Positions 1 to 64,000 of a DNA stretch of 64,000 nucleotides are shown here, one piece after another. The notes below the pieces were generated by a model, which made no database searches, was not told where the DNA came from, and was given only the letters and a program-made list of their open reading frames with translations. The first letter of the stretch is position 1. The number at the start of each line of letters is the position of its first letter. Position numbers and translations under genes: made by a program. Location of the stretch: contig NC_016109.1 in the NCBI RefSeq assembly GCF_000269985.1, positions 5,704,001 to 5,768,000 on the forward strand, read 5' to 3'. Source of the stretch: Kitasatospora setae KM-6054 (GTDB lineage Bacteria > Actinomycetota > Actinomycetes > Streptomycetales > Streptomycetaceae).

Positions 1-1738
1 CGCCGTTGCGGCGCATGCGGGTCGCGAGGTGGTCCAGCTTGAAGAGGTTCTCCAGCTGGTCCGGGTCGGCCTCGTTGTTCTCCAGGTCGGTGATCAGCGC
101 CAGCTGGCGCTGGATCAGGCCCTGGCTGCGGCGCGACAGGTTGGTGAAGATCGCGTTGACGTTGCCCCGCAGCAGCGCCTGCTCGGCGGCGAGCGAGACG
201 GCCTGCTGGTGGACCTGGTCGAAGGCGCGGGCGACCTCGCCGATCTCGTCCTTGCCGTGCAGCGGGATCGGGCTGACCGAGGTGTCGACCCGTTCCGGGT
301 CGGTCTTGGAGAGCTTGTCGACCAGCTCCGGCAGGCGGTGGTTGGCGATGTCGAGCGCGGCGGTGTTCAGGGTCCGCATGCCGAGGATCATCGAGCGGGC
401 GATGTAGCCGGTGAGCAGACCGGCCAGCACCAGCGAGGCGACCACGATCAGCGAGTTGAGCACCCAGTCGGTGAAGGCCCGGTCCTTGATGCCCTGGGCC
501 TCGCTGACGACCTGGCCGAGCAGGTCGGTCTCGGCGGCGCGCAGGGCGCTCATGTGGCTCTTGGTGGCCTGGTCCCACAGCGGGCGGGTCAGGCCGTCCT
601 TGCCGACCTGGTCGATCATCTTGGCGGCGGCGTCGCCGCCGGCCGCGGTGCTGGACAGCTGGCCGGCGTAGGACATGCCGACCGCGAGCAGGCCCGGCAT
701 GGTGGGCAGGCTGTGGCCGTCGGGCATCCGCAGCGGCAGCCGCTGGTCGGCGGTGGCCTGGTCGACCAGGGCCTGCGAGTACACCGCGATCTCGGACTCG
801 TCCGAGGCGGTGTTGAACTCGCCGAGCGCGGTCTGCTCCAGGCGGGAGGCGACCACCAGCGACTGGATCAGGTCGTCGCCCTCGTACTTGTCCACGCCGC
901 CGACGCCGAGGCCGACCAGCAGGTTGAGCATCAGCGCGCGCTGGGTCGAGGCGGACGCCTTGGCCAGCGACATCGCGTAGATCGCGCGGCCCTTGGAGGT
1001 GACGTTGGTGGAGCCGAAGCCGACCGAGTTGTCCACCGCCAGCAGCGGCGCGAACATCAGCGAGTAGGCGTTGGCGGTCGCGGTCGCGAACAGCTCGGGC
1101 TTGTAGGCGTTGGCGCGCAGGTGCGGCAGGTACGCCACCAGCTGCTGGAACTGGTCGTTCCGCCGCTTCATGGTGGCGTCGTCCCTGACGTCCTTGAACG
1201 CCGCGTTGTAGCCCTTCAGGGCCTCGTCGGTCTTGTCCCGGAGCTTCTTCACCTCGCCCTGGTCGCCCTGCCCGGTGAGCAGCGGCACCAGGGTCTCGTC
1301 GCGCTCCTGCTCCAGGGCGTCGGCGAGCTTGGTGGCGGCGCTGGCCAGGTTGGCGATGCGCACCGCCCGGTCGGCCTGGTTGTAGTCGTCCAGCGAGGTG
1401 TTGACGCGCAGGCCGCCGAAGACCAGGGCGATGACGACCGGGATGACCAGGATGGCCACCAGGCGGGTCGGCACGCGCCAGTTCAGCGGGGACAGGAAGT
1501 CGTACCGGCCGCCGCCGGAGCGCGGGGCGCCGTCCTTGGCGGGGACGGGACGGGGGGCCGGCTCGGCGGCGACGGCGCGCTGCTGCTGCTCGGCGCGGTC
1601 ACGGTCCTCGGTCGCGGTGAACGCGGAGAACCGGCCGGCCTCCGGGCCACCGCCCTGGCCGGGGTTCGGGCCGCTACCCGGGTCCTGCTGGCGGGGCTCG
1701 GAGCGCCGCTGAGGGGTGACTGGCTGCTTACGCCTCAC
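1..1738 (-). CDS. Nitrate/nitrite-sensing-type sensor histidine kinase (3' end outside window)
   Basis: This is a membrane sensor kinase whose C-terminus lies beyond the left edge; 579 residues are visible. A proline- and glutamine-rich cytoplasmic N-terminus is followed by a membrane helix at about 93-110, an extracytoplasmic all-alpha region of the NIT sensing type, a second helix at about 420-445, a HAMP segment and the start of the dimerisation region (about 520-579, including the segment LLRGNVNAIFTNLSRRSQG). The ATPase domain is missing only because the window ends. The GTG start at 1738 follows GAGAGG by 10 bases. It closely resembles CvnA at 3680-7687 and lies downstream of cvnD with its own 323-base leader. 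The ligand is unknown; the NIT label is by domain type. Confidence 0.85.
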   Translation of the reverse strand, partial: MRRKQPVTPQRRSEPRQQDPGSGPNPGQGGGPEAGRFSAFTATEDRDRAEQQQRAVAAEPAPRPVPAKDGAPRSGGGRYDFLSPLNWRVPTRLVAILVIPVVIALVFGGLRVNTSLDDYNQADRAVRIANLASAATKLADALEQERDETLVPLLTGQGDQGEVKKLRDKTDEALKGYNAAFKDVRDDATMKRRNDQFQQLVAYLPHLRANAYKPELFATATANAYSLMFAPLLAVDNSVGFGSTNVTSKGRAIYAMSLAKASASTQRALMLNLLVGLGVGGVDKYEGDDLIQSLVVASRLEQTALGEFNTASDESEIAVYSQALVDQATADQRLPLRMPDGHSLPTMPGLLAVGMSYAGQLSSTAAGGDAAAKMIDQVGKDGLTRPLWDQATKSHMSALRAAETDLLGQVVSEAQGIKDRAFTDWVLNSLIVVASLVLAGLLTGYIARSMILGMRTLNTAALDIANHRLPELVDKLSKTDPERVDTSVSPIPLHGKDEIGEVARAFDQVHQQAVSLAAEQALLRGNVNAIFTNLSRRSQGLIQRQLALITDLENNEADPDQLENLFKLDHLATRMRRNG

Positions 1739-2061
1739 TCGACAACAACCTCTCGACCGACTGGCGGCCATGGATCTATCCGGCGGCTACTACCCCCCTG
1801 GCGGGCCGCGGCCCGCGTGGGTCCTACGGGGTAGCTGGAATTCCAACACGAGCGGGTGGGGCGGACAAACGCCCCCTCCGCCCCATACGTCCCGGGTGTA
1901 AAACGGACATAAAAGGGTGAACTCCCGCAAAGTTCAAGGTCATTCGCGCGCAGCGGGTTCGGGCGGCTACGCACTGTCAAACCAGTCCGGCAAATGCCTA
2001 CCGAACTGTTACCGGGGGACGCGAACCATCCGTGGTACGCGGCCCCCGGCCTGGCCGTGAC
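1739..2061 (-). promoter_or_regulatory. Leader/promoter region between cvnD and the second kinase
   Basis: These 323 bases hold no convincing gene. On the minus strand there are -35-like TTGACA and TTGAAC hexamers and an A/T-rich patch (CCCTTTTATG) upstream of the kinase start. A hairpin has 9-base arms at 1857-1865 and 1877-1885. This suggests that the second kinase has its own promoter. Short ORFs here look like shadows. Confidence 0.4.
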
Positions 2062-2649
2062 TCACCGCAGTCGGGCGAGGAGGGCGTGTTCGACGAGGGT
2101 GATGAGGGCGCTCTTGGCGCTGTCGCGGCGTCGGGCGTCGAGGGTGATGATGGGGATCTCGGTGTTGAGTTGGAGTGCTTCGCGGACTTCTTCGGGGGTG
2201 TGGGCCTGTTGTCCGTCGAAGCCGTTGAGGGCGACGACGAAGGGGAGGCCGCTGTTCTCGAAGTAGTCGAGGGCGGGGAAGCAGTCGGCGAGGCGGCGGG
2301 TGTCGACGAGGACGACGGCGCCGATGGCGCCGCGGACGAGGTCGTCCCACATGAACCAGAAGCGGTCCTGTCCGGGGGTGCCGAACAGGTAGAGGATGAG
2401 GTCCTCGTCGAGGGTGATGCGGCCGAAGTCCATGGCGACGGTGGTGGTCGTCTTGCCGGAGACGTGGCTGAGGTCGTCGATGCCGGCGGAGGCGCTGGTC
2501 ATGACGGCTTCGGTGCGCAGGGGGTTGATCTCGGAGACCGCGCCGACGAGCGTCGTCTTGCCCACGCCGAAGCCGCCCGCGACGACGATCTTGGCGGAGG
2601 TGGTGGCGCGGCTGGGGGCGGCGGCCGCGTTAGAGCTTGCGAAGTCCAC
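2062..2649 (-). CDS. cvnD: Conservon GTP-binding protein CvnD
   Basis: This is a small Ras/Arf-like GTPase of 195 residues, the D component of a conservon. Conservon proteins are known to assemble at the membrane into a complex likened to a G-protein-coupled system. The P-loop GGFGVGKTT is near residue 26, the G3-like FGTPGQDRF follows at about 89, and NGFDGQQ occupies the guanine-specificity position. The GTG start at 2649 overlaps the end of cvnC by 20 bases, so translation is probably coupled. It is the last gene of the cvnABCD run. The assignment is strong; which S. coelicolor conservon it matches (cvn1 by neighbourhood) is inferred. Confidence 0.93.
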   Translation of the reverse strand: MDFASSNAAAAPSRATTSAKIVVAGGFGVGKTTLVGAVSEINPLRTEAVMTSASAGIDDLSHVSGKTTTTVAMDFGRITLDEDLILYLFGTPGQDRFWFMWDDLVRGAIGAVVLVDTRRLADCFPALDYFENSGLPFVVALNGFDGQQAHTPEEVREALQLNTEIPIITLDARRRDSAKSALITLVEHALLARLR

Positions 2650-3076
2650 TGAGGACCCTTTCGAGCAGCGTGACGTCAGGCGTACCGCCCGACTCGCCCG
2701 CGGCGGCGGGCTGGTGGATGGCGACCAGACCGGCTTCCGCCAGGTCTGCGACGAGGATGCGGGCGACCCCGAGCGGGACGCCGGCCAGCGCGGAGATCTC
2801 CGCCACCGACTTCACGTCGCGGCACAGCGACACGATGCGGGCGTGCTCGGGCAGCAGGCCGCCGGGGGCGGTGGTGCTGGTCGTCGAGATCAGCGCCTCG
2901 ATGGCCAGCTGGTAGCGCGGCCGGGTGCGACCGCCGGTCATCGCGTACGGGCGGACCAGCGGCTGCTGCTCGTAGCCGTCCGACTGCTGGCCGCCGTACC
3001 CGCCGGCCTGCTGGCCGCCGTAGCCGTTTCCGTAACCGTTGCCGTACGCGCCGGCGGGTGTCGGGGGCGGGGTCAT
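2630..3076 (-). CDS. cvnC: Conservon DUF742 protein CvnC
   Basis: The product has 148 residues, the usual DUF742 length. It begins with a Gly/Tyr/Gln-rich tail (about residues 1-40) that includes repeated YGNG units. The DUF742 core follows, with RPYAMTGGRTRP near residue 43 and a winged-helix-like segment (VAEISALAGVPLGVARILV). The ATG start has an excellent AAGGAGG site 5 bases upstream. It sits between cvnB and cvnD and overlaps cvnD. Its family role is as a cytoplasmic component of the conservon complex, possibly an adaptor between the roadblock protein and the GTPase. Confidence 0.93.
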   Translation of the reverse strand: MTPPPTPAGAYGNGYGNGYGGQQAGGYGGQQSDGYEQQPLVRPYAMTGGRTRPRYQLAIEALISTTSTTAPGGLLPEHARIVSLCRDVKSVAEISALAGVPLGVARILVADLAEAGLVAIHQPAAAGESGGTPDVTLLERVLSGLRKL

Positions 3077-3125
3077 GCGTCCTCCTTGTGCTGCAGTCGT
3101 TCGCGGCCGGAGCCCGCGGGGCCGC

Positions 3126-3146
3126 TGGCTGACGGGCTGTCAGCCA
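3126..3146. other. Hairpin in the cvnB-cvnC gap
   Basis: Perfect 8-base arms TGGCTGAC (3126-3133) and GTCAGCCA (3139-3146) surround a 5-base loop. They lie in the 179-base gap between cvnB and cvnC. The gap is unusually long for this otherwise tight operon, so the hairpin could be an attenuator or an mRNA-stability element. There is no U-tract. Confidence 0.4.
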
Positions 3147-3255
3147 CCGTACGGCGAAGACCTGGGGTGGGAGTGCCGAATCCGGGGGTCGGGTGAGGAC
3201 CCGGCACGGTGAGGGTGGTGCTGAGAAGGAGTCGGGGTCGGGTGGGACCGGTCCG

Positions 3256-3669
3256 TCAGTGGAGCAGGCTGCCCTGGAGCTCCGCCCGCAGGGCCGGCGT
3301 GAGCACCGCGCCGGCCCGGTCGACCAACAACGCCATCTCGTAGCCGATCAGGCCGATGTCGGAGTCCGGCGAGGCGAGCACCGCCAGCGAGGAGCCGTCG
3401 CTGATCGCCATCAGGAACAGGAAGCCCCGCTCCATCTCGACCACCGTCTGGTTGACCTCGCCGCCCTCGAAGATGCGGCTGGCGCCGGAGGTCAGCGAGG
3501 TGAGGCCGGAGGCGACGGCGGCCAGCTGGTCGGCACGGTCCCGGGGGAAGCCCTCGGACATGCACAGCAGCAGACCGTCGGCGGAGACCACCACGGTGTG
3601 GGACACCCCGGGGGTGTTGTCCACGAAATTGGTGATCAGCCAGTTCAGGTTCTGTGCGGCCTGGCTCAT
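3256..3669 (-). CDS. cvnB: Conservon roadblock/LC7-domain protein CvnB
   Basis: This roadblock/LC7 protein, starting MSQAAQNLNWLITNF, has 137 residues, the usual CvnB length. It is predicted to dimerise and link the sensor kinase to the CvnD GTPase. The fold is recognisable from GVSHTVVVSADGLLLCMSEG and from the central LTSGASRIFEGGEVNQTVVE. The ATG at 3669 gives the family N-terminus. An in-frame TTG at 3678 lies one base after the cvnA stop and 7 bases after an AGGAG, so true initiation may be there, coupled to cvnA translation. An ATG at 3720 would overlap cvnA and is less likely. Confidence 0.92.
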   Translation of the reverse strand: MSQAAQNLNWLITNFVDNTPGVSHTVVVSADGLLLCMSEGFPRDRADQLAAVASGLTSLTSGASRIFEGGEVNQTVVEMERGFLFLMAISDGSSLAVLASPDSDIGLIGYEMALLVDRAGAVLTPALRAELQGSLLH

Positions 3670-3679
3670 CTGGATCAAC

Positions 3680-6600
3680 TCAACGCTCCTGGTGCTCGGG
3701 GCCGAAGCCGTTGTTGCCATCGACGTCGGACCGTCCGCCCCGGGCTCCCCGGTAGCCCTCGGACGTCCCGCCGAAGTCGAAGCCCGGCCGCTGCTGCGAC
3801 GCGGGACCGCCGAAGCCCGGCTGCTGCGTCCCCGCCTGGCGGCCCTGCTGGATGCCGCGGCGCAGGTTGGTCAGCCGGCCGCGCACCTCCTCCGGGCTGC
3901 GCGAGACCTGGGGACCGGTCAGCGGGCTGGCCTCGGCGCTGCCGGAGACCAGGTTGGCCTGCGGGGTGCGGCGCGGCAGCCCCGAGGTGGTCAGGCCGTT
4001 GGTCTGCGGCTCGCGCATCTGCTCGGCCCGCCGCCAGCGCTCGTCGTTCGCGGACAGGCGCCACGGCGCGTCCGGGTCGCCCTGCGGGTCGACCGGCCGG
4101 CCGCCCTGCGGACCGGACGGAGCGCCGGACTGCGGACCATCCTGCGGACCGCCCGCCGGGGCGCCGCCGAACGGCGCCGCCGGGCGCTGGCCCTGGCCCG
4201 GCTGGCCCTGCGGGCCGGTCGGACGCTGCTGCTGCTGGGGTGCGGCCGGACGCTGCTGCGGTGCACCGCCCGGTGCCGGGCGGTGCGGCAGGCCCGGCGA
4301 CTGCGGGCCCGGGCCCTGCTGCGGGCGCGGCCGCTCGACCGGCTCGGCCTGCGGGCGCGCGGCCTGGCCCTGGGGGGCCGGGCCCTGCGCGCGCTCGTCG
4401 AAGCCCGGCGCGGAGGTGCCGGGGCGCTGCGGCTGGTACGGACGCGGGCGGAGCTGCTCGCGGCCCGGCGCCGACGCACCCGGCCCGGCCGGAGCGGCCT
4501 GCTCGGCCGACCGCTCGCCGGCCGTCGGCAGCGCCATCGGCTGCGGACGCTCGGCGAACTGCGGTGCCTGCGGCTGCGGCGGGACGGGCGGGAAGCCCTG
4601 GCCCACCGGGTCCGGCAGCACCGGCTCCACCAGGCCGAGGCCCAGCGGGTCGCGCGGGTCGATGTCGGACGCCTCGAAGCGCGGACGGTCGAACCCGCCC
4701 GACTGCTCGACCGGGGCGGCCGGCCCCTGCGGCGGCAGCGGACGGCGCGGCGGCTGCTCGGCCCGCCCGTGCTGGGTCGGCTCACCGCCCGGACGCCGCT
4801 GGCCCGGCTGCGGGGCGCCCTGCGGGCCCTGCGGACGGCGCGGGCCCTGGCCCTGACCCGGACCCTGCGGACCGCCCTGCGGCGGCTGGCCGAACTGACC
4901 GGGCTGGCCCTGCTGCGGACGGCGCGGCGGCAGTCCGCCGCGCTGCTGGCCCGGACCGTCCTGGAGGCCCGGGGCACCCGAGGCGCCCGGCACCCGCCGC
5001 GGCGGCAGCCCGCCGCCGGCCGGCGCACCGGCACCCGGACCGGCGGGCGCGCCCGCGCCCGGACCGGCCGGCCCGCCCTGGGCCGGGTTCTCGCGCAGCG
5101 ACTGGCCGACCGAGCGGGTCGGCAGCGCGCCGGGGCGGCCCTGCGGCTGCGGCGAGCGGCCGCCGAAGGCGCCGTTCGGGCCGAAGCCGCCGTCGCCCGG
5201 CTGGCCGCCGAGCGTGCCGGGTCCGCCCGGGCCGCCGGGCCCGCCCGGCGTGCGCTGCGGCGCGGCCGGGCCGGAGGAGCCGGCGGGGGAGAAGAGGTCG
5301 GGGCTGCCGCCGGCCGGGCCCTGGCCCAGCTGCGGACGGCCCGCGGGGTCGTTCGGTCCGGCCTGGCCGAGCGCGGTCCGCGCACCGGGCAGGTCGCCCG
5401 CCGGGCGGCCCTGCTGGCGCGGGGTCGGCGCCAGGCCGCGCTGCTGCTTGCCGCCCTGCGGCGGCTGGCCGGGCTGGCCCGGCTGGCCGGCCCCGGGCCG
5501 GTTGCCGCGCCGCTCGGCGGAGTTGGTGACGTCCACCGGCAGCATGACCAGCGCGGTGGTGCCGCCGGAGTCGGACGGGCGGAGCTGGATCCGGATGCCG
5601 TGCCGCAGCGACAGCCGGCCGACCACGAACAGGCCCATCCGGCGGGAGACCGAGACGTCCACGACCGGCGGGTTGGCGAGGCGCTCGTTGATGTCGGCGA
5701 GGTCGTCGGGGGAGAGGCCGATGCCGGTGTCGTGGATCTCGATCAGCACCCGGCCGTCCGGCAGGGCGTGGCCGGTGACCCGGACCCGGGTCTGCGGGGA
5801 GGAGAACGAGGTGGCGTTCTCCAGCAGCTCGGCGAGCAGGTGGACGAGGTCGTTGACGATGCGGCCGGCGACCTCGGCGGTGGGCACCGAGGCGAGCTCG
5901 ACGCGCTCGTACTGCTCCACCTCGGAGGCGGCGGCGCGCAGCACGTCGACCAGCGGGACGGGGCGGGTCCAGCGGCGGCCGGGGTCCTCGCCCGCGAGGA
6001 CGAGGAGGTTCTCGCCGTTGCGGCGCATGCGGGTCGCGAGGTGGTCGAGCTTGAACAGCGAGGCCAGCTGGTCCGGGTCGGCCTCGCGGCTCTCCAGTTC
6101 GGAGATCAGCGACAGCTGGCGCTGGATCAGGCCCTGGCTGCGGCGCGACAGGTTGGTGAACATCGCGTTGATGTTGCCGCGGAGCAGCGCCTGCTCGGCG
6201 GCCAGTCGGACCGCCTCGCGGTGCACCATGTCGAAGGCGTGCGCCACGTGGCCGATCTCGTCGGCCGAGTCGACGCCGACCGGCTCGACGGTGACGTCGA
6301 CGTCGTGCGGGTCGCTCTCGGAGAGCGTCTTGACCAGCTCGGGCAGCCGCCGCTCGGCGACGTCCTCGGCGGAGGTCTGCAGGCGGGTCAGCGAGCGCAC
6401 CATCGAGCGGGCCACCAGGGCGGCGCCGGCGATGGCGACGACGAGCACCAGGGCGACCAGCGAGGCGTTGATGACCGACTGGGCGTCGGCGTCCGACTGC
6501 AGCTTCTGGGCCTTGCCGTTGAGGTCCTCGAGGAGCTTCTTCTCGATGACCCGCTCGGCGTTGATCTTGGCCGTGGACTCCTCGTACCACTGCTGGTAGC

Positions 6601-7687
6601 TGACGCCGTCGGCCTGCTTGATGCCGTTCGGGTTCAGCACCGCCTGGGCGAACCGGTCGGCCTCGGCGACGACCTTGTTGTAGCTCATGGCCGAGCGCAG
6701 CGAGCGGGCCGCGCCCTCTCCGTACAGCGCGGTGAAGTTCTCCATCGCGTTGTCCTCGGAGTTGATCAGCCGGATGCCGAAGGTCTCGTCGGAGGCGGAG
6801 AGGGTGGGCGTGACCGGGTTGGCGAGCGCGGCCGAGATCAGCGCGCGCTGCATGGAAGTGGCTTCCTTGGACAGCGAGAACTGGTACAGGGTTCGGGTGG
6901 ACTTGACCAGCTCGGTGGAGTTCGAGGTGATCGCGATGTCCTGCGCGGCGCCGATCAGGTCGTTGATGATCACGTTGTAGTTGGTGATCGTGGCCTGGAT
7001 GTTGTTCGGGTCGGTGAAGGCGCCGCGGCGGGCCCGGGGGAGCGTGTTGAGGTCCTTGCGGACCTGCAGCAGCAGGGTCTTGGAGCCGGCCAGGTCGAGG
7101 TCGTCGAACTTGTCGGCGGCCGCGTTGAACCGCTTCGACAGCGCGCTGCTGTCGGAGTACGCCTTCTGCACGTCCTTGTCGGTGTCCGCGTTGCCGCCGT
7201 GCGCCACCGGGCCGGCCGCGATGTCGCGCTCGGTCTGCAGGGCGTCGGCCAGGTCGGTCGCGGTCCGGGCCAGCTCGGCCAGGTCGCTCATCTGGGAGAG
7301 CTCGCGGGAGTTCTCCATCGAGCTCTGCACGCGCAGGCCGCCGAAGACCAGCGCCACCATCACGGGCAGGAGGAGCAGGGCGATCAGGCGGGTCCGGATC
7401 CGCCAGTTGCGCATGGCGAAGCGGCTCAGGCCGGTGGCCCGGCGGCGGTTGAGCGTGCCGCGCAGTCTGGCGCGTCGGCTCTTCTGGCCGGCCGGCTTGT
7501 CGCCGTCCTGCTGGGGCGCGCCGTTCGCGCCCTGCGCACCGCTGTCGGCGGCGGGCTCGGCGGGGGAGCCGTACGGCCGCTCGCCTTGGCCCGTAGTCGC
7601 CGGTGCCGCCTGGTGGGGGCCGGCCGCGGGCTCGCGCGACTCCGGGTCACCCGCGGCGCCGCTGCCCCTCTTGAAACGTCCCTGCAC
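3680..7687 (-). CDS. cvnA: Conservon sensor histidine kinase CvnA
   Basis: This large membrane kinase of about 1335 residues is the A component of the conservon. The N-terminal 100 residues are cytoplasmic and low-complexity. A membrane helix at about 101-120, a NIT-type sensor region, a second helix near 410-430 and a HAMP segment follow. The dimerisation region contains LLRGNINAMFTNLSRRSQG and KLDHLATRMRRNG. The HATPase domain shows ELLENATSFSSP and IHDTGIGLSPDDL. The last 450 or so residues are a disordered Pro/Gly/Gln tail. The GTG at 7687 has AGAGG 11 bases upstream; an ATG at 7771 is possible but lacks such a site. The sensed signal is unknown. Confidence 0.92.
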   Translation of the reverse strand: MQGRFKRGSGAAGDPESREPAAGPHQAAPATTGQGERPYGSPAEPAADSGAQGANGAPQQDGDKPAGQKSRRARLRGTLNRRRATGLSRFAMRNWRIRTRLIALLLLPVMVALVFGGLRVQSSMENSRELSQMSDLAELARTATDLADALQTERDIAAGPVAHGGNADTDKDVQKAYSDSSALSKRFNAAADKFDDLDLAGSKTLLLQVRKDLNTLPRARRGAFTDPNNIQATITNYNVIINDLIGAAQDIAITSNSTELVKSTRTLYQFSLSKEATSMQRALISAALANPVTPTLSASDETFGIRLINSEDNAMENFTALYGEGAARSLRSAMSYNKVVAEADRFAQAVLNPNGIKQADGVSYQQWYEESTAKINAERVIEKKLLEDLNGKAQKLQSDADAQSVINASLVALVLVVAIAGAALVARSMVRSLTRLQTSAEDVAERRLPELVKTLSESDPHDVDVTVEPVGVDSADEIGHVAHAFDMVHREAVRLAAEQALLRGNINAMFTNLSRRSQGLIQRQLSLISELESREADPDQLASLFKLDHLATRMRRNGENLLVLAGEDPGRRWTRPVPLVDVLRAAASEVEQYERVELASVPTAEVAGRIVNDLVHLLAELLENATSFSSPQTRVRVTGHALPDGRVLIEIHDTGIGLSPDDLADINERLANPPVVDVSVSRRMGLFVVGRLSLRHGIRIQLRPSDSGGTTALVMLPVDVTNSAERRGNRPGAGQPGQPGQPPQGGKQQRGLAPTPRQQGRPAGDLPGARTALGQAGPNDPAGRPQLGQGPAGGSPDLFSPAGSSGPAAPQRTPGGPGGPGGPGTLGGQPGDGGFGPNGAFGGRSPQPQGRPGALPTRSVGQSLRENPAQGGPAGPGAGAPAGPGAGAPAGGGLPPRRVPGASGAPGLQDGPGQQRGGLPPRRPQQGQPGQFGQPPQGGPQGPGQGQGPRRPQGPQGAPQPGQRRPGGEPTQHGRAEQPPRRPLPPQGPAAPVEQSGGFDRPRFEASDIDPRDPLGLGLVEPVLPDPVGQGFPPVPPQPQAPQFAERPQPMALPTAGERSAEQAAPAGPGASAPGREQLRPRPYQPQRPGTSAPGFDERAQGPAPQGQAARPQAEPVERPRPQQGPGPQSPGLPHRPAPGGAPQQRPAAPQQQQRPTGPQGQPGQGQRPAAPFGGAPAGGPQDGPQSGAPSGPQGGRPVDPQGDPDAPWRLSANDERWRRAEQMREPQTNGLTTSGLPRRTPQANLVSGSAEASPLTGPQVSRSPEEVRGRLTNLRRGIQQGRQAGTQQPGFGGPASQQRPGFDFGGTSEGYRGARGGRSDVDGNNGFGPEHQER

Positions 7688-8157
7688 TGGCGTCGCAACC
7701 TCTGGACCGGGCGCCCTTCCCCGCCGTGCGGAGATAGGGCGGTGTCGAGTTTTTCCGTGGCATTCCAGCACAGCGGGGGAAGTCCAACAAGGGCCGTTAC
7801 GACACGGTGTCCTGGGCCACCCTCCGCGCGCGGGGACTCACGTTCCGTGGCGCCCGCGGCGCGGAATACGGTCCTTTTCGGACACTCGACGCGTGCAGGT
7901 CAACGAAGGGGAAGATCGGCTTGTACGCCGAATGTCCGGGATATCCGCAATGCGGGATTCCGGCATTGGCCGGAATCGTCACCTCCGCGCCCTTTGCCCC
8001 GCCAATTGTGAGCAAAGTCACAGCCCGATGTGTAGCTTTGGTCACGGTCGCTGTGGAATGGGCTCCCTAACCTGGCAGGGTTGCTCGGAGCCTGCCCGGT
8101 GGCGGGCCCGCGCAAAAGTCCGAATCGCGTTCGAGTGAAACAAGGGTGCAGACACCG
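7688..8157. promoter_or_regulatory. Divergent intergenic region with clustered dyads
   Basis: These 470 bases separate cvnA from the 8158 peptide gene and contain no credible gene. A perfect hairpin has 9-base arms GATTCCGGC (7956-7964) and GCCGGAATC (7969-7977). GGATATCC and other short dyads lie just to its left. On the plus strand, TTGTGA near 8006 with an A/T-rich stretch about 17-19 bases on could be the promoter of the peptide gene. Assignment of these elements is tentative. Confidence 0.4.
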
Positions 8158-8331
8158 ATGTCCGACACGACCCCCAAGGCCCCCGGCTCCACGGCCAACC
8201 CGCGCCGCACCACGCTGGCCTCCGTCGCGGACTTCTCCCAGCTGCCCGGCTTCGCGGCCGGCCGCACCCGCCGCACCTACTCCACCGACCTCCCGGCCTC
8301 CACCGCCAACCCGCGCCGCACCATCCGCTAG
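8158..8331 (+). CDS. Unrecognised 57-residue basic peptide with repeated STANPRRT
   Basis: I do not recognise this gene. An ATG 11 bases after AAGGG opens a 57-codon frame. The peptide is Arg/Thr/Ser/Ala-rich, without Cys or an obvious membrane helix. The motif STANPRRT occurs near the N-terminus and again at the C-terminus. At DNA level a 19-base identical direct repeat lies at 8194-8212 and 8305-8323. A GTG at 8146 is in frame but has no spaced ribosome site. It stands alone upstream of the hydrolase-gltX pair and divergent from cvnA. The start signal and codon bias support a real gene; function is unknown. Confidence 0.55.
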   Translation: MSDTTPKAPGSTANPRRTTLASVADFSQLPGFAAGRTRRTYSTDLPASTANPRRTIR

Positions 8332-8460
8332 CCCCGCCGGGCGCGCCCCGGGGCCCCGCCGCGCCGATAACCTGGTACCCACGAGCCGAGCCCGGTACTG
8401 CGGGCCCGGCAGCCGTCCGGGAGCGTCCGGGCGGCCGACGAACCGAGAGGTTGCAGCGCT

Positions 8461-9261
8461 GTGCGTATCGCCAGGTTCTCCGTCCGCGAAGGGAGCCCCG
8501 CGGCGGGCTCGGTCTCCTTCGGAGTCATCGAGGGGGATGCCGCGCAACCCGACTCGCTGGTGGTCCACGCGCTGGCCGGGCACCCCTTCGGCACCCCCCA
8601 GCCGACCGGTGAGACCCACCGCCTGCGGGACGTCCGGCTGCTCGCCCCGATGCTCCCCAGCAAGGTCGTCGCGGTCGGCCGCAACTACGCCGCGCACGCC
8701 GCCGAGCTGGGCAACGAGGTCCCGGCCGTGCCGCTGACCTTCTTCAAGCCCTCCACCGCCGTCATCGGCCCCACCGAGTCGATCGCCTACCCGCCGTTCT
8801 CCTCGGACGTGCAGTACGAGGCCGAGCTCGCCGTGGTGATCGGCCGGATGTGCCGCGAGGTGCCGCTGGAGCGCGTCCCCGAGGTGGTCTTCGGCTACAC
8901 CTGCGCCAACGACGTCACCGCCCGCGACGTGCAGCAGCGCGAGGGCCAGTGGGCCCGTGCCAAGGGCTTCGACACCTCCTGCCCGCTCGGCCCGTGGATC
9001 GAGACCGACCTCGACCCCGCCGACCTGGCCGTCACCTGCACCGTCAACGGCGAGCTCCGGCAGGCCGGCCGCACCTCGCAGATGATCCGCTCGGTCGCCG
9101 AGCTGATCGCGCACGTCTCCGAGGCGATGACCCTGCTCCCGGGCGACGTCATCCTCACCGGCACCCCCGCGGGTGTCGGCCCCCTGAACATCGGCGACGA
9201 GGTCGCCGTCTCCGTCGAAGGCATCGGCACCCTCTCCAACAAGGTGATCAAGCGTGGCTGA
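8461..9261 (+). CDS. Fumarylacetoacetate hydrolase-family protein
   Basis: The product is a soluble 266-residue FAH-fold enzyme. The family cleaves C-C bonds in acylpyruvates or decarboxylates oxaloacetate using a divalent metal. Metal-ligand segments are visible: [12 protein letters not shown] and [13 protein letters not shown], with the C-terminal signature [21 protein letters not shown]. The GTG start follows GAGAGG. Its last 8 bases overlap gltX, so the two are co-transcribed and probably coupled. The exact substrate cannot be read from sequence; acylpyruvase-like is the usual annotation. Confidence 0.9.
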
Positions 9262-10768
9262 CAACGTGGCCGACCAGAAGGACCCCGCCGTCCGGGTCCG
9301 CTTCTGCCCCTCCCCGACCGGCAACCCGCACGTCGGCCTGGTCCGCACCGCCCTGTTCAACTGGGCCTACGCCCGGCACAACGGCGGCACCCTGGTGTTC
9401 CGGATCGAGGACACCGACGCGGCCCGCGACTCCGAGGAGTCGTACGAGCAGCTGCTCGGCGCCATGCGCTGGCTCGGCTTCGACTGGGACGAGGGCCCGG
9501 AGATCGGCGGCCCGCACGCCCCGTACCGCCAGTCGCAGCGGATGGACGTCTACGCGGACGTCGCCGAGCGGCTGCGCGCGGCCGGCCACGCCTACCCCTG
9601 CTACTGCACCACCGAGGAGCTGGACGCCCGCCGCGAGGCCGCCCGCGCGGCCGGCAAGCCCTCCGGCTACGACGGCCACTGCCGCGACCTGACCGCCGAG
9701 CAGCGGGCCGGGTACGAGGCCGAGGGCCGCCCGTCGATCCTCCGCTTCCGGATGCCCGACACCACGCTGGCCTTCGACGACCTGGTCCGCGGCCCGATCT
9801 CCTTCGACCCGAAGGACGTCCCCGACTACGGCATCGTCCGGGCCAACGGCGCCCCGCTGTACACCCTGGTCAACCCGGTCGACGACGCCCTGATGGAGAT
9901 CACCCACGTCCTGCGCGGCGAGGACCTGCTCTCCTCGACGCCCCGTCAGATCGCGCTGTACGCCGCGCTGGCGGAGATCGGCGTCGGCAACGGCACCACC
10001 CCGCGGTTCGGCCACCTGCCGTACGTGATGGGCGAGGGCAACAAGAAGCTCTCCAAGCGCGACCCGCAGGCCTCGCTCAACCTCTACCGCGAGCGCGGCT
10101 TCCTCCCCGAGGGCCTGCTCAACTACCTCGCCCTGCTGGGCTGGTCGCTCGCCGAGGACCGCGACATCTTCGACGTCGACGAGATGGTCGCCGCCTTCGA
10201 CATCGACGACGTCAACGGCAACCCGGCCCGCTTCGACCTGAAGAAGGCCGAGCACATCAACGCCGAGCACGTCCGCCGCCTCGCCCCCGAGGAGTTCGTC
10301 CGGCGCCTGGTGCCCTACCTGCAGGCCCCCGGCCTGCTCCCGGCCGAGCCCACCGCCGAGCAGCTCGACCTGCTGGCGAAGGTCGCGCCGCTCACCCAGG
10401 AGCGGATGGTCGTCCTCTCCGAGATCGTCACCATGGCCGGCTTCCTGTTCGTCGCCCCCGCGGACTTCGCGGTCGACCCCGAGGACGGCGCCAAGGTCCT
10501 CACCGCCGACGCCCGCCCGGTGCTGGAGGCCGCGGTCGAGGCGCTCACCGAGCTGCCCGACTTCAGCCCCGAGCCGATCCAGGCCGCACTGCGCGAGGCC
10601 CTGGTCGAGGGCCTGGGCATCAAGCCCAAGTTCGCCTTCACCCCGCTGCGGGTCGCGGTCACCGGCCGCCGGGTCTCCCCGCCGCTGTTCGAGTCGATGG
10701 AACTGCTCGGCCGCGAGGAGACGCTCCGCCGCCTGCTCTCCGCCCTGGAGCTGCTCCCGGCCTCCTGA
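9254..10768 (+). CDS. gltX: Glutamyl-tRNA synthetase
   Basis: This class I aminoacyl-tRNA synthetase has 504 residues. The HIGH-box region is [13 protein letters not shown] near residue 20, and KKLSKRD near residue 260 is the KMSKS-type loop. The catalytic domain shows [15 protein letters not shown]; the C-terminal half is the anticodon-binding helical bundle. Actinobacteria of this group generally lack glutaminyl-tRNA synthetase, so the enzyme is expected to be non-discriminating: it charges tRNA-Glu and tRNA-Gln, and GatCAB corrects the latter. Both substrate tRNAs are encoded just downstream. The GTG start overlaps the hydrolase gene by 8 bases. Confidence 0.97.
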
Positions 10769-10800
10769 GCCGCCTCCCGGCCCCCGCCGGGGCGGCCCAC

Positions 10801-10843
10801 GGACACCTGCGGGCCAGGTCACTGACCTGGCCCGCAGGTGTCC
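10801..10843 (+). terminator. Long perfect palindrome after gltX
   Basis: Perfect 21-base arms (10801-10821 and 10823-10843) flank one central base, giving a 43-base palindrome 32 bases after the gltX stop. No T-tract follows. It most likely works as a factor-assisted terminator or 3' stabiliser separating gltX from the tRNA operon. Confidence 0.75.
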
Positions 10844-10868
10844 GGCGCACGGCCTGCGGTTATCGATT

Positions 10869-10897
10869 TTGGAGCGGGGCGGGGCGTCGGGTAATGT
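10869..10897 (+). promoter_or_regulatory. Promoter of the tRNA-Gln/Glu operon
   Basis: TTGGAG (10869-10874), a 17-base spacer and TAATGT (10892-10897) form a good housekeeping-type promoter about 70 bases upstream of the first tRNA. It is placed just after the gltX terminator. Confidence 0.6.
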
Positions 10898-10967
10898 TCT
10901 TTCTGCGCCGCCCGGGCAGGGAGGCGCAAGACACCGAGGAAGACCCCGCAGAGGGGTTGAACTCTGG

Positions 10968-11039
10968 TGGGGTATGGTGTAATTGGCAGCACGACTGATT
11001 CTGGTTCAGTTAGTCTAGGTTCGAGTCCTGGTACCCCAG
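10968..11039 (+). tRNA. tRNA-Gln (CTG)
   Basis: This 72-base cloverleaf has acceptor strands TGGGGTA and TACCCCA, discriminator G, anticodon stem ACTGA/TCAGT and loop TTCTGGT, giving anticodon CTG. The T arm contains GGTTCGAGTCC. U1-A72 is the pair known to mark bacterial tRNA-Gln for GatCAB. CCA is not encoded. Confidence 0.96.
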
Positions 11040-11060
11040 CGCAGCACATCACTGCAGTAA

Positions 11061-11133
11061 GCCCCCGTTGTGTAGTGGCCTAGCACGCCGCCCTCTCAAG
11101 GCGGTAGCGCCGGTTCGAATCCGGTCGGGGGTA
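11061..11133 (+). tRNA. tRNA-Glu (CTC), copy 1
   Basis: This 73-base cloverleaf has acceptor GCCCCCG pairing with CGGGGGT (terminal G-U pair) and discriminator A. Anticodon stem CCGCC/GGCGG holds loop CTCTCAA, so the anticodon is CTC. The T arm contains GGTTCGAATCC. It is identical in sequence to the next two copies. Confidence 0.96.
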
Positions 11134-11171
11134 CGCAATTCTTGACAATTGCACATGAATGAATGAGTCTC

Positions 11172-11244
11172 GCCCCCGTTGTGTAGTGGCCTAGCACGCC
11201 GCCCTCTCAAGGCGGTAGCGCCGGTTCGAATCCGGTCGGGGGTA
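11172..11244 (+). tRNA. tRNA-Glu (CTC), copy 2
   Basis: This 73-base gene repeats copy 1 exactly: anticodon CTC, acceptor GCCCCCG/CGGGGGT. The spacer before it (38 bases) is A/T-richer than the surroundings. Confidence 0.96.
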
Positions 11245-11257
11245 CTCGCTCATTCAG

Positions 11258-11330
11258 GCCCCCGTTGTGTAGTGGCCTAGCACGCCGCCCTCTCAAGGCG
11301 GTAGCGCCGGTTCGAATCCGGTCGGGGGTA
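11258..11330 (+). tRNA. tRNA-Glu (CTC), copy 3
   Basis: This is the third identical tRNA-Glu(CTC), only 13 bases after copy 2. The three copies are tandem duplicates within one transcript. Confidence 0.96.
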
Positions 11331-11334
11331 CTTA

Positions 11335-11406
11335 TGGGGTATGGTGTAATTGGCAGCACGAGTGATTCTGGTTCATTTAGTCTAGGTTCGAGTCCTGGTA
11401 CCCCAG
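11335..11406 (+). tRNA. tRNA-Gln (CTG), variant copy
   Basis: This 72-base gene matches the first tRNA-Gln except for two positions in the anticodon stem. The stem reads AGTGA/TCATT instead of ACTGA/TCAGT, so a C-G pair becomes G-U. Anticodon CTG and the U1-A72 pair are kept, so it should be functional, with a slightly weaker stem. Confidence 0.95.
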
Positions 11407-11427
11407 CCAAGAAACGCTCCACAGAAC

Positions 11428-11454
11428 GAGCTCCGGGAAACCGGGGCTCTTTTT
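11428..11454 (+). terminator. Intrinsic terminator of the tRNA operon
   Basis: Stem GAGCTCCGG / CCGGGGCTC (one G-U pair) closes a GAAA tetraloop and is followed directly by TTTTT (11450-11454). It is the most canonical Rho-independent terminator I noted in the window. Confidence 0.92.
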
Positions 11455-11544
11455 GCATGCCCGGGCGGTGCCCGGGCGCGGGTACGGCGACGTCCCCCCG
11501 GCCGGCGGACGGGGGGACGCCGCGCGGTGCGCGTGCGGGGCGGC

Positions 11545-12258
11545 TCAGCTGCGGCGCAGGGCCTCGGTGAGGCGGTTGGCGGCCTCGATGATGGCCTGGG
11601 CGTGCATCCGGCCGGGGTGGCGGGTGAGGCGCTCGATCGGGCCGGAGACCGAGACCGAGGCGACCACCCGGTTGGACGGGCCGCGGACGGGCGCGGAGAC
11701 CGAGGCGACGCCGGGCTCGCGCTCGCCGATGGACTGGGCCCAGCCGCGGCGGCGCACGCCGCTGAGCGCGGTGGCGGTGAACCGGGCGCCCTGGAGGCCG
11801 CGGTGCAGGCGCTCCGGCTCCTCCCAGGCGAGCAGCACCTGGGCAGCCGAACCGGCCTTCATCGGCAGCGTGGAGCCGACCGGCACGGTGTCGCGCAGAC
11901 CGGAGAGGCGCTCGGCGGCGGCCACGCAGATCCGCATCTCGCCCTGCCGGCGGTAGAGCTGGGCGCTCTCGCCGGTGACGTCCCGCAGGTGGGTCAGCAC
12001 CGGGCCGGCGGCGGCCAGCAGGCGGTCCTCGCCGGCCGCGGCGGAGAGCTCGGCGAGCCGGGGGCCGAGGATGAACCTGCCCTGCATGTCCCGGGTGACC
12101 AGGCGGTGGTGTTCGAGTGCGACGGCGAGTCGGTGGGCGGTGGGCCGCGCCAGACCGGTGGCGGCGACCAGCCCCGCCAACGTGGCGGGGCCCGACTCCA
12201 GTGCGCTGAGCACCAGAGCGGCCTTGTCGAGAACGCCGACGCCGCTAGTGTTGTCCAT
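11545..12258 (-). CDS. ndgR: IclR-family regulator NdgR
   Basis: This 237-residue IclR-type DNA-binding protein starts [17 protein letters not shown]. The N-terminal winged helix shows [22 protein letters not shown]. The C-terminal effector domain includes [18 protein letters not shown] and [18 protein letters not shown]. NdgR is known in streptomycetes to act on leucine and other amino-acid genes, including the divergent leuCD. The ATG at 12258 gives the conserved N-terminus; an upstream in-frame start at 12279 would fall inside the operator. The product is nearly identical to how I remember S. coelicolor NdgR. Confidence 0.95.
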
Positions 12259-12491
12259 GTCTCGATACTGCAGTCTCAATCAGCGAGACGCAAGTTCAAT
12301 CTTCCGAGAAAAGCGCCACTCTTGGAGTCAGCAGCCCGGGAGACACCCAGGACGGCGCCCCACCACGGTGTCCGCATCCTGGACGGTCCGGCGTGCAGGT
12401 CGCGACTCCAAGCGAGCCTCACAGGGCGGCACGGGACAAGACCTCGACGATCACGAGAAGGCCGGCAGAGCGGCCGGCTGGAGGGAATCCG
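12259..12491. promoter_or_regulatory. ndgR-leuC control region
   Basis: This divergent region carries a 14-base imperfect palindrome GATACTGCAGTCTC (12264-12277, one mismatch), immediately upstream of the ndgR start. Inverted GTCTCG (12259-12264) and CGAGAC (12284-12289) overlap or flank it. These are good candidates for the NdgR operator. Near leuC, a hairpin with GCCGGC arms (12461-12466 and 12473-12478) abuts the GGAGGG ribosome site at 12480-12485 and could modulate leuC translation. Confidence 0.6.
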
Positions 12492-13913
<1,422 letters not shown>

Positions 13914-13917
13914 CGCC

Positions 13918-14514
13918 ATGGAGAAGTTCACCACCCACACCGGCCGCGCCGTCCCGCTGCGCCGCTCGAACGTGGACACCGACCAGATCATCCCGGCGCA
14001 CTGGCTGAAGAAGGTCACCCGCTCCGGCTTCGAGGACGGCCTGTTCGAGGCCTGGCGCAAGGACGAGTCCTTCGTCCTGAACCGGCCCGAGCGCCAGGGC
14101 GCGTCCGTCCTGGTGACCGGCCCCGAGTTCGGCACCGGCTCGTCCCGCGAGCACGCCGTCTGGGCCCTGCAGAACTACGGCTTCCAGGCCGTCATCTCCT
14201 CCCGCTTCGCCGACATCTTCCGCGGCAACTCGCTGAAGAACGGCCTGCTCACGGTGGTCCTGCCGGCGGAGACGGTGGAGAAGCTCTGGGAGTTGACCGA
14301 GGCCGACCCGACCGCCGAGATCACCGTCGACCTGGAGGCCCGCGAGGTCCGGGCCGAGGGCGTCACGGCCCCGTTCGAGCTGGACGACAACGTCCGCTGG
14401 CGGCTGCTGAACGGCCTGGACGACATCAGCATCACCCTGCAGAACGAGGCCGATGTCGCCGCGTTCGAGGCGAAGCGCCCGGCCTACAAGCCGCGCACCC
14501 AGCCGGTCGCCTGA
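13918..14514 (+). CDS. leuD: 3-isopropylmalate dehydratase small subunit
   Basis: LeuD has 198 residues, the normal length. It supplies the swivelling substrate-recognition domain of isopropylmalate isomerase. Conserved segments are [33 protein letters not shown] and [15 protein letters not shown]. It follows leuC by four bases, so the two subunits are made from one mRNA. Confidence 0.97.
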
Positions 14515-14541
14515 GCCGCCGCTTTCTGACGGAACGACAAC

Positions 14542-14570
14542 AAGACCCGCCCCCCTCCGGGGCGGGTCTT
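14542..14570 (+). terminator. Terminator of leuCD
   Basis: Perfect 12-base arms AAGACCCGCCCC (14542-14553) and GGGGCGGGTCTT (14559-14570) with a 5-base loop lie 27 bases after leuD. The arms end in TCTT rather than a long T-run. Confidence 0.85.
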
Positions 14571-14648
14571 CGTTGTTCGCAGGGGAGTTCGTCAGCCCGG
14601 AATAGACCCTGGTGTAGCGCAACTCCGTACAGATGGCACAATCGTTGC

Positions 14649-14939
14649 ATGCACCACAGTCCCGAACCCCCGTACCAGGACGGCGAACCCGCGTCCGCGG
14701 ACGGTCGGGACGGTGCTGCCGACTCGGAAGTCACCCTGCTCTACGCACTGGTGGCCGAGCGGTTGAAGCAAGCCCACGCCCGCGTTCACGCGCTGAACGT
14801 GTCGACGGACGCAAAGACCGCTCTCACCCGACAACTGCTGATCGTCACCGAGACCGCGAAGCGCGATCTCCCGGGGGCGGCACGGCGGTTGAGTCGCTTT
14901 GTGCAGGACCTCGACGAGGGGCGGATGCCTCCCCGGTGA
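14649..14939 (+). CDS. Small conserved-type protein upstream of hupS
   Basis: The product is a 96-residue soluble, largely helical protein of unknown function. The first 25 residues are acidic and disordered; the rest reads as a helical bundle (LLYALVAERLKQAHARVHAL, then VSTDAKTALTRQLLIVTETA). No catalytic motif is seen. CACAAT (14637-14642) ends six bases before the ATG and there is no ribosome site, so the mRNA is probably leaderless. A protein of this kind sits next to hupS in related genomes as I remember it. Confidence 0.7.
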   Translation: MHHSPEPPYQDGEPASADGRDGAADSEVTLLYALVAERLKQAHARVHALNVSTDAKTALTRQLLIVTETAKRDLPGAARRLSRFVQDLDEGRMPPR

Positions 14940-15072
14940 GCACCTCCATGCGCAAATCCATTGCGACACTAGGGTGATTCACGCGTTTGGTAATTGAAAG
15001 TCCGCAGATACATACCTAACGTGCGAAAAGAACGGATGGAATCATCCGGCGCCCGTTTCCGAAGGGGAAGAC

Positions 15073-15753
15073 GTGAACAAGGCTCAGCTTGTCGAAGCGG
15101 TGGCCGAGCAGCTGGGCGGTCGCAAGGCTGCCGCAGAGGCCGTCGACGCAGTGCTCGACACCATGGTGCGTGCCGTCGTGGCGGGTGACCGCGTCTCGGT
15201 CACCGGTTTCGGCACCTTCGAGAAGGTGGAGCGCTCGGCGCGCTTCGCCCGGAACCCGCAGACCGGCGAGCGGGTCAAGGTCAAGAAGACCGCCGTGCCG
15301 CGGTTCCGTCCCGGCCAGGGCTTCAAGGACCTCGTCTCCGGCAGCAAGAAGCTGCCGAAGGACGGCCCGTCCGTCAAGAAGGCGCCCAAGGGCTCGCTCA
15401 CCCCGGGCAAGTCCGGCGTGGCCGCCACCCCGGCCGCCAAGCGGGCCGCCACCAAGCGGGCCGCGGCCGCCGGCTCCGCCGCCGCGACCAAGAAGACCGC
15501 CGCCAAGAAGACCACCGCCACGGCGGCCAAGAAGGCGGCCCCCGCCAAGACCGCGGTCAAGAAGGCCACCACGGCCAAGACCACGGTGGCCAAGACCGCG
15601 GCGGCCAAGAAGGCGGCCCCGGCGAAGGCCGCGGCCAAGAAGACCACCACCGCGGCGGCCGCCAAGAAGACCGCCGCCACCGCCAAGAAGACCGCTCCGG
15701 CGAAGAAGACCGCCACGCGGAAGACCACCGCGCGCAAGTCCACCGCCAAGTAG
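15073..15753 (+). CDS. hupS: HU-family nucleoid protein with lysine-rich tail (HupS)
   Basis: The product has 226 residues in two parts. Residues 1-90 or so are a standard HU fold (MNKAQLVEAVAEQLGG, then VSVTGFGTFEKVERSARFAR and NPQTGERVKV) that binds and bends DNA. Residues 100-226 are a histone-H1-like tail of repeated KKTAA, AAKKAAPAK and KKTT units. HupS in streptomycetes is a sporulation-associated nucleoid protein. The GTG start follows GAAGGGGAAG. Low-complexity coding in the tail makes this stretch prone to repeat-number change. Confidence 0.96.
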   Translation: MNKAQLVEAVAEQLGGRKAAAEAVDAVLDTMVRAVVAGDRVSVTGFGTFEKVERSARFARNPQTGERVKVKKTAVPRFRPGQGFKDLVSGSKKLPKDGPSVKKAPKGSLTPGKSGVAATPAAKRAATKRAAAAGSAAATKKTAAKKTTATAAKKAAPAKTAVKKATTAKTTVAKTAAAKKAAPAKAAAKKTTTAAAAKKTAATAKKTAPAKKTATRKTTARKSTAK

Positions 15754-15795
15754 TCGCCCCACCTCCGGCGCCGGCCCGACCGGCACCGGGGCACC

Positions 15796-15845
15796 GGCCG
15801 CGCCGGTCCGGTCCGGGTTCCGCCCGGGCCCGGACCGGCGCGGCC
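15796..15845 (+). terminator. Hairpin after hupS
   Basis: Perfect 16-base arms at 15796-15811 and 15830-15845 enclose an 18-base loop, 43 bases after the hupS stop. It is very GC-rich and without a T-tract. It lies between convergent hupS and the GntR gene and may serve both strands. Confidence 0.7.
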
Positions 15846-16008
15846 GTTCTCCGTCGCGCCGGCCCGTTCCGCAGCCGGCGTCAGCGGTGCCCGCGGGCCG
15901 TCCGACTGACGCCGCGTCGCGCCGACGCCCCCTCATCCGGACTCATCCGGACTCATCCGGACGGTCGGACGGGGAAAAGCGAATGACCGGCCGGCCCGCC
16001 CGTCCGGC

Positions 16009-16749
16009 TTACTCCGCGGTTTCCAGCGGAAGCTCGTAGCAGATGTCCCAGCGGGAATCCGGAATGACCAGATCGGCGGTCTCCACCGGCCGCCCGGAGT
16101 CGTCCAGGTACGTCCGCTCGATCAGCGTCACCGCGTCGCCCGCGGTGATTCCCAGCAGCGCCGCCTGCTCCGCGTTCGCCCGGGAGGGGCGCAGCCGCTC
16201 CGCCGCGCGGACCACCCGCACCCCGATCGCCGCCATCCGGGCCACCACGCCCCGGCCGTGCAGCGGGCCGTACTCGGGCAGCAGCACCGGGGATCCCCCG
16301 GTCAGCCCCATCGGCTCCCAGGAATCCGCGAGTTGGACGATCCGGTCGCCCAGCCGGAACTCGTAGCGGGTGTGCACCGTCAGCGCGCCCGGCTCGATCC
16401 GCAGCCGCCGGGCGACCTCCTCGCTGGCGGCCGTGCGGGCCGACGAGTCCGACTCCCACTCGCCGTCCGGCGTCAGCGCGGCCGGGAACAGCCCCGCCGT
16501 CCGCGAGCGCACCATGGTCAGCCGCTCGACCGGCTCCCGGACGTAGGTGCCCGAGCCCGTCCGGCCCTCCAACAGGCCCTCCGCGATGAGCACTTCCTGC
16601 GCCCGCTGGAGCACGTTCGGCCCGACCCCGTAGCTCCCGGCCAGCCGCGCCCGGGACGGCAGCCGCTCGCCGACCGCCCACTCCCCGGCCGTCACCCGGC
16701 GGCGCAGGTGGTCCGCGATGCGGAGGTACGGCGGGTCCTGTGAGGGCAT
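16009..16749 (-). CDS. GntR-family regulator with UTRA-type effector domain
   Basis: This transcription factor has 246 residues from the ATG at 16749, which has GGGAG 7 bases upstream; an earlier start at 16776 is weaker. The N-terminal winged helix shows PPYLRIADHLRRRVTAGEW, LPSRARLAGSYGV and EGLLEGRTGSGTYV. The C-terminal half is UTRA-like (RLRIEPGALTVHTRYEF; ITAGDAVTLIERTYLDDSGR). It is divergent from two coupled small ORFs with an operator-like dyad between. Similar GntR genes occur on actinomycete integrative elements (KorSA-like), but no element is visible here. Confidence 0.88.
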   Translation of the reverse strand: MPSQDPPYLRIADHLRRRVTAGEWAVGERLPSRARLAGSYGVGPNVLQRAQEVLIAEGLLEGRTGSGTYVREPVERLTMVRSRTAGLFPAALTPDGEWESDSSARTAASEEVARRLRIEPGALTVHTRYEFRLGDRIVQLADSWEPMGLTGGSPVLLPEYGPLHGRGVVARMAAIGVRVVRAAERLRPSRANAEQAALLGITAGDAVTLIERTYLDDSGRPVETADLVIPDSRWDICYELPLETAE

Positions 16750-16840
16750 CTGGCGTCTCCCGGCGGAGGGCGGCACCTGCCGGGGCGGCGGCAGGAGGGC
16801 GGTACGGGGTGGGGTGCGGGCGGAGTACGGGTGATTCAGC

Positions 16841-16883
16841 TTGACAATCTAATGCATCAGGTGGAATCTAATGACTTAGATTC
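16841..16883 (+). promoter_or_regulatory. Promoter and operator of the GntR/small-ORF module
   Basis: TTGACA (16841-16846) is followed 17 bases later by GAATCT. This -10 position is the left arm of a perfect inverted repeat: GAATCTAA (16864-16871), 4 bases, TTAGATTC (16876-16883). AATCTAATG also occurs as a direct repeat at 16846-16854 and 16865-16873. An operator covering the -10 element implies repression by the adjacent GntR protein. Confidence 0.75.
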
Positions 16884-16921
16884 ACTATGAGTGATCGGAC
16901 GACTTCGGGGAGAGGCGCGGC

Positions 16922-17167
16922 GTGCGAAGCACGAGGGTGTTCGACCTGGCATCCAGGCTCGCCGCAGCCACCGGATCCGAAGCCAGGATCATCCGGCTGC
17001 CCGACGGCGGCCACCGGGTCGAGGCCGACTACCTCACCGCCCCGGACCCGCGCGACCACCTCGAGGTCCTCGGCGTCCTCACCCAGGCGGACCGGTACGG
17101 GCACCGCTACCGCAACCGCATCCACACCGTCTGGGCCGAGTTCGGCCCGCCCCAGGAGCCGCCGTGA
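16922..17167 (+). CDS. Small protein of the GntR module, first ORF
   Basis: The product is an 81-residue protein of unknown function. The segments TRVFDLASRLAAATGSEARI, GGHRVEADYLTAPDPRDHLE and LGVLTQADRYGHRYRNRIHT suggest a small alpha/beta fold. Small proteins of this look often accompany GntR genes in streptomycetes, from memory. The GTG start has a GGGGAGAGG-like site. Its stop overlaps the next start (GTGA), so the two are translationally coupled. Confidence 0.72.
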   Translation: MRSTRVFDLASRLAAATGSEARIIRLPDGGHRVEADYLTAPDPRDHLEVLGVLTQADRYGHRYRNRIHTVWAEFGPPQEPP

Positions 17168-17559
17168 AGGACACGCCGCCCGGCTACACCGTCGGCATCG
17201 CGGAGATCACCGAGCCGACCTCGTTCCTCACCCTCGCGCCCGCGCTCTCCTCGCTCTGGCAGACCCTGCGCACCCTGCCGCTCGGCTGGACGCAGTTCGA
17301 GGCGTACCGCTACTTCTTCGGGCCGGGCGCGACCGGGCGCACCGAGGAGTTCCTCGCCCGGGACGGCCGGCTGCGGCTCAGCTTCGCACTGCTCGGCCGC
17401 ACCCGGCTGATCAGCGTGCTCCCGACGGTCGACGGGCCGATCCAACTCGTCCCCGCCCCGCTCAGGCTGGTCGACTCCCCGGAGGTCACCCTGCTGCGCC
17501 TGAACGGCACGGGCGGCCGACCGGACCTCGACGGGCCGCCGCACCGGCGGAGCGCCTAG
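17164..17559 (+). CDS. Small protein of the GntR module, second ORF
   Basis: The product has 131 residues and I do not recognise it. The GTG at 17164 overlaps the previous stop by four bases. Segments such as LSSLWQTLRTLPLGWTQFEA and RLRLSFALLGRTRLISVLPT suggest a small globular fold. No membrane helix, signal peptide or catalytic motif is clear. It is probably expressed only together with the 16922 gene under GntR control. Confidence 0.68.
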   Translation: MKDTPPGYTVGIAEITEPTSFLTLAPALSSLWQTLRTLPLGWTQFEAYRYFFGPGATGRTEEFLARDGRLRLSFALLGRTRLISVLPTVDGPIQLVPAPLRLVDSPEVTLLRLNGTGGRPDLDGPPHRRSA

Positions 17560-17583
17560 GCAGCGGGCAGCGGGCAGCGGGCG

Positions 17584-17817
17584 CTACGGCCGCGCGGCGT
17601 CGGCTTCCGGGTCGGGGAAGGTCTGCAGGGTGAGGAAGACCACCCGGCGGTCGGCGCCCTCGCCGGTGGTGCGGATCCGGACGCGCTGGCCGGCGCGGAG
17701 CAAGCGGAGGCCGCCGGCGTCGAAGGCGGGGCCGTCGAAGGGGACCGGGGTGCCGTCGTCGAGCAGGACCGAGCCGGAGCGGGTCGTGGGCTCGAAGGTG
17801 AACGCGGTGGCCTGCAT
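17584..17817 (-). CDS. Possible independent 77-residue protein nested in the 3' end of cofC
   Basis: An ATG at 17817, in the same frame as cofC, begins MQATAFTFEPTTRSGSVLLD. It would give a 77-residue protein resembling a small OB or cold-shock-like fold (LLDDGTPVPFDG; LRLLRAGQRVRIRT; RRVVFLTLQTF). TATGCT (17825-17830) ends exactly 7 bases before this ATG, the spacing of leaderless Streptomyces promoters. It may therefore be expressed separately as well as being the tail of the CofC frame. I recall similar stand-alone proteins beside cofC in relatives, which needs checking. Confidence 0.5.
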   Translation of the reverse strand: MQATAFTFEPTTRSGSVLLDDGTPVPFDGPAFDAGGLRLLRAGQRVRIRTTGEGADRRVVFLTLQTFPDPEADAARP

Positions 17818-18522
17818 GGGAGCCAGCATAGGGCTTCGGAGCAGGGCCGCGGTGGCCGGTCCGAGGCCGAGCAGGCGGGCGGCGGCCAGGTCGGCCGGGG
17901 TGTCGACGTCGCGCCGGACGGAGGGGACGCGCGGGAGGCGGAGCTCGGTGGCGCCGCCGGCCAGGTGCGCGGCGCGGGAGCCGGGGCCGAACGCCGGGCG
18001 GAGCGGGCCGCCGTCGGCGCCGGCCAGCAGCACGGTGCCGGTGCCGGGGGCGTCCGGCAGGAAGGCCCGGCCGTGCGGCGGCACCGCGGCGAGGACCCGG
18101 GCGAGCTCGGCGGGCCGGAGCGCGGGCAGGTCCGCGGAGAGGGTGGCGACGGGCGAGCGGGGGTGGCGCCGGAGGGCGCTCGCGGCGCCGTGCGCGAGCG
18201 CCGGGTTGAGGCCGCCGGGTTCGTCGGCCAGCACGTCGGCGCCCAGCGCGCGGAGCGCCGCGGCGGCGCGCGCGTCCCGGGTGACCACCAGGACGCGGCC
18301 GACGGCCGGGCAGGCGAGCGCGGCGGCGACGGTGTCGCGGGCGAAGGCGAGGGCGAGCCGGGGCCGCAGCGCGCCGAGCGCGGCCAGCCGGCTCTTCGCC
18401 TCGGCGAGCGGTTTCACCGGGACGACCACCGACCAGCCGGTCCGCGGCGGGTCCGCCGGGTCGCGGGGCCGCCCCGGGGCGGTGGGCCCGACGGCGGCGG
18501 GGCGTACGGTGTCCTCTGTCAT
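17584..18522 (-). CDS. cofC: 2-phospho-L-lactate (or PEP) guanylyltransferase CofC/FbiD with fused C-terminal extension
   Basis: CofC activates phospholactate or phosphoenolpyruvate with GTP during coenzyme F420 synthesis. The nucleotidyltransferase core is visible as WSVVVPVKPLAEAKSRLAAL near the N-terminus, ATLSADLPALRPAELARVLA and VPSVRRDVDTPADLAAARLL. The ATG at 18522 lies 7 bases after CACAAT, suggesting a leaderless mRNA; an ATG at 18531 is also in frame. The frame runs without a stop through about 77 extra residues that read like an independent small protein (17584-17817). The usual CofC ends near residue 230, so this is a fusion or a lost stop codon. Confidence 0.85.
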   Translation of the reverse strand: MTEDTVRPAAVGPTAPGRPRDPADPPRTGWSVVVPVKPLAEAKSRLAALGALRPRLALAFARDTVAAALACPAVGRVLVVTRDARAAAALRALGADVLADEPGGLNPALAHGAASALRRHPRSPVATLSADLPALRPAELARVLAAVPPHGRAFLPDAPGTGTVLLAGADGGPLRPAFGPGSRAAHLAGGATELRLPRVPSVRRDVDTPADLAAARLLGLGPATAALLRSPMLAPMQATAFTFEPTTRSGSVLLDDGTPVPFDGPAFDAGGLRLLRAGQRVRIRTTGEGADRRVVFLTLQTFPDPEADAARP

Positions 18523-18742
18523 CGGCGCCATTGTGGCGTCGGCCGGGGAGCCCTGGCCAGTGCGTCCCGGGGGGTGTCCCGGGCAGCGGGCCGGGCCGGT
18601 CGGCTGGTGGCGGTGGTGGCTGCTCGACACAGGCTCGGCTCCCGGGCGAGACTGGTCGGCGCCCCGGAGCCGCTGGTCGGCCCCGGCGAGGAGAGAGACC
18701 GCGGCGCAGTACGGGGCGCCGCACGGACGAGGAGGAGCTGGG

Positions 18743-19543
18743 GTGGCCCGCCGCACTAACGCCAGGTTCGGTAACGCCGACTACGGGATCTGGTACCGCT
18801 TCGCGGCGGTGCTCGTGAAGCCGGTGACCAATGCCCTGGCAAAGGCGGACTGGCGCGGCTGGGAGCACCTGCCCGAGAAGTCCGGCTTCATCGCCGCGGT
18901 GAACCACAACTCGGTGATCGACCCGGTGTTCTACGCGCACTGGCAGTACAACTCGGGCCGCCCGCCGCGGATCCTCGCGAAGTCCTCGCTGTTCTCGGTG
19001 CCGTTCATCGGCTTCATGCTGCGCAAGACCGGCCAGATCCCGGTGTTCCGGGAGTCCACCGACGCGGCCGAGGCGTTCCGGGCCGCGATCGACGCGGTGA
19101 ACGGCGGCCAGTGCGTGCAGTTCTACCCGGAGGGCACGCTGACCCGCGACCCGGAGCTGTGGCCGATGACCGGCAAGAGCGGCGCGGCCCGGGTCGCGCT
19201 GATGACGGGCGCGCCGGTGGTCCCGGTGGCGCACTGGGGCGCGCACGAGATCATCCCGCCGTACGGCAAGGGCAAGGGCAAGTACCGCCTGTTCCCGCGG
19301 CACCGGGTGGTCGTCGCGGCGGGCCCGCCGGTCGACCTGAGCAGGTACCAGGGGCAGGAGATCACCGCCCAGGTGCTCCGGGAGGCCACCGACGACATCA
19401 TGGCGGCGATCACCGCCGTGCTGGAGGACATCCGCGGCGAGCAGGCCCCGAAGGAGCGGTACGACATGCGCAAGGCCGCCAAGGACCGGGCCGCGGCCGC
19501 CCAGGCCAAGCGCGAGCGCGCCGCCGAGGAGGGCGGCCGGTGA
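18743..19543 (+). CDS. plsC: 1-acyl-sn-glycerol-3-phosphate acyltransferase
   Basis: This 266-residue membrane-associated PlsC-type enzyme adds the second acyl chain to make phosphatidic acid. Acyltransferase box I is IAAVNHNSVIDP (NHxxxxD), and box III is QFYPEGTLTRDPELW. The block APVVPVAHWGAHEIIPPYGK follows. The C-terminus is a charged Lys/Arg/Ala helix. The GTG at 18743 has GGAGGAG 5 bases upstream. The stop overlaps the gpsA start as GTGA, coupling two steps of phospholipid synthesis. Confidence 0.93.
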   Translation: MARRTNARFGNADYGIWYRFAAVLVKPVTNALAKADWRGWEHLPEKSGFIAAVNHNSVIDPVFYAHWQYNSGRPPRILAKSSLFSVPFIGFMLRKTGQIPVFRESTDAAEAFRAAIDAVNGGQCVQFYPEGTLTRDPELWPMTGKSGAARVALMTGAPVVPVAHWGAHEIIPPYGKGKGKYRLFPRHRVVVAAGPPVDLSRYQGQEITAQVLREATDDIMAAITAVLEDIRGEQAPKERYDMRKAAKDRAAAAQAKRERAAEEGGR

Positions 19544-20541
19544 CCCGCTGCGCGGTGATGGGGACGGGCTCCTGGGGCACCGTCTTCGCGATGATCCTGG
19601 CCGACGCGGGCTGCGAGGTGACGCTCTGGGGGCGCCGCCAGGAGCTGGCCGACGCGATCAACCGGGACCACGTCAACCGGGACTACCTGCCCGGGCTGGT
19701 GCTGCCCGCGGGCATCCGGGCCACCGCGGACGCCGCCGAGGCGCTGGCCGGCGCGGACTTCGCGGTGCTCTCGGTGCCGTCCCAGACGCTGCGCGACAAC
19801 CTCGCGCTCTGGGCGCCGCTGATCGAGCCGCAGACCGCGCTGGTCAGCCTGATGAAGGGCGTCGAGCTGGGCACCGTGAAGCGGATGAGCGAGGTGATCG
19901 CCGAGGTCGCCGGGGTCGGCCCGGAGCGGGTCGTGGTGGTGTCCGGCCCGAACCTGGCCGGCGAGATCGCCAACCGGCAGCCCGCCGCGACGGTGGTGGC
20001 GTGCGCCGACGAGGCGGTCGCCAAGCGCTTCCAGAAGGCCTGCCACACCCCGTACTTCCGCCCGTACACCAACACCGACGTGGTCGGCTGCGAACTGGGC
20101 GGCGCGGTGAAGAACGTGATCGGCCTGGCGGTCGGCATGGCCAACGGCATGGGCCTGGGCGACAACACCAAGGCGACGCTGATCACCCGCGGGCTGGCCG
20201 AGACCACCCGGCTGGGCCTGGTGCTGGGCGCCGACCCGCACACCTTCGCCGGGCTGGCCGGCATGGGCGACCTGGTGGCGACCTGCTCCTCGCCGCTGTC
20301 CCGGAACAACACCTTCGGCACCAACCTGGGCCGCGGCATGACGCTGGCCGAGACGATCGCCGCCACCAGCCAGACCGCCGAGGGCGTGAAGTCCTGCGAG
20401 TCGGTGCTCGACCTGGCCCGGCGCAACGGGGTCGACATGCCCATCGTGGAGGCCGTCGTCGACGTGGTGCACAAGGGCCGGCCGACCCAGGAGGTACTCG
20501 AAGGGCTGATGGCCCGTTCGGCCAAGCCTGAGCGCCGCTGA
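19540..20541 (+). CDS. gpsA: NAD(P)-dependent glycerol-3-phosphate dehydrogenase
   Basis: GpsA has 333 residues, the standard length. It reduces dihydroxyacetone phosphate to sn-glycerol-3-phosphate for phospholipids. The Rossmann motif is MGTGSWGTVFA near the N-terminus. The catalytic Lys region is GAVKNVIGLAVGMANGMGLG, followed by LAGMGDLVATCSSPLSRNN. The GTG start overlaps the plsC stop by four bases. ddl follows after 30 bases. Confidence 0.96.
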   Translation: MTRCAVMGTGSWGTVFAMILADAGCEVTLWGRRQELADAINRDHVNRDYLPGLVLPAGIRATADAAEALAGADFAVLSVPSQTLRDNLALWAPLIEPQTALVSLMKGVELGTVKRMSEVIAEVAGVGPERVVVVSGPNLAGEIANRQPAATVVACADEAVAKRFQKACHTPYFRPYTNTDVVGCELGGAVKNVIGLAVGMANGMGLGDNTKATLITRGLAETTRLGLVLGADPHTFAGLAGMGDLVATCSSPLSRNNTFGTNLGRGMTLAETIAATSQTAEGVKSCESVLDLARRNGVDMPIVEAVVDVVHKGRPTQEVLEGLMARSAKPERR

Positions 20542-20571
20542 CCGGAATCGGACGGTAGTCTCAACGCCGAT

Positions 20572-21714
20572 ATGAGCATCGAACAGACCTCCCCGAACCA
20601 GGCGGCCAAGCCGCGCGTCGCGATCGTCTTCGGCGGTCGCAGCTCCGAGCACGGCGTGTCCGTGGTCACCGCCGCCAGCGTGCTGCGTTCGATCGACCGC
20701 GCCAAGTACGAGGTGCTGCCGATCGGCATCACCCACGAGGGCCGGTGGGCCCTGGTCGGCGACGAGCCGTCCCGGATGGCCATCACCGACGGCCGGATGC
20801 CGGACGTCGACCAGGTCGCCGAGTCCACCGAGGGCCAGGTCACGCTGCCCGCCGCCCCCGGCAACCGCGAGGTGGTGTGGAGCGAGCCCGGCGCCGCGCC
20901 GAAGGTCCTCGGCGAGGTCGACGTGGTGCTCCCGCTGCTGCACGGCCCGTGGGGCGAGGACGGCACCCTGCAGGGCCTGCTGGAGCTCTCCGGCGTCCCG
21001 TACGTGGGCTCCGGCGTGCTGGCCTCCGCGGTCGGCATGGACAAGGAGTTCACCAAGCGGATCATCGAGTCGCTCGGCCTGTACGCGGGCGAGTACACGG
21101 TGCTCAAGCCGCGCGAGTGGGAGTCCGAGGCGGGCCGCGCCGCCGCCCGCGAGCGGATCGCCGCGCTCGGCCTGCCGCTGTTCGTCAAGCCCTGCCGGGC
21201 CGGCTCCTCGATCGGCATCACCAAGGTCAAGGACCTCGCCGACCTGGACGCCGCGGTCGAGGAGGCCCGCCGCCACGACCCCAAGGTGATCGTGGAGAAG
21301 GGCGTCGAGGGCCGCGAGATCGAGTGCGGCGTGCTGGAGTTCGAGGACGGCCCGCGCGCCTCGGTGCCCGCCGAGGTGCTGGTCGACGGCGACTTCGAGT
21401 TCTACGACTTCGAGGCCAAGTACATCGACTCCTCCGAGGTCCGGATCCCCGCCGAGCTCACCGCCGCCGAGCAGGCCGAGATCCGCCGGCAGGCCGTCGA
21501 GGTCTTCGACGGCCTCGGCTGCGAGGGCCTGGCCCGGGTCGACTTCTTCCTGCTGGCCGACGGCCGCTGGATGGTCAACGAGGTCAACACGATGCCCGGC
21601 TTCACCCCGATCTCGGCCTACCCCAAGATGTGGGAGGCCACCGGCGTGCCCTACGCCGAGCTGATCGACCGCCTGCTGGCGGCCGCGCTGCGCCGCTCCA
21701 CCGGCCTGCGCTGA
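20572..21714 (+). CDS. ddl: D-alanine--D-alanine ligase
   Basis: This ATP-grasp ligase has 380 residues and makes the D-Ala-D-Ala dipeptide of peptidoglycan. Key segments are VFGGRSSEHGVSVVTAASV near the start, LHGPWGEDGTLQGLLEL, SGVLASAVGMDKEFTKRI, FVKPCRAGSSIGITKV and the metal-binding VNEVNTMPGFTPISAYPKMW. The residue context (EH, then GPWGED) fits a D-Ala-D-Ala rather than a D-Ala-D-Lac enzyme. TAGTCT lies 13 bases before the start region, so it probably also has its own promoter. Confidence 0.96.
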   Translation: MSIEQTSPNQAAKPRVAIVFGGRSSEHGVSVVTAASVLRSIDRAKYEVLPIGITHEGRWALVGDEPSRMAITDGRMPDVDQVAESTEGQVTLPAAPGNREVVWSEPGAAPKVLGEVDVVLPLLHGPWGEDGTLQGLLELSGVPYVGSGVLASAVGMDKEFTKRIIESLGLYAGEYTVLKPREWESEAGRAAARERIAALGLPLFVKPCRAGSSIGITKVKDLADLDAAVEEARRHDPKVIVEKGVEGREIECGVLEFEDGPRASVPAEVLVDGDFEFYDFEAKYIDSSEVRIPAELTAAEQAEIRRQAVEVFDGLGCEGLARVDFFLLADGRWMVNEVNTMPGFTPISAYPKMWEATGVPYAELIDRLLAAALRRSTGLR

Positions 21715-21715
21715 G

Positions 21716-21728
21716 GCCCCGCCGGGGC
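21716..21728. terminator. Short hairpin between convergent ddl and DUF3515 gene
   Basis: GCCCC (21716-21720) and GGGGC (21724-21728) form a compact stem. It almost fills the 15-base gap between two convergent stops. It is short, so termination activity is uncertain. Confidence 0.4.
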
Positions 21729-21729
21729 G

Positions 21730-22263
21730 CTAGTCGTCCTGGCACTTCGAGTCGTCCGTCCCGTCGATCACCGGGACGGACGACCGGATCGCCGCCGCGA
21801 ACGAGGACAGCGGGTCCGCGTAGTTGCCGTAGGCGCCGGCCGGGACCTCCACCTCCACGTACGCCTTGCGCAGCCCGGTGGCGAAGCGGTAGCCGCCGCT
21901 GCCGTCCTCGTCCATGCCCCAGCTGACGCCGTCCACGCAGGGGCCCTTGCGGTCGAACGCGTCCAGGTAGGCCGGGCGGTCGCCGCCGCAGGTCAGCACG
22001 GTGCGCGGGGCGGACGCCCAGGCGGCGGTGTACGGGGAGGCCGGGGACGGGTCCCGGCGGGCGTGCCCCAGCAGCTCGGCGGGCAGCGCGGCGTCCAGCG
22101 CCCGGCAGTAGCCGGCCGCCTCGGCGCCCGGCACCGGCGGGGCGACGTCCGGCTCGCCGCTCCAGGACGCGACCAGGCCGGCCGTGCAGGCCAGCAGCAC
22201 GGCGGGCGGGGCCAGCCAGCGCACCGGGGCGGGCAGGCGGTTCAGCAGGTCGCGGTAGGACAC
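21730..22263 (-). CDS. DUF3515 family membrane-anchored protein
   Basis: The product has 177 residues with one N-terminal membrane helix (WLAPPAVLLACTAGLVASW, about residues 15-33) and an exported domain. Paired cysteines (AGYCRALDAALP, VLTCGGDRP, GPCVDGVSWG and a C-terminal SKCQDD) suggest disulphides outside the membrane. The family is conserved in actinobacteria; its function is unknown. GTG start at 22263. TACCAT (22270-22275, read on the minus strand) ends six bases before it, suggesting a leaderless mRNA. Confidence 0.85.
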   Translation of the reverse strand: MSYRDLLNRLPAPVRWLAPPAVLLACTAGLVASWSGEPDVAPPVPGAEAAGYCRALDAALPAELLGHARRDPSPASPYTAAWASAPRTVLTCGGDRPAYLDAFDRKGPCVDGVSWGMDEDGSGGYRFATGLRKAYVEVEVPAGAYGNYADPLSSFAAAIRSSVPVIDGTDDSKCQDD

Positions 22264-22282
22264 CGCACGATGGTAGTCCGCC

Positions 22283-22516
22283 CTACAGCCGCACCACCGG
22301 ACAGGTCAGGGTGCGGGTGATCCCCTCGACCTGCTGCACGTTGGCCACCACCAGGCGGCCCAGTTCGTCGATCGACTCCGCCTCGGCGCGGACGATCACG
22401 TCGTACGGGCCCGTCACGTCCTCGGCGGTGACCACTCCGGCGATCTTGGCGATGGACTCGGCTACCGCGGTGGCCTTGCCCACCTCGGTCTGGATCAGGA
22501 TGTACGCCTGCACCAC
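22283..22516 (-). CDS. Lrp/AsnC ligand-binding (RAM) domain protein
   Basis: The product is a 77-residue stand-alone RAM domain without the DNA-binding half of Lrp. It starts MVQAYILIQTEVGKA and contains VTAEDVTGPYDVIVRAEAES and VQQVEGITRTLTCPVV. Such domains bind amino acids and form oligomers. The first of two tandem GTG codons (22516) has GGAGG 6 bases upstream. Its role in this neighbourhood is unclear; it is divergent from thiL. Confidence 0.9.
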   Translation of the reverse strand: MVQAYILIQTEVGKATAVAESIAKIAGVVTAEDVTGPYDVIVRAEAESIDELGRLVVANVQQVEGITRTLTCPVVRL

Positions 22517-22684
22517 GGGGGACCTCCAGGCGGCTGGGTGGGGTGGACGTGCTGACCGGCAGTCTGATCACCACGCTACCGCGCCCGGGTGCCGACCGGG
22601 GAGACCCCGGACGGCCCCGGAAGGCGTACGCTGCGCGCGGGGGCGCACACCAAACGGACACGGGGAACGCGGGAGGACGGGCTG

Positions 22685-23653
22685 ATGCAGGGGACCGTGG
22701 GCGAGCTCGGCGAGTTCGGGCTCATCCGGGAGCTGACCGCGCGGCTGCCGATGACCCCGGCGGTGGAGCTCGGACCCGGCGACGACGCGGCCGTGGTCAA
22801 GACGCCCGACGGGCGGGTGGTCGCCACCACCGACGTGCTGATCGAGGGCCGGCACTTCCGCCGCGACTGGTCCACCGCCTACGACGTCGGCCGCAAGTGC
22901 GCCGCGCAGAACCTCGCCGACATCGCCGCGATGGGCGCCGTCCCGACCGCGCTGCTGCTCGGCCTGGTCACCCCCGCCGACCTGCCCACCACCTGGGCCA
23001 CCGAGCTGATGGACGGGCTGCGCGACGAGTGCCAGGTGGCCGGCGCGACCGTGGTCGGCGGCGACGTGGTGCGCGGCGACACCATCACGCTCGCCATCAC
23101 GGCGCTCGGCGACCTGCAGGGCCGGCGCCCGGTGACGCGCTCCGGCGCGCAGGTCGGGGACGTGGTCGCGGTCACCGGCTGGCTCGGCTGGTCCGCCGCC
23201 GGGCTGACCGTCCTGCAGCGCGGCTTCCGCTCCCCGCGGGCCTTCGTCGAGGCGCACCGCCGCCCCGAGCCGCCGTACCACGCCGGCCCGGCCGCCAGCG
23301 AGCTCGGCGCCACCGCCATGGTCGACGTCTCCGACGGCCTGGTCGCCGACCTCGGCCACGTCGCCCGGGCCAGCGACGTCGACATCGACCTGCGCGCCGC
23401 CGACTTCGACGTCCCCGCGCAGATGGCCGACATCGGGCAGGCGGTCGGCGTCGACCCGCTGGTCTGGGTGCTCTCCGGCGGCGAGGACCACGCGATCGTC
23501 GCGACCTTCCCCAAGTCGGCCCCGCTGCCCGCCCGTTGGCGGGTCATCGGCGAGGTCGTCCGGACCGCCCGCCCCGGCCGCGGCGGCACCGTCACGGTCG
23601 ACGGCGCCCCCTGGGACCGCACCGCCGGCTGGGACCACTTCGCCGACGAGTAG
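22685..23653 (+). CDS. thiL: Thiamine-monophosphate kinase
   Basis: ThiL has 322 residues and phosphorylates thiamine phosphate to the active pyrophosphate with ATP. Characteristic motifs are ELGPGDDAAVV near residue 33, TTDVLIEGRHFRRDW, NLADIAAMGA and MVDVSDGLVADLGHVA. The start ATG at 22685 follows GGGAGGA by 8 bases; longer frames upstream lack ribosome sites. It heads a thiL-pfkA-thiD arrangement on one strand. Confidence 0.95.
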   Translation: MQGTVGELGEFGLIRELTARLPMTPAVELGPGDDAAVVKTPDGRVVATTDVLIEGRHFRRDWSTAYDVGRKCAAQNLADIAAMGAVPTALLLGLVTPADLPTTWATELMDGLRDECQVAGATVVGGDVVRGDTITLAITALGDLQGRRPVTRSGAQVGDVVAVTGWLGWSAAGLTVLQRGFRSPRAFVEAHRRPEPPYHAGPAASELGATAMVDVSDGLVADLGHVARASDVDIDLRAADFDVPAQMADIGQAVGVDPLVWVLSGGEDHAIVATFPKSAPLPARWRVIGEVVRTARPGRGGTVTVDGAPWDRTAGWDHFADE

Positions 23654-23781
23654 TCGCCCTCCCGGGTGAGGCGCCGCCGACCGCGTAGTGTTGCGCCTGT
23701 CGGGCGGACCGGCAGCGTCGACGGTCCGGTCCACCTACGTACGCGGGGGCGCGCCCCCCGGGAGCAGGGAGCCCAGCCACC

Positions 23782-24807
23782 ATGCGAATCGGCGTCCTCA
23801 CCAGCGGCGGCGACTGCCCCGGCCTCAACGCGGTGATCCGCTCGGTCGTGCACCGCGGCACCGACGTGCACGGCGACGAGATCCTCGGCATCGAGGACGG
23901 CTTCCTCGGCCTGATCGAGGGCCGCGCCCGCCCGCTCTCGCACGACGACGTCACCGGCCTGCTCACCCTCGGCGGCACCATCCTCGGCTCCGCCCGGGTG
24001 CAGCGCGACAAGATCCGCTGGGCGGTCGAGAACTCCCGGCAGCTCGCCGCGAACCTCGGCATCGACGCGCTGATCGCGATCGGCGGCGAGGGCACCCTGA
24101 CCGCCGCCAAGCTGTTCAGCGACGCCGGACTGCCCGTCGTCGGCGTCCCCAAGACCATCGACAACGACATCGACGCCACCGACGTCACCTTCGGCTTCGA
24201 CACCGCCGTGCACGTCGCCACCGAGGCCATCGACCGGCTGAAGACCACCGCCGAGTCGCACCAGCGGGTCATGGTGGTCGAGCTGATGGGCCGGCACACC
24301 GGCTGGATCACCCTCACCGCGGGCATGGCCGGCGGCGCCCACGGCATCCTGATCCCGGAGAAGCCCTTCGACATCGAGGCCGTCGCCCGGATGATCGAGG
24401 AGCGCTTCCAGCGCGGCAAGAAGTTCGCCATCATCGCGGTCGCCGAGGGCGCCCAGCCGCTGCCCGGCACGCTGCGCTTCGAGCACGGCCAGGTCGACCA
24501 GTTCGGTCACCAGACCTTCGGCGGGATCGGCACCCGGCTCGCCATCGAGCTGGAGAACCTGCTCGGCAAGGAGGCCCGGCCGGTCATCCTCGGCCACACC
24601 CAGCGCGGCGGCACCCCCACCGCGCTCGACCGGGTGCTCGCCACCCGCTTCGGCTGGCACGCCGTCGAGGCCGTCCACAAGGGCGCGTTCGGGCACTTCA
24701 CCGCGCTGCGCGGCACCGAGATCCACCTCACCCCGATCGCCGACGCCGTGGTCCAGCTCAAGACCGTCCCGGAGGACCGCTGGAGCGAGTCCGAGGCCGT
24801 GCTCTGA
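23782..24807 (+). CDS. pfkA: 6-phosphofructokinase
   Basis: This glycolytic phosphofructokinase has 341 residues. It begins [27 protein letters not shown] carries Gly at the position that distinguishes ATP-dependent enzymes from PPi-dependent ones (Asp). PKTIDNDID keeps the Lys typical of the actinomycete subgroup related to PPi enzymes. MGRHTGWI and [13 protein letters not shown] complete the sugar site. I therefore predict ATP use. It sits between thiL and thiD, a place where I do not recall a pfk in S. coelicolor. Confidence 0.94.
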
Positions 24808-24838
24808 CCCGGCCGGGCGGGTCGGTAGGTTGGGGCGC

Positions 24839-25645
24839 ATGAGCACCGAAACCGCCGCCCCGCCCCGAGTCCTCACCGTCGCCGGCTCCGACAGCGGCGG
24901 CGGTGCGGGCATCCAGGCCGACCTCAAGGCGATGCTGGCCCTCGGCGTGCACGGCATGAGCGTCATCACCGCCGTCACCGCGCAGAACTCGCTCGGCGTC
25001 CAGGGCTACTGGGAACTGCCCGCCGAGGCCGTCCGCGCCCAGTACCGCAGCGTCGTCGACGACATCGGCGTGCAGGCCGTCAAGACCGGCATGCTCGCCT
25101 CGATCGAACTCGTCGAGACCGTCGCCGACCTGCTCGCCGACGCCCCCGCCCCGGTCGTCGTCGACCCGGTCGGCGTCTCCAAGCACGGCGACGCGCTGCT
25201 CGCCGCGAACGCCGTCGCCACCCTCCGCGGCCGGCTGCTGCCGGTCGCCACCCTGGCCACCCCCAACCTGCACGAGGTCACCCAGCTCACCGGGATCACC
25301 GTCACCGGCGAGCGCGACATGCTCGACGCCGCCAAGGCGCTGCGCGACCTCGGCCCCGACTGGGCCCTGATCAAGGGCGGCCACCTCGACGGCGAGGCCG
25401 CCGACCTGCTGCTCGGCCCCGACGGGCAGACCCACTGGTACCGGGCGCCCCGCCACGACAACCGGCACACCCACGGCACCGGCTGCACCCTCGCCAGCGC
25501 CGTCGCCGCCCAGCTCGCCAAGGGCGACCCGGTGCCGCAGGCCGTCGCCCGCGCCAAGGCGTACGTCACCGGCGCCATCGCGCACGGCTTCGCGCTCGGC
25601 GCCGGCATCGGCCCGGTGGACCACTTCTGGCAGGCCAGGGACTGA
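24839..25645 (+). CDS. thiD: Hydroxymethylpyrimidine/phosphomethylpyrimidine kinase
   Basis: ThiD has 268 residues from the ATG at 24839. It phosphorylates HMP and HMP-P for thiamine synthesis. Ribokinase-fold motifs are [19 protein letters not shown] near residue 15, [25 protein letters not shown] and [26 protein letters not shown] (24826-24831) ends 7 bases before the ATG, so the gene may be leaderless. It ends before a pair of back-to-back terminators facing rpmB. Confidence 0.95.
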
Positions 25646-25655
25646 CGGCGGACAG

Positions 25656-25697
25656 CCGGAAGGGGCGTCCCAGGAGAACCTGGAACGCCCCTTCCGG
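25656..25697 (+). terminator. Terminator of thiD
   Basis: Outer arms of 13 bases (25656-25668 and 25685-25697) and an inner CCAGG/CCTGG stem (25670-25674 and 25679-25683) close an AGAA loop. It starts 11 bases after the thiD stop. Confidence 0.85.
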
Positions 25698-25713
25698 TAC
25701 GGCACCGGCAAAG

Positions 25714-25761
25714 CCGTGAGCCGACCGCGGTCCCCCCGGAAGGGGCGTGGTCGGCTCACGG
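25714..25761 (-). terminator. Terminator of rpmB
   Basis: Arms CCGTGAGCCGACC (25714-25726) and GGTCGGCTCACGG (25749-25761) with inner C-run/G-run pairing lie just beyond the rpmB stop on the minus strand. They form a back-to-back pair with the thiD terminator. Confidence 0.8.
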
Positions 25762-25793
25762 GAAAACCGGTGACCGGCGTACCGGCCTGCGCG

Positions 25794-25979
25794 TCAGCGC
25801 GAGACCTTACCGGCCTTGATGCACGAGGTGCAGACGTTGAGCCGCTTCGGCGTCCGCCCGATCACAGCGCGCACCGTCTGAATGTTGGGGTTCCAACGAC
25901 GGGGGGTGCGGCGGTGCGAGTGGGAGATGCTGTTGCCGAAGCCCGGGCCCTTGCCGCAGACGTCACAGTTGGCAGCCAC
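25794..25979 (-). CDS. rpmB: 50S ribosomal protein L28 (zinc-ribbon form)
   Basis: L28 has 61 residues from the GTG at 25979. Two Cys pairs, CDVCGKG at the N-terminus and CTSCIKAG at the C-terminus, make this the zinc-binding (C+) form. Streptomycetes often carry Zur-repressed C-minus paralogues elsewhere. Central segments [19 protein letters not shown] are typical. A longer start at 25988 is in frame but adds three residues the family lacks. The gene is monocistronic. Confidence 0.96.
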
Positions 25980-26279
25980 AGGAGTCACTCCAAGACTTCA
26001 GATCAGGTACTTGTCACTAGCCCGGGGTGCTCCAGGCAACCGGGAGAGCATACAACGGTGACTCCCGCTCAACGAAACTACCACGATCGCGCGGGTGATC
26101 GTTCCCCCGAGCCGGGCCCGAGCAGGGGGCCGACCAGGGGCCGGACCAGGGCCCGAGCGGAGGCCGGGCCGGGCCCGAGCCTGCGGCGGGCACCCCCGCG
26201 GGGGCCGATAACCTGCCAGCATCGCCCCTCGCCACCGCGTCCCGTCGTGTTCCCGTGGCGTTCATCCGGAGGAGACCTG

Positions 26280-27887
26280 GTGCTGGACACCCTCGACGCC
26301 CCGGCCGTCCGCACCTGGTGCCGGCTCGCGCTGGCCGCCCTCGGCCAGGCCCGCGAGGAGATCGACGCGCTGAACGTGTACCCGGTTCCGGACGGGGACA
26401 CCGGGACGAACCTCTACCTGACCGTCGAGTCCGCCGCCGAGGCGCTGGACGCGGTGTTCGCCGCCGCCGAGGCGCCCGAACTGGCCGCCGCCACCACCGC
26501 CGCCGCCCGCGGGGCGCTGATCGGGGCGCGCGGCAACTCCGGCGTGATCCTCGCCCAGTGGCTGCGCGGCCTGGCCGAGGTGCTGGCGGCCGGCGGCGAA
26601 CTGGCCGCCGCGCTCGACCACGGCGCCCGCTCGGCCTACCTCGCGGTCGCCGAACCGGTGGAGGGCACCCTGCTGACGGTCGCCGCCGCCGCCGCGGCCG
26701 CCGCCACCGGCGCCGACGGGCTGACCGGACAGGCCCAGGAGGCGTACCGGGCGGCCCGGCAGGCCCTGCTGCGCACCCCCGACCAGCTCTCCGTGCTGGC
26801 CGAGGCCGGGGTGGTGGACGCGGGCGGCCGCGGCCTGGTCGCGGTGCTGGGCGCGCTGGTCGACGCCGTCTCCGGACAGCAGCCGATGGGCCCGGTCGCG
26901 CTGCGCCGCGAGGTCGACCCGCCGGTGCCGGACGGCTGCGAGCGCCAGGAGCGCCCGCCCGGCCCCGGCCACCCCGCGTTCGAGGTGATCTACCTGCTGG
27001 AGGCCGAGGACGGGCAGCTGCCCCGGCTGCGCGAACGGCTCGGCCGGCTCGGCGACTCGCTGGTGATCGGCGGCGGCGACGGCCTGTGGAACGTCCACGT
27101 GCACGTGGACGACGCGGGCGCGGCCGTCGAGGCCGGCGTCGAGGCCGGCCGGCCCTACCGGATCCGGGTCACCCACTTCGCCGAGGCCGCCGCCCGCTCC
27201 GGGGAGCGCGAGGAGACCGTCTCGCACGGGCGGGCGGTGCTCAGCGTGGTCACCGGCAGCGGCCTGGCCCAGCTGTGCGGGCAGGCCGGGTCGGTGGTGC
27301 TGGAGGCCGACCCGGACCGGCCGCCGGTGAGCGCCGAACTGGTCGCCGCCGTGCACCGCTGCGGCGCCCGCGAGGTGGTGCTGCTGCTCAACGACCCCGA
27401 ACTGCGCCCCGCCGCCGGCGCCGCCGCCGACCAGCTGCGCGAGGAGGGCGTCCGGATCGCCGTGCTGCCCACCCGCTCCCCGGTGCAGGGCCTGGCCGCG
27501 CTCGCCGTGCACGACGCCGGCCGGCGCTTCGACGAGGACGTGGTCGCGATGACCTCCGCGGCCGGCGCCACCCGGTACGCCGAACTGGCCGTCGCCGAGG
27601 GCGAGTCCTGGACGATGGCGGGCGTCTGCCAGGCCGGCGACGTGCTCGGCCTGATCGACGGCGACGTCGCGGTGATCGGCACCGACCTCACCGAGACCGC
27701 GCTGACCGTGCTCGACCGGATGATCGCGGCGAGCGGCGAACTGGTCACCCTGGTGCTCGGCGAGGAGGCCCCCGCCGGGCTCGCCGACCGGCTGATCGCG
27801 CACGCCCGGCGCACCCGTCCCGAGGTCGACACCGTCGCCTACCGGGGCGGCCAGGAGGCCGCCCCGCTGCTCATCGGGGTGGAGTGA
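26280..27887 (+). CDS. DAK2/FakA-type kinase domain protein
   Basis: The product has 535 residues from a GTG with GGAGGAG upstream. The N-terminal DAK2 (dihydroxyacetone-kinase-like ATP-binding) domain shows NVYPVPDGDTGTNLYLT near residue 35 and GARGNSGVILAQWLRG; the C-terminal half is DegV-like. FakA proteins of this architecture phosphorylate fatty acids bound to FakB/DegV partners in Firmicutes. In actinobacteria the substrate is unproven. recG follows after 27 bases, and the pair is a conserved neighbourhood. Confidence 0.9.
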   Translation: MLDTLDAPAVRTWCRLALAALGQAREEIDALNVYPVPDGDTGTNLYLTVESAAEALDAVFAAAEAPELAAATTAAARGALIGARGNSGVILAQWLRGLAEVLAAGGELAAALDHGARSAYLAVAEPVEGTLLTVAAAAAAAATGADGLTGQAQEAYRAARQALLRTPDQLSVLAEAGVVDAGGRGLVAVLGALVDAVSGQQPMGPVALRREVDPPVPDGCERQERPPGPGHPAFEVIYLLEAEDGQLPRLRERLGRLGDSLVIGGGDGLWNVHVHVDDAGAAVEAGVEAGRPYRIRVTHFAEAAARSGEREETVSHGRAVLSVVTGSGLAQLCGQAGSVVLEADPDRPPVSAELVAAVHRCGAREVVLLLNDPELRPAAGAAADQLREEGVRIAVLPTRSPVQGLAALAVHDAGRRFDEDVVAMTSAAGATRYAELAVAEGESWTMAGVCQAGDVLGLIDGDVAVIGTDLTETALTVLDRMIAASGELVTLVLGEEAPAGLADRLIAHARRTRPEVDTVAYRGGQEAAPLLIGVE

Positions 27888-27914
27888 GCCGGAGCGTCGG
27901 TCCGGTGGTGTGAA

Positions 27915-30134
27915 ATGGGGGCGATGGGCGCTCTCGATGAACCTCTGAAGGACCTGGTCGGCGACCGCACCGCGAAGGTGCTGGCCGACAGCCTCCACCT
28001 GCGCACGGTCGGCGACCTGCTGCACCACTACCCGCGCCGGTACGTCGAGCGCGGCCAGCTCACCAGCCTGGACGAGCTGGAGGTGGACGAGCACGTCACC
28101 GTGCTGGCCCGGATCGAGAAGGTCACCCTGATCCCGTTCCGCGGCCGCAAGGGCGACCGGCTGGAGGTGGTGGTCACCGACGGCCGCTCGAAGCTCTCGC
28201 TGGTGTTCTTCAACCAGGGCTGGCGGCAGAAGGACCTCCGCCCCGGCCAGCAGGGGCTGTTCGCCGGCAAGGTCGGCCTGTTCAACCGCACCCGCCAACT
28301 CGCCTCGCCCGACTACCAGTTGATCGACGACGAGGAGGGCTCCTCGGCGGCGAAGCAGTTCGCCGGCCGGCTCATCCCGGTCTACCCGGCGAGCGCCCAG
28401 ATGCCCAGCTGGAAGCTCTCGCTCTGCGTCGAGATGGCCCTCACCAAGCACCTCGCCGACGTCGGCGAACCGCTGCCCGCCGAACTGCGCGCCGAGCACG
28501 GCCTGATCCCGCTGCCCGAGGCGCTGGAGCTGATCCACCGCCCGCACGGCCAGGCCGACAAGGAGCGCGCCCAGAACCGGCTGCGCTGGGACGAGGCCTT
28601 CGTGCTCCAGGTCGCCCTCGCCCAGCGCCGGGCCGCCGACTCCGCGCTGCCCGCCGTCCCGCGCCGCCCCGTCCCCGGCGGGGTGCTGGACGCCTTCGAC
28701 GCCCGGCTGCCGTTCACGCTCACCGACGGCCAGCGCGCGGTCTGCGCCGAGATCTTCGCCGACCTGGCCACCGAGCACCCGATGCACCGGCTGCTGCAGG
28801 GCGAGGTCGGCTCCGGCAAGACGCTGGTCGCGCTGCGCGCGATGCTCGCCGTGGTCGACACCGGCGGGCAGGCCGTGCTGCTCGCCCCCACCGAGGTGCT
28901 CGCCCAGCAGCACCACCGCTCGATCACCGAGATGATGGGCGACCTCGCCGAGGCCGGGATGATCGGCGGCTCCGAGATCGGCACCCGGGTCGCCCTGCTG
29001 ACCGGCTCGATGGGCGCCGCCGCCCGGCGCGGCGCGCTGCTCGACATGGCCTCCGGCAAGGCCGGCATCGTGATCGGCACGCACGCCCTGATCGAGGACA
29101 AGGTGCGGTTCGCCGACCTCGGCCTGGTCGTCGTCGACGAGCAGCACCGCTTCGGCGTCGAGCAGCGCGACGCGCTGCGGGCCAAGGGCGAGCAGCCCCC
29201 GCACCTGCTGGTGATGACCGCCACGCCGATCCCGCGGACCGTCGCGATGACCGTCTTCGGCGACCTGGAGACCTCCGTCCTGGACCAGCTGCCGTCCGGC
29301 CGCTCGCCGATCTCCACCCACGTGGTGCCCGCCCTGGAGAAGCCGAACTTCCTGGTCCGGGCCTGGGAGCGGGTCCGCGAGGAGGTCGGCAAGGGCCACC
29401 AGGCGTACGTGGTCTGCCCGCGGATCGGGGACGAGGACGAGCAGCCCGCGAAGGCGGGCCGGAAGAAGCGCGGGGACGAGCCCGAGGAGGTCGGCGGGGG
29501 AGCGGACGGCGAGGAGCGCCGGCCGCCGCTGGCCGTGGTGGAGACCGCCGAGAAGCTCGCCAAGGGTCCGCTGGCCGGGCTGCGGGTGGAGATCCTGCAC
29601 GGCCGGCTGGCGCCCGACGCCAAGGACGACGTGATGCGCCGGTTCGCGGCCGGGGAGGTGGACGTGCTGGTCGCCACCACCGTGATCGAGGTCGGCGTCA
29701 ACGTCCCGAACTCCACCGCCATGGTGATCATGGACGCGGACCGGTTCGGCGTCTCCCAGCTGCACCAGCTCCGCGGCCGGGTCGGCCGCGGCTCCGCCGC
29801 CGGGCTCTGCCTGCTGGTCAGCGACATGCCCGCGGCCAGCGCCGCCCGGGCCCGGCTGGACGCGGTGGCCGGCACGCTGGACGGCTTCGCGCTCTCCCGG
29901 ATCGACCTCGAACAGCGCCGCGAGGGCGACGTGCTCGGCCAGGCCCAGTCCGGCGTGAAGTCCTCGCTGAAGGTGCTCTCGGTGCTGGAGGACGAGGACG
30001 TCATCGCCGCCGCCCGGGCCGAGGCCACCCGGCTGGTCGCCGCCGACCCCGGACTGGCCGCCCACCCGGAGCTGCGCACCGTGCTGGCGAGCCTGCTCGA
30101 CGAGGAGCGCGCGGAGTACCTGGAGAAGGGCTGA
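27915..30134 (+). CDS. recG: ATP-dependent DNA helicase RecG
   Basis: RecG has 739 residues and reverses stalled forks and branch-migrates Holliday junctions. The N-terminal wedge (OB-fold) domain spans about residues 60-160. Helicase motifs are LLQGEVGSGKTLVALRAML (I), VVVDEQHRFGVEQRDAL (II), VMTATPIPRTVAMTVFGDLE (III) and SQLHQLRGRVGRGSAAGLCL (VI). A Lys/Glu/Gly-rich insert follows VCPRIGDEDEQ near residue 510, as is common in actinobacterial RecG. ATG at 27915 or 27924. Confidence 0.97.
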   Translation: MGAMGALDEPLKDLVGDRTAKVLADSLHLRTVGDLLHHYPRRYVERGQLTSLDELEVDEHVTVLARIEKVTLIPFRGRKGDRLEVVVTDGRSKLSLVFFNQGWRQKDLRPGQQGLFAGKVGLFNRTRQLASPDYQLIDDEEGSSAAKQFAGRLIPVYPASAQMPSWKLSLCVEMALTKHLADVGEPLPAELRAEHGLIPLPEALELIHRPHGQADKERAQNRLRWDEAFVLQVALAQRRAADSALPAVPRRPVPGGVLDAFDARLPFTLTDGQRAVCAEIFADLATEHPMHRLLQGEVGSGKTLVALRAMLAVVDTGGQAVLLAPTEVLAQQHHRSITEMMGDLAEAGMIGGSEIGTRVALLTGSMGAAARRGALLDMASGKAGIVIGTHALIEDKVRFADLGLVVVDEQHRFGVEQRDALRAKGEQPPHLLVMTATPIPRTVAMTVFGDLETSVLDQLPSGRSPISTHVVPALEKPNFLVRAWERVREEVGKGHQAYVVCPRIGDEDEQPAKAGRKKRGDEPEEVGGGADGEERRPPLAVVETAEKLAKGPLAGLRVEILHGRLAPDAKDDVMRRFAAGEVDVLVATTVIEVGVNVPNSTAMVIMDADRFGVSQLHQLRGRVGRGSAAGLCLLVSDMPAASAARARLDAVAGTLDGFALSRIDLEQRREGDVLGQAQSGVKSSLKVLSVLEDEDVIAAARAEATRLVAADPGLAAHPELRTVLASLLDEERAEYLEKG

Positions 30135-30162
30135 GGCGGGTCGTTCGGGCACCCCGGTTGTC

Positions 30163-30200
30163 AGTGCTCCGCGAGAGGATGTACTTGTTCGGGGAGCACT
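30163..30200 (+). promoter_or_regulatory. Inverted repeat upstream of the 30241 gene
   Basis: AGTGCTCC (30163-30170) and GGAGCACT (30193-30200) are perfect 8-base arms 22 bases apart, in the promoter region of the HTH gene. TTGTCA at 30159-30164 overlaps the left arm and is a possible -35 box. This could be an operator or the recG 3' hairpin. Confidence 0.45.
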
Positions 30201-30240
30201 CCAAGTCGCTTCCCCGGCGCGAGAATTGGGGGTCATTGCC

Positions 30241-30750
30241 ATGGCATTCCGTCACCTCAACGAGCTCCCGCTCGGCGACAAGGTCTTCCGGATCGAGGTC
30301 GCCAGCGAGGACGACCGCGAAGTCACCCTCACCCTGACCGGCTGGCGCGAGGGCAACTCCGCCAACCCGGTCGCCTCCGGCAAGCTGCGCCTCCCGGTGG
30401 AGGACGTCGCTTCCCTGCGCATCGCGCTGAACCGGGCCCTGCGCGCGCTGGCGATCGTCGCCGACGTCTCCGAGCCGATCCCGGACCGGGACGTCCTGCG
30501 CGAGCTCTACCCCGGGCACGGCGCCCCCTGGGTGCCGCAGCACGAGGAGGAGCTGGTCCGGCGCTTCCACGAGGGCGAGACCATCGCCCGGATCGCCGCC
30601 CGCTACGGGCGCACGCCCGACTCCGTCCGGACCAAGCTGCGCGAGCTCGGGCACGACCCGCGCCGCCCCGAGTACTGCCCGCCCGACGGCTGCCTGTCCT
30701 GGTCGCGGTACGCGTCGCCGACGCTGCTGGGCGCCGCCTCGAACGAGTGA
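30241..30750 (+). CDS. Unrecognised protein with C-terminal HTH-like segment
   Basis: The product has 169 residues and I do not recognise a family. The N-terminal half is beta-rich (VFRIEVASEDDREVTLTLTG) followed by a helix (LRIALNRALRALAIV). The C-terminal half contains EEELVRRFHEGETIARIAAR and YGRTPDSVRTKLRELGHDP. This is the pattern of SANT/GcrA-like helix-turn-helices in which a small trihelical domain reads DNA. ATG at 30241; an upstream TTG at 30226 is possible. It is probably DNA-binding and the targets are unknown. Confidence 0.75.
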   Translation: MAFRHLNELPLGDKVFRIEVASEDDREVTLTLTGWREGNSANPVASGKLRLPVEDVASLRIALNRALRALAIVADVSEPIPDRDVLRELYPGHGAPWVPQHEEELVRRFHEGETIARIAARYGRTPDSVRTKLRELGHDPRRPEYCPPDGCLSWSRYASPTLLGAASNE

Positions 30751-30892
30751 GCCCGGCGGCGCGGTGAGCGGGCGGTAGCGGGGGGAGCGGGCGGGGGAGC
30801 GCGGGCCGCGCGCCCGGCCCGGGGCCGATCCGTCGGCTAGGGTCGGGCGCGCAGCCCGTTCCGCCCGCTCCCCCCGCAAAGGACCCCACGCC

Positions 30893-31477
30893 ATGCCTCG
30901 CGTGATCGCCGGCCGTGCCGGAGGCCGCCCGCTCGCCGCGCCGCCGGGACGGAACACCCGTCCGACCTCCGACAAGGCGCGGGAGGCGATGTTCTCCACC
31001 GTCGAGGCGCTGTCCGGCCCGATCGCCGGCGCCCGGATGCTCGACCTGTTCGCGGGCAGCGGCGCGGTCGGCCTGGAGGCGCTCTCCCGCGGGGCCGCGC
31101 ACGCGCTGCTGGTGGAGTCCGACCCGGGCGCGGTGCGGACCGTCCGGGAGAACGTCCGGACGCTCGGCCTGCCGGGCGCCGAGGTGCGCGCGGAGAAGGC
31201 CGAGAAGGTGATCGCCAGCGCGCCCCCGGCCACCCCGTACGACCTGGTGTTCCTGGATCCGCCGTACGCGGTGGAGGACGCCGTGCTGCGGGAGATGCTG
31301 GTCACACTCCGCTCGGGGGGCTGGCTGTCCGAGCACGTTCTCGTCACCGTGGAACGCAGCACCCGGGGCGGCGAGTTCGGCTGGCCGGACGGTTTCGAGC
31401 CGCTGCGCTCGCGCAAGTACGGCGAGGGCACGCTCTGGTACGGTCGCGCCGCCGTCGGGGCTGATCAAGACTCGTAG
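30893..31477 (+). CDS. rsmD: 16S rRNA (guanine-N2)-methyltransferase RsmD
   Basis: The enzyme has 194 residues and methylates G966 of 16S rRNA. It begins [19 protein letters not shown], with [16 protein letters not shown]. The SAM site is [20 protein letters not shown] and the catalytic loop is LVFLDPPYA. coaD follows after 32 bases with its own ribosome site; rsmD-coaD is a conserved bacterial pair. Confidence 0.95.
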
Positions 31478-31509
31478 CAGAACATCCCGCCCCACAAGGG
31501 AGCACACCC

Positions 31510-31995
31510 ATGCGCCGCGCCGTCTGTCCGGGGTCCTTCGACCCCATCACCAACGGACACCTCGACATCATCGAGCGGGCCTCGAAGCTGTACGACGTGG
31601 TGCACGTGGCGGTGCTGATCAACCGCAACAAGCAGGGCATGTTCTCGATCGACGAGCGGATCGCGCTGATCGCCGAGACCACCGCGCACCTGGGCAACAT
31701 CGAGGTCGAGTCGCACAGCGGCCTGCTGGTGGACTTCTGCCGCGAGCGCGGCATCCCGGCGATCATCAAGGGCCTGCGGGCGGCCGGCGACTTCGACTAC
31801 GAGCTGCAGATGGCCCAGATGAACCACGGCCTGACCGGCGTCGAGACGCTGTTCGTGCCGACCTCGCCGACGTACAGCTTCCTCTCCTCCAGCCTGGTCA
31901 AGGAGGTCGCCTCGCTCGGCGGCGACGTCTCGCACCTGCTGCCCGACACGGTGCACCGCCGGCTGATCGAGCGGATCGCCGAACGCCGCGGCTGA
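31510..31995 (+). CDS. coaD: Phosphopantetheine adenylyltransferase
   Basis: CoaD has 161 residues and carries out the penultimate step of coenzyme A synthesis. The nucleotidyltransferase motif is [20 protein letters not shown] at the N-terminus (TxGH). [19 protein letters not shown] and the C-terminal [20 protein letters not shown] are conserved. GGGAG precedes the ATG. It is cytoplasmic and hexameric in the family. Confidence 0.97.
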
Positions 31996-32124
31996 GCAGG
32001 GCGTTGCGGGCGGCGGGGTAGGTGGCCGTACAGTCTGTACCCCCGGCCCCGGGGCCGCAGCCGGCGGCCCGCGGGCACTGCCTCCGCCGCACCTCGGCGG
32101 CACACGGAAAGACTGAAGACGCCC

Positions 32125-33267
32125 GTGGACGTGCAGCAGAAACTCGACGAGATCATCGCCCTGGTCGAGAAGGCCAAGGCGATGCCGATGTCGTCGTCCT
32201 GCGTGGTCAACCGTGCCGAGTTGACCGGGATGCTCCGCGACCTGCGCGAGGCGATGCCCGCCGAACTCGCCCAGGCCCAGTCGGTGGTGGCCGACCACCA
32301 GCAGATGGTGGCCGACGCCCGGGACCAGGCCGACCGGATCATCCGCGGCGCGCACGACGAGCGCGGCTCGCTGATCTCCGACACCGAGGTGGTCCGGCAG
32401 TCCCAGTCCGAGGCCGACCGGATCCTCGCCGAGGCCCGCTCCGAGGTGCAGGCCAAGCGGGCCGAGGCCGACGACTACGTCGACTCCAAGCTGGCCAACT
32501 TCGAGGTCGTGCTCACCAAGACGCTCGGCGCGGTCGGCCGCGGCCGGCAGAAGCTGCGCGGCGACTCCGGCGTGTACGAGCCGGAGGCGGACGGCGGCGA
32601 GGACGGCGAGGAGTTCCGGCCGCGGATCAGCCCCAGCCCCGAGGCCGACGAGTACGTGGACGTGAAGCTGGCCACCCTGGAGGCGGTGCTCTCCGCCACC
32701 CTGGAGGCCGTCGGCAAGGGCCGCGACAAGCTGCTCGGCAAGGCCCCGATCGACGAACTGGGCGCCTACCTGGCCGCCGCCGACGAGGCCCAGCAGCTCA
32801 AGGACCGCGCCGAGGCGGTGGCGGCCGGCTTCGCCGACGGCGCCGAGCCGCAGCAGTGGTACGCCGAGGTGCCGCAGCAGCAGTCCTGGCCCGAGCAGAC
32901 CCCGGCCGCGGCCGGCTGGCAGCAGCCCGGCGAGGACCCGTACGCCCGGCCGCAGGCCCCGCAGTACGCCGAGGCGTACAACAGCGGCTACGACCCGGCG
33001 GCCGCCCCGCAGGCCGACCCGTACGGCCAGCCCTACGGGCACCAGCAGCCGGTCGACCCGTACTACCAGCAGCCGCAGTACCAGCAGCCGCAGGGCTTCG
33101 ACCAGTGGGGCAACCCGCTGCCCGCCGACCCGTACGGCTACCAGCAGCAGCCGCAGGCCCAGCTGCCCCAGCAGCAGGCCGGGCAGCAGCCCGGACTGGA
33201 CGAGACCAGCTTCTTCGACACCAGCATGATCGACATGACCAGGCTGCGGGAGCTCGGCGGCCGCTGA
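32125..33267 (+). CDS. Coiled-coil, DivIVA-like cell-division-type protein
   Basis: The product has 380 residues. The first 300 include long acidic/alanine coiled coils (VVADHQQMVADARDQADRII; SQSEADRILAEARSEVQAKR), interrupted by a linker near residue 150 and repeated (DDYVDSKLANFEVVLTKTL, then DEYVDVKLATLEAVLSATL). This internal duplication is clear. The C-terminal 120 residues are Gln/Pro/Tyr-rich and disordered. It is commonly annotated as a cell division initiation protein; polar or scaffold roles are inferred. The GTG start is preceded by a weak ribosome site. TACAGT at 32028-32033 may be its -10 element. Confidence 0.8.
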   Translation: MDVQQKLDEIIALVEKAKAMPMSSSCVVNRAELTGMLRDLREAMPAELAQAQSVVADHQQMVADARDQADRIIRGAHDERGSLISDTEVVRQSQSEADRILAEARSEVQAKRAEADDYVDSKLANFEVVLTKTLGAVGRGRQKLRGDSGVYEPEADGGEDGEEFRPRISPSPEADEYVDVKLATLEAVLSATLEAVGKGRDKLLGKAPIDELGAYLAAADEAQQLKDRAEAVAAGFADGAEPQQWYAEVPQQQSWPEQTPAAAGWQQPGEDPYARPQAPQYAEAYNSGYDPAAAPQADPYGQPYGHQQPVDPYYQQPQYQQPQGFDQWGNPLPADPYGYQQQPQAQLPQQQAGQQPGLDETSFFDTSMIDMTRLRELGGR

Positions 33268-33426
33268 GGGCGCGAGTTGGGTTCGGCGCGCAGTCTCCGG
33301 TAGTCTGACCACTCCGGCCTGTTCGCGCCGGGTCCGCCGCACGCCCGCAGCCGGGACGTGCGGAACGGAGACCGAGAAACCCGCGCCACGCAGGAACGCG
33401 TGCCGCCGCCAGGAAGTCAGGAAACC

Positions 33427-34020
33427 TTGAACCGCCTCGACCACCGCGACCCGCTCGTGTTCGACACGCACGAGCTCGGCCGTCGCCCCGGATCGCTGCG
33501 CAAGGTGTCCCGCACCCTGGAGGCCCCGGCGGAGCTCGGCATCGCGGACGTCATCGGCGTCCCCGAGAAGAGCGAGATCGCGCTGGAGCTCCGCCTGGAG
33601 TCCGTGGTCGAGGGCGTGCTGGTCACCGGCACCGCCGAGGCCCGCGTCACCGGCGAGTGCTCGCGCTGCCTGGAGCCGGTGGAGGACGACCTGGAGGTCG
33701 ACTTCCAGGAGCTCTACTACTACCCGGAGTCCGAGGAGCGGCACCGCGCGATCGCGGGGGACGACTTCGACGAGGAGTCCGAGGACGAGACTTACCGCCT
33801 GGAGGGCGACCTGTTCGACCTCCAGCCGGTGCTGCGTGACGCGGTGGTGCTCGCACTGCCGCTGCAGCCGGTGTGCCAGGACGACTGCCTGGGCCTGTGC
33901 TCCGCGTGCGGAGCGCGCCTGAGCGACGACCCGGCGCACCACCACGACGCCGCCGACCCCCGGTGGGCGGCTCTGCAGGGACTCTCCGCCGCCCCCGGCG
34001 ACGAGGGTGACGAGGAATAA
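33427..34020 (+). CDS. YceD (DUF177) family protein
   Basis: The product has 197 residues from a TTG start (NRLDHRDPLVFDTHELGRR). Cys motifs ECSRCLEPVEDDLEVDFQEL and CQDDCLGLCSACGARL are characteristic of YceD. The family is linked in plants and bacteria to 23S rRNA accumulation, and it almost always precedes rpmF, as here. In-frame GTG codons at 33358 and 33400 are alternatives; the TTG matches the conserved N-terminus. Confidence 0.88.
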   Translation: MNRLDHRDPLVFDTHELGRRPGSLRKVSRTLEAPAELGIADVIGVPEKSEIALELRLESVVEGVLVTGTAEARVTGECSRCLEPVEDDLEVDFQELYYYPESEERHRAIAGDDFDEESEDETYRLEGDLFDLQPVLRDAVVLALPLQPVCQDDCLGLCSACGARLSDDPAHHHDAADPRWAALQGLSAAPGDEGDEE

Positions 34021-34069
34021 GACACAGCGCTGCCCGTGAGGGCCTCGCCGTAGAACCAGGAGATTTACC

Positions 34070-34243
34070 GTGGCTGTTCCGAAGCGGAAGATGTCGCGCA
34101 GCAACACGCGTCACCGCCGTTCCAACTGGAAGGCCGTCGTGCCCGCGCTCGTCGCGTGCGACCGCTGCCACGAGCCGAAGCTCTCGCACATCGCGTGCCC
34201 GAGCTGCGGCACGTACAACCGTCGCCAGGTCCTCTCGGTCTGA
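34070..34243 (+). CDS. rpmF: 50S ribosomal protein L32
   Basis: L32 has 57 residues. It begins with a GTG after CAGGAG ([20 protein letters not shown]). The Cys pairs CDRC and CPSC form a zinc ribbon, so this is the zinc-binding form. It lies between yceD and rnc in the usual order. It is shorter than 60 codons and easily missed. Confidence 0.97.
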
Positions 34244-34263
34244 TCGGCGGGGTGCACGGATCG

Positions 34264-35073
34264 ATGTCGGACAGTGGCAGTTCCACCCGCAAGCCGAACC
34301 CCGCGACCAACGGGGGCAAGGGCGGTGGGCCGGCTTCGACCGAATACGACGTCCTGGAAGGGCGCCTCGGGTACTCACTTGAGCGCGCCCTTCTGGTACG
34401 TGCCCTGACCCACCGCTCGTACGCGTACGAGAACGGTGGCCTGCCCACCAACGAGCGCCTGGAGTTCCTCGGCGACTCGGTGCTGGGCCTCGTGGTGACC
34501 GACACCCTCTACCGCCTCCACCCGGAGGTCGCCGAGGGCACGCTCGCCAAGCTCCGCGCCGCGGTGGTCAACTCCCGCGCGCTCGCCGAGGTCGGCCGCG
34601 GCCTGGACCTCGGGGCCTTCATCCGCCTGGGCAAGGGCGAGGAGGGCACCGGCGGCCGCGACAAGTCGTCGATCCTCGCCGACACCGTCGAGGCCGTGAT
34701 CGGCGCGACCTACCTCGACCAGGGCCTGGACGCGGCCACCGAGTTCGTCCACCGCCTGTTCGACCCGCTGATCGCGGAATCCGCCCAGCTCGGCGCCGGC
34801 CTCGACTGGAAGACCAGCCTCCAGGAGCTCACCGCCGCCGTGGGCCTCGGCGTGCCCGAGTACGTGGTCACCGAATCCGGCCCGGACCACGAGAAGACCT
34901 TCACCGCCGCCGCCCGGGTCGCCGGACAGGACCACGGCTCCGGCAGCGGACGCTCGAAGAAGGAAGCCGAGCAGAAGGCCGCCGAGTCCGCCTGGCGCGC
35001 GATCAAGGCCCAGCACGAAGCCCGGAACGAGGCCGCGGCGCCCGCCGCCGACCAGCCCGCCACGACGGTCTGA
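34264..35073 (+). CDS. rnc: Ribonuclease III
   Basis: This double-strand-specific endoribonuclease has 269 residues. It processes rRNA and, in streptomycetes (AbsB), controls antibiotic regulators. The catalytic signature [18 protein letters not shown] is near residue 60, and the second acidic cluster is [15 protein letters not shown]. The C-terminal dsRNA-binding domain shows [16 protein letters not shown] and [18 protein letters not shown]. The N-terminal 25 residues are a Gly/Ser-rich extension. It follows rpmF by 20 bases. mutM follows after 10 bases. Confidence 0.97.
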
Positions 35074-35083
35074 CCGGCCCGCC

Positions 35084-35941
35084 GTGCCCGAGCTGCCCGA
35101 GGTCGAGGTCGTCCGCCGCGGTCTGGCCCGCTGGGCCGCCGGACGCACCGTCGCCGAGGCGCGGGTGCTGCACCCGCGCGCCGTCCGCCGCCAGGCCGGC
35201 GGCGCCGACGAGTTCAGCGCGCTGCTGCGCGGCCGCACGCTCGGCGAACCGCAGCGCCGCGGCAAGTACCTGTGGGTGCCGCTCGGCGACGGCCTGTCGA
35301 TGATCGGGCACCTCGGGATGAGCGGCCAACTCCTCGTCCAGGAACCCGAGATGGCCGACTCCCCGCACCTGCGGGCCCGGCTCCGGTTCACCGACGGCGG
35401 CACCGAACTGCGCTTCGTCGACCAGCGCACCTTCGGCGGCCTCGCCGTCGAGGAAGCCGAGGACGGCGACCCCGAAGCCACCCCGCGCTCGCTCGCCCAC
35501 ATCGCCCGCGACCCGCTCGACGCCCGCTTCGACGACGACGCCTTCGCCCGCGCCCTGCGCGCCAAGCGCACCACCGTCAAACGCGCCCTGCTCGACCAGA
35601 CCCTGGTCAGCGGCGTCGGCAACATCTACGCCGACGAGGCGCTCTGGCGCAGCCGCCTGCACTTCGACCGCCCCACCGCCACCCTGACCCGCCCCGCCGC
35701 ACTCGAACTGCTCGGCCACGCCCGGGACGTCATGACGGCGGCGCTGGCCGTCGGCGGCACCAGCTTCGACTCGATGTACGTCAACGTCAACGGCGAGAGC
35801 GGCTACTTCTCCCGCGACCTCGACGCCTACGGCCGGGAGGGCGAGCCCTGCCGCCGCTGCGGGACGCCGATGCGGCGGGACGCCTGGATGAACCGCTCCA
35901 GCTACTCCTGCCCGAAGTGCCAGCGCCCGCCCCGGGCCTGA
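35084..35941 (+). CDS. mutM: Formamidopyrimidine-DNA glycosylase
   Basis: MutM (Fpg) has 285 residues and excises oxidised purines such as 8-oxoguanine. The catalytic N-terminal proline and glutamate are in [13 protein letters not shown], right after the GTG start. Lys is in [10 protein letters not shown]. The C-terminal zinc finger is [19 protein letters not shown] with [26 protein letters not shown] is the H2TH-finger region. It probably shares the yceD-rpmF-rnc transcript. Confidence 0.96.
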
Positions 35942-35954
35942 GCCGTCCGCGCGC

Positions 35955-36602
35955 TCAGCTCCAGGCGATCCGCTCCACCTCCCGCAGCCGGTAGGCGCCC
36001 AGGAACTCCGGGTCGAGGGTGAGCAGCCACTGCGCCAGCTCCGCCGGGGCGGCACCGGCCTCGTCGTGGAGGCCGAAGCGCACCTCCAGGCGGCGCTGCA
36101 GCCAGCGGTCGACGAGCAGCGAGAGCCGCTCGTCCGGGTGGGCCGCCCACCGCTCCAGCCACCGGAAGGGGGAGCCGGTCAGCGGGACGAGCAGCTCCAG
36201 CGCCTCCCCCGGGTGCCGCCCGGAGGGCTCCCGCAGGATCGCCTCCCACCAGGCCCGCAGGAAGCGCTCCACGGCCGGGCGCTCGGGCCACCCGCCCCAG
36301 CCGGCCGCCAGCAGCCGGGACGCGACCACCGCCGGGTCGGGCCCGGCAGCGTCCAGCGCGACCCGGCGCAGGATCCGCGGGGTCAACCGGCGGTAGAGGC
36401 CGGGGAAGTCGCCCCAGTGGTCGGGCACCTCACCGGCCACCGCGTCCACCAGCAGGTCGGGCACCCCGCCGACCGGGCCGGCCAGCAGCGCGAGGCCGCC
36501 GCCGGGGTGGCAGTACGCGCAGCCCTCGACGGCGACCGGCCGTTCGGCGTGCGGGGCGAAGACGGCGTCCAGGTGGTCGAGCGCGTCGAGCAGTTCGGTC
36601 AT
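35955..36602 (-). CDS. Unrecognised 215-residue soluble protein
   Basis: I do not recognise the family. It begins MTELLDALDHLDAVFAPHAE and contains a CAYCHPGG motif near residue 28, which could be a single metal site. The rest is Trp/Arg/Leu-rich and helical (FLRAWWEAILREPSGRHPGE; ERLSLLVDRWLQRRLEVRFG). The ATG at 36602 is preferred over 36626 from the protein start. On the minus strand TAGCGT lies about 50 bases upstream. It is convergent with mutM. Confidence 0.72.
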   Translation of the reverse strand: MTELLDALDHLDAVFAPHAERPVAVEGCAYCHPGGGLALLAGPVGGVPDLLVDAVAGEVPDHWGDFPGLYRRLTPRILRRVALDAAGPDPAVVASRLLAAGWGGWPERPAVERFLRAWWEAILREPSGRHPGEALELLVPLTGSPFRWLERWAAHPDERLSLLVDRWLQRRLEVRFGLHDEAGAAPAELAQWLLTLDPEFLGAYRLREVERIAWS

Positions 36603-36673
36603 GGCGGCCCGCCGGGGAGACCTCACCCGGCGACCGGGGAGGGGACGACGCTAGCAGCCCCGGCGCCGGGCCG

Positions 36674-37588
36674 TCAGCCCGACTGCCCGGCGGGGGTCTG
36701 CTCCTCCTCGGCGGCGGCCTGCAGCGCGCCGCCCTCCTCGCCGAAGTAGGCGACGCCGACGGCGCTCGCCACCGCCAGGACGAAGCCGGAGACGGCCAGC
36801 CAGCCCAGGCCGTCCCGGGAGGAGTCGCCCAGCCAGAGCACGCCCACCGCGCCGGGGACGACCGTCTCGCCGACCACCAGGGCGGCGGTCGCGCCGTTCA
36901 CCGAGCCGACCTGCAGGGCGACGGTGTGCAGGTACATGCCGCCGATGCCGCCGACCAGCACGGCGTACAGCGCCGGGTCGGCGAGCAGTGCGCCCAGGTC
37001 GAAGGGCTGCACGCCGTCCAGGATCCGCACCCCGATGCCCAGCGCGCCGAAGCCCAGGCCGGAGAGCAGGCCGGCCACGATCGCCCCGCCCGACCCGAGC
37101 CGGCGCACCAGCAGTGAGCCGCCCGCGATCAGCACCGCCGAGCCGATCAGCAGCGCCCAGTGGAAGGCGCGGGCCGCCTCGTGCCCGCCCTCCGGGCCGG
37201 CCGCCACCGCGAGCAGCACCAGCGCGCCGCACAGGACGCCGATCGACAGCCACTCCAACTGCCGCAGCCGCAGGCCCAGCAGCTTCACCGAGAGCACCGC
37301 GGTGATCACCAGGTTGGCGCTGATGATGGTCTGCGACAGGAACAGCGGCAGCAGCCGGGCGGCCAGCGCGCCGAGGCCGAAACCGATGAAGTCCAGCACC
37401 GTGCCGAGGATGAACTCCCAGGTGACGGCGGCCTTCGCGGTCGAGGACAGGCTCGGCCCGCCGTGCTCGGTGACGTTGCCCGCCGCTGCCTCCTGCCGGG
37501 CCGAGCGGCGGGCGCCGAGGGCCTGCAGCACCGAGCCGGTGCCGTAGCAGACGGACGCCGCGACGGCGGTGACGAGGCCGAGGATCAC
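36674..37588 (-). CDS. DMT-superfamily (EamA-like) membrane transporter
   Basis: This integral membrane protein has 304 residues and about nine to ten helices, for example ILGLVTAVAASVCYGTGSVL at the start, LFLSQTIISANLVITAVLSV, LSIGVLCGALVLLAVAAG and LAVSGFVLAVASAVGVAYFG. The pattern fits drug/metabolite exporters of the DMT type. The GTG start at 37588 follows AGGAG by 7 bases; longer frames upstream cross a purine-rich low-complexity stretch. Substrate unknown. Confidence 0.82.
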   Translation of the reverse strand: MILGLVTAVAASVCYGTGSVLQALGARRSARQEAAAGNVTEHGGPSLSSTAKAAVTWEFILGTVLDFIGFGLGALAARLLPLFLSQTIISANLVITAVLSVKLLGLRLRQLEWLSIGVLCGALVLLAVAAGPEGGHEAARAFHWALLIGSAVLIAGGSLLVRRLGSGGAIVAGLLSGLGFGALGIGVRILDGVQPFDLGALLADPALYAVLVGGIGGMYLHTVALQVGSVNGATAALVVGETVVPGAVGVLWLGDSSRDGLGWLAVSGFVLAVASAVGVAYFGEEGGALQAAAEEEQTPAGQSG

Positions 37589-37824
37589 CTGGGGTCTCCT
37601 GTCGGGGGAGGGGAAGGGGGAGGGAAAACGGGAGGGGGAACGGGCGCGGAAGATCGTCACCACTATGCCCGTTCGGACGACCCCGGTGGCACGCCCGGCC
37701 CCGACTCCGGCCGGTCGGCGGGGGTCCGGGGCGCCGGACTCGCCCTCGGGTAGGGGAGGACCAGGGGTCGGACGCTACCGGAGGAGGGCGTGGCCCCCGG
37801 CGCCGGGCCGGTACGGTCGGGGGC

Positions 37825-39195
37825 ATGAGAACTGTGCTCCGCCGCTCCCGGACCACCCGCACCGGGCCCGCCGCCGTCCTTGCGGCGCTGCTCGGCCTGC
37901 TGCTGGTGGTGTTCGGCCTGGCCGCGCCCGCCTCGGCGTCCGGCCTGAACGACGCGGCCGACGCGATGAAGAAGGTCCAGCTCTACGTCGACCCGGCGAT
38001 GAGCGGCCGGTTCTCCAAGGACCAGGCGGACCGGCTGGCGGAGAAGCTGAAGGACGCCGACAAGCCGATCTTCGTCGCGGTGCTGCCCGACAGCGAGGCG
38101 TACCCGGCCAGGACCGTCATCAAGGACCTGCGCACCAAGGTCGGCATCGTCGGCGTCTACGCGGTCTGGCGTGGCGACCGGTTCGCCGCCGACTCGGACT
38201 CCGAGGCGCTGGGCCGGGCCGCGACCGACAACCTGGCCGGCGCCGCGTACCGCTCCAACGGCCAGGACATCGGCGCCACGCTGACCGAGTTCGTCGACGG
38301 CGCGGCCCGGCAGGCCAAGGGCGAGGGCCCGCAGCACAGCGACTCGATCGCCTGGGTGCTCGTCCCGGTGCTGCTGCTGGTGCTGGCCGGCGGCGGCGCC
38401 CTCCTGCTGTTCCGCCGGGCGAAGAAGCGCAAGGAGGCGCAGGCCAGGGCCGAACTCGCCCAGCTGCGCACGGTGGTGGACGAGGACATCACCGCGTTCG
38501 GCGAGGAGCTCGACCGGCTCGACTTCGACCCCGGCGCCCCCGACGCGGACGACGCCCAGCGCGCCGACTACACCGGCGCGCTGGACGCCTACGACCGGGC
38601 CAAGCGCATGATGGACGCGGCGGAGCGGCCCGAGGACGTCCGCCCGGTCACCGAGGCGCTGGAGCAGGGCCGGTTCGCGCTGGCCGTGCTGGCCGCCCGC
38701 CGGGAGGGCCGCCCGCTGCCCGAGCGCCGCGTCCCGTGCTTCTTCGACCCGCGGCACGGCCCCTCCAGCACCGACGTGGACTGGGCCCCGCAGGGCGGCG
38801 CCACCCGCTCCGTCCCGGCCTGCGCCGCCGACGCGGCCCGGATCGCCGACGGCCGGGACCCGGACGTCCGCACCGTGCGGACCGAGCACGGCGACCAGCC
38901 GTACTGGAACGCCGGGCCCGCCTACAGCCCCTGGGCCGGCGGCTACTTCGGCGGCGGCCTGCTGCCCGGCCTGCTGGTCGGCACCGTGCTCGGCTCGGTG
39001 ATCGCCACCCCGGCCTACGCGTACGGCGGCGACGGCGGCTCCGACGGCGGCGGGCACGACTACACCGGCGGCGCGGACGCCGGCGACTACTCGGGCGGCG
39101 ACTTCAACCCCGCGGACTTCGGCGACTCCTTCGACGGCGGCGGTTTCGACGGGGGCGGTTTCGGCGGCGGTGACTTCGGCGGCTTCGGCGACTGA
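37825..39195 (+). CDS. Secreted/membrane TPM-like protein with Gly-rich tail
   Basis: The product has 456 residues. It has a signal peptide (about 1-39, ending ALLGLLLVVFGLAAPASASG) and an exported alpha/beta domain (KPIFVAVLPDSEAYPARTVI; GIVGVYAVWRGDRFA) resembling TPM/YgcG-type domains. A membrane helix follows at about 175-195 (VLVPVLLLVLAGGGALLLF). A cytoplasmic coiled-coil region and a Gly/Asp/Phe-rich C-terminus complete it. TACGGT (37812-37817) ends 7 bases before the ATG, suggesting a leaderless mRNA. Function is unknown; a role in envelope protein turnover would be a guess. Confidence 0.75.
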   Translation: MRTVLRRSRTTRTGPAAVLAALLGLLLVVFGLAAPASASGLNDAADAMKKVQLYVDPAMSGRFSKDQADRLAEKLKDADKPIFVAVLPDSEAYPARTVIKDLRTKVGIVGVYAVWRGDRFAADSDSEALGRAATDNLAGAAYRSNGQDIGATLTEFVDGAARQAKGEGPQHSDSIAWVLVPVLLLVLAGGGALLLFRRAKKRKEAQARAELAQLRTVVDEDITAFGEELDRLDFDPGAPDADDAQRADYTGALDAYDRAKRMMDAAERPEDVRPVTEALEQGRFALAVLAARREGRPLPERRVPCFFDPRHGPSSTDVDWAPQGGATRSVPACAADAARIADGRDPDVRTVRTEHGDQPYWNAGPAYSPWAGGYFGGGLLPGLLVGTVLGSVIATPAYAYGGDGGSDGGGHDYTGGADAGDYSGGDFNPADFGDSFDGGGFDGGGFGGGDFGGFGD

Positions 39196-39202
39196 CGCCC
39201 CC

Positions 39203-40513
39203 TCAGCGGCCCGACGGCCCCCGGCCCCCGTCCCGCCCGGACGGGACGGGGGCCGTCCGCCGCCCGTCCCCGGGGAGGCCGCCCGCCGGGTCGCCCGCCC
39301 CGGCCGGCTCCCGGCGGCCCAGCAGCGCCAGCACCACCGCGCAGGAGACCAGTTGCCAGGCCGCGCCCCAGCCCAGCACCGTCCCCGGGCCGGCCGCGGC
39401 GGCCAGCGGGCCGGCCAGCGCCAGCCCCACCGGCCCGAACGCGAACGCCCCGAGCGTCACGTACGCGCTGACCCGGCCCAGCGCCCGCGGCGGGACGTGG
39501 CGCTGGGTCAGGGCGGCGAACAGGCTGCCGGAGACGATCGATGTCACCCCGGCCCCGGCCGCCGCCGCCATCACCAGCGGCAGCGGCCACCCCAGCGCCA
39601 GCGCCCCCGAGGGCAGCGCCCAGCCCGCGGTCACCAGCAGCACCGCGCGCAGCGGACGGCGCGGCCGCCGCCCCAGCAGCACCAGCCCGCCCAGCACCGC
39701 CCCCGCCCCGTAGGCGCCCAGCACCGCGCCCCAGCCGCCCGCCCCGCCGAGCCGCTCGCGGGCCAGCACCGGGCCGAGCACCAGGAACGGCGCCCACACC
39801 AGCAGGTTGAACAGGCAGCCCTGCAGCACGCTCACCCACAGCCACCGCCGGGAGCGGAACTCGTCCCAGCCGTCCCGGAGTTCGGCCAGCAGCCCGGGCG
39901 CGGGGCCGTCGGCGGCGGGCGCGGGCGGGACGCGCAGCAGGGCCAGCGCCGCCAGGCCCGCCGCGTACGAGGCGGCGTCCAGCAGCAGCACCCAGCCCGG
40001 GCCCGCGGTGGCGGTCAGCAGCCCCGCCAGGGCCGGACCGGCCACCGCCGAGCCGTTCCGGGCGATGCCCAGCAGCGCGTTGGCATCGGCCAGTTCGGCG
40101 GGCGGGACGAGCCGCGGCAGCAGCGCGTCCAGTGCGGGCAGGAACACCGCCTCGCCCAGCCCCCACAGCACCATCAGCGCGGCCAGCGCCCCCACCGTGC
40201 CGTGCCCGGTGAACAGCAGCGCCGCCGTGGCGGCCTGGGTCGCGCAGCGCAGCGCGTCCGAGCCGAGCATGGTCCGGCGCGGTCCGAGCCGGTCGGCGGC
40301 CGCCCCGCCGAGCACCAGCAGCAGCACGATCGGCACGATCCGGGCCGCCATCACCACGCCCAGCCCGGAGCCGCCGCCCCCGCCGTCCAGCACCGCGAAG
40401 GCCACCGCGACGGAGGCCGTCGAGGAGCCGAACAGCGAGACCGCGTAGCCGGTGAAGAACAGGCGGAACGGCCGCCCGCGCAGGACGGCGAGCCGCCGTG
40501 GAGTCGACTTCAT
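39203..40513 (-). CDS. MFS transporter
   Basis: The product is a 436-residue membrane protein with about twelve helices. Segments include FRLFFTGYAVSLFGSSTASV at the N-terminus, VVMAARIVPIVLLLVLGGAA and DRLGPRRTMLGSDALR (MFS loop 2-3 motif). ALMVLWGLGEAVFLPALDAL and LGRVSAYVTLGAFAFGPVGL follow. It resembles the DHA3-like or enterobactin-exporter-like group. The C-terminal 35 residues are disordered. It is divergent from the recombinase-like gene. Confidence 0.88.
   Translation of the reverse strand: MKSTPRRLAVLRGRPFRLFFTGYAVSLFGSSTASVAVAFAVLDGGGGGSGLGVVMAARIVPIVLLLVLGGAAADRLGPRRTMLGSDALRCATQAATAALLFTGHGTVGALAALMVLWGLGEAVFLPALDALLPRLVPPAELADANALLGIARNGSAVAGPALAGLLTATAGPGWVLLLDAASYAAGLAALALLRVPPAPAADGPAPGLLAELRDGWDEFRSRRWLWVSVLQGCLFNLLVWAPFLVLGPVLARERLGGAGGWGAVLGAYGAGAVLGGLVLLGRRPRRPLRAVLLVTAGWALPSGALALGWPLPLVMAAAAGAGVTSIVSGSLFAALTQRHVPPRALGRVSAYVTLGAFAFGPVGLALAGPLAAAAGPGTVLGWGAAWQLVSCAVVLALLGRREPAGAGDPAGGLPGDGRRTAPVPSGRDGGRGPSGR
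39223..39254 (+). terminator. Terminator after the TPM-like gene
   Basis: Arms of 13 bases (39223-39235 and 39242-39254) with a 6-base loop lie 27 bases after the stop. The hairpin sits inside the 3' end of the convergent MFS gene, so the sequence doubles as that protein's C-terminal codons. Confidence 0.75.
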
Positions 40514-40609
40514 GACCGGCAGGCTGCCCCGCCGAGGGGCTGCCGGACAAGGGGTTCCGGCGGAAAACCTGAGCGGATCAGCATCAATTTCTTCCAGGCC
40601 GGAAACCAG

Positions 40610-40682
40610 CGCAGTAAACGGGCGATTTACCGCCGTCGGAGCGGGTGTTGACGGTTCCTCGCGCGGAGGATTTACTGCGGGA
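40610..40682 (+). promoter_or_regulatory. Repeat-flanked promoter of the recombinase-like gene
   Basis: TTGACG (40648-40653), 17 bases and TTTACT (40671-40676) form a good promoter ending six bases before the ATG. CGCAGTAAA (40610-40618) and TTTACTGCG (40671-40679) are perfect 9-base inverted arms; the right arm covers the -10 box. A third half-site TTTAC lies at 40626-40630. Autoregulation or a bound protein is plausible. Confidence 0.6.
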
Positions 40683-41486
40683 ATGACACCCGTGGAGTTC
40701 GCCGTCGCGACCGAGCACTACCTGGCCGGGGCCCCGCTCGCGGACGGCTCCCGGCGGGTCTACCGGATCGCCCTGCGCACCTGGGCCTGGCTGCTGGTCG
40801 GCCGCACCCCGCCGACCGGCCCCGAGCGGCGGCGGGCCGTCCCGCCGGTGCTGCCGCTCGCCCTGCTGGACGGGCCCGGCGCGCCGGAGCGGGTGGCCGC
40901 CGCGTTCGCCGCCCGGGCCGGGGCGGTCGGCCCCCGCACCGCCAACCGCGAACTCTCCGCGCTGCGGGCCGCCCTGCGCTGGTGGCACGCCCGCGGCTGG
41001 CTGGCCGCCGACCCCGCCGCCGGGCTGCACCCGCTGCCGACCGCCCCCGCCGACCCGGCCGGGGCACTCGACGCGGACCGGCTGCGGGCCGTCCTGGCCC
41101 TGCGGGTGCCGCTGCGCGAGAAGGTGCTCTGGCACCTCGTCCGGGAGAGCGGCGCGCCGATCGAGCGGCTGCTCGCGCTGGACGTGGACCGGCTCGACCC
41201 GGCGGGTCGGCAGGCCCGCACCGCCCCGGACGAGCGCCCGCTGCGCTGGCGCGGCGGCACCGCCCGGCTGCTGCCGCTGCTGGTGGCCGGCCGCACCGCC
41301 GGGCCGCTGTTCCTCACCGGCCGCCGCGCCCCGGCCGGCACCCCGGAGCGCGACCGCTGCCCGCTCACCGGCCGCGGCCGGCTCTCCTACCGGCGGGCGG
41401 CCGAGCTGTTCACCGCCGCCACCGCCCCGCTCGACCCGGCCGGCCGGGGCTGGACGCTGCACGCGCTGGCCGAGCCGCGGCACTGA
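40683..41486 (+). CDS. Tyrosine recombinase-like protein, apparently without catalytic residues
   Basis: The product has 267 residues. The N-terminal 100 residues look like a core-binding (SAM-like) domain of phage-type integrases: VEFAVATEHYLAGAPLADGS and GPRTANRELSALRAALRWWH. The following region resembles the catalytic domain, but the usual G-x-R box reads SGAPIERLLALDVDRLD with no Arg in place. The protein ends at LHALAEPRH, where the HxLRH box would be, so no catalytic Tyr follows. It could be a decayed integrase or a repurposed DNA-binding protein. The frame is intact and has its own promoter. Confidence 0.65.
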   Translation: MTPVEFAVATEHYLAGAPLADGSRRVYRIALRTWAWLLVGRTPPTGPERRRAVPPVLPLALLDGPGAPERVAAAFAARAGAVGPRTANRELSALRAALRWWHARGWLAADPAAGLHPLPTAPADPAGALDADRLRAVLALRVPLREKVLWHLVRESGAPIERLLALDVDRLDPAGRQARTAPDERPLRWRGGTARLLPLLVAGRTAGPLFLTGRRAPAGTPERDRCPLTGRGRLSYRRAAELFTAATAPLDPAGRGWTLHALAEPRH

Positions 41487-41588
41487 GACCAGTGAGACCA
41501 GCGAGACCAGCGAGGGCGGGGGGTCGGTGGCAGGGGGGCGTGCAGCCCCTTCCGAGCGCCCCCGGAGTGCCCGACTATGGTCGGACGC

Positions 41589-41882
41589 ATGCAGGGTCAC
41601 GACAGCCACCGGTCCGTCCGCGCCACCATCTGGGTGCGCGGCCGCGTCCAGCAGGTCGGGTTCCGCTGGTGGACCAGGGCCAGGGCCCTGGAGATCGGGC
41701 TGACGGGCTACACGAGCAACCTCGGCGACGGCCGCGTCCAGGTGGTCGCCGAGGGGTCGCGCGCCGACTGCGAGCGGCTGCTCGCCGCGCTCCGCGGGCC
41801 CGGAACGCCTGGTCGGGTCAGCGGGGTCACCGAGATCTGGACCGCCGTAGGCGACGGGTACGACGGCTTCGCGATCCGATGA
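41589..41882 (+). CDS. acyP: Acylphosphatase
   Basis: This small enzyme of 97 residues hydrolyses acyl phosphates. The phosphate-binding loop with catalytic Arg is [16 protein letters not shown], and the catalytic Asn is in [16 protein letters not shown]. The ATG at 41589 lies 7 bases after TATGGT (41576-41581), so the transcript is probably leaderless. In streptomycetes acyP lies just upstream of smc, as here. Confidence 0.93.
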
Positions 41883-42263
41883 GCACACCGCGCTCGCCGG
41901 GGCGGGGAGAGCACCTGGCAACTGCCGGTGTCACAGGGTTGCCATCGGGCCCCACACGTGGTTGACTCCGCAGACGTAGTGATCCACTAGCCCGGCCGAT
42001 GGCGTGTCGTTCCCGCCATGCAGGTGACAGGGGCGCGGTAGCGTGCGGTGATCGTGTTGACCCGTACGGTCTTTGGTGAGACGCTGGAAACCCGCGCACA
42101 GGTTTGCGTTTAACCGGCGGGGCCACGCCTGTGAGTGTGCCACTCACCAGCGGATGCCCTCGTAGTGCCCAGCCAGCACGTCCGGCGCGCAGGCGCGTGC
42201 GTATCCCTTCCCCCAAGACCCACCGTACACGGTTCGGTCACTCAGCGTGGAGGACCACACATC
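41883..42263 (+). promoter_or_regulatory. Intergenic region upstream of the 42264 gene
   Basis: These 381 bases hold no convincing gene. TTGACT (near 41963) and GTGTTGACC (near 42056) are possible -35 boxes for the downstream small gene. A/T-richer patches (GTTTGCGTTTAACC) suggest a promoter near 42105. A long leader to 42264 would result. Confidence 0.4.
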
Positions 42264-42467
42264 ATGGCAAAGGCGCTTCTCGGGTACGTCGGCGGCCCCG
42301 ACCCGCGAATGCTCACCGAGATGCGACGGCTGCAGCAGCGCGTCCAGGACCTGGAGAACGAGCTGGTCAAGCTCCAGGCCGAGAACGACGCGCTGTCCGC
42401 CGTCGCCGATGAGCACTCGCTGCTCAGCAGCATCGACCTGGACCAGCGCGAGCCGGCCCTGACCTGA
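42264..42467 (+). CDS. Small coiled-coil protein upstream of smc
   Basis: This 67-residue acidic protein has the heptad-like run MRRLQQRVQDLENELVKLQA followed by ENDALSAVADEHSLL, a clear short coiled coil. The N-terminus MAKALLGYVGGPDPRM is conserved-looking. GGAGGA precedes the ATG by 10 bases. It is found next to smc in related genomes as I remember it. Function unknown. Confidence 0.85.
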   Translation: MAKALLGYVGGPDPRMLTEMRRLQQRVQDLENELVKLQAENDALSAVADEHSLLSSIDLDQREPALT

Positions 42468-42535
42468 TCGTTCGTGGTCCTCGCGATCGACGCAGTCGTG
42501 CGCTGAGCCTCCCTCGCGAGAGGGTGGCAGCCTGC

Positions 42536-42562
42536 AAGGGACGTCCGAAGCGGACGTCCCTT
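42536..42562 (+). terminator. Terminator before smc
   Basis: Perfect 12-base arms AAGGGACGTCCG (42536-42547) and CGGACGTCCCTT (42551-42562) flank a 3-base centre. The hairpin lies 69 bases after the coiled-coil gene. Confidence 0.85.
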
Positions 42563-42722
42563 CGTCGTGTCCGCGACGACCCTTTGCCGTCCCACTTCCC
42601 CGACCCGCCGCGCTGCCAAACCATCCGCCGACGGCCCGGCCGGATACAGTCGCAGGCGGCGGGCGGCCCCGAGCGGCGGGCCGGCGGCCCGGGGCACGGG
42701 CTACGGCGAGGAGGACGGTCGG

Positions 42723-45700
42723 GTGCACCTCAAGAGCCTGACCCTGCGCGGGTTCAAGTCCTTCGCCTCGGCGACCACCCTGCGCTTCGAACCCGGCATC
42801 ACCTGCGTGGTCGGCCCCAACGGCTCCGGCAAGTCCAACGTCGTCGACGCGCTCTCCTGGGTGATGGGCGAACAGGGCGCCAAGTCGCTGCGCGGCGGCA
42901 AGATGGAGGACGTCATCTTCGCCGGCACCAGCGGCCGCCCCCCGCTCGGCCGCGCCGAGGTCAGCCTCACCATCGACAACACCGACGGCGCGCTGCCCAT
43001 CGACTACTCCGAAGTCACCATCACCCGGACGATGTTCCGCAACGGCGGCAGCGAGTACGCGCTCAACGGCACCGTCTGCCGACTGCTCGACATCCAGGAA
43101 CTGCTCTCCGACTCCGGCATCGGCCGGGAGATGCACGTCATCGTCGGCCAGGGCCAGCTCGACTCCGTGCTGCACGCCGACCCGATGGGACGGCGCGCCT
43201 TCATCGAGGAGGCGGCCGGCGTCCTCAAGCACCGCAAGCGCAAGGAGAAGGCGCTGCGGAAACTCGACGCGATGCAGACCAACCTCAACCGGGTCCAGGA
43301 CCTGGTCGCCGAACTGCGCCGCCAGCTCGGCCCGCTCGGCCGCCAGGCGAGGATCGCCCGCCGGGCCGCCGGGATCCAGGCCGAACTGCGCGACGCCCGG
43401 CTGCGGCTGCTCGCCGACGACCTGCTCACGCTGCGCCGCGCCGTCGAGGCCGAGGTCGCCGACGAACTCGCGCTGAAGCTCCGCCGCACCACCGTCGAAC
43501 AGGAACTCGCCGCCGCCATCCAGCGCGAAGCCGTCCTGGAGGCCCAGGTCGAGCAGCTCGGGCCCGCCCTGGAGGCCGCCCGGCAGACCTGGTACCGGCT
43601 CTCCTCGCTCGCCGAGCGCACCCGCGGCACCATCGGCCTCGCCGAGGCCCGGATCCGCGCCGCCGCCACCGCGGGCCAGCTGGAGGAACGCCGCGGCCGC
43701 GACCCCGAGGACCTCGAACGCGAGGCCGCCCGGGTCCGCGAGGACGAGGCCGCCCTCGAGGAGGCCCTCGAACAGGCCCGGTACGCGCTGGCCGAGGCCA
43801 CCGAGGAACGCGCCGACCTCGAACGCGCCCTCGCCGACGAGGAGACCCGGCTCAAGGCCGCCGCCCGCGCCATCGCCGACCGCCGCGAGGGCCTCGCCCG
43901 GCTCCAGGGCACCGCCGCCGCCGCCCGCACCCGGGCCGCCGCCGCCGAGGCCGAGACCGACCGGCTCGCCACCGCCCGCGACGAGGCGCTGCTGCGCGCC
44001 GAAGCCGCCCGCGCCGAACACCAGCACCTCAGCGAGCGGGGCGCCGAGTTCACCGCGGACGAGCAGGAGGCCGAGGAACGGCACGACCGCGCCCGCGCGG
44101 CCCACCGGGACGCCGAACGCGCCGCCTCGACCGCCCGCGACGCGCTCGCCGCCGCCGAACAGGAACGCGCCGCGCTCACCGCCCGGCACGACGCCCTCGC
44201 CCTCGGCCTGCGCCGCAAGGACGGCAGCGGCGCCCTGCTCGGCCGCCCCGGCGTCCTCGGCCCCGTCGCCGAACTCCTCACCGTCGCAACCGGGTTCGAA
44301 CTCGCGGTGGCCGCCGCGCTCGGCGCCGCCGCCGAAGCCGTCGCCGTCACCGATCCGGCCGCCGCCGCCGACGCGCTCGACCGGCTGCGCGCCGAGGACG
44401 CCGGCCGCGCCGCGCTGCTGATCGCCGACGCGCCGGCCCGGCCCGTCCCGCCGACCCCGGCCACGAGCGCGGGCGCGCGGTGGGCCGGCGAACTGGTCGA
44501 CGGCCCGCCCGGCCCGGCGGCCGCCGCCCGCCGACTGCTGGCCCGTACCGCCGTCGTCGAAGACCTCGACACCGCACGGGAGTTGATCGCCGCCGACCCC
44601 GACTGGCAGGCCGTCACCCGGGCCGGCGACCTGTTCTCCGCCGCCCTCGCCCAGGGCGGCTCGCCCGGCGCGCCCAGCCCGCTGGAGACCCGGGCCGCCG
44701 TCGCCGAGGCCGCCCGCGGCATCGAGGAACTCGCCGCCCGCTGCGAACGGCTGGCCGCCGAACTCGCCGCCGCCCGCGAGCTGCGCGCCGAACTCGCCGC
44801 CGAGACCGAGCGGCTGGCCGCCCTGCGGCGCCAGGGCGAACGGCGCCGGGCCGAACTCGCCGGCGCCCTCGGCCGCTCCGGCGGCGCCGCCCGGGCCGCC
44901 GCCGACGAGGCCGAACGCACCGCGGCCGCCGCGGCCGCCGCCGCCGACGCCCTCGCCGGGGCCCGCGCCGCCGCCGAGGAGTCCGCCGCCCGGCTGGCCG
45001 CCGCCGAGGAGATCGCCGACGGCGGCGAGGACGAACCCGACCCCGCCGAACGCGACCGGCTCGCCCTCGCCGCCTCCGCCGCCCGGCAGGCCGAGACGGA
45101 GGCCAGGCTCGCCGTCCGCACCCACGAGGAGCGGGTCCGCAACCTGGCCGGCCGGGCCGACCAGCTCGACCGCGCCGCCCGCGCCGAACGCGAGGCCCGC
45201 GCCCGCGCCGCCGAACGCCGCGACCGCGCCCGCCGCGAGGGCGCCACCGCCGGCGCCGTCGCCACCGGCGCCCGCCACCTGCTCGGCCGGATCGAGGAGA
45301 CCCTCGCCGCCGCCGAGACCGAACGCGCCGCCGTCGAGGCCGACCGGGCCGTCCGGGAGGCCGAACTGCGGCAGTTCCGCGAGCACGGCCGCGCGCTCAA
45401 GGCCGAACTCGACCGGCTGGTCGACGCCGGCCACCGCGACGAGGTGCTGCGCGCCGAGAAGCGGATGCGGATCGAACAGCTGGAGTCCCGGGCGCTGGAG
45501 GAGTTCGGCATCGCCGCCGCCGAACTCCTGGCCGGCTACGGCCCCGACCAGCCCGTCCCGCCCCCGCCGCCCGCGGACGGCGCCGAGCCCGCCGCCGAGG
45601 ACGCCGGGGACGGCGGGGACGGCGGGGACGCCGGGGACGGCGCCCGCCCGTACGTCCGGGCCGAGGTCGAGCGGCGGCTCAAGGCCGCCGAGCGCGCCCA

Positions 45701-46391
45701 CCAGCAGCTCGGCAAGGTCAACCCGCTCGCGCTGGAGGAGTTCGCCGCGCTGGAGGCCAGGCACCGGTTCCTCGGCGAACAGCTCGACGACCTGCGCAAG
45801 AGCCGCCGCGACCTGATGGACATCGTCCGCGACGTCGACACCCGGGTCGAGCAGCTGTTCACCGCCGCCTACCACGACACCGCCGCCCAGTTCGAGGGCG
45901 TCTTCGCCCGGCTGTTCCCCGGCGGCGAGGGCCGGCTGCTGCTCACCGACCCGGAGAACATGCTCACCACCGGCGTGGAGGTCGAGGCCCGGCCGCCCGG
46001 CAAGAAGGTCAAGCGGCTCTCGCTGCTCTCCGGCGGCGAGCGCTCGCTCACCGCCGTCGCCCTGCTGGTGTCGATCTTCAAGGCCAGGCCCAGCCCGTTC
46101 TACGTCATGGACGAGGTCGAGGCCGCGCTCGACGAGACCAACCTGCGGCGGCTGGTCGGGATCATGGAGGAGCTGCGGGAGAGCTCCCAGCTGATCGTCA
46201 TCACCCACCAGAAGCTCACCATGGAGTCCGCCGACGCCCTCTACGGCGTCACCATGAAGGGCGACGGCATCTCGCAGGTGATCAGCCAGCGGCTGCGGGT
46301 GCCCGGACAGGAGCGCGCGGACGGGCCGCACGGCGGGGCCCCGGACGGGCACAGGACGGCGCCGGAGCCCGCGCAACCGGGACCGGCCTAG
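42723..46391 (+). CDS. smc: Chromosome segregation protein SMC
   Basis: SMC has 1222 residues and is the ATPase of the bacterial condensin complex. Walker A is VVGPNGSGKSNVVDALSW near residue 32. Alanine/glutamate/arginine-rich coiled coils follow, with a hinge around 510-650 (LLGRPGVLGPVAELLTVATG). The second coil leads to the signature LSLLSGGERSLTAVALLVSI and Walker B PFYVMDEVEAALDETNLRR. The GTG start is at 42723. An acidic Gly/Asp/Ala linker (about residue 950) and a disordered C-terminal tail are present. ScpA/ScpB are not encoded here. Confidence 0.97.
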   Translation: MHLKSLTLRGFKSFASATTLRFEPGITCVVGPNGSGKSNVVDALSWVMGEQGAKSLRGGKMEDVIFAGTSGRPPLGRAEVSLTIDNTDGALPIDYSEVTITRTMFRNGGSEYALNGTVCRLLDIQELLSDSGIGREMHVIVGQGQLDSVLHADPMGRRAFIEEAAGVLKHRKRKEKALRKLDAMQTNLNRVQDLVAELRRQLGPLGRQARIARRAAGIQAELRDARLRLLADDLLTLRRAVEAEVADELALKLRRTTVEQELAAAIQREAVLEAQVEQLGPALEAARQTWYRLSSLAERTRGTIGLAEARIRAAATAGQLEERRGRDPEDLEREAARVREDEAALEEALEQARYALAEATEERADLERALADEETRLKAAARAIADRREGLARLQGTAAAARTRAAAAEAETDRLATARDEALLRAEAARAEHQHLSERGAEFTADEQEAEERHDRARAAHRDAERAASTARDALAAAEQERAALTARHDALALGLRRKDGSGALLGRPGVLGPVAELLTVATGFELAVAAALGAAAEAVAVTDPAAAADALDRLRAEDAGRAALLIADAPARPVPPTPATSAGARWAGELVDGPPGPAAAARRLLARTAVVEDLDTARELIAADPDWQAVTRAGDLFSAALAQGGSPGAPSPLETRAAVAEAARGIEELAARCERLAAELAAARELRAELAAETERLAALRRQGERRRAELAGALGRSGGAARAAADEAERTAAAAAAAADALAGARAAAEESAARLAAAEEIADGGEDEPDPAERDRLALAASAARQAETEARLAVRTHEERVRNLAGRADQLDRAARAEREARARAAERRDRARREGATAGAVATGARHLLGRIEETLAAAETERAAVEADRAVREAELRQFREHGRALKAELDRLVDAGHRDEVLRAEKRMRIEQLESRALEEFGIAAAELLAGYGPDQPVPPPPPADGAEPAAEDAGDGGDGGDAGDGARPYVRAEVERRLKAAERAHQQLGKVNPLALEEFAALEARHRFLGEQLDDLRKSRRDLMDIVRDVDTRVEQLFTAAYHDTAAQFEGVFARLFPGGEGRLLLTDPENMLTTGVEVEARPPGKKVKRLSLLSGGERSLTAVALLVSIFKARPSPFYVMDEVEAALDETNLRRLVGIMEELRESSQLIVITHQKLTMESADALYGVTMKGDGISQVISQRLRVPGQERADGPHGGAPDGHRTAPEPAQPGPA

Positions 46392-46415
46392 GCGCTACGT
46401 GATACTGGACGGGTT

Positions 46416-47666
46416 ATGGAATACGTGATCCTTGCCGTTGTCATTGCGGTGGTCGCCATCGGCGCGATCACCGGACTCGTCGTCTCCGGCAAACGACGCA
46501 GAGAACTGGACCAGCCGAGCCCGCGGCCGACCGTCACCGCGCCCGCCGAGCCGGAAGCGGCGAAGCCGGAGCAGGTGAAGGCCCCGCCCGCCGAGGCACA
46601 GGCACCCGAGGCCCCCGAGGCCCCCGAGACCGCCCAGCCCGAGACCGCCGAGCCCGGGACCGCCCAGCCCGAGGCCGCCGAGCCCGGGACCGCCGAGGAG
46701 GTGCGCGCCGAGGAGGCCGAGGCCGCGCCCGCGATCGAGGTGCCGGAGCCCACCGCCGGCCGCCTGGTGCGGCTGCGCTCCCGGCTCTCCCGCTCGCAGT
46801 CGACCCTCGGCAAGGGCCTGCTCACGCTGCTCTCCCGGGACCGCCTCGACGAGGACACCTGGGAGGAGATCGAGGAGACCCTGCTCACCGCGGACGTCGG
46901 CGTCGGCGCCACCCAGGAGCTGGTCGACAACCTGCGCACCCGGGTCAAGGTCCTCGGCACCCGCACCCCCGACGAGCTGCGCGGCCTGCTCCGGGAGGAG
47001 CTGGTCAAGCTGATCGGCACCGAGGCCGACCGCACCGTCCGCTCGGTCAAGCACGGGGACGGCCCGGCCGTGGTGCTGGTGGTCGGCGTCAACGGCGTCG
47101 GCAAGACCACCACCACCGGCAAGCTCGCCCGGGTCCTGGTCGCCGACGGCCGGAAGGTCGTGCTCGGCGCCGCCGACACCTTCCGCGCCGCCGCCGCCGA
47201 CCAGCTGCAGACCTGGGGCGAGCGGGTCGGCGCGCACACCGTGCGCGGCCCCGAGGGCGGCGACCCCGCGTCCGTCGCCTTCGACGCCGTCAAGCAGGGC
47301 ATCGCGGACGGCGTCGACACCGTCCTGGTCGACACCGCGGGCCGGCTGCACACCAAGACCGGCCTGATGGACGAGCTGGGCAAGGTCAAGCGGGTCGTCG
47401 AGAAGCACGGCCCGGTCGACGAGGTGCTGCTCGTGCTGGACGCCACCACCGGCCAGAACGGCCTGGTGCAGGCCCGGGTGTTCGCCGAGGTGGTCGACAT
47501 CACCGGCATCGTGCTCACCAAGCTCGACGGCACCGCGAAGGGCGGCATCGTCATCTCGGTGCAGCGCGAACTGGGCGTCCCGGTCAAGCTGATCGGCCTC
47601 GGCGAGGGCGCGGACGACCTCGCGCCGTTCGAGCCGGGCGCGTTCGTGGACGCCCTGCTGGGCTGA
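46416..47666 (+). CDS. ftsY: Signal recognition particle receptor FtsY
   Basis: FtsY has 416 residues and is the membrane GTPase that receives SRP-ribosome complexes. It has an N-terminal membrane helix (VILAVVIAVVAIGAITGLVV), an acidic Pro/Glu/Ala linker with repeated PETAQPE/EPGTA units to about residue 110, then the NG domain. G1 is VGVNGVGKTTTTGKLARVLV, followed by LGAADTFRAAAADQLQ, DTAGRLHTKTGLMDEL and TKLDGTAKGG. The ATG is 24 bases after smc. ffh, its partner, lies 7 kb downstream. Confidence 0.96.
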   Translation: MEYVILAVVIAVVAIGAITGLVVSGKRRRELDQPSPRPTVTAPAEPEAAKPEQVKAPPAEAQAPEAPEAPETAQPETAEPGTAQPEAAEPGTAEEVRAEEAEAAPAIEVPEPTAGRLVRLRSRLSRSQSTLGKGLLTLLSRDRLDEDTWEEIEETLLTADVGVGATQELVDNLRTRVKVLGTRTPDELRGLLREELVKLIGTEADRTVRSVKHGDGPAVVLVVGVNGVGKTTTTGKLARVLVADGRKVVLGAADTFRAAAADQLQTWGERVGAHTVRGPEGGDPASVAFDAVKQGIADGVDTVLVDTAGRLHTKTGLMDELGKVKRVVEKHGPVDEVLLVLDATTGQNGLVQARVFAEVVDITGIVLTKLDGTAKGGIVISVQRELGVPVKLIGLGEGADDLAPFEPGAFVDALLG

Positions 47667-47690
47667 GCCCCGGCGGTCGTCGCCCGCCGA

Positions 47691-47735
47691 CGAGGTCCGT
47701 TCGAGGAGGGAGTCGCCCTCCTGGGACGGACCTCG
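47691..47735 (+). terminator. Terminator of smc-ftsY
   Basis: A compound hairpin has outer arms CGAGGTCCGT (47691-47700) and ACGGACCTCG (47726-47735) and inner arms AGGAGGG (47704-47710) and CCCTCCT (47716-47722). It lies 24 bases after ftsY and probably also serves the convergent gene. Confidence 0.85.
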
Positions 47736-47762
47736 CGCCGTTCCCGGGACGCCCGCGGGGCC

Positions 47763-48428
47763 TCAGCTGGCGAACTCGGTCTCGCGGTCCCGGGTGCGGT
47801 GGCAGGCGTACGCCAGCGTGCCGAGCAGCAGGCGGGCCTCCGGCGGGGCGGTGTCGGCGGCCGGGCGGCGCAGCCAGCGCATCGGGCCGAGCGGGCCGAG
47901 CGGGGTCGGCGGGGCGGCCAGGTAGGAGCCGAGGCCGTGGCAGGCGAGGTCGAGCGAGGCGTCGTCCCAGCCCATCCGGTAGAGCAGGTCGGGCAGCCGC
48001 TCGGCGGTGCCGGGGGCGACGAAGAGCAGCAGCCGGCCGGCCGGGGAGGCCAGCACCGGGCCGACCTGGGTGCCCATCCGCTCCAGCCGGACCAGCGCCT
48101 GCAGGCCGGGCTGGGCCGGCACGTCCAGCACGTCGAACTGGTGGCCGGTGGGCAGCAGCAGCGGGGCGCCCTCCGGACATCGGGCGGCCAGCTCGGCGGC
48201 GGTGGCGCCGGGGGCGATCACCGGGCCGACCCGCAGGTGCAGGTTGGGCGCGGCGCACCGCGCGGCGCCGCAGTCGCAGGCGGTGCCCGGGCGCGCGGTC
48301 GGGCTGCCGACGGCCAGCGTCCAGCCCCAGCGGCCGGAGTACTCGGCGGCGGTCTGCAGCGCGGTGGGCCGGGTGCGGCGGCGGGCGCCGAGGGGGGTGA
48401 GCCGCAGGGTGCCGAAGAGCTTGTCCAT
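47763..48428 (-). CDS. Bifunctional primase/polymerase-like domain protein
   Basis: The product has 221 residues. It resembles the N-terminal prim-pol-like proteins annotated next to nsdA in streptomycetes: TALQTAAEYSGRWGWTLAVG, ARPGTACDCGAARCAAPNLH and LPTGHQFDVLDVPAQPGL. Catalytic acidic residues of active prim-pols are only partly recognisable, so enzyme activity is doubtful. The ATG at 48428 has GGGGG upstream. It is divergent from nsdA over a 448-base region. Confidence 0.72.
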   Translation of the reverse strand: MDKLFGTLRLTPLGARRRTRPTALQTAAEYSGRWGWTLAVGSPTARPGTACDCGAARCAAPNLHLRVGPVIAPGATAAELAARCPEGAPLLLPTGHQFDVLDVPAQPGLQALVRLERMGTQVGPVLASPAGRLLLFVAPGTAERLPDLLYRMGWDDASLDLACHGLGSYLAAPPTPLGPLGPMRWLRRPAADTAPPEARLLLGTLAYACHRTRDRETEFAS

Positions 48429-48876
48429 GCCACCCCCAACCGGTTCCGGTCGCCGCTGGTTACGGGAAGGTGACGGTGCGTCGCCCCGCGGACGCGTGGT
48501 GCGTGGCGCGCTGGAGGCGCGCGCGGACCGGCGCGCGCCGATCCGGGTCGCGCGGGCCAGCAGGCGCCTTGCACCGGCGCTTCGGATGCCGGATCGTCGT
48601 TGCCGCACGCGTGCCTCCGTCGGGTGCCGTCTGGTCCGGGCATGTGCCGCGGTCATGCCGAGCTGACTTCCAGTGAAGCGCGGCCGGGCGTCCGGTAGTT
48701 CACTCTTGGGGGTGGCGAAAGGTGGCGTTTCTCCGACGTTGCTCCCCCGGATGGCGGAGGGGCGCTACGTTCGGCATGCGCAATACGGAACGCAGCCGAC
48801 CGGTCACGCGGGCGGCGATGGAAACGGGTCAGGGCGAAGCGGGGCCCCGGGTTCGGGGCGGGATGGGGACGGTCCC
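48429..48876. promoter_or_regulatory. Divergent region between the primase-like gene and nsdA
   Basis: These 448 bases carry the two divergent promoters, but I cannot place them firmly. The nsdA frame stays open upstream to 48673, so part of this region could be coding if nsdA starts earlier. A GC-rich run with GCGCGC dyads lies at about 48520-48560. Confidence 0.35.
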
Positions 48877-52264
<3,388 letters not shown>

Positions 52265-52366
52265 TCACCAGCGCTGAGAACCACCGCTGAAAACCCTCCT
52301 GGCGGACCTGCCCACGCGGCAGGTCCGCCGAAGGCGTATCCGGCACCAGCACGCACGGGAGCAGAC

Positions 52367-54799
52367 GTGAGCAGCACCGACCCCGCCGAGTACGGCTACC
52401 CGGCCGAACGCGCCCGCCTGCTGGCCGACCCCGCCGCGGCCGGCCCGCGGCGGCGCGCCGCGCTGGCCCGGCTCACCGACGACTGGCTGGCCGGCCTCTA
52501 CCGGACGGCCGGCGCCCCCGCCCGCACCGCCCTGGTCGCCGTCGGCGGCTACGGCCGCGGCGAGCTCTCCCCGCGCAGCGACCTGGACGTGCTGCTGCTG
52601 CACGAGGGGCCGCTCGCCGCCGACCTGGCCGAACGCGTCTGGTACCCGGTCTGGGACAGCGGCGTCGCCCTCGACCACGCCGTCCGCACCCCCGCCGAGG
52701 CCCGCAAGGTCGCCGCCGAGGACCTCAAGGCCCAGCTCGGCCTGCTCGACGCCCGCCACCTGGCCGGCGACCCGCAGCTCACCGCCGAGCTGCGCTCCGC
52801 CGTGCTGGCCGACTGGCGGGCCGCCGCCCCCGAGCGGCTGCCCGAGCTGCGCGAACTCGGCCGGGCCCGGGCCGAGCGGCACGGCGAGCTGTCCTTCCTG
52901 CTCGAACCCGACCTCAAGGAGGCCCGCGGCGGCCTGCGCGACCTGGTCGCGCTGAACGCCGTCGCCGCCACCTGGCTCGCCGACGCCCCCCGGGACGGCC
53001 TGGACGCCGCCGCCCGCACCCTCGCCGACGTCCGCGACGCGCTGCACCTGGCCACCGGCCGGGCCACCGAGCGGCTCTCGCTGCAGGACCAGGACCAGGT
53101 CGCCGAACGGCTCGGCGTGCTCGACGCCGACACCCTGCTGCGGCAGGTCTACCAGGCCGCCCGCACCGTCGCGTACGCCTCCGACGTCACCTGGCGCACC
53201 GTCGACCGGGTGCTGGCCGAGCGGCGCCGGGCCGCGCCCCGCCGCGCCGTCCGGTTCGGCTTCCCGTTCAACGGCGCCCGGCGCGCCCCGGCGGGCCCGG
53301 CCGCGCCGGAGCGCCGCCCGCTCGCCGAGGGCGTGGTCGAGCAGGACGGCGAGGCGGTGCTCGCCCAGGCCGCCCGGCCGGCCGCCGACCCGGTGCTGCC
53401 GCTGCGGGCCGCCGCCGCGGCCGCCCAGGCCGGGCTGGCCGTCGGCTACGCCACCGTCCGCCGGCTGGCCGCCGAGGCCGCCCCGCTGCCGGTGCCCTGG
53501 CCGGACGAGGCCCGCGAGCAGCTGGTCACCCTGCTCGGCGCGGGCGAGGCGTGCCTGCCGGTCTGGGAGGCGCTGGAGGCCGAGGGCCTGATCAGCCGGA
53601 TGCTGCCGGACTGGGAGCGGGTCCGCTGTCGGCCGCAGCGCAACGCCGTGCACCGCTGGACCGTCGACCGGCACCTGATCGAGACCGCCGTCCGGGCCGC
53701 CGCGATGACCCGCCGCACCGCCCGCCCCGACCTGCTGCTGGTCGCCGCCCTGCTGCACGACCTCGGCAAGGGCTGGCCCGGCGACCACTCCGAGGCCGGC
53801 GAGGTGATCGTCCGCGACGTGGCCGTCCGGATGGGCTTCGGCAAGCGCGACACCGACACCCTCGCGCTGCTGGTGCGCCACCACCTGACGCTGGTCGACA
53901 CCGCCACCCGGCGCGACCCCGACGACCCCGCCACCGCCGACCTGATCGCCAAGACCGTCGGCACCCAGGCCCACCTGGAACTGCTGCACGCCCTCACCGA
54001 GGCCGACGCCACCGCCACCGGCCCGGCCGCCTGGTCGAGCTGGCGGGCCTCGCTGGTCGCCACCCTGGTCGAGCGCACCGCCGCCCGGCTGGCCGGCGAC
54101 ACCCGGCCGCCCGCCGCCGACCCCGAGGTCACCGCCGACCAGGAGCGGCTCGCCGTCGAGGCCGCCCGCACCGGCGGGCCCGCGCTCGCCCTGACCGCCC
54201 ACGCCGAACCGGCGGCGGACGGCGGCGAGCCGATGGGCGTCGAACTGACCCTGGCCATCCCGGACCGCCCCGGCCTGCTCGGCACCGTGGCCGGCGTGCT
54301 CGCCGTGCACCGGCTCGCCGTCCGCAAGGCCGGGCTGCGCGAGCTCGACCCGGTCGGCGCCGGGCCGGTCCTGCTGCTGTCCTGGACGGTCGCCGCCGAG
54401 TACGGCGACCTGCCCGAGGCGGCCCGGCTCCGCGCCGACCTGCGCCGCGCCCTGGACGGCTCGCTCGACGTCACCCGCAGGCTCGCCGAGCGCGACGCCG
54501 CCGCGCCCCGCCGGCGCGGCATCAGCACCCCGCCGCCGGTGGTCACCGTCGCCCCGCACGACGCCTCGCGCTCCGCCACCGTGCTGGAGGTCCGGGCGCA
54601 CGACGCGCCCGGCCTGCTGCACCGGATCGGCCGGGCCCTGGACGCCGCCGGCGTCCGGGTCCGCACCGCGCACGTCTCCACCCTCGGGGCGGAGGCCGTC
54701 GACGCGTTCTACCTCACCTCGCCGGACGGCCGGCCGCTGGCGGCGGACCGCGCCGAGCAGGTCGCGCGGGCCGTCCGGGAGGCCCTGGAGGAGCGCTGA
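52367..54799 (+). CDS. glnD: PII nucleotidyltransferase/deuridylylase-type enzyme GlnD
   Basis: The enzyme has 810 residues and modifies PII. The nucleotidyltransferase motif is VGGYGRGELSPRSDLDVLLL near residue 60. The HD domain shows LLVAALLHDLGKGWPGDHSE. Two ACT domains at the C-terminus (LTLAIPDRPGLLGTVAGVLA; VLEVRAHDAPGLLHRIGRAL) sense glutamine. In S. coelicolor GlnD is known to adenylylate GlnK. GTG start; it lies 102 bases after glnK and so probably shares its transcript. Confidence 0.95.
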   Translation: MSSTDPAEYGYPAERARLLADPAAAGPRRRAALARLTDDWLAGLYRTAGAPARTALVAVGGYGRGELSPRSDLDVLLLHEGPLAADLAERVWYPVWDSGVALDHAVRTPAEARKVAAEDLKAQLGLLDARHLAGDPQLTAELRSAVLADWRAAAPERLPELRELGRARAERHGELSFLLEPDLKEARGGLRDLVALNAVAATWLADAPRDGLDAAARTLADVRDALHLATGRATERLSLQDQDQVAERLGVLDADTLLRQVYQAARTVAYASDVTWRTVDRVLAERRRAAPRRAVRFGFPFNGARRAPAGPAAPERRPLAEGVVEQDGEAVLAQAARPAADPVLPLRAAAAAAQAGLAVGYATVRRLAAEAAPLPVPWPDEAREQLVTLLGAGEACLPVWEALEAEGLISRMLPDWERVRCRPQRNAVHRWTVDRHLIETAVRAAAMTRRTARPDLLLVAALLHDLGKGWPGDHSEAGEVIVRDVAVRMGFGKRDTDTLALLVRHHLTLVDTATRRDPDDPATADLIAKTVGTQAHLELLHALTEADATATGPAAWSSWRASLVATLVERTAARLAGDTRPPAADPEVTADQERLAVEAARTGGPALALTAHAEPAADGGEPMGVELTLAIPDRPGLLGTVAGVLAVHRLAVRKAGLRELDPVGAGPVLLLSWTVAAEYGDLPEAARLRADLRRALDGSLDVTRRLAERDAAAPRRRGISTPPPVVTVAPHDASRSATVLEVRAHDAPGLLHRIGRALDAAGVRVRTAHVSTLGAEAVDAFYLTSPDGRPLAADRAEQVARAVREALEER

Positions 54800-54902
54800 C
54801 CCGCTGTTCGCGCAGGGGCGCGGACCGCCCGCCGGGGGTACGGCTACCCTTGGGGGCGACGACAGTACCCGTACTCGATGCCGCAAGGGACCCGCGACCG
54901 AC

Positions 54903-56462
54903 GTGTTCGACACTCTCTCCGACCGCCTCGCAGCGACGTTCAAGAACCTCCGGGGCAAGGGCCGTCTCAGCGAGGCGGACATCGACGCCACCGCGCGCGA
55001 GATCCGGATCGCCCTGCTGGAGGCGGACGTCGCGCTCCCCGTGGTCCGCGCCTTCATCAAGCAGGTCAAGGACCGGGCCCTGGGCTCCGAGGTCTCCGGC
55101 GCGCTGAACCCGGCCCAGCAGATCATCAAGATCGTCAACGAGGAGCTGATCAGCATCCTCGGCGGCGAGACCCGCCGCCTGCGGTTCGCCAAGACCGGCC
55201 CGACCGTGATCATGCTGGCCGGCCTCCAGGGCGCCGGCAAGACCACGCTGGCCGGAAAGCTCGGCCACTGGCTGAAGAGCCAGAAGCACACCCCGCTGCT
55301 GGTCGCCTGCGACCTCCAGCGCCCCAACGCCGTCACCCAGCTCGGCGTGGTCGCCGAGCGGGCCGGCGTCGCCTTCTACGGCCCGCAGCCCGGCAACGGC
55401 GTCGGCGACCCGGTGCAGGTCGCCCGCGACTCGATCGAGTACGCCAAGCAGAAGCAGTACGACGTCGTCATCGTCGACACCGCCGGCCGCCTCGGCATCG
55501 ACGCCGAACTGATGCGGCAGGCCGCCGACATCCGGGCCGCGATCGACCCGGACGAGGTCCTGTTCGTGGTCGACGCCATGGTCGGCCAGGACGCGGTCAC
55601 CACCGCCCAGGCCTTCCTGGAGGGCGTCGACTTCACCGGCGTCGTGCTCTCCAAGCTCGACGGCGACGCGCGCGGCGGTGCCGCGCTCTCGGTCGCGCAC
55701 GTCACCGGCCGCCAGATCATGTTCGCCTCCAACGGCGAGAAGGTCGACGACTTCGACGCCTTCCACCCCGACCGGATGGCCTCGCGCATCCTCGGCATGG
55801 GCGACGTCCTCTCGCTGATCGAGAAGGCCGAGCAGACCTTCTCGCAGGCCGAGGCCGAGAAGATGGCCGCCAAGCTCCAGGGCGGCGGCAAGGACTTCAC
55901 GCTCGACGACTTCCTGTCGCAGCTGGAGCAGGTCCAGAAGATGGGCTCGATCTCCAAGCTGCTCGGCATGCTCCCCGGCATGGGCCAGATCCGCGACCAG
56001 ATCAACAACCTGGACGACAAGGACGTCAACCGGGTCGGCGCGATCATCAAGTCGATGACCCCGGCCGAGCGCTCCGACCCGAAGCTGATCAACGGCTCGC
56101 GCCGGCTGCGCATCGCCAAGGGCTCCGGCGTCCAGGTCGGCGAGGTCTCCGGCCTGGTCGAGCGGTTCTTCGAGGCCCGCAAGATGATGTCCGCGATGGC
56201 CTCCGGCAAGGGCATCCCCGGCATGCCCGGCATCCCCGGGATGGGCGGCGGCGCCAAGCGCTCCGGCAAGAAGGCCCCGGTCGCCAAGGGCAAGCGCAAG
56301 AGCGGCAACCCGCTCAAGCGCGCCCAGGAGGAGGCCGCCGCCGCCGAGCGCAAGGCCCTCGGCCCCGGCCAGGGCACCGCGCCGGGCGGCGCGTTCGGCC
56401 TCCAGCCCGGCAAGGGCCCGGCCGACTTCGACCTCCCCAAGGAGTTCAAGGACCTGCTGTAG
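54903..56462 (+). CDS. ffh: Signal recognition particle protein Ffh
   Basis: Ffh has 519 residues and is the SRP GTPase that binds signal sequences. The N domain begins MFDTLSDRLAATFKNLRGKG. G1 is LAGLQGAGKTTLAGKLG, with DTAGRLGIDAELMRQAAD and SKLDGDARGGAALSV. The M domain is Met/Gly-rich (ISKLLGMLPGMGQIRDQINN; GKGIPGMPGIPGMGGGAKR). GTG start. Its RNA partner gene is not in the window. Confidence 0.97.
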   Translation: MFDTLSDRLAATFKNLRGKGRLSEADIDATAREIRIALLEADVALPVVRAFIKQVKDRALGSEVSGALNPAQQIIKIVNEELISILGGETRRLRFAKTGPTVIMLAGLQGAGKTTLAGKLGHWLKSQKHTPLLVACDLQRPNAVTQLGVVAERAGVAFYGPQPGNGVGDPVQVARDSIEYAKQKQYDVVIVDTAGRLGIDAELMRQAADIRAAIDPDEVLFVVDAMVGQDAVTTAQAFLEGVDFTGVVLSKLDGDARGGAALSVAHVTGRQIMFASNGEKVDDFDAFHPDRMASRILGMGDVLSLIEKAEQTFSQAEAEKMAAKLQGGGKDFTLDDFLSQLEQVQKMGSISKLLGMLPGMGQIRDQINNLDDKDVNRVGAIIKSMTPAERSDPKLINGSRRLRIAKGSGVQVGEVSGLVERFFEARKMMSAMASGKGIPGMPGIPGMGGGAKRSGKKAPVAKGKRKSGNPLKRAQEEAAAAERKALGPGQGTAPGGAFGLQPGKGPADFDLPKEFKDLL

Positions 56463-56500
56463 GTCCTCCGCCCCGGCAACCCCGACGGGGGTGCCGGGCC

Positions 56501-56571
56501 CGGGACGGCGGAACAGCGACGGCGGGACAGGCGCGTGCGGACGGTTCGCATGCCCCTGTTCCGCCGTCCCG
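56501..56571 (+). terminator. Large stem-loop after ffh
   Basis: Perfect 16-base arms (56501-56516 and 56556-56571) surround a 39-base loop, beginning 39 bases after ffh and ending 19 bases before the acetyltransferase start. There is no T-tract. Confidence 0.65.
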
Positions 56572-56590
56572 TTGCGCCATGATGTCCCGT

Positions 56591-57115
56591 ATGCGCGTGA
56601 CGATCCGATCCCCCCGCCCCGATGACGTCGTCCCCTACGCCGAGGCGGTGCGGCGCTCCGCCGCGCACATCGGGAGGTGGAACCCGGTCGAGCCGGACGG
56701 CATGCCGGACCTGCTCAGCCGACAGGGCACCGGGCTGCGCACCTTCCTGATCGTCGACACCGAGACCGGCGGCCTGGTCGGCAAGTGCAACGTGGCGAAC
56801 ATCGTGATGGCCCGCTTCTGCAACGGCGTGATCGGCTACGACTCGTACCAGCCGTTCGCCGGGACCGGACGGATGACCGAGGGCATGCGGCTGGTCGTCG
56901 AACGCTGCTTCACCCCCGCCGACCGGGGCGGCCTGGGACTGCACCGGCTGGAGATCAACGTGCAGCCGGACAACGAGCGGTCGATCGCGCTGGCCCGCCG
57001 GCTGGGCTTCCGGCACGAGGGCTTCACGCCGCGGATGCTGTTCCTGCAGGACGCCTGGCGCGACCACGAGCGGTTCGCGCTGACCGCGGAGGAGTGGCCG
57101 ACCCCGGTGCGCTGA
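56591..57115 (+). CDS. GNAT-family N-acetyltransferase (RimJ/RimL-like)
   Basis: This acetyl-CoA transferase has 174 residues from the ATG at 56591. The fold is visible as GGLVGKCNVANIVMARFCNG, then DSYQPFAGTGRMTEGMRLV (acetyl-CoA loop) and LHRLEINVQPDNERSIALAR, as in ribosomal-protein N-acetyltransferases. CATGAT (56578-56583) ends 7 bases before this ATG, so the transcript is probably leaderless; earlier in-frame ATGs exist at 56579 and 56582. The acceptor is unknown. Confidence 0.87.
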   Translation: MRVTIRSPRPDDVVPYAEAVRRSAAHIGRWNPVEPDGMPDLLSRQGTGLRTFLIVDTETGGLVGKCNVANIVMARFCNGVIGYDSYQPFAGTGRMTEGMRLVVERCFTPADRGGLGLHRLEINVQPDNERSIALARRLGFRHEGFTPRMLFLQDAWRDHERFALTAEEWPTPVR

Positions 57116-57186
57116 CCCGGCGGGGCCGCGCGGCCGCGCGGCGTTGCGCACCGCCCGGCGTCCGGGATGTCCGTATCGTCCGATGG

Positions 57187-59091
<1,905 letters not shown>

Positions 59092-59205
59092 GCTTCCGCC
59101 CGGGGTCGGTTCCGAGGCCGGTTCCGGTTCCGGGGCCGATCGGGGCGGGGCCGGGGTGGGGGCGAGTGGGGGCGGGTGGGGGCCGGGGCCGGGCGGGGCC
59201 GGTCG

Positions 59206-60021
59206 TCAGGTGCGGGGGCGGGTGCCCGCCGCCCAGCGGAACTCGTTGACCATCCGCACCGAACCGTCCGGCCGCAGGTACGGGCGCAGCGCCTCCGCCA
59301 GCTCGGCGGCCACCGGCGCGTCGCCCGCGGCCTCCTCGGCCGGGTCGAACAGGCCGGTGGACAGCAGGCCGCGGACCGCCGAGTCCAGGCCCGCGTAGGC
59401 GAACGGGCAGCTCACCCGGCCGCTCTCGGACGGGCGCACCCCCGCCGAGGCCAGCAGCGCGCCCAGCACGCCCGGGCCGGCCGCCGCGAACGGGTCCGGC
59501 GCGGCGAGCGGGGCGTGCCGGCGGGCGACCTCCAGCACGGCGGCGCTCTCGCAGCGCTCCGCCGGACCCCAGGAGGCCACCACCAACTGCCCGCCCGGCA
59601 GGGTGCGCTCCGCCGACCAGGCGATCAGCGCGGGCGTCGGCGGCCGCTCGAAAACCGTCACCAGGGAGTGCGCCGGGCGGGGGACGGGGTGCGCCGAACG
59701 GGCGAGGGCCCCCGCGCCCCCGCCGGGCGCCACCTGCAGTCCGCGGGCCGCCGCGAGCTCCCGCAGCCCGCCGTCCGGCTCCACCCCCGCGACCTGCGCG
59801 CCGCGCCCCTCGGCGAGCAGCAGCGCCAGCCCCGACCGGCAGCCCACGCCCAGCAGGCTGGTCGCCGCGCCGACGTCGAGCCGGCGGTAAACGTCCTGGT
59901 AGAGGGGGACGAGCATGCGCTCCTGGATCTCCGCCCAGTCCCGCGCCCGACCGCTCCGCCCCGCCGGCGGGCCCGTCCGGACCCGGTCCACGGTGCTGCC
60001 GGTCACCTGCGCTGAAGCCAT
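59206..60021 (-). CDS. SAM-dependent methyltransferase-type protein
   Basis: The product has 271 residues from the ATG at 60021, which has GGGAGG 5 bases upstream. The SAM-binding motif is LLGVGCRSGLALLLAEGRGA and motif II is GAQVAGVEPDGGLRELAAAR, where a Cys replaces the usual second Gly. The later part is divergent (LPGGQLVVASWGPAERCES; MVNEFRWAAGTRPRT). It is probably a class I methyltransferase; the substrate is unknown. It is divergent from proS. Confidence 0.82.
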   Translation of the reverse strand: MASAQVTGSTVDRVRTGPPAGRSGRARDWAEIQERMLVPLYQDVYRRLDVGAATSLLGVGCRSGLALLLAEGRGAQVAGVEPDGGLRELAAARGLQVAPGGGAGALARSAHPVPRPAHSLVTVFERPPTPALIAWSAERTLPGGQLVVASWGPAERCESAAVLEVARRHAPLAAPDPFAAAGPGVLGALLASAGVRPSESGRVSCPFAYAGLDSAVRGLLSTGLFDPAEEAAGDAPVAAELAEALRPYLRPDGSVRMVNEFRWAAGTRPRT

Positions 60022-60365
60022 CGCGGCCTCCCAATCGGTCCTCGGAATCGGCTGCGGCACCCGCAGCCCGGCCCCCCGGCCCCTCTCCCAGCGAACAGCG
60101 GGCCGCCCCGGCCGTCCAGAGGGGTGCGAGCAGGTATCCGTGCGCCGCGGGTGTGCGCCCCGGGGTGTGCGCGGGCGCGGTGCGGTCCGACCGGTCGGCC
60201 GTTCCGGGTTTGCGGGCGGCGGCTCCGGGTCCGCGGGGCGGGGGAGCGGGCGGCGGCGGCGGGGGCGGCGGTCAGCGGGCGGGGCGGGGGAGCGGGCGGC
60301 GGTGGTGAGCGGGCGGGGTGAGCCGGATTCACGGTCCGGGCCCGGTTTTCCGTACCATTCGGCCC
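60022..60365. promoter_or_regulatory. Divergent region between the methyltransferase gene and proS
   Basis: These 344 bases are GC/GGGCGG-rich, low-complexity and without a convincing gene. TACCAT (60353-60358) ends 7 bases before the proS ATG, indicating a leaderless proS mRNA. Confidence 0.5.
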
Positions 60366-61778
60366 ATGGCTAAGGCACCCGTTCTCACCCCCCAGGCGGA
60401 AGACTTCCCCCGCTGGTACCAGGACCTCATCAACAAGGCCGAGCTGGCCGACAACGGTCCGGTGCGCGGCACCATGGTCATCCGACCGTACGGCTACGGC
60501 CTGTGGGAGCGGATGCAGCAGGAGATGGACGCGCGGATCAAGAAGGCGGGCGCCCAGAACGCCTACTTCCCGATGTTCATCCCGCAGTCCTACCTGACCA
60601 AGGAGGCCGAGCACGTCGAGGGCTTCGCCCCCGAGCTCGCGGTGGTCACCCACGGCGGCGGCAAGGAGCTGGAGGAGCCGGTCGTCGTCCGGCCCACCTC
60701 CGAGACGATCATCAACGAGTACTTCTCCAAGTGGGTGCAGAGCCACCGCGACCTGCCGCTGCTGATCAACCAGTGGGCCAACGTGGTCCGCTGGGAGCTG
60801 CGCCCGCGCGTCTTCCTGCGCACCACCGAGTTCCTCTGGCAGGAGGGCCACACCGCCCACGCCACCTACGAGGACGCCCGCGCGTACGCCTCGCGGATCC
60901 ACACCGACGTCTACGGCGACTTCATGACCAACGTGCTGGGCATCGACGTGGTGCTCGGCCGGAAGACCGCCAAGGAGCGCTTCGCCGGCGCGATCAACAC
61001 CCTCACCCTGGAAGGGATGATGGGCGACGGCAAGGCGCTGCAGATGGGCACCAGCCACGAGCTGGGCCAGAACTTCGCCAAGGCCTTCAACACCACCTAC
61101 CAGCTGCAGGGCGCCGAGCGCGAGCACGTCTGGCAGACCTCCTGGGGCGTCTCCACCCGCATGGTCGGCGGCCTGATCATGTCGCACGGCGACGACAACG
61201 GCCTGCGGGTGCCGCCGCGGCTGGCCGCCGTGCAGGCCGTGGTGCTCGCGATCAAGGGCGAGGACGCGGTGCTGGCGAAGGTCCGCGAGATCGGCGCCCA
61301 GCTGGAGGCGGCGGGCGTGCGGGTGGTCGTCGACGACCGCACCGACACCCCGTTCGGCCGCCGCGCCGTCGACTGGGAGCTCAAGGGCGTCCCGCTGCGC
61401 ATCGAGGTCGGCCCGCGCGACCTGGAGGCCGGTACCGCGATGCTGGTCCGCCGGATCGCCGGCGGCAAGGAGCCGGTCTCGGTCGACTCCCTGGCCGCGA
61501 TCGTCCCCGGCATCCTGGAGGAGGACCAGGCGCAGCTGCTGCGCGAGTCCCGCGAGCGCCGCGAGGCCCGCACCGTGGACGTCAAGACCCTCGACGAGGC
61601 CGCCGAGGCCGCGACCACCGGCTGGGGCCGGATCTCCTGGGCCGACCTCGGCCCCGAGGGCGAGGCCAAGCTGGCCGAGCAGGGCGTGTCGGTGCGCTGC
61701 CTGATCGCCGAGGACGGCTCGGTGCCGGCCGCCGACGACCAGCCCGGCAACCTCGCGCTGGTCGCCCGCGCGTACTGA
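60366..61778 (+). CDS. proS: Prolyl-tRNA synthetase, eukaryote/archaeal-like (type 3)
   Basis: This class II synthetase has 470 residues. It is short and lacks the editing insertion of the bacterial type 1 enzyme. Motif 2 is VRWELRPRVFLRTTEFLWQE and motif 3 lies in TRMVGGLIMSHGDDNGLRVP. RPTSETIINEYFSKWV and GTSHELGQNFAKAFNTTY are type 3 features. The protein ends in Tyr (LVARAY), as eukaryote-like ProRS do, but most zinc-ligand cysteines of that C-terminal domain are absent. Streptomycetes usually carry a type 1 ProRS elsewhere, so this may be a second enzyme. Confidence 0.93.
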   Translation: MAKAPVLTPQAEDFPRWYQDLINKAELADNGPVRGTMVIRPYGYGLWERMQQEMDARIKKAGAQNAYFPMFIPQSYLTKEAEHVEGFAPELAVVTHGGGKELEEPVVVRPTSETIINEYFSKWVQSHRDLPLLINQWANVVRWELRPRVFLRTTEFLWQEGHTAHATYEDARAYASRIHTDVYGDFMTNVLGIDVVLGRKTAKERFAGAINTLTLEGMMGDGKALQMGTSHELGQNFAKAFNTTYQLQGAEREHVWQTSWGVSTRMVGGLIMSHGDDNGLRVPPRLAAVQAVVLAIKGEDAVLAKVREIGAQLEAAGVRVVVDDRTDTPFGRRAVDWELKGVPLRIEVGPRDLEAGTAMLVRRIAGGKEPVSVDSLAAIVPGILEEDQAQLLRESRERREARTVDVKTLDEAAEAATTGWGRISWADLGPEGEAKLAEQGVSVRCLIAEDGSVPAADDQPGNLALVARAY

Positions 61779-62249
61779 GCCCGGCGCGGCGCGGTGCGGG
61801 GTCGTGATCCCGCACCGCGCTCCGGCGTCATCGGCCCGGCGCCTCGGTACGGCTCGGCGCCTCGGCGTCTCGGTTCGGTGCGGCGGCAGCCCCGGGCCGA
61901 GGTCGGGAGAGCGGCCGGAGTATTCCGGAAACCCGGGGCGGATGCTGGCAGTTGAGACTACTGACCAGTCAACTCCCCGAGGTACCCCGCAAGCGGTACG
62001 GTATACGGCCCGTGGCCCTGTCAATTTTTCAGGCAGGTCGCGGGCCGTCCGTCGCGGGGATGTTGGGCTCCGCGGCGGGTGCCGAGAGCCCGGCGAAACC
62101 CGCCGGCTCCATACGTGCAGGGGGTTGGTCTTGCGTCAGTCCGGAGCCGCGCAATTCGCGCGCGGAAGTGCGTTCCTGAGAGTCCGCTGGGAATTCCCGA
62201 ACACGGGTGCCCGGCGGAACATCGGCTCTCTCCTCATCGTTGGTACAGC
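61779..62249 (+). promoter_or_regulatory. Intergenic region with dyads upstream of the SprT-like gene
   Basis: These 471 bases contain no convincing gene. Near 61950-61975 AGTTGA and TCAACT flank ACTG-2-CAGT, resembling a TetR-type operator with no regulator gene beside it. Near 62008-62045 GGCCCG and CGGGCC with CCTG/CAGG around CAATTTTT form a hairpin with T-run. The region is more A/T-rich than its neighbours. Confidence 0.4.
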
Positions 62250-62828
62250 GTGAGCACGACACAGCCCCTCGTCCTCGCGGCCGAACTGGCCGCCGCCTGG
62301 AGCGACATCCAGGCCCACCACCGGGACCTGCCCGACCTGGCGTCGCCCGAGGCGCTGATCGGCGAGTCCTCCTCGGCCTGCGGCACCCAGCTCAACTTCG
62401 AGCGGCTGCTGCACGAGGCCGCCCACGGCCTGGCCGCCGCCCGGGAGATCCGCGACACCTCGCGGGCCGGCCGCTACCACAACCGCCGCTTCCTGCTGCT
62501 CGCCTCCGAGCTGGGCCTGGCCCACCCGGTCGAGCCGCACGCCAGCAGCGGCTTCTCCCAGGTCACGATGGGGCACGAGACCCGCGACCGCTACGCCGAG
62601 ACCATCGAGCGGCTCGACCGCGCGCTCGGGGCGCACCAGCTGGCCGTCGCCGGCGAGGGCAACCACCGCGCCTTCCGCGGCCCGGCCGCGCGGCACGGCT
62701 CCTCGGGCGGCGGCGTCCGGGTCAAGGCGGTCTGCGGCTGCGGCCGCAACGTCCGCGTGGTCCCGTCCGTGCTGGCCCAGGCCGCGATCGTCTGCGGCGC
62801 CTGCCAGCAGCCGTTCAAGATCGCCTGA
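62250..62828 (+). CDS. SprT-like zinc metalloprotein
   Basis: The product has 192 residues. A putative metal-binding motif HEAAH (HExxH) lies in the helix FERLLHEAAHGLAAAREIRD, with RYHNRRFLLLASELGL following. A C-terminal zinc ribbon shows KAVCGCGRNVRVVPSVLAQA and CGACQQPF. This is the layout of SprT-like proteases (for example SPRTN, which acts on DNA-protein crosslinks in eukaryotes). The bacterial role is unknown. The GTG start lacks an obvious ribosome site. Confidence 0.8.
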   Translation: MSTTQPLVLAAELAAAWSDIQAHHRDLPDLASPEALIGESSSACGTQLNFERLLHEAAHGLAAAREIRDTSRAGRYHNRRFLLLASELGLAHPVEPHASSGFSQVTMGHETRDRYAETIERLDRALGAHQLAVAGEGNHRAFRGPAARHGSSGGGVRVKAVCGCGRNVRVVPSVLAQAAIVCGACQQPFKIA

Positions 62829-63226
62829 TCCGCCGGGGCCGTCCGAACCGTCCGGAGGGGTCCGGGTGGGAGGGACGCGGCTCCCGGACGGACGGGGGTC
62901 GGGCGGACGCGGTTCCGAGTGATGTCCGAGCGGGGTGCGGGCGGGGTGCCCGCCTCCCGGTCGGCCGTGGGGCTCGGAAGCGCCGCCGACCGACCGGCCG
63001 ATCGGTTCGATGACGTCCTTCGATGACGTCCGAGGTCCCCACGGACCGCGCGGGGGCGCGGTGCGGGGGGACCTTCGCGTTGTGGCAGAATGGATGGCTG
63101 AGTACTCGCTTGCCCATCAGGACCCTCTCTCCCAAAGGCTGGCGTGTCCCTTGAACGGCACCTCGCGCCGCAGCCCCACGCGGCGGAGCGCTGCTCACCC
63201 ACGTCAACACAGGAGAATCCACACCC
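62829..63226 (+). promoter_or_regulatory. rpsP upstream region and leader
   Basis: These 398 bases hold no gene. GGCAGAATGG at about 63085 is a plausible -10 area for rpsP, giving a leader of about 130 bases. A good AGGAG ribosome site (near 63212) precedes the GTG. I see no known leader motif. Confidence 0.45.
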
Positions 63227-63655
63227 GTGGCTGTCAAGATCAAGCTGAAGCGTCTGGGCAAGATCCGCTCCCCGCACTACCGCATCGTCGTCGCCGACTC
63301 GCGCACCAAGCGTGACGGCCGCGCGATCGAGGAGATCGGCATCTACCAGCCGACCTACAACCCCTCGAAGATCGAGGTCGACGGCGAGCGCGCCCAGTAC
63401 TGGCTGTCCGTCGGCGCCCAGCCGACCGAGCCGGTCCTCGCCATCCTGAAGCTCACCGGCGACTGGCAGAAGTTCAAGGGCCTGCCGGCTCCGGAGCCGC
63501 TGAAGGTGGCCGAGCCCAAGGTCGAGGACTTCTCGCACCTGTTCGCCAAGGCCGTCGCCGGCTTCGAGGACGCCACCACCGGTGTCGCCATCACCCCGAA
63601 GGCCAAGAAGTCGGACAAGGCTGACGAGGCCGAGGCCGCTTCCACCGAGGCCTGA
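63227..63655 (+). CDS. rpsP: 30S ribosomal protein S16
   Basis: S16 has 142 residues, longer than the 80-90 of E. coli because of an acidic/alanine-rich C-terminal extension common in actinobacteria ([17 protein letters not shown]). The core begins [20 protein letters not shown] with [20 protein letters not shown]. The GTG start at 63227 follows AGGAG. khpA follows after 2 bases. Confidence 0.97.
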
Positions 63656-63657
63656 GC

Positions 63658-63897
63658 GTGATCGAGGAAGCCCTCGACCACCTGGTGAAGGGCATCGTCG
63701 AGCACCCCGACGAGGTGCAGGTCCGCTCGCGCAACCTGCGTCGCGGCCACACCATCGAGGTGCGAGTGCACCCTGACGACCTCGGCAAGGTGATCGGCCG
63801 GGGCGGCCGCACGGCTCGCGCGCTGCGCACCGTGGTCGGCGCCCTGGGCGGCCGCAACGTCCGGGTCGACCTGGTCGACGTGGACAGCCTCCGCTGA
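63658..63897 (+). CDS. khpA: KH-domain RNA-binding protein KhpA
   Basis: This single KH domain has 79 residues, with the GxxG loop in DDLGKVIGRGGRTARALRTV. KhpA proteins bind RNA with KhpB and affect cell size and division in Firmicutes. GTG start 2 bases after rpsP, so the two are translated together. The usual downstream partners rimM-trmD lie beyond the window. Confidence 0.93.
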   Translation: MIEEALDHLVKGIVEHPDEVQVRSRNLRRGHTIEVRVHPDDLGKVIGRGGRTARALRTVVGALGGRNVRVDLVDVDSLR

Positions 63898-63950
63898 CCC
63901 CACGCTCGACCGCCGAGGGCGCCGACCGCCAGGTCGGCCACCGGGCTTCA

Positions 63951-63984
63951 GGACCGGCCGGGACGCATCCGTCCCGGCCGGTCC
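63951..63984 (+). terminator. Terminator after khpA
   Basis: Perfect 15-base arms (63951-63965 and 63970-63984) with loop CATC are followed by TTCCCGTTT. The hairpin separates rpsP-khpA from rimM, which is expected next. Confidence 0.85.
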
Positions 63985-64000
63985 TTCCCGTTTCCGGGCG

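Follow-up and report, generated by a model that had tools for sequence, protein, structure and literature searches.

Does one reading frame of Kitasatospora setae KM-6054 give rise to two proteins, a fusion of the F420 enzyme CofC with a small C-terminal partner and that partner on its own, or has cofC merely lost its stop codon? The question is raised by a frame in a window of 64,000 nucleotides (contig NC_016109.1, positions 5,704,001 to 5,768,000), which is the whole stretch of DNA analysed here. A first-pass annotation, made from the letters alone, had described a CofC about 77 residues longer than usual and offered both answers.

The fusion frame and its two parts

The description of an overlong CofC was accurate: 77 residues, counted from the ATG at 17817, follow CofC in frame with no stop codon intervening (Table 1). 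The CofC part is matched by TIGR03552 (F420_cofC, an equivalog model) at 165.1 bits, against a cut-off of 105, over positions 2-195 of the model's 196. A predicted structure of the fusion (mean pLDDT 84.6) aligns with Mycobacterium tuberculosis FbiD (6bwg_A) at 42% identity, with an E-value of 4.5e-22 and a TM-score of 0.89 by target length. The likeness to CofC/FbiD guanylyltransferases (Rv2983; 6bwg, 6bwh) is this domain match over fusion residues 32-223, whereas the matched FbiD chains are about 205 residues long and lack the C-terminal 77-residue extension. The fusion is predicted to be an active CofC, with guanylyltransferase activity on 2-phospholactate, PEP or 3-phosphoglycerate. Elsewhere the window carries a cluster of five tRNA genes (Gln, Glu, Glu, Glu, Gln) at 10968-11409 on the + strand.

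Table 1. Positions, within the window, of the fusion frame, its parts and the putative promoter elements
Feature	Position	Strand	Remarks
Fusion frame, cofC with small gene	17584..18522	-	One open frame of 312 codons plus TAG stop (translation)
CofC/FbiD guanylyltransferase domain, residues 32-223	17854..18429	-	TIGR03552 and FbiD structure match
Linker of 12 codons between the domains, holding the promoter box	17818..17853	-	Bounded by TIGR03552 end and ATG
Small protein gene (MQATAF...), 77 aa plus stop, ATG kept	17584..17817	-	Fusion residues 236-312
TATGCT, putative -10 element of the small gene	17825..17830	-	7 nt before ATG 17817; read directly
CACAAT, possible -10 element of a leaderless cofC start	18530..18535	-	7 nt before cofC ATG

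The start of cofC also resembles a leaderless one. The pattern NANNNT lies 5-8 nt before the cofC start in 58 of the 59 genus loci with a located start, and cofC itself may be leaderless. A 2025 paper on Streptomyces, in which a cofC operon is reported for S. venezuelae, is evidence for co-transcription and says nothing of a second start. The two need not conflict: the recA-recX pair of M. tuberculosis is reported to combine co-transcription with an internal leaderless start (PMC3062782).

The small gene is present in all 70 genomes of the genus, in 148 of 150 of the family and in 69 of 197 of the class. Each of these 69 class genomes also has a TIGR03552 match (G195 only at E 8e-4), and none of the 18 class genomes without a cofC match has the small gene; as the genomes are related, such co-occurrence indicates an association only. 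A connection with CofC is suggested because adjacency, persistence nearby when cofC is inverted, and repeated fusion all point the same way. Our best guess is that the small protein might serve CofC, or F420 synthesis, as an accessory or stabilising subunit.

The first-pass label of 'OB-like' found no confirmation and is to be taken as a lead. AlphaFold2 predicts the order strand-strand-strand-helix-strand-strand for the small protein (mean pLDDT 74.7, pTM 0.40), and this order is compatible with an OB fold. However, no solved structure matches with confidence and no sequence family claims the protein. Foldseek gave a best E-value of 0.44 (none below 0.001), with cold-shock protein 1c9o at 4.1, and the best VIA-align hit, at Z 2.7, was not an OB protein. 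Pfam returned no family for the window's protein at E ≤ 1, CSD (PF00313) included; among 30 members of the protein's family, CSD appeared in three, with a best E-value of 0.021, below any accepted level. A Jag-related protein, 9lrg, was the sole PDB sequence match below 0.001 (E 0.00072); it spans 24 positions and was set aside. Across Pfam, NCBIfam, PDB sequences and fold comparison, the search for an OB-fold identity thus gave no significant match, those to GroES and cold-shock proteins included. To the small cold-shock and OB-fold proteins the likeness consists in the predicted element order and weak CSD matches, and the difference in the absence of a significant family or fold match.

The probable start signal of the small gene

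Read on the minus strand, the small gene's start is TATGCT, then GGCTCCC, then ATG, a spacer of 7 nt. Its conservation was assessed in 188 loci, made up of 70 genomes of the genus, 104 from the rest of the family, where 109 have a match (all of these but G151, G156, G160, G169 and G176), and 14 from the rest of the class, where 53 have one. These loci come from related species, so that locus counts are not event counts.

The pattern TANNNT precedes the small-gene start by 6 nt in 107 of the 188 loci and by 7 nt in 73, a total of 180. At spacings of 0-5 and 8-17 nt it occurs in none, and for spacings of 20 to 119 nt the mean is 0.05 (maximum 1) of 188 loci per spacing. Within the genus the box stands at 6 or 7 nt in 70 of 70 loci. 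The first-pass observation of an ATG preceded by TATGCT at the leaderless distance is upheld, and the arrangement is no product of chance. The looser pattern NANNNT, 6-8 nt before the start, is found in 186 loci. In one exception, L133, TAGGCT stands 6 nt ahead of an in-frame GTG four codons further upstream; the other, L130, lacks the box and has a Shine-Dalgarno core.

Spacing here agrees with the leaderless promoters published for S. lividans, where TAnnnT is reported in 93.4% and the mean distance from the -10 hexamer to the start site is 6.3 nt (PMC8079986). For S. coelicolor, 21% of primary start sites are reported as leaderless (PMC4895711). No -35 element was clearly conserved: the strongest column between -45 and -9, lying 20 bases upstream of the box, was a G in 76% of the loci of the genus. 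A Shine-Dalgarno-driven internal start was ruled out, since a 4-nt core at -16 to -4 occurs at background frequency, in 6 of 188 loci (the window not among the six) against 7, 6, 11 and 12 in four shifted control windows.

The box also persists where no cofC runs into the small gene. Genome G022 (L042) lacks the cofC body at the locus, where an apparent start remnant, VEDTVRP, lies beside the small gene; cofC is found about 4.3 Mb away, and TATGCT, 7 nt and ATG are all kept. Six genomes (G105, G114, G148, G152, G158 and G174) have a local inversion, with cofC and the small gene tail to tail on different strands: in four this shows in the sequence of the locus (L140, L149, L194 and L213), and in two, G114 and G152, from coordinates. 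Five of the six have the TANNNT box, and the sixth has CATAAT. Among fused loci, both box and ATG are unchanged in 29 of 29, including all 13 fused genomes of the genus, and in 17 of 17 fused loci of a second, named set that overlaps the first. Because the box is kept in every fused locus, in the locus without cofC and in five of six inverted ones, the small gene is an autonomous unit and probably leaderless.

Loss of the cofC stop and the fused clade

In 174 of the 188 loci cofC lies upstream on the same strand, within 600 nt; the other 14 lie outside this definition, among them L154, with cofC on the same strand about 750 nt away. The cofC stop falls upstream of the box in 102 of the 174. 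In 38 (L113, L114, L195 and 35 others) the three bases that open the -10 box, 12-13 nt ahead of the ATG of the small gene, are themselves the stop, and in five it falls between box and ATG. In the remaining 29, cofC is fused in frame to the small gene. An out-of-frame run-on past the small-gene ATG was found in none. The named set of 80 loci has 33 stops upstream, 25 at the box, one between, 17 fusions and four loci without an upstream cofC; 79 of the 80 have the box. Its fused members include Streptomyces violaceusniger, S. hygroscopicus, S. samsunensis and S. goshikiensis, as well as K. phosalacinea, K. griseola and K. cheerisanensis.

For the 70 genomes of the genus, the counts are 54 with the stop upstream of the box, two with it at the box, 13 fused and one with no cofC at the locus. 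Since cofC has its own stop in 56 of the 70, is fused in 13 and is absent from the locus in one, the stop was lost in this lineage, as the first-pass annotation had allowed. In most relatives cofC stops before the position that corresponds to 17817, and it is not the case that all of them share a long CofC devoid of an internal start.

Ten other genomes share the junction of the window, giving a clade of eleven (G000, G008, G009, G011, G012, G014, G023, G024, G025, G036 and G042). The nearest split genome, G041 (L073), reads CTG CTC TGA with a 6-nt spacer; its counterpart in the fused clade reads CTG CTC CGA (or GGA, GAA), with a 7-nt spacer. One stop base and one spacer base therefore separate the split from the fused arrangement. 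In one DNA tree the split G041 falls among the fused genomes, with support of 97/86. On a longer alignment G041 is unplaced, with p-AU values of 0.41 for the eleven fused genomes together and 0.33 for G041 with three neighbours. A single fusion, or a fusion followed by reversal, would both fit the clade, G041 being ancestral or reverted; a single origin is not rejected.

The linker of this clade carries an unusual pattern of change. The box TATGCT is invariant in all eleven genomes. Its first T is a wobble base and is T in 11 of 11, at a position where T ends only 0.8% of 2100 CofC codons in the clade; the codon that holds it has switched between CCT and TCT with the T kept. Over the last 11 linker codons pS is 0.084 and pN 0.124, against 0.22 and 0.087 in the neighbouring CofC and 0.205 and 0.045 in the small domain. 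Selection on the linker at the protein level was not found (dN/dS about 1.5 over 11 codons). This pattern suggests constraint on the DNA and not on the protein, as would be expected of a promoter within the linker. The small domain has remained under purifying selection after fusion, with a dN/dS of 0.20 for the clade, 0.10 for the g3 fused group and 0.14 for an unfused group. In one fused genome, G042 (L074), cofC is frameshifted in mid-gene, with no damage to the fused small gene or its box, an observation that may reflect an assembly error; unless it does, the fusion may be dispensable there.

Across the 174 loci, fusion has recurred. At least 13 changes between fused and split states are needed on their tree, by a quick method in which long branches were flagged. 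Were each of the 145 unfused loci to lose one stop, the run-on of cofC past the ATG would keep the frame in 45 of them and break it in 77. For about 12 independent fusions, the chance that all would be in frame at 45/122 is 6e-6. The data fit either the removal of out-of-frame tails by selection or an advantage of in-frame fusion.

Two probable products from one frame, and known parallels

We think it quite likely that a lost cofC stop, combined with an internal leaderless promoter, lets both the fusion and a free 77-residue protein be made from one frame. The small gene, an old actinomycete gene whose usual place is just after cofC on the same strand, would carry a promoter of its own, with TANNNT, at 6-7 nt from the start, as the -10 box that drives a leaderless mRNA. 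In this Kitasatospora lineage the cofC stop was lost and the spacer changed by one base, which brought the two frames into register. Transcripts of cofC, probably from the promoter at 18530-18535, would then give the 312-residue fusion, and transcription starting at 17817 would give the free protein. Resting on an open frame, a stop lost by comparison with relatives and the constraint on box and ATG, the model predicts a transcription start at 17817, accumulation of both proteins, and action of the small protein with CofC or in F420 synthesis. The two first-pass answers are supported jointly: the stop was lost, and the proposal of a fusion and a separate protein gains support from the retention of box and ATG in all fused loci, which is evidence from sequence comparison. 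Against the model weigh the operon reported in S. venezuelae, with no mention of a second start, the want of a clearly conserved -35 element, the lack of protein-level constraint in the linker and the frameshifted cofC of G042.

Other explanations of the locus have been weighed. A sequencing or assembly error in the window has nothing in its favour beyond the unusualness of the frame, and its probability is negligible: the same in-frame junction stands in ten other assemblies of the clade, which rules error out, and again in the named records of K. phosalacinea, K. griseola and K. cheerisanensis, some of which are the same assemblies. It might be, instead, that only the fusion is made, with box and ATG as relics and the small domain as the C-terminal domain of a longer CofC. 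The 13 or more changes on the tree and the operon reported in S. venezuelae would suit such a history, which we nevertheless hold to be very improbable, given a box and ATG unchanged in every fused locus of both overlapping sets, a T kept at a wobble position where T is rare, and a synonymous divergence in the linker well below the pS of about 0.21 in its neighbours.

The converse, that only the separate small protein matters and that in-frame run-on followed neutrally from the loss of a stop, the fusion being made without being selected, is less improbable and still rather unlikely. It accords with the want of protein constraint in the linker, with the frameshifted cofC of G042 beside an intact small gene, and with the split state of G041 inside the fused group; several fusions, moreover, are confined to single genomes and have long, unrelated linkers (L012, L032, L146, L159 and L174). 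What it explains poorly is that fusion is always in frame, at 29 of the 174 loci against none out of frame. That bias argues at least against out-of-frame tails; a benefit of fusion is allowed by it, not proven.

For the preferred reading, in which fusion and free protein are both made, the shared stop and box suggest a further step. We propose tentatively, and with slightly more doubt than belief, that a -10 box doubling as the upstream stop (TAG or TAA as the first bases of TANNNT) acts as a fusion switch, that the cofC pair has passed through it about a dozen times, and that the same route may apply to other leaderless genes of GC-rich actinomycetes. A change from TAG or TAA to TAC or TAT, or of one spacer base, would turn two proteins into a fusion plus a free subunit with the promoter still working, and repeated switching would follow because nothing is lost when a fusion arises if the free protein is kept. 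The hypothesis is based on third-base counts where the box is in register with cofC. With a 6-nt spacer, 23 of 28 such loci have TAG or TAA and stop, and five have TAC or TAT and are fused; with a 7-nt spacer, all 15 stop and none of the 15 has TAC or TAT, which is the expected direction in a small sample.

Gene fusion is usually read as the end of two genes, yet here the second gene appears to keep its own start of transcription and of translation. Fused and free forms can coexist, in a pair that has been joined repeatedly within one bacterial family. The natural series from split, through a stop shared with the -10 box, to fused would allow the cost or benefit of fusion to be measured. Proximity, shared occurrence and repeated fusion also connect an uncharacterised and nearly universal protein of the Streptomycetaceae with CofC, an enzyme of F420 synthesis, in genomes where annotation pipelines may report only the long protein.

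Literature on CofC fusions, on phospholactate guanylyltransferase with an OB fold, and on leaderless internal promoters, isoforms, overlaps or fusions did not yield this arrangement, start-site tables aside. Recurrent fusion with a probably leaderless internal gene kept is a new form of the known internal leaderless gene, and what is notable is the recurrence and the stop shared with the -10 box. The closest parallels, described in two reports, are both in M. tuberculosis. The promoter of recX lies within the coding end of recA, with its start at the A of the ATG and the pair co-transcribed (PMC3062782). There, however, the genes overlap, recA has its stop and the proteins are separate, whereas here the frames are joined; and the recX -10 element is given as absent in M. 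marinum, M. ulcerans and M. leprae, in contrast to a box kept in nearly all loci here. Leaderless 'isoform' frames resemble our case in having an in-frame internal start, a shorter protein and a shared stop (PMC9094748). That report lists 338 such start sites, many of them thought to be misannotation or noise of pervasive translation. Compared with these isoforms, the short product here would be an ancient free-standing gene, and it is the long product that would be derived.
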